Shown: one piece after another, positions 1 to 38,798 of the stretch
How the letters are laid out: each line of letters begins with the position of its first letter
Numbering within the stretch: the first letter of the stretch is position 1
DNA from: Thermomicrobiales bacterium
GTDB taxonomy: Bacteria > Chloroflexota > Chloroflexia > Thermomicrobiales > UBA6265
NCBI GenBank assembly: GCA_020432165.1
Contig: JAGQGU010000032.1
Span: 1-38,798, forward strand
Length of the DNA stretch: 38,798 bases
Direction: 5' to 3'
The notes under the pieces: model-generated
Database searches by the model: none
What the model saw: the letters and a program-made list of their open reading frames with translations, nothing else
What the model was told of the DNA's origin: nothing
Position numbers and translations under genes: made by a program

Positions 1-40
1 AACTCTTGACAGGACAGTTACTACCCGCGACGTGACATCG

Positions 41-1696
41 CTACATCTCCAGGATGAGCGGCAGTATCACCGGGCGGCGTTTGGTGCGTGAGAAGACGTA
101 TTTCTGCGCGCTTTCGCGCACTGCATGATGCAGTCCCTGCAGATCACCGGCGATGAGGGCGCGTTCGAGCGCTTCTGCCACTGCTTCATCAATCCCCTGC
201 TCCAACAACGGATCGGAGGTGATGACGGAGAATCCACGCGAACTGACCTTTGGGCCGGACACGATCTTGCCCTCGGCACGATTGATGCCAACAGCCACCG
301 CGATCAGACCATCGTTCGCCATCGTCGTACGATCACGTAAGGCGGGGTCGTGGGCCAGCCCAACGCTACTCCCCTCGACCACTACAGTACCGACATCGAT
401 CTGATCGGCGATATGCATACCGCGATCGTCCAGCACCAACACATCGCCGATCCAGACTCGATGGACCTTCTCCCGCGGTATTCCCTCTTCCACTGCCATA
501 TCGCCATAGAGCGCGAGGTGCCTGGGTTCGCCATGCGTCGGGATCACATGTTCGGGTCGGACAAGCTGGATCATCTCCCGCAATTCATCGCGATAGGCGT
601 GTCCGGAGACATGTACCCGCGCCAGGCCTGGATAGACAACCTCTGCACCGGCCTCGAAGAGCAGATCGATAACCCGATAGATCGCAGTTTCATTCCCGGG
701 GATGGGAGAGGCCGAGATCACGACGGTATCGCCTTCCTTGATCGTCAGTTTGGGATGATCACGATTGGCAATACGACTCAGCACCGCCATGGGCTCGCCC
801 TGACTACCGGTTACCAAATAGACAAGCCGATCATCCGGCACACCCTGGGCGCTTTTGCCAGGGAGCAGGACTTCACGAACATCAGTCAGATAACCAAGCT
901 CGCGAGCAACACGCACGTAATTCTCCAGGCTTCTGCCAAGAGGCACTACCCGGCGACCAGTGCGGGCAGCCTGATCGATCACCTGCTGGAAGCGGCTGAT
1001 CATGGAGGCAAATGTTGCGAGAATAATGCGACCGGGAGCCACATCAAACAACTCGGTCAAGGTATCGTTGACCACTGATTCGCTTGGTGTGTGCCCCTCG
1101 CGCTCGGCATTGGTCGTATCCGATATGAGCACGCGCACACCAGAATCGCCATAGCGACGAATCGTTTCCTTGTCGGTCACTATACCGCCATCAGGCGTGG
1201 GATCGAACTTAAAATCGCCCGTAACCACAATCACACCCTGCGGTGTCGTGATCGCAAACCCAACCGAATCCGGAATGCTGTGGGTCACGCGGAAGGGTTC
1301 CAACGAAAAGTCGCCAGCGGTCAGATGCGGATGCTCATCCGGATCGAAGATATGCAGCGGGGCTTTATCGGCCAGCTTGCGTTCCTGCAGTTTGGAACGG
1401 ATCAGCCCGGCGGTGAGCTTGGTGGCGTAGATCGGTGCACCCACCTCTTCCCACAACCAACTCAGCGCTCCGATGTGATCCTCGTGACCATGGGTGATAA
1501 AGATGCCCCGCACCTTCTCTCGCTTGCCCTTCAGGTAGCCAACATCCGGGAGCAGCAAATCGACTCCCAGCTGCTCGGCATCGGGGAAACCGAGTCCGAA
1601 ATCGACCACGACAATATCCTGATCGGTCTCAAAGAGCATCAGGTTCTTGCCGATTTCGCCGACACCCCCGAGGAAGATAATGCGGACATCGGTCAT
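41..1696 (-). CDS. rnj: Ribonuclease J
   Basis: A 551-residue metallo-beta-lactamase/beta-CASP ribonuclease, predicted to cut and 5'-to-3' trim RNA in the cytoplasm. The zinc-binding HGHEDH motif lies at residues 69-74, the GDFKFD segment supplies a later metal ligand, and the HVSGHA and PTHGEPRH segments of the beta-CASP/C-terminal part are present. The length matches the usual RNase J of about 555 residues. The ATG at 1696 has an AGGAG ribosome site nine bases upstream. It begins 18 bases after the uracil-DNA glycosylase gene ends, so the two are probably co-transcribed. Bases 1-40 beyond its stop show no clear terminator. Confidence 0.95.
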   Translation of the reverse strand: MTDVRIIFLGGVGEIGKNLMLFETDQDIVVVDFGLGFPDAEQLGVDLLLPDVGYLKGKREKVRGIFITHGHEDHIGALSWLWEEVGAPIYATKLTAGLIRSKLQERKLADKAPLHIFDPDEHPHLTAGDFSLEPFRVTHSIPDSVGFAITTPQGVIVVTGDFKFDPTPDGGIVTDKETIRRYGDSGVRVLISDTTNAEREGHTPSESVVNDTLTELFDVAPGRIILATFASMISRFQQVIDQAARTGRRVVPLGRSLENYVRVARELGYLTDVREVLLPGKSAQGVPDDRLVYLVTGSQGEPMAVLSRIANRDHPKLTIKEGDTVVISASPIPGNETAIYRVIDLLFEAGAEVVYPGLARVHVSGHAYRDELREMIQLVRPEHVIPTHGEPRHLALYGDMAVEEGIPREKVHRVWIGDVLVLDDRGMHIADQIDVGTVVVEGSSVGLAHDPALRDRTTMANDGLIAVAVGINRAEGKIVSGPKVSSRGFSVITSDPLLEQGIDEAVAEALERALIAGDLQGLHHAVRESAQKYVFSRTKRRPVILPLILEM

Positions 1697-1714
1697 GTAT
1701 TGGCGCTCCTGAAT

Positions 1715-2314
1715 CTAGAAAAGCGATTGCTGACGCACGATCGGATCTGACTTGGCCCGGGTGGCTTCGCGCTCAGCCAGCAAACGGGGCAGCTTCTGGA
1801 AGTCGGCCTCAATCTCGGGTCGCAATGCACCGTTGTGCAATGCCGCCGCCGGGTGATACATCGGCACGATCAATCGACCGTCTACCTCTTTCGCCTTCCC
1901 ATGGATGCGACTGATACGCTCGCCGGGGAAATAGGCAGCCATGCTGAAACGACCGAGCGTGACGATCACATCCGGATTGATGATCTCCACCTGTTGCTTG
2001 AGGAAATGGCTGCAGGCATAGATTTCATCAGGTAGCGGATCGCGATTCCCGGGCGGGCGATGCTTGACGACATTCGTGATGAAGACATCATCACGGCTCA
2101 GGCCAGCACTCTGGAGGAGTTCGGTCAGGAACTTCCCGGATGTACCAACGAAGGGCTTACCCTGGGCATCTTCGTGGAACCCCGGGGCTTCACCGATAAG
2201 CAGAATACGCGCCTGCGGGTTGCCCTCCCCTGGAACAGGGTTGGTAGCTCCGCGATGCAGTTCACATCTGGTGCAGACGGCGATTTGTTGGCGTAGTTCG
2301 TCGAGCGTTGTCAC
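1715..2314 (-). CDS. Uracil-DNA glycosylase, family 4-like
   Basis: A 199-residue iron-sulfur uracil-DNA glycosylase that removes uracil from DNA to start base excision repair. Visible motifs are the N-terminal Cys pair C14/C17, the GEAPGFHEDAQGKPFVG active-site region (41-57), and the MYHPAA motif near residue 152. Family 4 enzymes normally bind [4Fe-4S] with four Cys. Here C14, C17 and C101 are present, but the residue in the NVVKxRPP segment that is usually Cys is His85. The start is GTG at 2314 with only a weak ribosome site. The gene sits upstream of rnj and downstream of the sugar permease gene; the 97-base gap before it shows no clear terminator. Confidence 0.88.
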   Translation of the reverse strand: MTTLDELRQQIAVCTRCELHRGATNPVPGEGNPQARILLIGEAPGFHEDAQGKPFVGTSGKFLTELLQSAGLSRDDVFITNVVKHRPPGNRDPLPDEIYACSHFLKQQVEIINPDVIVTLGRFSMAAYFPGERISRIHGKAKEVDGRLIVPMYHPAAALHNGALRPEIEADFQKLPRLLAEREATRAKSDPIVRQQSLF

Positions 2315-2411
2315 GGTTCCCCGATTCTTCGTGTTGGATAGTCAGCGGTGATATCGCCTCTACTCGCATACCCACTGACCAAACGCTATCGGTCTGAACG
2401 CAAGTATACGC

Positions 2412-3236
2412 CTATCCTTTCACCGCTCCCTGGGTGATTCCTTCGATCAATTGACGCTGGAAGATCAGAAAGATCGCGATAATCGGCAGGAAAATAATGG
2501 TTGCCCCAGCCGCAATCAGGGGGATATTGGCGGTCCAACGATCCTGGAAATACATGAGGCCCACTGGAAGCGTGTGATATTTCGGATTCACATTGACGAC
2601 CAGAGGCAACATAAACTCGTTCCATGTCCAGATGAAGAACATCAGCCCAATTGTACCGACCATGGGGCGGCTGAGCGGGAACATAACCTGCCACAGACTC
2701 TGCCAGCTATTGGCACCATCGACGATAGAAGCCTCCATCACATCGTTGGGGACGCTGAGGAACCCCTGCCGCATGAGGAGCGTGCCGAAGCTGAGACTCA
2801 TGGCGATCTGCGGAAGAATGAGCCCCACGAGGGAATCGAGGAGACCGATTTCCCGCAGCACGTAGTAAAGCGGTACAACCATTGCCTGCAACGGGATCAC
2901 CAGCCCCAGCAACAGGTAGGTAAAGGCGATATTGCTACCACGAAAACGGAAGCGGGCGAAGGCATACCCGGTGAGGGTGCTCAAAAAGATACTGGGGACG
3001 ACCACCCCCACCGCCACGATGATGCTATTCCCAAAGAAACGACCAAAGTGGCCCTGGGTCCACGCCTTTTCGTAGTTCTGCCATTGCGCCTCGTTGGGCA
3101 GAGAGAAGATGCCCTTTGCGAGCTCCGGTGCGGTCTTGAGCGACGCCAGAATGGTGACAACAAACGGCAGGATAGCGATAGCGGCCCCCAGCAACAGCAG
3201 CGTGTAGGCAAGAATCTTCCTAACCATTGCGTTCAC
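2412..3236 (-). CDS. Carbohydrate ABC transporter permease, MalG type
   Basis: A 274-residue inner-membrane permease with about six hydrophobic helices, the second of a heterodimeric sugar importer. The cytoplasmic EAA loop that contacts the ATPase is visible as EASIVDGANSWQSLWQVMFP in the second half. The N-terminal helix begins after a short basic stretch (MVRKILAY). Its start overlaps the end of the partner permease gene by 17 bases, which indicates translational coupling. The substrate cannot be read from the sequence. No ATPase gene is adjacent, so a shared MsmX-type ATPase encoded elsewhere is inferred. Confidence 0.92.
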   Translation of the reverse strand: MNAMVRKILAYTLLLLGAAIAILPFVVTILASLKTAPELAKGIFSLPNEAQWQNYEKAWTQGHFGRFFGNSIIVAVGVVVPSIFLSTLTGYAFARFRFRGSNIAFTYLLLGLVIPLQAMVVPLYYVLREIGLLDSLVGLILPQIAMSLSFGTLLMRQGFLSVPNDVMEASIVDGANSWQSLWQVMFPLSRPMVGTIGLMFFIWTWNEFMLPLVVNVNPKYHTLPVGLMYFQDRWTANIPLIAAGATIIFLPIIAIFLIFQRQLIEGITQGAVKG

Positions 3237-4134
3237 CCGCGAACCGGAGGATCAACATTGATCCGACCAGGGTAATAACCGAGAGCAGTACAGCGATAGC
3301 GGCTCCGTAACCAGCCTGATTCGCCCCAAAAGCCGAGTTGATCATATAGAGCGCCATCACCTGTGTCTCGGTACCAGGTCCGCCATCGGTCGTGGTCTTG
3401 ATCACATCGAAGGCTCGCAGCGCATTGATGAGATTGATGCTTAACACCACCGCGATCTCGCCGCGCAATCCAGGCAAGGTGACACCCGTGAATTCCTGCC
3501 ACATGCCTGCGCCATCGATACGGGCAGCTTCGTACTGATCGTTCGGAATCTTCTGCAATCCGGCAAGAAACACGACGTAACAGAATCCGTATGCTGCCCA
3601 GGCTCCGATGAAACCGACCGTGGGCAATGCCCAGATGAAATCCCCCAACCAGGTTGGAGGCGACGCCCAGCCAAGCTGTTTCAGCACCTTGTTTACCGGT
3701 CCAAAGATCGGATTGAGAATCCAGGCCCAAACCACGCCGATGAGCACACCGGGCATGATGTAGGGCAGAAAGAGTCCAGCCTGAAACCAGCGACCACCAC
3801 GCAATCTGAGCTGATGCACGATAGCCGCCGGGATAAGCCCGATGAGAGCGGGCAAGAGCACAAAGAACGGAATGAGTTTGAGATTGTTCCAGAAAGCGGT
3901 GCGGAACTGCACACTCTCCAATGCCCGCTGGTAATTCGCCAAGCCGTTGAAGATAGCGGTGTTCCAGCTAATACCATTCCAGTCGGTGAGACTGAGGATG
4001 ATGGTACCAGCCGTAGGAATGGCCATAAAGGCCGTAAAAATGAGCAGCCCAGGCAGGAGATAGAGCCACGGCTCCAGATGCCGGAGTCTGGCCGGAGCGG
4101 AACCAGATTCCGCTCCGGTGACAGGAGTTGCCAC
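3220..4134 (-). CDS. Carbohydrate ABC transporter permease, MalF type
   Basis: A 304-residue inner-membrane permease with about six transmembrane helices. The first helix follows a short cytoplasmic N-terminus and reads WLYLLPGLLIFTAFMAIPTA. The EAA loop, YEAARIDGAGMWQEFTGVTL, lies near residue 200. It pairs with the MalG-type protein encoded just downstream. It starts three bases after the binding-protein gene ends, and its own end overlaps the next gene. The order binding protein, MalF-like, MalG-like is typical of CUT1 sugar importers, which take up oligosaccharides, polyols or glycerol phosphates; I cannot choose between these. Confidence 0.92.
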   Translation of the reverse strand: MATPVTGAESGSAPARLRHLEPWLYLLPGLLIFTAFMAIPTAGTIILSLTDWNGISWNTAIFNGLANYQRALESVQFRTAFWNNLKLIPFFVLLPALIGLIPAAIVHQLRLRGGRWFQAGLFLPYIMPGVLIGVVWAWILNPIFGPVNKVLKQLGWASPPTWLGDFIWALPTVGFIGAWAAYGFCYVVFLAGLQKIPNDQYEAARIDGAGMWQEFTGVTLPGLRGEIAVVLSINLINALRAFDVIKTTTDGGPGTETQVMALYMINSAFGANQAGYGAAIAVLLSVITLVGSMLILRFAGERNG

Positions 4135-4137
4135 GAA

Positions 4138-5448
4138 CTACTCGAAGGAGGCCGCGTAGACTTCCTGAAGTGCGGTTACGAATGCCTGCGGATCAATCTG
4201 TCCGCCAAGCAGGCTCTGCAGGTTCGCGGTGAGTACATCATAGAAATCCGGCGTCGCCCAGTCGAGGTAGTGGCCAATGGCATCCGCCGCCAGCGCGGTG
4301 TTCCAGTTGCCATAGAGATCGCCAGAGAGCGTACCCTCGGTGACCAAATCCGCTGGGATCTCACCAGCGGGCAGAATACCTGCTTCCACGAACTTCGCAT
4401 TCGCGCTCTCGCTCACGAACGAGGCAATCAGCTCGACGGCGAGTTCGGGATCCTCAGCATTGGTCGTAACCGAGTATGGAATGCCGACACCACCAACATG
4501 CAGCACGGTACCACCAGCTTCATGCGGAGGCATCAGGAAGAAGCCAGCATCGTCGCCGAGTCCTTCGCCAACCTGACCCGCTGCCCAGGAGCCCTGCATG
4601 AGCATGGCGCTCATGCCAGCGGTGAAGAGCGGTACGGCATCGTCGCCATTGATACCCTCAAACCCTTCCATGAAGAAGCCGTTGTCGTTCCACTCCACCA
4701 GTTTGGTGGCGGCATCGAGCATGGAGGGATCCTCGAAACTGGCATCGTTGCGACGATAGATGATGTTGTCCAGATATTCGCGCGTGGTGTAGGTGCCCTG
4801 AATGGCACCAAAGATGTGGATTGCTTGCCACTTGTCCAACGTACCGAAGGCGATAGGCTCAACACCATGCTCGCGCAGCGTGGCATTCAGTGTTTCAAAT
4901 TCGGCAAAGGTCGTTGGTACCTCGAGACCATGTTCGGAGAAAATGGTGCGATTGTAGTAGAAACCCACGATCTCAGATTCGGCGCTGACGCCCCAAAGCT
5001 CGCCTTCGCCAAATACGGTGCCATCGGCACTGTACATATTGCGAGCAGCGAGACCTGCCGGGAAGAGTTGATCCCAGCCATATTGCTCAACATAAGGCTG
5101 GAGGCTGATGATCTGACCACCACGAATCATCGGCCCCATCAGGGCCTCGCCATTGTTGACTTGGGCGACATCCGGGCCTTGATTGCTCTCTACAGATCGC
5201 GGCAGCGTGCTAACGAGTTCTTCCAATGCCCAGCCACGATGCTCTGCGGTCACACCCTCGTGTGCTTCCGCGAATTCAGCGACGATACTATCAGCGATAT
5301 CGCTACGCGGTGGCGTATTGAGTGTGTCCCAAACGGTGAGTTCGACATCCTGCGCGGCAACCTCGCTCGCCTGCAGACGGTTCGCACCGGCGATACCAGC
5401 GGAGACGATACCTGCGCGCTTCATAAGTTCGCGACGGTGAAGTGACAT
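4138..5448 (-). CDS. Extracellular sugar-binding protein of ABC importer
   Basis: A 436-residue family 1 solute-binding protein that would deliver a carbohydrate to the two permeases encoded downstream. I chose the ATG at 5448 over one at 5490 because it has a GAAAGG ribosome site and gives a clean export signal. That signal starts MSLHRRELMKRAG, where the twin Arg followed by ELMK fits a Tat signal, then a short hydrophobic stretch and a likely cut near EVAAQ. There is no lipobox Cys, unlike many Gram-positive binding proteins. The mature part begins with VELTVWDT, a common first strand of this family. The first gene of the importer operon. Confidence 0.92.
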   Translation of the reverse strand: MSLHRRELMKRAGIVSAGIAGANRLQASEVAAQDVELTVWDTLNTPPRSDIADSIVAEFAEAHEGVTAEHRGWALEELVSTLPRSVESNQGPDVAQVNNGEALMGPMIRGGQIISLQPYVEQYGWDQLFPAGLAARNMYSADGTVFGEGELWGVSAESEIVGFYYNRTIFSEHGLEVPTTFAEFETLNATLREHGVEPIAFGTLDKWQAIHIFGAIQGTYTTREYLDNIIYRRNDASFEDPSMLDAATKLVEWNDNGFFMEGFEGINGDDAVPLFTAGMSAMLMQGSWAAGQVGEGLGDDAGFFLMPPHEAGGTVLHVGGVGIPYSVTTNAEDPELAVELIASFVSESANAKFVEAGILPAGEIPADLVTEGTLSGDLYGNWNTALAADAIGHYLDWATPDFYDVLTANLQSLLGGQIDPQAFVTALQEVYAASFE

Positions 5449-5468
5449 AATGGGTGCCTTTCCGTGAG

Positions 5469-5494
5469 ATGAATGCTTGCGGATACGCATTCAT
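5469..5494. promoter_or_regulatory. Candidate operator of the sugar importer
   Basis: A perfect inverted repeat with 8-base arms (ATGAATGC and GCATTCAT) and a 10-base spacer. It lies 21 bases upstream of the chosen binding-protein start. A possible minus-strand -35 box, TTGACC, is read just upstream of it, near 5519-5514. The position suits a repressor site for a sugar regulon, but it could also be an mRNA hairpin. No regulator gene is adjacent. Confidence 0.35.
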
Positions 5495-5578
5495 AGTGCC
5501 ACGGCAAGGAAGGGTGGTCAATAACGCGAGGGGGCGAAGCACCGGTTCGCCATTCGGAGCAGACGTTGCGCCTGGGTG

Positions 5579-5788
5579 CTAGACCGCGTCAGCCTCACGG
5601 CGAGCATGAAGCTGCAATTGGTACTTATGGAGTTCATCCAGGCGGCGTTCAATCTGGTCGAGCGTCTCGTCGCTCTGGTCCACCAGATATTCATCTCGCA
5701 GCTCAATCAGCATTTGGGATATGCGCGCAATCGTGCGCACGATCTGAACCGGATCGTCGTTGATTGAACCCATGCTCAGTCCGGCCAT
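5579..5788 (-). CDS. Small hypothetical protein
   Basis: I do not recognise this protein. It has 69 residues if it starts at the ATG at 5788, which has a strong GGGGAG ribosome site; a longer GTG-started version from 5836 lacks one. The middle is a charged, amphipathic helical region, roughly residues 14-65 (QIVRTIARISQMLIELRDEY, then QIERRLDELHKYQLQLHARR), which would suit a coiled coil or helical hairpin. There is no signal peptide or membrane segment. It lies between ligA and the sugar importer on the same strand, with about 130 bases to the binding-protein start, so co-transcription with either is uncertain. Confidence 0.6.
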   Translation of the reverse strand: MAGLSMGSINDDPVQIVRTIARISQMLIELRDEYLVDQSDETLDQIERRLDELHKYQLQLHARREADAV

Positions 5789-5888
5789 GATTACTCCCCC
5801 AACCAATCGCCCGGGTGGAGACCCTAAGCTTTGCACTCTACGTAAAGACTATACGTTCGCTGCACGCACTATAGCATAGAAACAGCGA

Positions 5889-7973
<2,085 letters not shown>

Positions 7974-8005
7974 CTAGCACAAACGTTCGTGTAGGCGATG
8001 AGGCG

Positions 8006-9997
8006 ATGCAGCAGCAATCCGACCATACCGAGACAACCCAGCGTTACACCAATCTCTGTGATCGTGCCGTGGGTTTCATTGAAGAGCAAGGGGGCACGGT
8101 CAACGAGGATGTGCTGATTAGCCATGTCTTCGGTTCGGCGGGTTCTGCGTCGATCTGGCGTCCGTTGTTGCGAAATGTGCTGGAACCGGATGAGCGTGTC
8201 ATGTTTCGCGCCAATGGCGATTGGTTCATCACGAATCAACCCCTCCCGGTAGCAACTGATCAGCTGCTTCTTTCACAGTTTGTCGCGATCGATGTCGAAA
8301 CCACCGGATTACAAGCACATCGCCATAAGATCATCGAGATCGCGTTGCTACGCTATCGCGATGGTGTGCTGGAGCGCCGCTATGAATCTCTGCTAAATCC
8401 GGGCCGCACCATTCCCATCTTCATTACCAAACTCACCACGATTCGGAATGAAGACGTCGCGGAGGCACCCGTATTCGCCGAGATTGCCCAGGACGTGCTC
8501 GATTTCATCGGCGAGGACATCATCGTGGGGCACAACGTCGGCTTTGATATCGGCTTCATCAATACCGAGCTGGATCGGGTCGGCAAACCCAGCCTGATCA
8601 ACGAACGGATCGACACGATGGGGTTGGCAACCAGGCTGCTGCGGGAGATTCGCAAGCCAAGCCTGGACAAGGTCGCCAGCGCGGTTGGGCTCAACCCGCG
8701 GGGTGTTCACCGCGCCGGCGGTGACGCCAGACTCACAGCCGAGGTCGCGATGCGATTGATGACGACTGCGACACAGCAGGGTATCAACAACGTTGACCGA
8801 CTCAAATCCGTCGCGTATGTACCTGAGCCTCGTGTGCGCGACGATATCGGTCGCGCCCGCGCGGTGCTGGACCGCTCGCTGGTGGCAGACCTCCCCAAGA
8901 AACCGGGCGTCTATATCATGCGGGATGCTCGCGATGAAATCGTCTACGTGGGCAAGGCAAAGAATCTACGTAATCGCGTAAGTTCGTACTATTCGCAGCC
9001 CATCGGTATGACACGCAAGATGGACGGGTTGATCGAAAATGTCCGCCGTATCGATCACCAGGTGGTTGGCAGCGAGATTGAAGCGCTCTTGCTGGAGAGT
9101 CAACTCATTCACCGTTACCAGCCGCGATACAATGTGGCCCTCAAAAAGAGCGAACACTACCCCTATATCAAGGTTGATACCAGCAATCCCTGGCCGCGGG
9201 TATATCTGGCACGCAGCCGCAAGGATGATGATGCTCACTACTATGGCCCCTATACCAGCGCGACCTCGGCCCGACGCACGGTGGATGTAATCAACAGTGC
9301 TCTCCCCCTGCGTACCTGTACACGGACATTCCGCAACGCGAAAAGCTATGGCAAACCATGTATGGCACTGGAGCTCCGTCAGTGCATGGGTCCGTGCACT
9401 GGCAAGGTTGATAGAGATGCGTATCAGGCGCATGTGAAGGCCGTGTTGGACTTGCTGGAGGGTCGAGACGATGCGATGTATCAGCAGCTCCATCGGCAGC
9501 TGGAAGAAGCCGCTGAGGCCCTCGATTTCGAGCGAGCCGATCGTATCCGCAAGAATATTCTCAACCTGACCGCAATTCTCGGCGAACAGCAGCGTACTCG
9601 CGATGCGGACTCAATTCTCAATCTCGCACTGGTGCTACCAGGTGTGGAGAGTGAACGCGAAGTGTGGTTGATTCTGCATGGCGTACTGTGGTCGAGACTG
9701 AGCATCGAGAACGACTTTGAGGAGCGACTCGCCGAATCGCTGGAGCGCGCCAGAGGCTGGACGCCACCACCACGCAATCACGATGAGGTGGACGAAGCCG
9801 GGTTGCTGGCGCGGTTCCTTTTCCGCAATGCCGATAACCCCGCGTTGGTGATGTTCTCACCAGAATCCGCTGACCCAATCGCCATCGCAGAACGCATCCG
9901 CGCTGTAGACGATGGCAATATTGCAACGCTGGATGTGCGCAAAGAAGTTGCGAAAGAGGAGCAGGAGCAGGATAGCGATTCCGACGACGCGCTTTAA
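8006..9997 (+). CDS. DEDDh exonuclease / UvrC-type GIY-YIG nuclease fusion
   Basis: A 663-residue DNA-processing protein. Residues 1-85 form a helical, winged-helix-like region. A DnaQ-type 3'-5' exonuclease follows at about 90-255, with D96 and E98 (DVET), D181 (GHNVGFD), and H235/D240, the full DEDDh set. A GIY-YIG nuclease starts at about 297: GVY 301-303, YVGK 314-317, R322 and a catalytic-type Glu in EALLLE (359-364). Four Cys follow in a UvrC-like iron-sulfur pattern, then a UVR segment near 490-510 and an acidic tail. UvrC's C-terminal RNase H-like nuclease and helix-hairpin-helix domain are absent, so it resembles Cho fused to DnaQ. It is likely a repair nuclease, not the canonical UvrC. 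Confidence 0.9.
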   Translation: MQQQSDHTETTQRYTNLCDRAVGFIEEQGGTVNEDVLISHVFGSAGSASIWRPLLRNVLEPDERVMFRANGDWFITNQPLPVATDQLLLSQFVAIDVETTGLQAHRHKIIEIALLRYRDGVLERRYESLLNPGRTIPIFITKLTTIRNEDVAEAPVFAEIAQDVLDFIGEDIIVGHNVGFDIGFINTELDRVGKPSLINERIDTMGLATRLLREIRKPSLDKVASAVGLNPRGVHRAGGDARLTAEVAMRLMTTATQQGINNVDRLKSVAYVPEPRVRDDIGRARAVLDRSLVADLPKKPGVYIMRDARDEIVYVGKAKNLRNRVSSYYSQPIGMTRKMDGLIENVRRIDHQVVGSEIEALLLESQLIHRYQPRYNVALKKSEHYPYIKVDTSNPWPRVYLARSRKDDDAHYYGPYTSATSARRTVDVINSALPLRTCTRTFRNAKSYGKPCMALELRQCMGPCTGKVDRDAYQAHVKAVLDLLEGRDDAMYQQLHRQLEEAAEALDFERADRIRKNILNLTAILGEQQRTRDADSILNLALVLPGVESEREVWLILHGVLWSRLSIENDFEERLAESLERARGWTPPPRNHDEVDEAGLLARFLFRNADNPALVMFSPESADPIAIAERIRAVDDGNIATLDVRKEVAKEEQEQDSDSDDAL

Positions 9998-10001
9998 GAC
10001 T

Positions 10002-10062
10002 GGTAGCAGGGGATCTTGTCCCCCCCAAACTTTCCCAGGTACCCGCAAGGGGTGCCGCTACC
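10002..10062. repeat. Three-armed palindromic element between convergent genes
   Basis: The outer arms GGTAGC (10002-10007) and GCTACC (10057-10062) enclose two hairpins. One is at 10009-10023 (GGGGAT with a CTT loop). The other is at 10038-10056 (GGTACCC paired with GGGTGCC, one wobble pair). It fills the gap between the stops of the exonuclease fusion (plus) and pyrE (minus). It may act as a bidirectional terminator or be a dispersed palindromic repeat. There is no long T run on either side. Confidence 0.6.
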
Positions 10063-10064
10063 GA

Positions 10065-10652
10065 TTACTTCCCTGGATTTGCGGTTGTGCCTGGTTTCTC
10101 TAGCGGGATGCCTTGAGCACAGAGCGGGCATGTATCCGCTGGCCAGGCCTCAAAATCGACCGCAGCGATTGGCACAAGGGGAACATCATCGAAGCTGGTC
10201 TTTCCGCCGCTACGATCAACCAGCACACCCACAGCCACAACTTCCACGGGATGGACCTCCAGGGCCGCCAGTGTCTCTCGCACCGATCCACCGGTGGTGA
10301 GAATATCGTCTACTACCAGCACCCGCGTGCCAGGCGCGAAGGTCGTACCACGGCGAATTTCACGACCGCTAGCGCCATCGGAGGCACGTTCGGCATAGGC
10401 GGAAGCAACACCGAGTTGACGCGCCGTTTCAAAGGCGAGAATGATGCCGCCGGTGGTGGGTCCGACAACGACATCTATGCGCTCGTCACGAAAGCGGTCA
10501 GCGAAGAAGGTGCAGGCGGCGCTGGTCGCAGCGGGATCGCGCAGGAGATTGAACTTCTCCACATAAACCTCGCCGTGCTTACCACTGGCATAGAGAAAAT
10601 GCCCGTGTTTGATGGCACCGGTTGCAGCGAGCTGGGTGAGAAGATCGGTCAT
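10065..10652 (-). CDS. pyrE: Orotate phosphoribosyltransferase
   Basis: A 195-residue enzyme that joins orotate to PRPP to make OMP, the fifth step of UMP synthesis. The PRPP-binding motif VLVVDDILTTGGS lies near residue 120, and the VGPTTGGIILA and YAERA segments fit PyrE. The ATG at 10652 has AAAGGA upstream and overlaps the pyrD stop by one base (TAATG), so a longer reading into pyrD is unlikely. It is the last gene of the pyr operon. pyrF, which would use its product, is not in the window. Confidence 0.95.
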   Translation of the reverse strand: MTDLLTQLAATGAIKHGHFLYASGKHGEVYVEKFNLLRDPAATSAACTFFADRFRDERIDVVVGPTTGGIILAFETARQLGVASAYAERASDGASGREIRRGTTFAPGTRVLVVDDILTTGGSVRETLAALEVHPVEVVAVGVLVDRSGGKTSFDDVPLVPIAAVDFEAWPADTCPLCAQGIPLEKPGTTANPGK

Positions 10653-11617
10653 TATGAGTCCTTTCCCGCACGAAATTGCGGATTCGCGACGCCAACAATA
10701 TCCATAATCGAAGCGCATCCCTGCGCATCCAACCAGGTCTGCAAGTCATCAATCAGTTGAATCGGAGCAACTGGGTGGCTGAAGCAGACGGTGCCCATCT
10801 CAATCGCCGTCGCTCCAGCCATGAAGAACTCGAGCGCATCGTTCAATCCAAAAATGCCACCGAGACCAATGATGGGAATATCGACCGCCTGAGCAACCTG
10901 ATAAACCTGGCGCACGGCAACCGGCTTCACTGCCGGTCCGCTGAGTCCACCGGTTGTATTGGCAATGCGACTCCTGCGGGTGACAGGATCAATGCTCATG
11001 CCGACAAGCGTATTGATGAGGCTGATGGCATCGACACCCTGCTCGGCCACGGCAGCAGCGATCTCTGCGATATCGACCGCACCGGGACTGAGCTTGATGA
11101 TAACCGGCAGTGTCGTCGCCTCGCGGACAGCCCGGGAGACATCCGCGCTCATGCGAGCATCCCAGCCGAAGCAGAAGCCGCCAGCGTGGATATTCGGGCA
11201 ACTGATATTCACTTCCAAAGCGGCGACACCGGGAACATCGTCCAGTTTGCGCGCCATTTCGGCAAACTCCTCCACCGTATCGGCCGAGAAATTGACAATG
11301 GCGGGAACATCCCAATGTTCCCAGATCGGTGGATACTTCTTGATAAAGGCATCGATACCAGGATTCTGCAGACCGATCGCGTTGAGCATGCCAGCCGGGG
11401 TTTCGGTGATACGCGGCATTGGATTACCAGCACGTGGCTGGGAGGTGATGCCCTTGCTGCAGAATGCGCCCAGCCTCTGCACATCGATAACGTGACTATA
11501 TTCCTGACCATAGCCAAAACAGCCAGAGGCGGGAATAACCGGATTGCGCAAGATCAATTCGCGTGGATTATGTGGCGCGAGATCGACTTGCAAGCTGGCG
11601 CGAGTCTGTGTGCTCAT
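10652..11617 (-). CDS. pyrD: Dihydroorotate dehydrogenase, class 1B catalytic subunit
   Basis: A 321-residue FMN enzyme that oxidises dihydroorotate to orotate in the cytoplasm. The catalytic Cys is C140 in VNISCPNIHAGG, which marks class 1 enzymes, and the adjacent pyrK identifies class 1B, whose electron acceptor is NAD+. The C-terminal FMN phosphate region reads IIGLGGIFGLNDALEFFMAG. The ATG at 11617 overlaps the pyrK stop as ATGA; a GTG at 11623 is less likely. The stop overlaps the pyrE start by one base. Confidence 0.95.
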   Translation of the reverse strand: MSTQTRASLQVDLAPHNPRELILRNPVIPASGCFGYGQEYSHVIDVQRLGAFCSKGITSQPRAGNPMPRITETPAGMLNAIGLQNPGIDAFIKKYPPIWEHWDVPAIVNFSADTVEEFAEMARKLDDVPGVAALEVNISCPNIHAGGFCFGWDARMSADVSRAVREATTLPVIIKLSPGAVDIAEIAAAVAEQGVDAISLINTLVGMSIDPVTRRSRIANTTGGLSGPAVKPVAVRQVYQVAQAVDIPIIGLGGIFGLNDALEFFMAGATAIEMGTVCFSHPVAPIQLIDDLQTWLDAQGCASIMDIVGVANPQFRAGKDS

Positions 11618-12432
11618 CCCCACACCACACTTTCCATATCGAAAACGGGGCCATCGACACAGCTCGCCTTCATACCCTTCTTCGTCTCAACCACACACCC
11701 GAGGCAAGCACCGACGCCACAGGCCATGGTGCGCTCGACACTGATCTGCACTTGCGGTCCTTTACCGAAGCGATGCTGCAGAATCACATTCCGTAACGCC
11801 GCCATCATCGGAGTCGGGCCGCAGGTGAAGATCTGATCGGCCCAGGTGAGGTAGTTTGCGGCGAGTTCGGTGACAAAGCCCTTGTGTCCGGCGCTGCCAT
11901 CCTCGGTCGCAACGATGTACTCAACGGCATGGGGAAGCTCGCTGGCATCCAGCAACTGATCTTCACGACGGGCACCGAGCAGATAGACCACGCTCTTACC
12001 CTGGGCCACAGCTTGCTCACTCAGCATCTTCAATGGCGCCGCACCAACACCACCAGCAACCATCAAGAGATGGGAGCTTCTCGGGGCGACCTCGTAATGG
12101 TTTCCGAGTATCCCAAGCACATTCAGCGATTGCCCCGGCTGTTGATCGACAATCCATTGCCCTCCCCTGCCATACGGCCGAATCAGGAGGGTCATCGTGT
12201 TGGCGGCGGCATCAATACCGTAGATCGAATAGGGACGCCGTAGCAAGGGATCAAATGAGCCAGCACCGCTCGGTAAAACATTCACAAAGTGACCCGGCTC
12301 GATATGTTGAGCGAGTCCTTCGGGCATCGTGAAGGTAACGAGATATGAATCGCCCATGATGGTGCGATTCGCCGTGATCTCGCCTGTCCATTCCCGCACC
12401 GGTGCCGATGCCTTGCCTAGCACTGCTGCCAT
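11614..12432 (-). CDS. pyrK: Dihydroorotate dehydrogenase electron transfer subunit
   Basis: A 272-residue flavo-iron-sulfur protein that passes electrons from PyrD to NAD+. The FAD-binding RPYS motif is at residues 66-69, the NAD-binding GGVGAAP is at 127-133, and CGPTPMM begins at 204. The [2Fe-2S] ligands C238, C243, C246 and C258 form the usual C-x4-C-x2-C-x11-C pattern. The ATG at 12432 has a GGGAGGGG ribosome site. It overlaps pyrD by four bases. The 148 bases upstream, before carB ends, contain a perfect palindrome and a 41-base tandem repeat, which is unusual inside this otherwise compact operon. Confidence 0.96.
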   Translation of the reverse strand: MAAVLGKASAPVREWTGEITANRTIMGDSYLVTFTMPEGLAQHIEPGHFVNVLPSGAGSFDPLLRRPYSIYGIDAAANTMTLLIRPYGRGGQWIVDQQPGQSLNVLGILGNHYEVAPRSSHLLMVAGGVGAAPLKMLSEQAVAQGKSVVYLLGARREDQLLDASELPHAVEYIVATEDGSAGHKGFVTELAANYLTWADQIFTCGPTPMMAALRNVILQHRFGKGPQVQISVERTMACGVGACLGCVVETKKGMKASCVDGPVFDMESVVWG

Positions 12433-12446
12433 TGCCCCTCCCGATG

Positions 12447-12467
12447 ATCAGTGGCCAGGCCACTGAT
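12447..12467. repeat. 21-base palindrome upstream of pyrK
   Basis: Ten-base arms ATCAGTGGCC and GGCCACTGAT flank a single A. The palindrome sits just before the pyrK ribosome site, between that site and the 41-base repeat array. In mRNA it would form a hairpin after opening a few central pairs. It might modulate translation or stabilise processed RNA, but no role can be read from sequence. Confidence 0.7.
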
Positions 12468-12469
12468 TC

Positions 12470-12581
12470 GGGTGGACACCCTGCGGGGTCCACCCCTACG
12501 TGATGATACCGGGCGGATACCTTCCGGGGTCCACCCCCATGTGATGATACCGGGTGGACACCCTGCGGGGTCCACCCCTAC
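12470..12581. repeat. 41-base tandem hairpin repeat within the pyr operon
   Basis: Two full 41-base units (12470-12510 and 12511-12551; 35 of 41 bases identical by eye) are followed by a 30-base partial unit (12552-12581) identical to the start of unit one. Each unit holds a GGGTGGAC/GTCCACCC-type stem with a CCTGCGGG core, weakened in unit two. The partial unit runs up to the carB stop codon. There are too few units and no unique spacers, so it is not a CRISPR; a REP-like palindromic family is more likely. Confidence 0.85.
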
Positions 12582-15500
12582 TAGTACCCGAACATCTCCT
12601 GGCGATACATCTGGATGGGCTCAACGCTATACATGGCAGCAGCCTTCTCCATCGCATCGACAACCGTACGCGCGGTGTCCAGGCTGGTAATACATGGTAT
12701 ACCGCGCTCCACCGCTGCACGACGAATACTGAGCCCGTCCAGGATGTCCTTGTTCGCCTGACCCGGAGTATTGATGACGCCATCGACGGTGCCATCCAGG
12801 ATCACATCCAACATATCCGGCGAACCGCGGCCGATTCGCTTGGTGGTGAACTGCACCGGCATACCGGCGCGTTCAATCATGGCAGCGGTGCCCTCCGTGG
12901 CATAAAGCTTGTAGCCCATCCGCGCCAGACTGGTGATCATCCCGAGAGCATCGCTTTTATCTTCGTCGGCAAGCGAGATCAGGATCGAACCCTTCGGAGG
13001 CAACGCCAGACCCGATGCGATTAGCGCCTTGAAGAAGGCCGAGCTAAAGCTACGATCGATGCCCATCACCTCACCGGTCGAACGCATCTCCGGTCCGAGG
13101 TGGACCTCAACGCCGCGCAGTTTGGCCATACTGAAGACGGGGGCTTTCACTGCTGTCAGCGGTTGCCGCGGCCAGAGTCCGCCCTCATACCCCTGCTCCT
13201 TAAGCGAGATGCCCAGACCAATGTTTGTGGCAAGCCTCACCATCGGTACGCCGGTGGCTTTGCTCAGGAAAGGCACCGTGCGGCTTGAACGCGGGTTCAC
13301 CTCCAACACATAGAGATGTCCGGCGTGGATGACGTACTGGATATTGATGAGCCCCCGCGCGTTCAACCCGAGTGCGATCCGCGTGGTGTAATCGATAATC
13401 GTCTCCACCTCAGCCGGATAGAGATTAATCGCCGGGTAGACTGCGAAGCTATCGCCGCTATGCACACCGGCACGCTCGATATGCTCCATGATTCCGGGAA
13501 TAAGCACCCGCTCGCCATCACAGATGGCATCGACTTCGACTTCCTTACCCATGAGGTACTTGTCGACGAGGATCGGGTGATCGGCAGTCATATTCGCATG
13601 ACGATGGATGTAGTTCTGTAAATCGGAAGCGCTGTGCACGACTTCCATGGCACGACCACCAAGCACATAGCTCGGTCGCACCAACACCGGATAGCCAACG
13701 CGTCGAGCTACAGCTTCCGCATCGGCAAGACTGGTTACCGCGGCACCTTCCGGCTGCGGGATATCAAGCGAGCGCAAGAAATCGCCAAAGCGGTCACGAT
13801 CCTCGGCAAGATCGATGGAATCGAGACTGGATCCGAGGATCGGTGCGCCAGCGGCGGTTAGTGGTGCGGCGAGATTGATCGCGGTCTGACCACCAAACTG
13901 CACAATCATCGGCGGATAGTTGTCCGCCTCACCATCGGCTTCGTGGCGCATGATCTCCTCTACCGATTCGGCATCGAGCGGCTCGAAATAGAGGCGATCG
14001 GAGGCATCAAAGTCGGTGGAAACCGTCTCCGGATTGGAGTTGACCATGATCGACTTCAGACCAGCACTCTGCAGCGCGCGCGCCGCCTGCACCGAGCAAT
14101 AGTCGAACTCGATACCCTGGCCGATACGAATCGGACCAGACCCAACCACGACTGCGCGCATACCACCGAGCGGAGTCGCTTCATCCTCCTGCTCGTAGGT
14201 GCTGTAGAAATACGGTGTCCGCGCCTCAAACTCGCCAGCGCAGGTATCAACCATCTTGTAGACCGGTGCCATACCAAGTTCGCGTCGTTGCGCAGTCACG
14301 CTCTTGGCGCTCTGGTTGGAGAGCGTAGCGATCTGGCGATCGCTAAAGCCCATCTGCTTGGCGCGCCAGAGTGTATCCGGCTGAACATCACCGGTAGCCA
14401 GTGTCTGCTCAATCTCGACGATGTTGTGGAATTTCTCCAGGAACCAGAGATCAATCGCGCTGAGTGCGTGGATCTCCTCAATGGTGACGCCGCGTCGCAA
14501 CGCAGCCATCACGGCCCACAGTCGCAGATCCGTGGGATGGGAGATGAAGTGTTTGATCGTCTCGAGATTATCGCCCCACTCCGGATCTTCCCAAAGCAGA
14601 TCCTTGGCGTTCGTTTCCAGCGACCGCACAGCCTTCTGCATCGATCCCTCGAAGGTGCGATCAATAGCCATGACTTCGCCAGTGGCTTTCATCTGGGTGG
14701 TGACCGTACGGTCGGCCTTCGGGAACTTGTCGAATGGCCAGCGCGGAATCTTGGTAACCACGTAGTCGAGCGCAGGTTCAAAGGCGGCAGTTGTCTTACC
14801 CGTCACCACATTCGTCAACTCGCTCAGACGCTTGCCCGCAGCGATCTTGGCGGAGATACGCGCGATCGGGTAGCCGGTCGCCTTGGAAGCAAGTGCCGAG
14901 CTGCGGCTCACACGCGGATTGACCTCGATCACACCATACTCGAACGAGTTTGGATTGAGCGCATACTGCACATTGCAGCCACCCTCAATACCGAGCGCGC
15001 GGATGATGTTCAACGCCGATGTGCGCAGCATCTGGTACTCGTAGTCCGAGAGTGTCTGGCTCGGTGCCACAACGATACTATCGCCGGTGTGCACGCCCAT
15101 CGGATCGATATTTTCCATATTGCAGATGGTGATGCAGGTATCGGCACCATCGCGCATGACCTCGTACTCGATCTCTTTCCAACCGAGCAGGCTGCGCTCC
15201 AACAACACCTGGCGAATGGGACTGGCGTTGAGACCGCTGGTGACGATCTTGTCTAACTCTTCCATCGTATACGCCACACCGCCGCCGGTACCGCCAAGCG
15301 TGTATGCCGGACGGATAACCATCGGCAACGGTACGATCTCGGCGAAAGCACGCGCTTCCTCGACGCTGTGGATGATCTGCCCCTCGATTGCCGGTTCGCC
15401 GATACGCCCCAGCAAATCCTTGAAGAGCTCGCGATCCTCCGCCATCTGGATGGCCGATAGCGGTGTACCCAGCAGGCGCACACCATAGTGATCGAGGATG

Positions 15501-15820
15501 CCCAGCTCACTTACCTTCACGGCAAGATTGAGTCCGGTCTGCCCACCGATCGTAGCCAGCATGCCCTCGGGTCGTTCCCGCTGAATTACGCGACGGATAA
15601 CGTCTGGTGTCAGCGGTTCGATATAGACGGCATCAGCGATATCTTCGTCCGTCATGATCGTGGCGGGGTTGGAGTTGACGAGAATGGTACGGATGCCTTC
15701 CTCGCGCAAACTCTGGCACGCCTGCGTGCCGGCGTAATCGAACTCCGCCGCCTGCCCGATCACAATCGGACCAGAGCCGATGACCAATACACTTTCTGGC
15801 TTCTTTGTCGTATCAGGCAC
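12581..15820 (-). CDS. carB: Carbamoyl phosphate synthase large subunit
   Basis: A 1079-residue subunit that makes carbamoyl phosphate from bicarbonate, ATP and ammonia passed from CarA, for pyrimidine and arginine synthesis. Two homologous ATP-grasp halves are visible, each opening with a GSGPIxIGQ..EFDY motif and containing an EVNPR segment. A C-terminal MGS-like allosteric domain ends the protein (INTPGQA region). The size is close to E. coli CarB, 1073. I prefer the GTG at 15820: GAGGGAG lies nine bases upstream, and the start overlaps the carA stop by eight bases. A TTG at 15829 would abut that ribosome site. Confidence 0.97.
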   Translation of the reverse strand: MPDTTKKPESVLVIGSGPIVIGQAAEFDYAGTQACQSLREEGIRTILVNSNPATIMTDEDIADAVYIEPLTPDVIRRVIQRERPEGMLATIGGQTGLNLAVKVSELGILDHYGVRLLGTPLSAIQMAEDRELFKDLLGRIGEPAIEGQIIHSVEEARAFAEIVPLPMVIRPAYTLGGTGGGVAYTMEELDKIVTSGLNASPIRQVLLERSLLGWKEIEYEVMRDGADTCITICNMENIDPMGVHTGDSIVVAPSQTLSDYEYQMLRTSALNIIRALGIEGGCNVQYALNPNSFEYGVIEVNPRVSRSSALASKATGYPIARISAKIAAGKRLSELTNVVTGKTTAAFEPALDYVVTKIPRWPFDKFPKADRTVTTQMKATGEVMAIDRTFEGSMQKAVRSLETNAKDLLWEDPEWGDNLETIKHFISHPTDLRLWAVMAALRRGVTIEEIHALSAIDLWFLEKFHNIVEIEQTLATGDVQPDTLWRAKQMGFSDRQIATLSNQSAKSVTAQRRELGMAPVYKMVDTCAGEFEARTPYFYSTYEQEDEATPLGGMRAVVVGSGPIRIGQGIEFDYCSVQAARALQSAGLKSIMVNSNPETVSTDFDASDRLYFEPLDAESVEEIMRHEADGEADNYPPMIVQFGGQTAINLAAPLTAAGAPILGSSLDSIDLAEDRDRFGDFLRSLDIPQPEGAAVTSLADAEAVARRVGYPVLVRPSYVLGGRAMEVVHSASDLQNYIHRHANMTADHPILVDKYLMGKEVEVDAICDGERVLIPGIMEHIERAGVHSGDSFAVYPAINLYPAEVETIIDYTTRIALGLNARGLINIQYVIHAGHLYVLEVNPRSSRTVPFLSKATGVPMVRLATNIGLGISLKEQGYEGGLWPRQPLTAVKAPVFSMAKLRGVEVHLGPEMRSTGEVMGIDRSFSSAFFKALIASGLALPPKGSILISLADEDKSDALGMITSLARMGYKLYATEGTAAMIERAGMPVQFTTKRIGRGSPDMLDVILDGTVDGVINTPGQANKDILDGLSIRRAAVERGIPCITSLDTARTVVDAMEKAAAMYSVEPIQMYRQEMFGY

Positions 15821-16958
15821 CAGCGCCAACTCCCTCGGTGGTTTTTCCAGAAATCAAGGCAACAAATTCGTCGAAGAGCACACTATTATCGGCCGGACCA
15901 GGGGCGGATTCCGGGTGGAACTGCACACTCAACACCGGAATCTCGGCATGAGTCAATCCCTCCACCGAGCCATCGTTCAGATTGCGTAGCGCTACTTTCC
16001 AGCCATCGGCTTCCGGAATCGAATCGCTCGTGACCTGGAAGCTGTGGTTCTGCGCGGTCATGGTAACGCGACCGTTGCGATGATCGATGACCGGTTGATT
16101 ACCACCGCGGTGACCAAACTTCAGCTTGGTCGTTTCCGCTCCGATTGCCCGCGCGAGCAATTGATGCCCCAGGCAAATGCCGAAGTATGGTCGTCGGTCC
16201 TCAATCAAATGGCGGACGACATCCAGGCCATCATCGAGATTGGCGGGATCGCCAGGACCCGGCGAGACAATGACACCATCGGGATCGATCTCTGCAATGC
16301 GGCTGTACGGTGTGCCATAGGGCAACACCCGCACCCGGGCGCCGCGGCGCGTGAGTGAATCGATAATGTTCTGCTTCACTCCGCAATCGAGTACAACCAC
16401 GGTCGGGCCATCGTTCTCATCACCGAAGGTGACCTCTTCCATGCCCTGCACTTCGCCGACCACATCGCGGTCACCTGGCAACGGTGCATTCTGGGCACGA
16501 GCGATGATCTCTTCATCAGAGAGATTGTTAGCGTTATGGATCAGCACTGCGCGGAGATCGCCAACGGAACGGATGTGGCGAGTAAGCGCGCGAGTATCGA
16601 TGCCCGCGATACCGGGAACACCCGCGTTAGCCAGATAGTCGTGAATAGTGCCACTACTGCGCCAATTACTCGGGAAGTCAGCCGCCTCGCGCACGATCAG
16701 GCCAGCAATCCATGGCTGTCGACTCTGATCGTCGTCGTGATTGACCCCGTAGTTGCCGATCAGCGGATAGGTCATGCAGACGATCTGTCCGCGGAAGCTG
16801 GGATCGGTACAGACCTCCTGATACCCGGTCATTGAGGTAGTAAAAACCACCTCGCCAGCACCCTCGGTATCGGCACCAAAACCGGTTCCCCGAAAGATTG
16901 TGCCGTCGGCGAGCGCGAGAACGGCATCCCAGGCTGGTTGATATTGCTTACTCGGCAC
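15813..16958 (-). CDS. carA: Carbamoyl phosphate synthase small subunit
   Basis: A 381-residue glutaminase subunit that releases ammonia from glutamine for CarB. The N-terminal domain starts at the ALADGTIFRG segment. The class I amidotransferase domain has the nucleophile Cys in YFGICLGHQLLARAIG and the His/Glu pair in VQFHPESAPGP. I favour a GTG start at 16958: GGAGAGG lies about nine bases before it, and it overlaps pyrC by only 11 bases. The ATG at 16976 has no good ribosome site. The end overlaps carB. Both car genes therefore probably use GTG starts within coupled overlaps. Confidence 0.95.
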   Translation of the reverse strand: MPSKQYQPAWDAVLALADGTIFRGTGFGADTEGAGEVVFTTSMTGYQEVCTDPSFRGQIVCMTYPLIGNYGVNHDDDQSRQPWIAGLIVREAADFPSNWRSSGTIHDYLANAGVPGIAGIDTRALTRHIRSVGDLRAVLIHNANNLSDEEIIARAQNAPLPGDRDVVGEVQGMEEVTFGDENDGPTVVVLDCGVKQNIIDSLTRRGARVRVLPYGTPYSRIAEIDPDGVIVSPGPGDPANLDDGLDVVRHLIEDRRPYFGICLGHQLLARAIGAETTKLKFGHRGGNQPVIDHRNGRVTMTAQNHSFQVTSDSIPEADGWKVALRNLNDGSVEGLTHAEIPVLSVQFHPESAPGPADNSVLFDEFVALISGKTTEGVGAGA

Positions 16959-18267
16959 GATGCTGTACCTCTCCATCCACAATCGTCATTACCGCACGGC
17001 CGCGTAGTGTGCGACCAAGCAATGCGGTGTTCTTGCTCTTCGTCTGCAGCGACTCGGGAGTCACCAACCATTCCTGCTCCGGAGCGAAGACAGTCACATT
17101 GGCCACCGCACCCTCGGTGAGTGTTGGTGCCTCAATCCGAAGAATCTTTGCTGGCTCAGTCGTCCAACGCAGCACCAGATCGTTCACTGAAAGGTGTCCG
17201 GCCCGCACCAGCGCATAGGTTAGCGGGAAGGCGAACTCGAGCCCGCTCATACCCATCGCCGCTTTGGTGTAGTCAGCAGGCTTGTCGCTCTCGGCATGCG
17301 GGGCGTGGTCGGTGCCGAAACAATCGAACCAACCATCCTGCAACGCCTTCAAGAGCTTCTGCGTATCCGAAACCGGACGCAGTGGCGGATTCACCTTGGT
17401 GTTCGGATCGAGCGGTGCTGCCATCGCCACCACTGGTTCTATTGTATTGTGCAATTCGCGACTTCCGGCCACCCATTCATCGCTCATCACCAGGTGATGC
17501 GGCATAACCTCCGCCGTGACGTGCACACCGCGCTCACGATACTGCTGAATGATCTCGATGCCGCGCCCCGTACTGACATGGCAGACATGGAGCCAGCCAC
17601 CAGTGAGTTCCGTGAGCATACAATCGCGCGCGATGATGATCTCCTCGGCGGCCGACGGGATTCCTTCGACACCAAGCGTCCGTGAAACCTCGCCCTCATT
17701 CATTGCACCGTGAGCGATTGCCTTATCCTCGCAATGCACGATGACAGGGCGCCCAAGGCGGGCACTCGCTTCCAGACAGCGGCGCATGATCGCGCTATCC
17801 GGTGTGGAATCACCATCGTCGCTCCAACCGATAGCCCCGGCTTCGATCACGGCGTCGTAGTCGACATCCATCTTGCCTTCGCGACCGCGCGTGATGGTCG
17901 CAATCGGATAGACGCGGCAGTGGCCGTTGGCGCGGACATCGTCCAGTAGCGCGCCAATCACCTCGGGCGAATCGAGCGTTGGCTTCGTGTTTGGCATGCA
18001 CGCTACGGCCATAAAACCACCAGCGGCGGCGGCGGCAGTTCCGGTCTGGACGGTTTCCTTGTAATCCAGCCCCGGTTGGCGGAGATGCACATGTACATCA
18101 ATCCAGGCCGGCGTGATGATGCATTCTGCGGCGTCGATCACCTCAACGTCAGCAGGCAGACTGGCGGTATCTACAATCCGACCATCACGAATGGCGAGAT
18201 CGCGTACCTCGTCGATATCCGCGCCTGGGTCAACCAAACGTCCATTTCTGATCAGCAAAGTAGTCAT
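16948..18267 (-). CDS. pyrC: Dihydroorotase
   Basis: A 439-residue amidohydrolase that cyclises carbamoyl aspartate to dihydroorotate, the third step of pyrimidine synthesis. The zinc-binding HVHLRQPG starts at residue 59, later ligands lie in IVHCED and HVCHVSTGRG, and the catalytic Asp is in FGTDHAPHA. The ATG at 18267 is chosen because GGGAGAAGG precedes it. It is the first gene of the pyr operon in this window. pyrB and pyrR, which often sit upstream, are not here; the divergent endonuclease gene begins about 170 bases away. Confidence 0.96.
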   Translation of the reverse strand: MTTLLIRNGRLVDPGADIDEVRDLAIRDGRIVDTASLPADVEVIDAAECIITPAWIDVHVHLRQPGLDYKETVQTGTAAAAAGGFMAVACMPNTKPTLDSPEVIGALLDDVRANGHCRVYPIATITRGREGKMDVDYDAVIEAGAIGWSDDGDSTPDSAIMRRCLEASARLGRPVIVHCEDKAIAHGAMNEGEVSRTLGVEGIPSAAEEIIIARDCMLTELTGGWLHVCHVSTGRGIEIIQQYRERGVHVTAEVMPHHLVMSDEWVAGSRELHNTIEPVVAMAAPLDPNTKVNPPLRPVSDTQKLLKALQDGWFDCFGTDHAPHAESDKPADYTKAAMGMSGLEFAFPLTYALVRAGHLSVNDLVLRWTTEPAKILRIEAPTLTEGAVANVTVFAPEQEWLVTPESLQTKSKNTALLGRTLRGRAVMTIVDGEVQHRAE

Positions 18268-18310
18268 CGTCCTTCTCCCTGGTAGACGTTCAGTGCAGAC
18301 ACGTGTCCAC

Positions 18311-18348
18311 AAAAAGAAAGCCCCGGAACCGTGAAAACGGTTCGAGGC
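18311..18348 (-). terminator. Attenuator-like terminator in the pyr operon leader
   Basis: Read on the minus strand, a 12-pair stem (GCCTCGAACCGT against ACGGTTCCGGGGC, one bulged C and one G-T pair) with a TTTC loop is followed by TTTCTTTTT. This is an intrinsic terminator only 44 bases before the pyrC start. No minus-strand gene lies just upstream, so it most likely controls read-through into pyrC rather than ending another gene. A GAGAGG segment about 55 bases upstream (near 18409-18402) recalls the PyrR RNA loop, but the match is incomplete. Confidence 0.75.
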
Positions 18349-18437
18349 CGGCAATTCTGCAGTAGAGTTGTTGGGTACTTAGGTGGCATCCGGTGGAGCG
18401 ATCCTCTCGGCATTCGGACAAACTAAAGAATACTACC

Positions 18438-19136
18438 ATGCGTGACAGTGATCTGCATCCGACAGATGAAGAACAGGAGAAGTTCGATGAGATCGAGCGG
18501 CTGCTTGACGCAACCTACGGTCCGCGCATATTGCGCGCGAACGGCGATCCTGTCAGCGAACTGGTCGGCACCATCCTCTCTCAGAATACCAGCGATGTGA
18601 ACACCGCTCGCACCTTTGCCAGTCTGCGTGAAGAGTTCCCGAGTTGGGAGGATGTGATTGAGGCGGACACCGCCGATGTCCGCGATGCTATTCGCATGGG
18701 TGGACTAAGCAATATCAAGGCACCGCGGATTCAAAAGGTGCTTAAGGCGATCCTGGATGAATGCGGAGCACTGGATATCTCATTTCTGCAATCAATGGAG
18801 CCAGCTGAGGCCCAGGCGTGGCTGACGAACCTGGACGGAATTGGGCCGAAGACTGCCGCGTGCGTGCTGCTCTTCAGTCTCGGCATGCCCGTTATGCCGG
18901 TAGACACCCACGTTGGTCGGGTGATGACCAGGCTCGGCGTAGTCCCTGATCGCACAAGCACACTCCGCAAAGAGCGGATTATTGAATCCTTAATCGGAGA
19001 CGACGCCCACAGGATGTATGCTGTTCATGTGGAAACGATCACCCACGGGCGGCAGATCTGCCGCGCCCAGAAACCCCGCTGCGAGATTTGCCCGTTGCAA
19101 TCAGTATGTACGTATTATCAGGAACGCATTGCATGA
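18438..19136 (+). CDS. nth: Endonuclease III-type DNA glycosylase/AP lyase
   Basis: A 232-residue HhH-GPD base-excision repair enzyme. The helix-hairpin-helix LDGIGPKTA carries the catalytic Lys (K138), and the conserved Asp is D156 in MPVDTHVG. The C-terminal [4Fe-4S] ligands C208, C215, C218 and C224 give the classical C-x6-C-x2-C-x5-C spacing. The ATG at 18438 is used; a GTG at 18393 would add an atypical 15 residues, and neither start has a strong ribosome site. The stop overlaps the next gene start as ATGA. It could favour oxidised pyrimidines or other lesions; specificity is not visible. Confidence 0.92.
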   Translation: MRDSDLHPTDEEQEKFDEIERLLDATYGPRILRANGDPVSELVGTILSQNTSDVNTARTFASLREEFPSWEDVIEADTADVRDAIRMGGLSNIKAPRIQKVLKAILDECGALDISFLQSMEPAEAQAWLTNLDGIGPKTAACVLLFSLGMPVMPVDTHVGRVMTRLGVVPDRTSTLRKERIIESLIGDDAHRMYAVHVETITHGRQICRAQKPRCEICPLQSVCTYYQERIA

Positions 19137-19846
19137 TTCAGTTTGATTCCCCGTCTCTTCATCTCGTTCATCCCTCCGGCAGTGAAACCGAGCTCTTCTT
19201 CGTCCGTCATGGCCAAACATCAGCGAATGTCCAACGTCTGTATGCGGGCAGCACAGATGTACCCCTGGACGATATGGGGCGCTATCAGGCAAGCAGAGTC
19301 GCCGAACGATTCCGCGATATCGCTATCGACGCGATTGTGAGTAGTCCCCTGCAACGCGCGCACTACACGGCTCAGCAGATCGGGTTGGTGACGGGTCACG
19401 TGCCAGTGCTTATGACGGGTATTCAGGAGATGCACTTTGGTGACGCTGAAATGCTGACTCTTGACGAGGTCAATGTGAAGTGGCCGCGACTCATGGAGCA
19501 AGAGACCAACCTTGGTCTGACGGAGTTCCGCTGGCCCAATGGCGAAAGCGATATCGAGTTCACAGCTCGCGTTGTGGATTCCATGAACTCAGTTATGCGC
19601 GATTATCCGAATCAACGAGTGGCAGTCGTCTGCCATGGAGGTGTGATCGCCCAGGTGCTGAACTATCTGAACAATGGTGACCGAGGAGGCAATATGCAGT
19701 ACAGCATCGCGAACTGCAGCATCACCCACCTGCATGTATCTTCGCGCGAAACCATCATTCACTACTGGAACGATCATTCGCACCTGGAGTATGCGCTCGG
19801 GTCAATTGATATAGAAGACGACATCGTCGAGGAAGCAGCCTCATGA
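19133..19846 (+). CDS. Histidine phosphatase family protein, copy 1
   Basis: A 237-residue phosphoglycerate mutase-like phosphatase. The phospho-accepting motif FFVRHGQT holds R25 and H26. R75 (SPLQRA), E99 (QEMHFGD) and H168 (VCHGG) complete the active site. Known relatives include CobC, broad-specificity phosphatases and fructose-2,6-bisphosphatase-like enzymes, so the substrate is open. It overlaps nth and the next gene by four bases each (ATGA), which indicates translational coupling. It is closely related to the following gene: 42 of the first 50 residues are identical by eye. It has a longer, more acidic C-terminus ending in DIEDDIVEEAAS. Confidence 0.9.
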   Translation: MIQFDSPSLHLVHPSGSETELFFVRHGQTSANVQRLYAGSTDVPLDDMGRYQASRVAERFRDIAIDAIVSSPLQRAHYTAQQIGLVTGHVPVLMTGIQEMHFGDAEMLTLDEVNVKWPRLMEQETNLGLTEFRWPNGESDIEFTARVVDSMNSVMRDYPNQRVAVVCHGGVIAQVLNYLNNGDRGGNMQYSIANCSITHLHVSSRETIIHYWNDHSHLEYALGSIDIEDDIVEEAAS

Positions 19847-20529
19847 TTCAGTTCAACTCGCCGTCACTTCACCTTGTTCACCCCACCGGTGGTGAAACCG
19901 AGCTCTTCTTTGTCCGCCACGGTCAGACATCTGCAAACGTCCTGAATCAGTTCGCGGGGAGCACCGATGTACCACTGGACGATCTCGGTCGCCGCCAGGC
20001 TGGCCGCGTCGCCGAGCGCTTCCGCGATATCCCGATCGATGCCATTTTTGCGAGTCCTCTCCAGCGCGCGTTCTATACCGCGCAGCAGATTGGCATGATC
20101 ACCGGCCATGAACCGATACCAATGGCAAGCCTCCAGGAGATGCATTTTGGCGACGCCGAGATGTTAACCATGTCCGAGATCCGGTCCAAATGGCCGACTC
20201 TGCTGGAAGATCAACCCGATGGAGGAGCCTACGACTTTCGCTGGCCGAATGGCGAAAGTGATTCGGAGCTTATCGCGCGAGTGTTATCGTCGATCGAGTC
20301 TGTCTCGCGAGACTACCCGCAGCAACGCGTCGCGATGGTTTGCCACGGAGGTGTTATTTCCAGGCTGCTCAATCACCTTCGTGCAGGAGAACGATCGGAA
20401 TTTCTGCAAATCAGCATTTCCAACTGCAGCATTACCCATCTGAGCGTATCTAGCTCGCACACCACAGTCCACTACTGGAATGACCATGCTCATCTGGACG
20501 AAGTGCTTGGCCCTCTGGTGGCGGAATAG
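19843..20529 (+). CDS. Histidine phosphatase family protein, copy 2
   Basis: A 228-residue paralogue of the preceding protein. The same catalytic set is present: RHGQT at 25-29, SPLQRA, QEMHFGDAE and VCHGG. Conservation extends to the ends, including HYWNDH near the C-terminus. Both copies look intact, so this is a tandem duplication with two probable functional enzymes, not a decayed pair. The start overlaps copy 1 by four bases. The stop is followed at once by the AGGAGG ribosome site of the metallo-hydrolase gene. Whether the two copies have different substrates or form a heteromer cannot be told. Confidence 0.9.
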   Translation: MIQFNSPSLHLVHPTGGETELFFVRHGQTSANVLNQFAGSTDVPLDDLGRRQAGRVAERFRDIPIDAIFASPLQRAFYTAQQIGMITGHEPIPMASLQEMHFGDAEMLTMSEIRSKWPTLLEDQPDGGAYDFRWPNGESDSELIARVLSSIESVSRDYPQQRVAMVCHGGVISRLLNHLRAGERSEFLQISISNCSITHLSVSSSHTTVHYWNDHAHLDEVLGPLVAE

Positions 20530-20539
20530 GAGGCCGGTG

Positions 20540-21319
20540 ATGAAGAGTGTCACGATACTTGGCGGAAGCAGTGCTGGTGTCGGTACCGGCCAGGGATGCT
20601 CATCCTACCTGGTGACCATTGATGACACGCATATCGTGCTGGATATGGGTCCCGACACGCTTCAGGAACTCCGCAAGCACGTCGATTTCCGCAAGCTTGA
20701 TGCGATCATCATCAGTCATCTCCATATGGATCACATCCTTGATCTCTTCGCCCTGCGCTTTACCCTCACCTATAACCCCATCAAGGCCGAGCGGAAGACA
20801 CCGCTCTATCTGCCACCGGGCGGACTCGCGTTCTTCGCCCAGGCTGCGGCCCTTTTCACCACAAAGAACGACAACGTTCAAAGCTACTTCTCTGATGTTT
20901 ACGAGCTCGCTGAGTATGACCCTACCAGAGAGGTCATCGTTGGCACCACCAGAATCACTTTTGCCCCGACGGTGCATGTCGTGCCGTGCTGGGCTATACG
21001 TATGCATCCAGCGGACGGAGACGATTTCGTCTATACCGCGGATGCTGGCACAGATTCAGATCTCGATGCCTTTGTAGATGGGGCTGCATTGGTTGTCGCG
21101 GATAGCGCCGCGGCACCCGACGCATCTGAAGCCACCAAACGGGGCGTGCATTTCGATGCTGCAGCCGCGGCGGAGTTGGCCAATCACGCCGGAGCAACGC
21201 ACCTGGTGCTGACTCACCAGTGGGAAGAGAACGATCCGGATCGCAATGCGGTCATCGCCGCCAGGCATTTTGACGGCGAGATCGATACTGCCAAACCAGG
21301 GTTGGAGGTGACATGGTAG
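20540..21319 (+). CDS. MBL-fold metal-dependent hydrolase
   Basis: A 259-residue metallo-beta-lactamase fold protein of the RNase Z/phosphodiesterase-like type. The metal motif HLHMDH is at residues 60-65. A later Asp sits in TADAGTDSD and a His in VLTHQWEEND. The N-terminus MKSVTILGGSSAGVGTG is typical of this group. The short length argues against full tRNase Z, and I see no clear exosite; a cyclic-nucleotide or other phosphodiester hydrolase is possible. The ATG at 20540 has a perfect AGGAGG six bases upstream. It overlaps the peptidase gene by seven bases. Confidence 0.88.
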   Translation: MKSVTILGGSSAGVGTGQGCSSYLVTIDDTHIVLDMGPDTLQELRKHVDFRKLDAIIISHLHMDHILDLFALRFTLTYNPIKAERKTPLYLPPGGLAFFAQAAALFTTKNDNVQSYFSDVYELAEYDPTREVIVGTTRITFAPTVHVVPCWAIRMHPADGDDFVYTADAGTDSDLDAFVDGAALVVADSAAAPDASEATKRGVHFDAAAAAELANHAGATHLVLTHQWEENDPDRNAVIAARHFDGEIDTAKPGLEVTW

Positions 21320-22182
21320 CCGCCACAACCACTATCTCCGATGTGCCGGGTGTGAACATAGGTCACACGACGCTTGCGCCAGCGAAGACTGGCTGCACGG
21401 TGATCGTGTTCGATGAACCGGCTCTCACTGCCGCCGAGGTGCGTGGGGCCGCACCGGGTACGCGTGATCTCGATCTGCTTCAGTCTGGTCGGACCGTGCA
21501 GCGTGCTGATGCGATCCTGCTCACAGGGGGCTCTGCGTTCGGTCTGCGCGCGGCGGATGGCGTGATGACCGTATTGGCAACAATGGGACGCGGCTTCCCT
21601 ACTCCCGCAATCCCGGTGCCGATCGTGCCTGCGGCGGTAATCTTTGATCTCGCGAATGTGCAACCGGAAATACCCTCGATGGACGATGGTGCGCTGGCCT
21701 TACGCACGGCCACCCCTCTCTCCCAGGTGGAGACGGGGCAGGTTGGTGTCGGCACCGGTGCCCGTTGGGGGAATATCACAGGCACGCCCCAGGATGGCGG
21801 CTTCTATCTGGCGCAGATAGCTGTCGCCGATGGCAGCGTTACTGCAGCGGTCGTGGTGAATGCAATGGGTGTGATCAATCCTGAGATTGATCCACGTGGA
21901 TTCGCGATCGATGCCATGACCGATCCTGGATTTGGGCACAACACGACGTTGATCGCAGTGATTACCGATGTGGCGTGTAGTCATCAAACGCTGAAACGGA
22001 TGTGCGTGGCTGCACACGATGCTCTTGCCCGTGTAATCTGGCCAAGTCACACGATGGCCGATGGCGATGTCGCCTTCGCCAGCACGGTCAACGATGCTCC
22101 TGTGGAGCGCGATCTCACCATGCCGTTGTGTCTGGCGACGGAGTTGGCGGTGGAAGCGGCGTTACGGCAAGCCAAACCATAA
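21313..22182 (+). CDS. P1 (S58/DmpA) family peptidase
   Basis: A 289-residue N-terminal-nucleophile hydrolase of the DmpA/NylC type. GGSAFGLRAADGVM (72-85) is the family signature. GVGTGARWG (145-153) and VVNAMGV (181-187) follow. The likely self-cleavage site is N210-T211 in FGHNTTLIAVITD, matching the Asn-Thr cut of NylC, with Thr211 as nucleophile. Family members are aminopeptidases or amidases, and the substrate is unknown. A GGAGG site precedes the ATG at 21313. It is the last gene of the nth-led operon and converges on the phospholipase D gene. Confidence 0.9.
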   Translation: MVAATTTISDVPGVNIGHTTLAPAKTGCTVIVFDEPALTAAEVRGAAPGTRDLDLLQSGRTVQRADAILLTGGSAFGLRAADGVMTVLATMGRGFPTPAIPVPIVPAAVIFDLANVQPEIPSMDDGALALRTATPLSQVETGQVGVGTGARWGNITGTPQDGGFYLAQIAVADGSVTAAVVVNAMGVINPEIDPRGFAIDAMTDPGFGHNTTLIAVITDVACSHQTLKRMCVAAHDALARVIWPSHTMADGDVAFASTVNDAPVERDLTMPLCLATELAVEAALRQAKP

Positions 22183-22183
22183 C

Positions 22184-22250
22184 CCGTACGCCCGAGGTTT
22201 ACCCGCGGGCACGTGAGGGCGCTACCCGCGCGTAAAGCGCGGGTGTACGG
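22184..22250. repeat. Three-armed palindromic element between convergent genes
   Basis: The outer arms CCGTAC (22184-22189) and GTACGG (22245-22250) enclose a GCCCG/CGGGC hairpin (22190-22210) and a perfect 8-pair hairpin ACCCGCGC/GCGCGGGT with a GTAAA loop (22224-22244). The plan matches the element at 10002-10062. It occupies the gap between the peptidase (plus) and phospholipase D-like (minus) stops, so it could stop transcription from both sides. Confidence 0.65.
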
Positions 22251-22255
22251 ATTTG

Positions 22256-23611
22256 TTACAGGAAATACCGCAACCACCACCAGAACTGCGCCGGGATCTC
22301 CTCACGCCAGCCGCTAATGTCTTCCGGAACTTCCGCCCTGGCCATGACCGGATCCACAATCTGTGCACTCACCTGATCGGCAATATCAGCATCCTCAAAC
22401 ATGAGCGCCAGCTCCAGATTACGATAGAGACTCCAGGCGTCGTAATTGATTGAGCCAATGATGACAGTGTCATCTGCCACGGTCACCTTGGCGTGAAGGA
22501 CACCAGGCACTTCGTAGACACCAATACCAGCCTCGAACATCTGACCATACTTGTGTCTGATCGCCCAGGCGGCCGGGGTGTTGTTCGAGTTCATGCTGGT
22601 AACCACCCTCACTTCCACACCGCGCTCGCCGGCATCGGTAACAAGATCGATGAAACCGGCATCGGTGAAATATGGGTTGAGTACATCAAGCCGTTTCGTA
22701 GCGTTCTGGATGGCCTCGCGTGATGCCTGAGTACCGGGTAGAAACCCACCCGGAATGTTCTGGAGCACTGTGACACGGATATCGCCACCATCTTCCGGAA
22801 TCGGGAAATAACCGGCCAGGTCATCTGGCAATGTCCCCCCGTATGCGTGATAGCTGGTGAGAAAGATAAGCTGCAACTGGCGGACAACATCGCCCTGAAT
22901 CCGCGTAAAGGTATCCAGCCATTCGCCACCAGCGAAGTGATCCTCAAAGCCAGCGCCTCCCACCCAACCGATGGTGCCATCGATCACGAGCATCTTGCGA
23001 TGATCGGAACGCCCGGCCTCATCGATACTCCACTCAAGATCGCGATCCGGCAACTCACCGGAATACTGCAAGGGCCAGGTATCGTTGACTACGATCTGAA
23101 CACCCCCAGCTGCCATGCGATCGTAGAGATCGGAATTGCGTTCAAATGGATGCGAGCCCTGCTCATCGGTGATCAATCGCACCTCCACGCCTTCACTGGC
23201 TTTGCGAATGAGAGCGTCCGCGATCCTGTCTCCCCACTCGCCCGGAGCAAAGGCAAACATGAGGATATGGATGGATGACTGCGCAGATTCGATATCCGCC
23301 AGAATCTCCGGGAAGAACTGAGTGCCATCCAAGAAGAAATCAGCATCGCTGGCGTAGGTCGGAGCAAGATCGATAGCAACCTCGTCTCGTTTGCGATCAG
23401 CGGAGACGAAGTCGGTGGTTACCTGCAACGCCTGCTCGGCGGTAACGGCATCCGCAGGCGGTGGCCAGTGATCGTGCTCGACGATGCGCAACACTTGCCA
23501 CCAAACGATCAATAGCACTGCCAGCAGCACGAGGAGCAGATTGCGCGTATATCGCTTTAGGCGCTGTTTCCAACTCCGGCCAGGCGTGTAGCGAATGCTG
23601 TCATTCGTCAT
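22256..23611 (-). CDS. Phospholipase D-like / cardiolipin synthase-like membrane protein
   Basis: A 451-residue protein with a short basic N-terminus and one membrane anchor at about 24-42 (LLLVLLAVLLIVWW), so the catalytic part should face outward. Two HKD motifs are present: H204-x-K206-x4-D211 in the first half and H373-x-K375-x4-D380 in the second. This is the full catalytic pair of the PLD superfamily. It differs from classical cardiolipin synthases in having a single anchor, so phospholipid remodelling or another phosphodiester substrate is possible. The ATG at 23611 overlaps the upstream unknown gene by 11 bases, with AGGAG upstream. Confidence 0.88.
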   Translation of the reverse strand: MTNDSIRYTPGRSWKQRLKRYTRNLLLVLLAVLLIVWWQVLRIVEHDHWPPPADAVTAEQALQVTTDFVSADRKRDEVAIDLAPTYASDADFFLDGTQFFPEILADIESAQSSIHILMFAFAPGEWGDRIADALIRKASEGVEVRLITDEQGSHPFERNSDLYDRMAAGGVQIVVNDTWPLQYSGELPDRDLEWSIDEAGRSDHRKMLVIDGTIGWVGGAGFEDHFAGGEWLDTFTRIQGDVVRQLQLIFLTSYHAYGGTLPDDLAGYFPIPEDGGDIRVTVLQNIPGGFLPGTQASREAIQNATKRLDVLNPYFTDAGFIDLVTDAGERGVEVRVVTSMNSNNTPAAWAIRHKYGQMFEAGIGVYEVPGVLHAKVTVADDTVIIGSINYDAWSLYRNLELALMFEDADIADQVSAQIVDPVMARAEVPEDISGWREEIPAQFWWWLRYFL

Positions 23612-24095
23612 CGTATGCTCGCTCCTGACAGGGCACAGGCAAACTCGATGAAACCAGCGCCAATGCGGACCACATATCGGGGCGATGCGGCTCCGGACGA
23701 CCACCACCCCGGAGGGCTATTTCCAGTCCGAGTTCATGTGCGGCCGCAAACGTTTCCAAGACATCCTCCACATCGGCATCCTGACACCTAAGGCGAGCGA
23801 GCTGCTTCCAATGCCCGGATTCTTTGGTGGCAAACGCATCAAAAAGGAGAGGGTCGATAGATCGCGCGACCTCACGATCGACAATGATGGTGTAGTCGTC
23901 CGGGTACAATCCCACGGCGAAGTACCAGCCGACAAAGAGACCAATCCAGCCTGGTTCCTTCGCATAGCCACTCAGTTGCCAACGATCCGATTGCATCTCG
24001 CGAAGCAGATGTATGGACTCCACCATGCGCTTCACCGCCACCGGATGACAACGCTGGAGAGCCTGAAATGTGACTGGATCGGGCATCAATAACAT
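23601..24095 (-). CDS. Hypothetical protein upstream of the PLD-like gene
   Basis: I do not recognise this 164-residue protein. It is rich in aromatic and acidic residues (GWIGLFVGWYFAVGLYPDDY in the middle) and has no signal peptide or clear membrane helix; the hydrophobic stretch is broken by charges. The ATG at 24095 has a good GGAGG ribosome site seven bases upstream. The end overlaps the PLD-like gene, so the two are probably expressed together. It lies just beyond the terminator of the ribosomal operon, and its promoter should be in 24096-24135. A plus-strand reading frame overlaps much of it but lacks support. Confidence 0.65.
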   Translation of the reverse strand: MLLMPDPVTFQALQRCHPVAVKRMVESIHLLREMQSDRWQLSGYAKEPGWIGLFVGWYFAVGLYPDDYTIIVDREVARSIDPLLFDAFATKESGHWKQLARLRCQDADVEDVLETFAAAHELGLEIALRGGGRPEPHRPDMWSALALVSSSLPVPCQERAYDDE

Positions 24096-24123
24096 CGTGG
24101 ACCTCCGCTCGACCCTGCCTCCG

Positions 24124-24161
24124 AAAACAAAACAACCCTGTAGGAAGGATATCCTACAGGG
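24124..24161 (-). terminator. Intrinsic terminator of the ribosomal superoperon
   Basis: On the minus strand a perfect 10-pair stem (CCCTGTAGGA/TCCTACAGGG, six-base loop, 24136-24161) is followed by TTGTTTTGTTTT. It lies about 33 bases past the rpsI stop and marks the end of the ribosomal transcript. Confidence 0.92.
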
Positions 24162-24193
24162 CTGAGCTTATCGGAATACCACCAAAGAGCGGT

Positions 24194-24610
24194 TTAGCGC
24201 TTGGTGTACTGCGGTGCCTTGCGGGCGCGCTTGAGACCGACCTTCTTGCGCTCCTTCATGCGGGCATCGCGTGTGAGCATGCCGGCGCTCTTGAGCGTTG
24301 GGCGAAGCTCCTCATCGAAGCGAACGAGCGCACGAGCGATACCGTGACGAACGGCACCAACCTGGCCGCTGACACCACCACCGACAACGGTGGCGACGAC
24401 ATCGAAACGCTCATTGGTCTGGGTGGCGCGCAGCGGCGCAACCAGCAGAATCTGATTCAGGGCGCGACCACCGAAGTAATCCGGTGCAGTCTTGCCATTG
24501 ATGGTGACGTTGCCCGTGCCTGGGTAGAGGCGGACGCGCGCGACACTGGTCTTGCGGCGGCCAACGCCATAGTAGAACTGGCCCTTCGGGGCGGCTGTTG
24601 CATCGCTCAT
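24194..24610 (-). CDS. rpsI: 30S ribosomal protein S9
   Basis: 138 residues. Family features are [16 protein letters not shown] near the N-terminus, [19 protein letters not shown] in the middle and the C-terminal [12 protein letters not shown], whose last Arg/Lys reach the P-site tRNA. A short N-terminal extension precedes the usual start of the domain. A GGGGGAG ribosome site precedes the ATG and overlaps the end of rplM. It is the last gene before the intrinsic terminator. Confidence 0.98.
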
Positions 24611-24621
24611 GGATTCTCCCC

Positions 24622-25092
24622 CTATCGCGTCGCGGTATCGTCGAGCTGCAGGGCAACCGGGCTCTGCGCTTCGTGCGGATGGTTCGGACCGGCGTAAACC
24701 TTCAGCTTCTTCAGCTGCTGGCGGCCGAGATTGCTGCCCGGCAGCATGCCACGCACTGCGTGCTCAATAATGCGCTCGGGGTGACGAGCTCGCATGTCCT
24801 TCAGGCTGGTGGTCTTGAGACCGCCCGGGTACATGGAGTGCGTGTAGTAATTCTTCTGGGTTTCCTTCTTACCGGTCACCCGCACTTTATCGGCGTTGAT
24901 GACAACCACAAAGTCGCCTGTATCGACGTGTGGTGTGTAGGTTGGCTTGTTCTTGCCGCGCAGCGTTGCCGCAACGGTGGTAGCGAGGCGACCAAGGGTG
25001 ACACCCTCGGCATCGACCACGTACCAATTGCGCTGCTGAAACTCTGCAGCTTTGGCTGAGTAGGTCTTGCGATCCACGATACGTACTCCCAT
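24622..25092 (-). CDS. rplM: 50S ribosomal protein L13
   Basis: 156 residues. Diagnostic segments are [34 protein letters not shown] and [19 protein letters not shown]. The ATG at 25092 shares one base with the truA stop (TAATG), so translation is probably coupled. It is paired with rpsI eleven bases downstream, the usual L13-S9 arrangement. The C-terminus is about ten residues longer than common L13 proteins. Confidence 0.98.
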
Positions 25093-25952
25093 TACCGATT
25101 TCCGGATACCGAACCGTTTCGATATCCTGTGCGCTCGCTCACCGGGTCGGGTTCAGGAACATCGGTTCCGTATCCTACCCGCCAGAGTACAAGACCCTGT
25201 GGCGGCGCTGTTTGTGGCCCCTGTGTGCGATCCGCGGCTGCAATCAGCTCACCAATCCACTCCGGTGACCTTTTCTGTCGTCCTACATCGGCGAGTGCAC
25301 CTGCAACAGTGCGCACTACCTGGGGCAAGAATCCGTCAGCAATAATCCGGATCTCAGCCCCGTGCCCCTCGGCGGGTGCTACTCCCCACCATGCATCTAT
25401 CGGATGAACCGAGCAGTGCATGATGTTCCGCACCGTTCCGCGCCTCCCGAGCGCGGGAGCATCCTTCACACCCATGCCGTTACCGGCGAAAGATGCGAGA
25501 TCTACCTCGCCCGTGAGGTGCGCCGCCCCTTCGGCCATGGCCTCCAGGTCGAGTGCGGTCCAACGTTGCCACACCTGTCGATGTAACAGCGGTTGGCGGA
25601 CTCCCCACCAGATGCGATAGCGATATTCTCGCCAAACCGCATCGTACCGCGCATGAAACGAATCACTCTCGCGCTCACAGCGAACAACCGCCAGGTCCTC
25701 CGCCAGATGCGCATTGATCGCCTCGATCATCCGCGCGTTGGACATCTCCGGTCGTGCATCCACCATACTGGCCACCTGGCCGATGGCGTGCACTCCCGCA
25801 TCTGTCCGTCCGGCAAGATCGATTTTCGTCGTCTTACCGAACAAGTTGGAGATTGCTATCTCCAGGTCTTCCTGCACACTGCGTCCATTCTTCTGACGCT
25901 GGCTACCCACAAAGTTCGTGCCATCGTAGGCGATGGTGAGTTTGAGGACCAT
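25092..25952 (-). CDS. truA: tRNA pseudouridine synthase A
   Basis: A 286-residue enzyme that converts uridines 38-40 of tRNA anticodon arms to pseudouridine. The catalytic Asp is D51 in [10 protein letters not shown], and [17 protein letters not shown] and [15 protein letters not shown] are TruA segments. The ATG at 25952 begins the conserved [12 protein letters not shown]; an upstream extension to 26000 is unlikely. It lies 51 bases after rplQ and overlaps rplM. The C-terminal tail of about 25 residues looks non-conserved. Confidence 0.95.
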
Positions 25953-26003
25953 AGTGCTCAGGAACGAGAGGTGAGCCGATGTTTCCACCGGCTCACACAA
26001 CGA

Positions 26004-26357
26004 TTAGGCAACAAACTCGATCACGACGGTCGGGGCGCCATCGCCCTTGCGCACGCCCAGCTTGGAGATACGGGTGTATCCGCCCGGCTGGCCTTCGAAA
26101 CGCGGAGCAACCTCGGTGAAGAGACGCTCAACCGACTTCTCATGATCAAGGCGGCTCATAACGATGTTACGGGTGTGACCAGTGTCTTCCCGCGCGATGG
26201 TAATGAGCTTCTCCACCACAGAGCGGAGTTCCTTGGCCTTGGCCTCGGTGGTAACGATGCGCTCGTTGAGAATGAGCGAAATCGCCTGCTGACGCAGCAG
26301 CGCCTTGCGCTGCGCTGGGTTGCGGCCGAATTTGCGGCCAGCCTTCTGATGCCTCAT
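26004..26357 (-). CDS. rplQ: 50S ribosomal protein L17
   Basis: 117 residues, standard size. Family features are the N-terminal MRHQKAGRKFGRNPAQRKAL and the ERIVTTEAKAKELR segment. A GAGGAGG ribosome site lies within the last codons of rpoA, and the gap between the two genes is two bases, so the pair is coupled as in most bacteria. Confidence 0.98.
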   Translation of the reverse strand: MRHQKAGRKFGRNPAQRKALLRQQAISLILNERIVTTEAKAKELRSVVEKLITIAREDTGHTRNIVMSRLDHEKSVERLFTEVAPRFEGQPGGYTRISKLGVRKGDGAPTVVIEFVA

Positions 26358-26359
26358 GA

Positions 26360-27379
26360 CTAGGCCTCCTCGTCCGCGGCGCCGATAGCGTCCGCAAAGT
26401 CGATGTCCTCATCATCACCGGCATCACCAGCGAGACCATCCAGCGAACCCTCGGGAAGATAACCGTATTCGGCCAGCTTCTCGCGGAGTTCACCCATGGA
26501 ACGAGGACCAAAATTACGAATGGAAAGCAGCTGATCGGGATCCATGGTGAGCACCTGACCCACCTTGTCGATCTGCTTGCTGCGCAGTGCATTGAGCATG
26601 CGCGGTGAAAGACCAAGATCGGCCAGCGGCTTGTTCTGGACTTCCTCCGGAATCATGTTCTCGGCGGATTCCAACGGAGCCGGCTGGGTGAACTCGGCAA
26701 AAACGCGTGCATGCGCCATCAGAATCTGGGCAGCATGGCTGAGCGCATCCTCGGGTTCGACCGTACCATCGGTGAGAATCTCGAGGATAAGGCGATCGTA
26801 GTCGACTTCAGAACCCACACGGGTCTGCTCGATCACGTAGTTCACGCGCTCAATCGGGGTGAAGATAGAATCGATCGGAATCTCACCGAGCGCCACCGTC
26901 TCCTGCATTTCAGCGGGCTTGTAACCCTGGCCCCGGCTGATCCAGAGATCCATATCAATGATGGAATCACGCTCGGTCAGCGTGGCGATGTGCTGATCTG
27001 GATTGATCAGCTCCACCTCAACCGGCCACTCGATGTCATCAGCGGTGATGATGCGCTCGCCCTCGCCGTCGTTGCGGACGTAGAGGTGGGCACGGACATC
27101 GCCGTGAAGCTCGGTGATCTGGCGCAACCGAACCGCCTTCAGATTCAGCACAATCTCCGTGACGTCTTCACGCACACCGGGGATGGTGGCGAACTCGTGC
27201 CAGACGTTATCCACGCGAATGCGGGATACAGCACACCCTTCCAGACTGCGCAGCAGAATGCGACGCAGGCTGTTTCCCATGGTGGTACCGTAGCCTGGCT
27301 CGAGGGGCTCAACCTGAAAACGACCGTAGTTGCGCCCGTCCTCGACCTTTTCGATTTTGAATTCGGGTGTCTGCAACAA
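26360..27379 (-). CDS. rpoA: DNA-directed RNA polymerase subunit alpha
   Basis: 339 residues. The N-terminal dimerisation domain has GRFQVEPLEPGYGTTMGNSLRRILL. After a linker, the C-terminal domain has LGLSPRMLNALRSKQIDKVG, with the Arg that contacts UP-element DNA, and SIRNFGPRSMGELREKL. An acidic tail follows (GDAGDDEDIDFADAIG). The start is TTG at 27379, followed by a second TTG; AGGAGG lies nine bases upstream and no ATG or GTG fits. The 119-base gap before it is where rpsD usually lies. Confidence 0.97.
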   Translation of the reverse strand: MLQTPEFKIEKVEDGRNYGRFQVEPLEPGYGTTMGNSLRRILLRSLEGCAVSRIRVDNVWHEFATIPGVREDVTEIVLNLKAVRLRQITELHGDVRAHLYVRNDGEGERIITADDIEWPVEVELINPDQHIATLTERDSIIDMDLWISRGQGYKPAEMQETVALGEIPIDSIFTPIERVNYVIEQTRVGSEVDYDRLILEILTDGTVEPEDALSHAAQILMAHARVFAEFTQPAPLESAENMIPEEVQNKPLADLGLSPRMLNALRSKQIDKVGQVLTMDPDQLLSIRNFGPRSMGELREKLAEYGYLPEGSLDGLAGDAGDDEDIDFADAIGAADEEA

Positions 27380-27498
27380 GCGGACTCGCCTCCTCTTGTG
27401 ACCTGTTGGCGTAGCATGGCTAACGCACAGGTTCGTTCAATTCACTATCACTACTCGATATCTTGCCGCTACGGAGTTCCGCGCGGACTGGAATCGAA

Positions 27499-27906
27499 CT
27501 AGACGCGTCGGCGCTTGGGCGGACGGCAGCCGTTGTGCGGGATGGGAGTGGTATCGGTGATGGAAACCACCTGCACACCGCTGGCCTGCAGCGAACGGAT
27601 CGCCATCTCACGGCCAGAGCCCGGGCCCTTTACGAAAACATCCACCTGACGCAGACCATGCTCCTGAGCACGGCGGGCAGCCGCCTCTGCGGTCATCTGC
27701 GCGGCAAACGGGGTGCTCTTGCGAGAGCCCTTGAAACCATTCGCACCCGCGCTGGACCACGAAATGACATTGCCATTCGGATCGGTGAGCGTCACGATGG
27801 TGTTATTGAAGGTGGCCTTGATATAGGCCTTCCCTCGGGGGATATTCTTCCGGTCTCGTCGTCGAATGCGAGCCGCGTTCTTTGCACCACGTCGTTTATC
27901 AGACAT
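27499..27906 (-). CDS. rpsK: 30S ribosomal protein S11
   Basis: 135 residues. Conserved segments are [36 protein letters not shown] and the C-terminal [18 protein letters not shown], which is nearly invariant. GGAGGT precedes the ATG. It follows rpsM by 101 bases and is followed directly by rpoA, with no rpsD between them. Confidence 0.98.
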
Positions 27907-28007
27907 GTGGAACCGTTACCTCCATACCAAAAGTCTTATATTTCGAAGCTTTTCCGCCGAGATCATCAATGGGCAAAACCCATCTCCACCGTACGGTGCT
28001 TCACCAC

Positions 28008-28376
28008 CTACTTCTTACCGCGCGAAACCGCTCGCTTCGGACCACGGCGGGTACGAGCATTGGTGCGCGTGCGCTGGCCACGAAGCGGCAAACCGCGACG
28101 ATGACGCAGACCACGATAGCTGCCGATATCCATGAGTCGCTTAATATTCATGGACACTTCACGGCGGAGGTCACCTTCCACGCGGTAATCGCGGTCGATT
28201 ACTTCGCGCAGGCGATTGGCTTCCTCATCGGTGAGATCACGGACACGCGTATCCGGATTCACCCCTGTTTCCGCCAGAATCTGCTGGCTGGTGTACAGGC
28301 CAATGCCATAAATGTACGTAAGTGCGATCTCTACTCGCTTCTCACGAGGGAGATCGACGCCCGAAATACGTGCCAT
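28008..28376 (-). CDS. rpsM: 30S ribosomal protein S13
   Basis: 122 residues. [20 protein letters not shown], the [20 protein letters not shown] segment and the Arg/Lys-rich C-terminus identify S13, which contacts P-site tRNA and S19. A GAGAGG ribosome site precedes the ATG. The upstream neighbour is rpmJ and the downstream one is rpsK, the normal alpha-operon order. Confidence 0.98.
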
Positions 28377-28445
28377 ACGATCCTCTCAAACAACACGACT
28401 CGATCTCAAGCCCAGCAGCAGCTGGTAAACCGAATCGCCCAACTA

Positions 28446-28559
28446 TTAGCCCTGGCGCTGCTTGTGCCGGGGATTTGTGCAGATCACCCGCACAATGCCT
28501 TTGCGGCGAATAATGCGGCACTTTTCGCACCGCTTGCCGACCGAAGCCGAAACCTTCAT
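28446..28559 (-). CDS. rpmJ: 50S ribosomal protein L36
   Basis: A 37-residue protein beginning [20 protein letters not shown]. Zinc ligands C11, C14, C27 and H32 are all present, so this is the zinc-binding form. A GGGAGTAGG ribosome site precedes the ATG at 28559. infA, which usually lies between map and rpmJ, is missing; the 104-base gap upstream holds a perfect palindrome instead. Confidence 0.96.
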
Positions 28560-28632
28560 GTTTCCTACTCCCTATACTCTGCCCGCAGCATGCTCCCGCT
28601 TCCATATATCGCGAGATGCACACACGCGGATA

Positions 28633-28654
28633 GCGCTTGTCTGCAGACAAGCGC
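28633..28654. repeat. 22-base perfect palindrome between map and rpmJ
   Basis: The arms are GCGCTTGTCTG and CAGACAAGCGC with no spacer. It lies ten bases past the map stop. No T run follows on the minus strand, so it is not a standard terminator. It could be an mRNA hairpin or a protein-binding dyad governing the rpmJ-rpsI half of the cluster. Confidence 0.7.
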
Positions 28655-28663
28655 CACGATTGA

Positions 28664-29431
28664 CTAGTGTACCACAGACGCCAATCTCGGCGTCAAGACG
28701 AGAGGCTCGTCGTCTGTGATGGCAATGGTGAACTCAAAGTGGGCACTCAGGCTGCCATCGGCGGTGACAACGGTCCAGTCGTCACTCAATGTGCGCGTGC
28801 GCTCGGTGCCGATATTGAGCATCGGCTCGATAGCGAACGTCATCCCCTTGCGGAGAACAGGCCCGTAGTTGGCCGATCCGAAGTTCGGCACGTGTGGATC
28901 CTCGTGCATACGGCGGCCAATTCCGTGACCACCATATCCCTTGACGATGCCATAGCCACGCGGTGCTGCAAACTGCTCAATCGCGTGACCGATAGCACCC
29001 AGCCGGTTACCCGCCCGAGCCTGAGCTACGCCGAGATAGAGTGACTCCTCGGTGTCGCGCAGAAGCTGCTGCGCTGCCAACGAAATCTCGCCCACACCGT
29101 AGGTCCAGGCGCTGTCACCGTGCCAACCATCAATGATGGCACCGATATCGACCGCGATAATATCGCCGGTCTGGAGCTTCCGCGGCCCCGGGAATCCATG
29201 CACGATCTCCTCGTTCACCGAGGCGCAAATGCTGGATGGGAAGCCGTTATACCCCAGGAAGCTGGCGAGACCGCCGAACTCCTTGATGGTATCAACAACA
29301 ATGGCATCCAACTCACCGGTGGTTACCCCGGGAGCAATCGCGGCTTCAACACGCTGATGACAGACCGAGACAACGTGCCCGGCTGTCTTCATCTTCTCGA
29401 TATCACGATCGCTTTTAATGGTAATTGCCAT
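28664..29431 (-). CDS. map: Methionine aminopeptidase, type I
   Basis: A 255-residue enzyme that removes the initiator Met from new proteins. The five metal ligands are D95, D106, H169, E202 and E233, and the substrate-binding His is H79. The ATG at 29431 is preferred: a GAGG site lies nine bases before it and would touch the alternative ATG at 29440. It lacks an N-terminal zinc-finger extension. It follows adk by 17 bases, as is common in spc-alpha clusters. Confidence 0.96.
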   Translation of the reverse strand: MAITIKSDRDIEKMKTAGHVVSVCHQRVEAAIAPGVTTGELDAIVVDTIKEFGGLASFLGYNGFPSSICASVNEEIVHGFPGPRKLQTGDIIAVDIGAIIDGWHGDSAWTYGVGEISLAAQQLLRDTEESLYLGVAQARAGNRLGAIGHAIEQFAAPRGYGIVKGYGGHGIGRRMHEDPHVPNFGSANYGPVLRKGMTFAIEPMLNIGTERTRTLSDDWTVVTADGSLSAHFEFTIAITDDEPLVLTPRLASVVH

Positions 29432-29448
29432 TGGTTCCATCCTCGGCG

Positions 29449-30126
29449 CTACGCCGAGGCCCTCTCGTTCAACGCCGCCAGAATCTCTGCGGTGACGGTA
29501 TCGATGTTCTGGTCACCGTCCACGGTAACGAGAATGCCCTTCTCGCGGTAGTAATCCAGCAGGGGTCGGGTCTGGTTATCGTAGAGCGCGAGTCGACGAG
29601 CGATCGAATCCGGCTTGTCATCTTCCCGCTGAATCAACTTGCCACCGCACTTGTCACAGATACCGTCCACTTGCGGCGGATCGGATTCAACGTGATAGAC
29701 GGCGCCACAATTCTCGCACGTACGGCGACCACTCAGGCGGGTGATCAGCTTCTCACGCGGGACATCGATCTCGATGACCGCATCCAGCTTTGTACCCTGG
29801 GCGGCCAGGATGTCGTCCAACGCGCGGGCTTGCGCTTCGGTGCGCGGGAAGCCATCGAAGAGAGCTCCCTGCACTTCATCGCTCTTCTCTCGATTGGCAG
29901 CGATCTGGGCGAGACGCACCTGCACGATGGCATTGGTGAGTTCGTCAGGAACCAGGTTGCCGGATTCGATGATGGACTGCACCTGCAAACCAAGCTCGCT
30001 CTGCTGGGCGATAGCGCTGCGGAAGAGATCTCCCGTGGCCACCTTCACCAACTTCAGCTGTGGGCCAATTCGTTCAGCCTGTGTGCCTTTGCCCGAACCT
30101 TGAGCACCCATGAAAATCACGTACAC
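29449..30126 (-). CDS. adk: Adenylate kinase
   Basis: A 225-residue enzyme that interconverts ATP, AMP and ADP. The P-loop GAQGSGKGTQ is at 7-16, the AMP-binding TGDLFR begins at 31, and GFPRT is at 92-96. The LID carries four Cys (C137, C140, C157, C160), so it binds zinc, as in many Gram-positive-type and thermophile enzymes. The start is GTG at 30126, which fits the family N-terminus, with a weak ribosome site. A 68-base gap with a strong hairpin separates it from secY. Confidence 0.96.
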   Translation of the reverse strand: MYVIFMGAQGSGKGTQAERIGPQLKLVKVATGDLFRSAIAQQSELGLQVQSIIESGNLVPDELTNAIVQVRLAQIAANREKSDEVQGALFDGFPRTEAQARALDDILAAQGTKLDAVIEIDVPREKLITRLSGRRTCENCGAVYHVESDPPQVDGICDKCGGKLIQREDDKPDSIARRLALYDNQTRPLLDYYREKGILVTVDGDQNIDTVTAEILAALNERASA

Positions 30127-30159
30127 GGTCTGTACCCATTCTTCCCGTGATGGACGGAG

Positions 30160-30185
30160 GGGGCGATTCCCGCAGGAACCACCCC
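30160..30185. repeat. Hairpin element between secY and adk
   Basis: On the minus strand, 11-pair arms (GGGGTGGTTCC and GGAATCGCCCC, two G-T wobbles) close a four-base TGCG loop. The GGTGG...CCTGCGGG...CCC layout resembles the units of the 41-base repeat at 12470-12581, suggesting one dispersed family. It lacks a T run, so strong termination before adk is not expected. Confidence 0.65.
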
Positions 30186-30194
30186 ATCTCGTGA

Positions 30195-31502
30195 CTAATC
30201 GATAAAGCCTTCGTAGTTACGCATCATCAGCTGGCTCTCGAGCTGGCGCATGGTATCGATAGCCACACCCACCACGATGAGCAGCGATGTCGCGCTCAAC
30301 AAGAGGCTATCGACGCCCGTCAGGCGCGAAGCGATAAACGGAAGGATCGCGATGATGCCGAGGAAGAGCGCACCAACAAAGGTAATGCGGGTGAGCACCT
30401 TCTGGAGATAGATCGCGGTATTCCGTCCCGGACGCACACCTGGAATGAATGCACCCTGACGCTGTAGTGATTCGGGAATCTTCTGCTGCTGGAAGACCAC
30501 AATGGTGTAGAAGAAGGTGAACCCGATCACCATGAAGAAGTAGACGATATTGTACGGAATCGTATCCGGGCTGAGCAGATTGCTCAGGCTCACGGCTACA
30601 TCACGCACCCAACCGAGGTTGGAACCGCTGAGGAAGTTCGCGATCATGCCTGGGAAGACCATGATGCTCACCGCAAAGATGAGCGGGATCATACCCGCGC
30701 TATTCACCTTCAACGGAATGTGCGTATTGGTACCACCGTACTGCTTGTTACCGCGAATCCGCTTGGCGTGATGTACCGGAATACGTCGCTGACCCTCATT
30801 GATCATAACCACGCCCACAATGGTGATGAGTGCGATGATGATAAAGGCGAGCGTACCAAAGAGATTCGTCTGCAAATCGCTGCCGGTGAGTAGTCCCCAT
30901 ACCGAACCAGGTAACTGGGCCACGATACCGCCGAAGATGATCACGGAAACGCCATTACCAATGCCGTTTTCGGTAATCAACTCACCGATCCACACCAACA
31001 ACATCGTACCGGCCGTAAGTGTCAGCAGGATCGAAAGGGTCGGCAGGAAGGTATCACGATCAAACAACCCGAAGTTCTGGATGAGGTTGCCACTGCTATC
31101 GCTCGCGAAGAGCAGCATCTGTCCATAACCCTGCAGAAGTGCGAGGGGAATGGTGATGTAGTGGGTGTAGCGATCGATGACGTTACGCCCCTGCTGCCCT
31201 TCTTCCGAGAGCTCGTTCAGCCGCGGGATGATCGGCGTCATCAACTGCATGATGATGGTGGCGGTGATATACGGGTACACACCCAGTGCCACGATCGAGA
31301 AGTGATTCAGACCACCACCGGAGAAGAGATTCAGCATGCCAAGCAGCTGATTGCTCTCGATGTAGTTCCGAATGCCTTCGCGATCAGCACCGGGCACGGG
31401 GACGCCGGCGATCACACGAAAGATCACCAGCATCGCAAACGTGTACAGGATTTTGCGCCGAATCTCAGGAATCTTGAATGAGTTGATGACGGCCTGAAGC
31501 AT
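30195..31502 (-). CDS. secY: Preprotein translocase subunit SecY
   Basis: A 435-residue membrane channel subunit of the Sec translocon with about ten transmembrane helices. Family segments include the plug and first-helix region MLVIFRVIAGVPVPG, GVYPYITATIIMQLM, the cytoplasmic loop QRRIPVHHAKR and the C-terminal region GRNTAIYLQKVLTRITFVGA. AAGGAGG lies eight bases before the ATG, at the end of rplO. The partner secE and secG are not in the window. Confidence 0.97.
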   Translation of the reverse strand: MLQAVINSFKIPEIRRKILYTFAMLVIFRVIAGVPVPGADREGIRNYIESNQLLGMLNLFSGGGLNHFSIVALGVYPYITATIIMQLMTPIIPRLNELSEEGQQGRNVIDRYTHYITIPLALLQGYGQMLLFASDSSGNLIQNFGLFDRDTFLPTLSILLTLTAGTMLLVWIGELITENGIGNGVSVIIFGGIVAQLPGSVWGLLTGSDLQTNLFGTLAFIIIALITIVGVVMINEGQRRIPVHHAKRIRGNKQYGGTNTHIPLKVNSAGMIPLIFAVSIMVFPGMIANFLSGSNLGWVRDVAVSLSNLLSPDTIPYNIVYFFMVIGFTFFYTIVVFQQQKIPESLQRQGAFIPGVRPGRNTAIYLQKVLTRITFVGALFLGIIAILPFIASRLTGVDSLLLSATSLLIVVGVAIDTMRQLESQLMMRNYEGFID

Positions 31503-31505
31503 CGC

Positions 31506-32099
31506 CTAGGCCTCCTTCTTTCCCTCTAGCTCGGCAATCGCCTCGGCGCGGCTGGGGCCATTGACCTTACCCACACCCATAGCCTTGAGTTCACGATTGA
31601 GCGGCAAGCGGCGGGTTCGCGGGCGAGCGGAGGTCCACTCATCCGTGCGCTCCAGCACTTCCACTGTGCCACCGGCATTCTCGATGAGTGCCTGGGCACC
31701 CTTGGAGAAACCGTGGGCCTGCACCGTGAGCTTGTTGCTCAGTTCGCCCACACCCAGGATCTTCACGGGGTAGCGAGTACTGCGCACCAGGCCGGCCTCC
31801 ACCAGAACGTCTGGTGTGATGGGACCATCGACATCCAGATCGGCCAGCTGAGAGACATTGACAGTCTCCCACTGGGTTCGCCAGATGTTGGTGAAACCAC
31901 GCTTGTAAGGCATACGCTGCTGAATTGGCAGCTGGCCGCCTTCAAATCCGGGTCGAACACCACCGCCGGAGCGGGCATTCTGACCCTTGGTGCCGCGTCC
32001 AGCGGTCTTGCCACGGCCACTACCGTGTCCACGACCAACGCGACGGCTTTCTTTCTTCGCGCCCTCATCGGGTCGCAAGTCGTCTATTGTCAAGGGCAT
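31506..32099 (-). CDS. rplO: 50S ribosomal protein L15, C-terminally extended
   Basis: 197 residues against about 146 in typical bacteria. The start MPLTIDDLRPDEGAKKESRR and the glycine-rich rRNA-binding loop RVGRGHGSGRGKTAGRGTKG identify L15, and the usual fold ends near AQALIENAGGTVEVL. The remaining 45 or so residues (ERTDEWTSARPRTRRLPLNR and onward) are an extension. The ATG at 32099 has GGGAA upstream; a TTG at 32111 is less likely. It lies between rpmD and secY. Confidence 0.95.
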   Translation of the reverse strand: MPLTIDDLRPDEGAKKESRRVGRGHGSGRGKTAGRGTKGQNARSGGGVRPGFEGGQLPIQQRMPYKRGFTNIWRTQWETVNVSQLADLDVDGPITPDVLVEAGLVRSTRYPVKILGVGELSNKLTVQAHGFSKGAQALIENAGGTVEVLERTDEWTSARPRTRRLPLNRELKAMGVGKVNGPSRAEAIAELEGKKEA

Positions 32100-32144
32100 C
32101 GTTGTTCCCAACTTTCTTGCCGGCCGTTCAGCCGATGAAGGCTA

Positions 32145-32354
32145 CTAGCCAGCAACTTCCTCGACGGTCACGAGGTGGCTGATCTTGTTGCAAATACCAC
32201 GGATACCCGGCTCGTCGTTCCGGATCACGCTCTGGTTCAGCTTGCGCAGCCCCAGGCTCTTGACCGAATTCTTCTGATCCTCAGGACGACCAATGGTGCT
32301 ACGCACCAGGGTGATCCGCAACTGGCCGGTTTCGGCCTTCTGCGTCTTCGCCAT
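32145..32354 (-). CDS. rpmD: 50S ribosomal protein L30
   Basis: A 69-residue protein with the L30 core [20 protein letters not shown] and [20 protein letters not shown]. It is slightly longer than the usual 59-60 residues because of short extra ends. It lies two bases after rpsE and is followed by rplO after 45 bases. Confidence 0.95.
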
Positions 32355-32356
32355 GA

Positions 32357-33040
32357 CTATTCGTTCCCTTCAGCCGGAGTCGTGGCAGCGCCGCGACGAC
32401 CGCGATTTTGCTGATTGCGTCCGCGCTGCGGGCGCTTGGGCTCCTGCGGCTGCTGCAGCGGTGCTGGCTGGCGACGCTTAACGGCGCTCTGATCCGCACT
32501 CTGACCACCATGGGCAAACGGCTTGCGCAGGTTGCCAGCGTGGGCGCGACGACGGGCGACCGTGCTCTCGCTCTCCAGCATCTGCAGCGCCAAAATGGTG
32601 GCGCGCACAACGTTCACCGGATTGTTGTTGCCGAGGCTCTTGGAGAGCAGATCGCGGATACCCGCGCTCTCCACCACGGCACGCACAGCACCACCGGCGA
32701 TAACACCGGTACCGGGGCTGGCGGGCTTCAGCAGCACGCGGCTGGCACCAAAGGTGGCCTCGACCTCGTGCGGAATGGTGCCGCCATCCAGCGGCACGGT
32801 GATCAGGCTCTTCTTGGCGGCTTCGGTGCCCTTGCGGATTGCATCCGGCACTTCGCCAGCCTTACCGAGACCAACACCGACGCGGCCCTTGCCATCGCCG
32901 ACAACCATAATGCTGCCGAACGAGAAGGTGCGGCCACCGGCGTGGGTCTTGGAAGAACGATTGATACGAACCAATCGCTCCTCGAACTCGTTTACCTGCT
33001 CGTCGTCATTACGACGGCGGGAATCTCGATTACGATCCAT
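32357..33040 (-). CDS. rpsE: 30S ribosomal protein S5 with basic low-complexity tail
   Basis: 227 residues against about 165 usually. The double-stranded RNA-binding-type N-domain ([20 protein letters not shown]) and the [20 protein letters not shown] segment are standard, and the core ends near [15 protein letters not shown]. The last 50 or so residues are rich in Gln, Arg, Pro and Asn ([20 protein letters not shown]), likely disordered and RNA-contacting. An Arg/Asp-rich N-terminus is also added. Overlapping frames in the tail carry no credible gene. Confidence 0.96.
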
Positions 33041-33102
33041 GCGTTTCTCCGTAGCTTCCGGAACTCGGCCTTGTGCCTGTCGCCCCGGAAAACGTTACGT
33101 GG

Positions 33103-33477
33103 CTAGAACTTCAAGCCACCTTCGCGGGCACCATCCGCCACTGCCTTCACACGGCCGTGATAGATGAAGCCACCGCGATCGAACACAACTGTCTCGATGC
33201 CAGCAGCCTTGGCACGCTCGGCGATAACTTCGCCCACGGCCTTCGATCGCGCGGTCTTGGTGGCACCTTCGCCAGCGCGGTCCTTTACTTCCTGCTCGAG
33301 ATCGCTGGCCGCCACAAGTGTGTGACCCTGCAGATCATCGATGACCTGGCAATAGATATGAGCCGAAGAACGGAACACGTTCAATCGCGGTCGAGCCGTT
33401 GTTCCGCTTACCTTGGCGCGAACGCGCACGTGGCGGCGCTTGCGCTGGCTCAGTGGTTTTCTGTATTTGAGTCGCAT
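33103..33477 (-). CDS. rplR: 50S ribosomal protein L18
   Basis: 124 residues. [37 protein letters not shown] and the C-terminal [20 protein letters not shown] are the standard 5S rRNA-binding L18 segments. GGAGAG precedes the ATG. A 62-base gap separates it from rpsE. Confidence 0.98.
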
Positions 33478-33533
33478 CTGAGCTCTCCATGAGCACCAGA
33501 TACCAGCTACCCAGATGGCGCTGGCCTGGTGTT

Positions 33534-34079
33534 TTACTTCGCCTTACCGGCCTTACCAGCCTTGCGGCGGACATATTCACCCTGGTAGCGGATGCCCTTA
33601 CCCTTGTAGGGCTCCGGCGGACGCACACCACGGATGCGTGCAGCTTCCTCACCAACAACCTGCTTGTTGATACCCATAACGGACACCTTGTTGTTGCCTT
33701 CCACGGCATAGGTCACGCCATCTGGCGCGATCATGTTCACCGGGTGGGAGTAGCCCACGTTCAACACCAGGTTGCTTCCCTGCATCTGGGCACGGTAACC
33801 AACGCCCTGGATCTCCAGGATCTTGGTGTAACCATCGGTCACACCAACCACCATGTTGTTCAACAGGGCGCGGGTGAGACCATGAAGTGCCTTGATCTCG
33901 CGATCCTCGCTATCGCGCTTCACGTAGAGGGTGTTCTCCTCTTGCACGATCTGCACCTTGGAAGAAAGCTGCTGGCTGAGTTCGCCCTTGGGGCCCTTCA
34001 CCTTAACGGCGTTGCCCTGAGCGATATCCACAGTGACGCTATTCGGCACCGGGATGGGTTTGATTCCGATTCGAGACAT
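33534..34079 (-). CDS. rplF: 50S ribosomal protein L6
   Basis: 181 residues. [12 protein letters not shown] starts the protein, [10 protein letters not shown] lies in the first domain, and the C-terminal [25 protein letters not shown] is the conserved 23S-binding end. A GAGGG ribosome site precedes the ATG at 34079. The 48-base gap from rpsH holds a hairpin, 34104-34120 (GCACGTG/CACGTGC with a TAT loop), that lacks a T run. Confidence 0.98.
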
Positions 34080-34127
34080 GTCGTTCCCTCGCTTTGGCGG
34101 CGTGCACGTGTATCACGTGCCGCACTG

Positions 34128-34526
34128 CTACCAAACGGTGCAGAGCACCTCGCCACCAATGCCGCGACGACGCGCCTCGTAGCCGGTCAACACACCATCG
34201 GGCGTGCTAACAATGGCGATACCGAGGCCGCTCTTCACGCGCGGCAGGTTGTCCTTACCGGCGTAAACACGCAGACCTGGCTTGCTGACGCGCTTGAGCT
34301 CACGGATTGTGTGACGCTTGTCCGGACCATAGCTCAGGGTGATCTTGAGCTGGTTTTGCGGATGCTTCTCAATCACTTCGTAATTCAGAATGTAGCCTTC
34401 CGACTTGAGAATGCCGGCGATGGCTACCAGGATCTTGGTTGCGGGCATTGTTGTGTCTGGCTTCTGGGCCATACCCGCATTGCGAATCCGGGTCAGCATA
34501 TCGCTGATTGGATCATTGACGCTCAT
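34128..34526 (-). CDS. rpsH: 30S ribosomal protein S8
   Basis: 132 residues. DPISDMLTRIRNAGMAQKP at the N-terminus and the C-terminal SGLGIAIVSTPDGVLTGYEA followed by GIGGEVLC are diagnostic. In E. coli S8 represses the spc operon by binding mRNA near the L5 start; the structured 149-base gap upstream of rplE here makes a similar loop worth considering. Confidence 0.98.
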   Translation of the reverse strand: MSVNDPISDMLTRIRNAGMAQKPDTTMPATKILVAIAGILKSEGYILNYEVIEKHPQNQLKITLSYGPDKRHTIRELKRVSKPGLRVYAGKDNLPRVKSGLGIAIVSTPDGVLTGYEARRRGIGGEVLCTVW

Positions 34527-34578
34527 GCAATCTTTACTCCACTAGTGGTATCCGATGAATCATCGGACCTGCTAACTC

Positions 34579-34764
34579 CTACCAGCTGGACTTCTTCACA
34601 CCTGGCAGTCGGCCCTGATTGGCCAGTTCGCGGAAGCAGATACGGCAAACGCCGAACTTCCGCATATAGGCGCGGCTGCGGCCGCAAACCTTGCAACGAT
34701 TAACCGCCCGGGTGCTGTACTTGGGCGTGCGATTCGCGCGGGCGATGCTACTCTTTTTCGCCAT
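34579..34764 (-). CDS. rpsN: 30S ribosomal protein S14, zinc-binding (type Z)
   Basis: A 61-residue protein, the short S14 form. [20 protein letters not shown] starts it, and [20 protein letters not shown] supplies the two CxxC zinc pairs. The ATG at 34764 fits the family; longer upstream readings run into rplE. It lies 19 bases after rplE. Confidence 0.97.
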
Positions 34765-34783
34765 CGATTCCTCCGTAAGTTCG

Positions 34784-35323
34784 CTAGTGAGCGAACGGCA
34801 TACCGAGAAGCGCGAGCAGTCGTCGCCCTTCTTCATCAGTCTTGGCGGAGGTCACGATGCTAATTTCGAGGCCACGCACCTTATCGATCTTGTCGTAGTC
34901 GATCTCGGGGAACATGATTTGCTCCCGCAGACCGAGGGTGTAATTACCACGGCCATCGAACGCATTCGGATTGACGCCACGGAAGTCGCGGATGCGCGGA
35001 AGCGCAGTAGCGATCAGGCGATCCAGAAACTCGTACATGCGATCGCCACGCAGCGTGACTACCGCACCGATGGGCATACCGGCGCGCAGCTTGAAGGATG
35101 CGATGGACTTCTTGGCGCGGGTCACCACTGGCTTCTGGCCAGCGATCATCGTCAAGTCTCCCACTGCAGCATCAAGGGCGCGGCCATTGGCTACGGCCTC
35201 ACCGAGACCGATATTGAGAACAATCTTCTCAATCTTCGGTACCTGGTAAAGGTTCTTGTAGCCGAATTCGTTCGTCAGCGCAGGGACAACGTCCTGCTTA
35301 TATTGCTCACGTACTCGAGCCAT
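34784..35323 (-). CDS. rplE: 50S ribosomal protein L5
   Basis: 179 residues. Segments [35 protein letters not shown] and [20 protein letters not shown] are standard for this 5S rRNA-binding protein. The 149 bases upstream (35324-35472) are unusually long for this cluster and contain an inverted repeat 18-35 bases before the ATG. Confidence 0.98.
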
Positions 35324-35340
35324 TCCAACCTGCCTTCACA

Positions 35341-35358
35341 TCCGGATAAGGATCCGGA
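35341..35358. promoter_or_regulatory. Inverted repeat in the rplX-rplE gap
   Basis: The arms TCCGGAT and ATCCGGA enclose AAGG just upstream of the rplE start. Further upstream on the minus strand, GCCTG/CAGGC arms enclose a CTCG/CGAG hairpin, so the whole gap could fold. A ribosomal-protein control site is possible by analogy with the S8 site near L5 in E. coli, but I cannot show an S8-type core. Confidence 0.4.
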
Positions 35359-35472
35359 ATCCAAACAATTCTTGGCGTTCCCGCCTGGTCTGCTTCCTCG
35401 GCACGAGCCGGGTTGCACTCAGGCCGCCATCACACTTAATGAGTGGTCCTGCACATTCAGAACCCGTTCACG

Positions 35473-35796
35473 CTAGGCGTTCGGGTTCGGAATGGAATTC
35501 CCTGTTTTCTTGGAGAACCGCTCGTTCTTGCCATCGGCATCCTTACGGATACCCACGCGCGTCGGTTCATCGGTGCCTGGCTCCACCAGCATCACGTTTG
35601 AAACGTGCAGCGGTGCCTCCACCTCAATAATGCCGGCCTGACGGGCACGGCCCTGCTTCATGTGCTTCTTGACGAGATTGACGCCCTCAATCACCACACG
35701 ATCGGATTCCACAATGTACTTGCGCACAGTTCCGCGCTCGCCCTTGTTCCGACCGGCAATGACTTCGACTTCATCGCCCTTAACAATCTTTCGCAT
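35473..35796 (-). CDS. rplX: 50S ribosomal protein L24
   Basis: 107 residues. The KOW motif GDEVEVIAGRNKGERGTVRK is at the N-terminus, then RVVIEGVNLVKKHMKQ and the VSNVMLVEP strand. It follows rplN by eight bases. A 149-base gap follows before rplE. Confidence 0.98.
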   Translation of the reverse strand: MRKIVKGDEVEVIAGRNKGERGTVRKYIVESDRVVIEGVNLVKKHMKQGRARQAGIIEVEAPLHVSNVMLVEPGTDEPTRVGIRKDADGKNERFSKKTGNSIPNPNA

Positions 35797-35804
35797 CAGT
35801 TAAC

Positions 35805-36173
35805 CTACAGCACTTCCGGCGCCAGCGACACGATCCGCATGAATTGCTTTTCACGCAGTTCGCGCCCCACGGGGCCGAAGATACGCGTGCCGCGCGGCGC
35901 ACCCTGCGCGTTGATCAGCACTGCCGCGTTGTCATCAAACTTAATGTGGCTACCATCCGGGCGGCCATATTCGCTGGCGGTGCGCACAATAACCGCGCGA
36001 ACCACATCACCCTTCTTCACGGCGCCATTCGGCTGCGCGCTCTTGACGGATGCAATGATGGTATCGCCCACGCCACCATACTTGAGGCCACTGCCACCGA
36101 GAACGCGAATGCACATGATCTCGCGCGCACCGCTGTTATCGGCAACCCGCAGCCGGGTCTGAGTCTGAATCAT
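35805..36173 (-). CDS. rplN: 50S ribosomal protein L14
   Basis: 122 residues, exactly the usual size. [33 protein letters not shown] and the C-terminal [15 protein letters not shown] are typical. It lies 55 bases after rpsQ in normal order. Confidence 0.98.
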
Positions 36174-36228
36174 CGATCCTTACCTTCTTCCAGGCACGAT
36201 ATCGACCATCCCCACCAGGGATGAATCG

Positions 36229-36531
36229 CTATACCTGCACCGCGCGCTCGAGAACCTCGCGCACAATCCAGCGCTTGCGCTTGGAGATCGGAGCGCACTC
36301 TTCGATGCGTACCGTATCGCCAATCTTGCAGACACCATTCTCGTCGTGCGCAAAGAACTTGTTCGTGCGCGTAATCCGCTTGTTGTACAGCGGGTGACGG
36401 CGAACAAAGTCTACGGACACGACAACGGTCTTCTCCATTTTGTCGCTCACCACGGTGCCGACCTTCTGGGTGCGGGATGCCTGATGGCGCTCCTCTACCT
36501 CGGTAGCTGTGGTTTCCTGAACCTCACTCAT
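36229..36531 (-). CDS. rpsQ: 30S ribosomal protein S17
   Basis: 100 residues, somewhat longer than the usual 80-90 because of an acidic N-terminal extension ([19 protein letters not shown]). The core is [38 protein letters not shown] and [18 protein letters not shown], a clear S17 OB fold. It follows rpmC by 29 bases. Confidence 0.97.
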
Positions 36532-36560
36532 TGGGTTCCTCTACTCCATCCTGCCGGGCA

Positions 36561-36758
36561 CTAGGCCTCGGCAGCTTCCATTTCTGTCCGGATGGTGTGG
36601 ATCCGGGCGATGTCCTTGCGAATCTCGCGCGGACGGGCAGTGGCGGTGAACTGGCCCACGGCATCCTGGAAGCGAAGATCGCGCAGCTCGGTGTAGAGCT
36701 CGGTCAGCTTCTCGTCCATTTCCTCGAGGCTCAACTCACGAATCTCGTCAGCCTTCAT
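36561..36758 (-). CDS. rpmC: 50S ribosomal protein L29
   Basis: 65 residues. [20 protein letters not shown] and the second helix [20 protein letters not shown] match the L29 helical hairpin. The ATG at 36758 overlaps the rplP stop as ATGA, so a longer reading into rplP is rejected. Confidence 0.97.
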
Positions 36759-37198
36759 GCAGCACCTTCTTCCACGGCGTGAGCGCCGGGGGTCTCGCGG
36801 ACCATCACCTTGCACTTCATTGGCATCTTCATGCCAGCGCGGCGCAGGGCCTCGCAAGCTCGTTCCTGATCAACACCGGCTACTTCATAAATGATGCGGC
36901 CTGGCTTAACCACGGCTACCCAGAACTCCGGGCTACCCTTACCAGAACCCATGCGGACTTCCGCCGGCTTCTTGGTCACAACCTTGTCGGGGAAGATGCG
37001 AATCCACACCTTACCACCGCGCTTGAGGTAGTTCGTAATCGCGCGGCGGGCGGCCTCGATCTGACGGCTATTCACCCACGCCGGCTCCAACGCAACCAGT
37101 GCGTAATCGCCAAACGAAATGGTGCTACCGCGATACGCCTTGCCCGTCATGCGACCACGCATAACTTTGCGGTACTTTGTCCGCTTTGGCATCAACAT
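36755..37198 (-). CDS. rplP: 50S ribosomal protein L16
   Basis: 147 residues. [39 protein letters not shown] and [20 protein letters not shown] identify L16. The ATG at 37198 has GGAG nine bases upstream; a second ATG two codons later gives the more usual N-terminus and is an alternative. A 67-base gap with a GCCGGGC/GCCCGGC hairpin (37234-37253) separates it from rpsC. Confidence 0.97.
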
Positions 37199-37265
37199 GT
37201 CACTACGCTCCGTTACACATCACACAACGAGAGCCGGGCGTGCATGCCCGGCCTCGCGGCACATC

Positions 37266-37949
37266 TTAATCGCCCGCCTTGGCGAGGTCGGCGGTCAGAC
37301 TGGCCGCGGTTACCTCATCCATCTGCGGAAGCACATCGCCCTTGTACACCCACACCTTCACGCCGATACGGCCGTAGGTGGTGTGCGCATGGACAGTGGC
37401 GAACTCGATGTCTGCACGAATGGTGTGCAGAGGCACGCGGCCTTCCATCTCAGTCACCGTGCGGCTCATTTCGGCACCGCCGAGACGACCGCTCATCTTG
37501 ATCTTGACGCCCTTGGCGCCACGGCGCATGGCCTGCTGAATCGCGTGCTTCATGGCACGGCGATAGGCCACGCGGCGCTGAATCTGCTCCGCAATGCTTT
37601 CGGCGATCAACCGGGCATTGGTTTCCGGAACCTTGATTTCCTCGATGCGGAGATTGACCTTCTTGCCAACCTTCTTCTCGATCAGGCCACGGATGCGCTC
37701 AACGTTTGCACCCTGCTTGCCGATAACAATGCCCGGCTTGGCAGTGTGCAGCGTGACATCGACCTTGTTCGCACTGCGCTCAAGCTCGATCCGCGCCACG
37801 CCAGCGCGCTGGAGTTCCTTTTCCACGAGGTTGCGAATGGCAATATCCTCATGCAGCAACTCAGTATACTGCTTTTCGGAGAACCAATTCGACTCCCAAT
37901 CGGAGGAAACGCCAAGGCGGAATCCTACGGGATGGACTTTACGACCCAT
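37266..37949 (-). CDS. rpsC: 30S ribosomal protein S3
   Basis: 227 residues. [20 protein letters not shown] begins it. The KH domain has the [11 protein letters not shown] loop, and the C-terminal domain has [20 protein letters not shown] and [13 protein letters not shown]. The ATG shares one base with the rplV stop (TAATG). Confidence 0.98.
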
Positions 37950-38290
37950 TAGCGGCCACCTCTCTCTTCAGCGACGACCGTGATGTGGCACGAACGTCGC
38001 AGAATCTTGCCAACCCGGCCGCGAGCCTTCGGCTTGAATCGGCGGAGCTGCGGCGCATCGTCCGCATAGATCTCCTTGATCCAAAGCGTTTCCGGATCGA
38101 TATCGTAGTTGTGCTCGGCGTTGGCCGCCACACTCTTCAGCAGCTTTTCCACATCCTCAGCAGCGCGGTTCGGTGTGAACTTCATCAAGGTGATGGCGTC
38201 CGATACCTTCTTGCCGCGAACCATGTCCACGACCAACCGGGCCTTGCGCGGAGAGATGCGGACGCGCGTGATACTGGCGCGTACTTCCAT
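37949..38290 (-). CDS. rplV: 50S ribosomal protein L22
   Basis: 113 residues. [20 protein letters not shown], the tunnel-lining hairpin region near [20 protein letters not shown], and [12 protein letters not shown] are diagnostic. Macrolide-resistance changes in other species map to this hairpin; it looks normal here. It overlaps rpsC by one base. Confidence 0.98.
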
Positions 38291-38310
38291 ATCTATACCC
38301 TCCAGGCCGA

Positions 38311-38592
38311 CTATCGGCGGCCGCGCTTGTCGGCATCCTTCCCGTGACCACGATAGGTACGGGTAGGTGCAAACTCGCCAAGCTTGTGTCCAACCATCGG
38401 CTCAGTCACATAGATCGGCACGTGTGTGCGACCGTTGTGAACGGCGATGGTGTGACCCACCATTCCCGGGAAAATCGTGCAAGCACGTGCCCAGGTGCGG
38501 ATCACCGTCTTCTTATTCGTTGCATTCAGGGCATCGACCTTCCTTTGCAGGTTAGCGTCGATGTATGGTCCCTTCTTTGCAGATCTCGACAT
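38311..38592 (-). CDS. rpsS: 30S ribosomal protein S19
   Basis: 93 residues. [40 protein letters not shown] and [20 protein letters not shown] are standard. It lies 81 bases after rplB, a gap in which I see no gene. Confidence 0.98.
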
Positions 38593-38673
38593 CTTGTTCT
38601 CCTGTAATACCCATCAAGTAGCCGCAACCGACATTCGGCGTGAGAATCGAGTTCCCGGTCGCGCCCTGTCGTG

Positions 38674-38798
38674 CTAGCGCCGCTTGTTAGCCGGGCGGCG
38701 TCGAACAATCATCGAGTCCGTGCGCTTGTTATTCCGCGTGCGCTGGAACGCGGGCTTGCCCCACTTGGTCTTGGGCTGGCCACCGATCGGCGCCTTGC
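38674..38798 (-). CDS. rplB: 50S ribosomal protein L2, C-terminal fragment
   Basis: Only the last 40 or so codons are inside the window; the gene continues past its right edge. The readable end, KAPIGGQPKTKWGKPAFQ, then RTRNNKRTDSMIVRRRPANK and RR, matches the L2 C-terminus, with a short basic extension after the usual IVRRR. It stops at TAG, 38676-38674. It is the expected gene upstream of rpsS. Confidence 0.93.
   Translation of the reverse strand, partial: KAPIGGQPKTKWGKPAFQRTRNNKRTDSMIVRRRPANKRR

Follow-up and report, generated by a model that had tools for sequence, protein, structure and literature searches.

The window—the whole stretch of DNA analysed, 38,798 nt in length—is contained in a 3.2-Mb Thermomicrobiales genome (G000; 98.3% complete, 105 contigs) and carries on its minus strand a six-gene pyrimidine operon with the order pyrC-carA-carB-pyrK-pyrD-pyrE. 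The gene upstream of pyrC is divergently oriented, on the plus strand, and encodes an Nth-like DNA glycosylase (18438). A search for phage DNA gave no match. The operon genes and the elements of the leader preceding them are as follows:

10065–10652, minus strand: pyrE (TIGR01367, above cut-off)
10652–11623, minus strand: pyrD (NF005574, above cut-off)
11614–12432, minus strand: pyrK, dihydroorotate dehydrogenase electron-transfer subunit (best NCBIfam match, below the curated cut-off)
12581–15829, minus strand: open reading frame that we take to be carB, from its sequence rather than from a profile scan
15813–16970, minus strand: carA (TIGR01368, above cut-off)
16948–18267, minus strand: pyrC, dihydroorotase, first gene of the operon (NCBIfam TIGR00857, above cut-off)
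upstream of the pyrC start, minus strand: GGGAGAAGG, the Shine-Dalgarno sequence of pyrC itself
18264–18389, minus strand: putative leader open reading frame of 41 codons, MPPKYPTTLLQNCRPRTVFTVPGLSFCGHVSALNVYQGEGR (from translation; equivalent frames in relatives)
18311–18319, minus strand: T-tract of the terminator, TTTCTTTTT (from sequence)
18319–18349, minus strand: terminator hairpin (covariation across genera)
18403–18408, minus strand: putative Shine-Dalgarno sequence of the leader frame, GAGAGG, within CCGAGAGGAU (a GAGG-like Shine-Dalgarno precedes the leader start in most relatives)
18419–18423, minus strand: predicted transcript start GUUUG, with +1 the G at 18423 (a purine 7 nt after the –10 element)
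18430–18435, minus strand: –10 element TAGTAT (position conserved; TATACT in most relatives)

The preliminary description of this DNA had noted a strong intrinsic terminator between divergent genes, directed toward pyrC, and had interpreted it as part of an attenuator-like leader of the pyr operon. The terminator was confirmed, and its interpretation as an attenuator is well supported by conservation and covariation. On the minus strand, positions 18349–18311 read GGCCUCGAACCG-UUUU-CACGGUUCCGGGGC-UUUCUUUUU and fold at –19 kcal/mol (z = –5.1), a value reached by none of 200 shuffled sequences; the element points at pyrC, whose start (18267) is 44 nt further downstream. Folding the leader as a whole gave no advantage over shuffled sequences (z 0.1), so the fold signal is local. 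A simple promoter and terminator scan of the window picked up neither element, the terminator probably having been missed owing to a bulge in its stem.

Relatives were gathered via PyrC and comprise Thermomicrobiales and Chloroflexi assemblies. In essentially every member of the order whose upstream DNA could be read (final set, n = 44), a terminator occupies the equivalent site, recognizable as a GC-rich hairpin followed by a T-run between a TATACT-like box and pyrC; some of these hairpins were missed by our first automatic rule, yet are plain in the sequence. Moreover, among 14 hairpins from different genera, both sides had changed in eight of the 12 stem pairs, and the covariation score exceeded that of all 500 shuffles. 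In other families of the class, outside the order, no such leader or attenuator was seen before pyrC, which there usually follows pyrB; the feature thus belongs to the order. Similarly, we looked for an attenuator before the pyrB-like gene of G000 (contig 44) and saw none. Judged from these comparative data, the pyr leader is a real, order-wide attenuator.

What the preliminary description had not seen is that the terminator is embedded in a reading frame. The frame opens at an ATG (18389), with a long gap of 13 nt to its Shine-Dalgarno sequence, runs through the whole terminator and closes at a TGA (18266–18264) that overlaps the pyrC ATG (ATGA). Comparable frames were found in relatives, and in about 20 of 24 leaders that are separate from pyrC the stop shares bases with the pyrC start, in the form ATGA, GTGA, TTGA or TGATG. 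Among the exceptions, the stop falls one base before the pyrC start (L014), just inside pyrC (L026, L030) or directly after the T-run (L015). With starts picked by eye, 23 of these 24 frames are free of stops before the T-run, whereas the two alternative frames contain 21 and 5 stops; the single stop-bearing leader (L031) reflects a wrong choice of start, its next GTG giving an open, overlapping frame. In a further 12 genomes, in which the leader is fused to pyrC (see below), the leader frame has no stops compared with 4 and 13 in the other two.

As hand-picked starts could mislead, we also applied a mechanical rule to the 44 genomes and to shuffles that retained the hairpin and the pyrC start. 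The rule returned a leader frame in 34 of the 44 genomes, with 7.1 expected from the shuffles; tallied by genus—the one count in which kinship is accounted for—all members were positive in 17 of 25 genera versus 3.5 expected. For the window taken alone, the chance under this rule is 0.03.

Within genera, leader length is constant or differs by 3 nt, and only 3-nt indels occur. In the nearest relatives the leader has the same start and its first residues are similar (MPTQYESTILQ.. in L014), and in four peptides of genus g6 nearly every residue before the hairpin differs. Codon substitutions within genera revealed no purifying selection on the peptide, no regulatory codon run is shared among the leader peptides, and a search of the leader peptide against Pfam at E 1 returned no match. 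The leader peptide is not conserved; the open frame alone is. A constant length combined with freely changing residues fits a mechanism that needs only the passage of a ribosome and argues against amino-acid or peptide sensing. The lack of purifying selection is what one would expect if only translation matters, but it also removes one line of proof. Separately, one family f4 leader (L037, in G034) apparently contains two chained mini-frames: MTDSPPGTMQR stops on the GTG of the second, which reads through the terminator to end on the pyrC start.

The sequence itself shows a conserved promoter, a terminator, a frame that stays open across it, an overlap of stop and start, and a lack of PyrR. 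Taken together, these point to a transcription-translation coupled attenuator, in which the intrinsic terminator, set within a short leader frame that is translated, would work like that of E. coli pyrBI; we assign this reading a probability of about 0.72. Provided that terminator and leader frame function in the cell, RNA polymerase would start near 18423 and make first the ribosome-binding site (18408–18403) and then the terminator. A ribosome on the leader frame following close behind the polymerase would cover the left arm of the hairpin, and the operon would be read; were the polymerase to run ahead, the hairpin would form and transcription would stop before pyrC. The pyrimidine nucleotide level would presumably set polymerase speed, such that low UTP or CTP leads to read-through. 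Since the start codon of pyrC is also where the leader frame stops, translation of pyrC should be coupled to that of the leader as well.

In E. coli, a leader gene of 135 bp contains the pyrBI attenuator, which stays unsuppressed when UTP is at normal levels (PMC4824070), coupling of transcription and translation at pyrL prevents hairpin formation (PMC5021804), and pyrBI additionally has a reiterative start (PMC6245113). In both systems a short leader gene ahead of the first pyr gene holds an intrinsic terminator, whose hairpin a ribosome is thought to keep from forming (PMC4824070, PMC5021804). In contrast to pyrBI, the terminator described here precedes pyrC and a six-gene operon, and its leader either reaches into the pyrC start codon or forms one frame with pyrC. 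No peptide homology is detectable and the phylum is a different one; on the best reading of the sequences the attenuators work alike and evolved separately, and homology is no part of our proposal. A further difference counts against a UTP pause like that of pyrBI: there is no U-rich stretch before the hairpin, the U content between leader start and hairpin being 16.7%, and hence no evident UTP-sensitive pause region of the pyrBI kind. The polymerase could slow when CTP is low or when nucleotides in general run short.

Another way to use the same architecture would be for the leader to sense translation capacity or initiation, through a structure or protein at the leader ribosome-binding site, and not nucleotide-dependent polymerase speed. 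In line with this, a weak stem (GUCCG...CGGAU) surrounds the Shine-Dalgarno sequence and start codon in the window, similar pairing is visible in L014, and family f3 leaders carry a GUACGGAC mini-hairpin near the Shine-Dalgarno sequence. However, the fold of the window's 5′ leader is no more stable than those of shuffled sequences (z +1.2) and the 5′ elements vary from family to family; we consider sensing of this kind unlikely.

The preliminary description had raised the idea of a PyrR-type leader, in which CCGAGAGGAU (18410–18401, on the strand of the terminator) recalls the PyrR-binding loop and could partly pair with the left arm of the terminator. Under such a scheme, PyrR with UMP would bind CCGAGAGGAU and either favour the terminator, as in Bacillus, or block leader translation, as proposed for Thermus ZO5. 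The segment does resemble what we take to be the PyrR loop, and a relative from the same genus (G002) carries both PyrR and UGCGAGAGGCU in its leader. Yet CCGAGAGGAU is best read as the Shine-Dalgarno sequence of the leader frame: only its GAGG recurs in relatives, the surrounding bases not being conserved, a pattern to be expected of a Shine-Dalgarno sequence. Its pairing with the left arm has a predicted probability of 0.00 in the window, and this putative antiterminator is erratic in relatives. Nor did a search with the PyrR model find a match in G000, a 98%-complete genome whose eight phosphoribosyltransferase hits are all assigned otherwise (hpt, xanthine-type, pyrE, prs-type, apt, prs-type, purF, prs-type). 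The Rfam family RF00515 was found in none of 61 genomes (G000 and 60 relatives), nor in the window even at E 10, although the B. subtilis, Thermus composti and Lactococcus lactis controls were positive; a general Rfam scan of window and leader returned nothing.

Across the order, PyrR scored above cut-off in just 11 of the 61 genomes, whereas the leader is universal, and at the PyrR loci inspected the neighbours are an M20 hydrolase or other genes, with no pyr genes among them. At six such loci (L066 in G002, L067 in G027, and L009–L012 in G056, G054, G044 and G047), PyrR mostly adjoins an M20-family amidohydrolase gene, L009 having another gene instead. This suggests a salvage or catabolic role for PyrR in the order rather than regulation of the pyr operon. 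The leader thus shares with the Bacillus attenuator (RF00515) a terminator ahead of the pyr operon but has neither PyrR, an RF00515 match nor an antiterminator in the window, and control by PyrR is very improbable; the preliminary description's caveat that ligand or sensor might differ proved well placed. A further parallel is the Thermus ZO5 pyr leader, for which Van de Casteele in 1997 reportedly proposed a translating ribosome in place of an antiterminator; there, unlike here, PyrR is present, pyrR being the first gene of the cluster. Finally, an amino-acid attenuator (for arginine, for example) or a nascent-peptide sensor would account for a translated leader upstream of an operon whose carAB also supplies arginine synthesis, but with peptides that diverge freely even within a genus we give it next to no credence.

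With regard to the coupled attenuator favoured here, the start site may add a second layer of control in the window's genus. The promoter of relatives mostly reads TTGAC-17/18-TATACT, its –35 element being weak in this genus. Three or more U residues after +1, a mark of UTP-sensitive starts, are found at the predicted starts of the window and genus g1, not in most other genera; UUU at +2 to +4 is confined to g1 (3/3), g11 (2/2) and g2 (1/1). E. coli carAB P1, whose transcript begins with GUUUGC, is under the control of UTP-dependent slippage (PMC6245113). The likeness to this reiterative transcription lies in the GUUUG start sequence, which here, unlike in E. coli, is a predicted start confined to the window's genus and two near genera. 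The GUUUG start in g1 therefore suggests UTP-sensitive slippage as a lead to follow; initiation of this kind would add pyrimidine control to that exerted at the terminator.

In family f3, the arrangement goes one step further: in 12 genomes (genera g22, g29, g30 and g32) the leader frame is the pyrC frame. Seven of these 12 have no ATG, GTG or TTG between the terminator and the conserved PyrC start, which means that the terminator must there lie inside the pyrC coding sequence. In G058, the frame following the preceding stop offers just one start that could be used: a GTG located 87 nt upstream and ahead of the hairpin, next to which stands GGTGAGG. A regulator-free pyr attenuator of separate origin in Chloroflexota, with a protein-coding terminator that in f3 forms part of the PyrC N-terminus (e.g., GPLDSARIQRPF), such that the enzyme's own translation would decide operon transcription, is in our estimate an even bet. 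Nine f3 leaders (L038, L040–L042, L048–L050, L054 and L061) share GUACGGAC some 20 nt ahead of the leader start; the bases on either side of it are complementary (GCGU..ACGC, GUGU..ACAC) and could form an RNA mini-hairpin or belong to a DNA operator.

Our literature search found no paper on attenuation in Thermomicrobiales. If the proposed mechanism is correct, coupling-based attenuation, best known from enteric pyr genes, would be found again in a distant phylum and in an order largely without PyrR, and the leader would provide an easy means of finding out whether, in Chloroflexota, ribosomes follow close behind the polymerase. Family f3 would then harbor a working terminator inside an enzyme coding sequence, where gene finders may misplace the start.

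The surroundings of the operon offered some further observations. In the region 18393–18438 (plus strand), the start of the divergent Nth-like gene lies at most about 15 nt from where the pyr transcript is predicted to begin. The promoter of the Nth-like gene should hence fall inside the pyr leader, and antisense overlap of both 5′ ends is expected. Downstream of it (19088–20529, plus strand) are two tandem, closely similar genes of the histidine-phosphatase type (LFFVRHGQTSAN...). Elsewhere in G000, contig 82 (54459–55881; L068, L070) carries a tandem pair of adjacent carbamoyltransferase-domain genes, in addition to the pyrB-like gene on contig 44.
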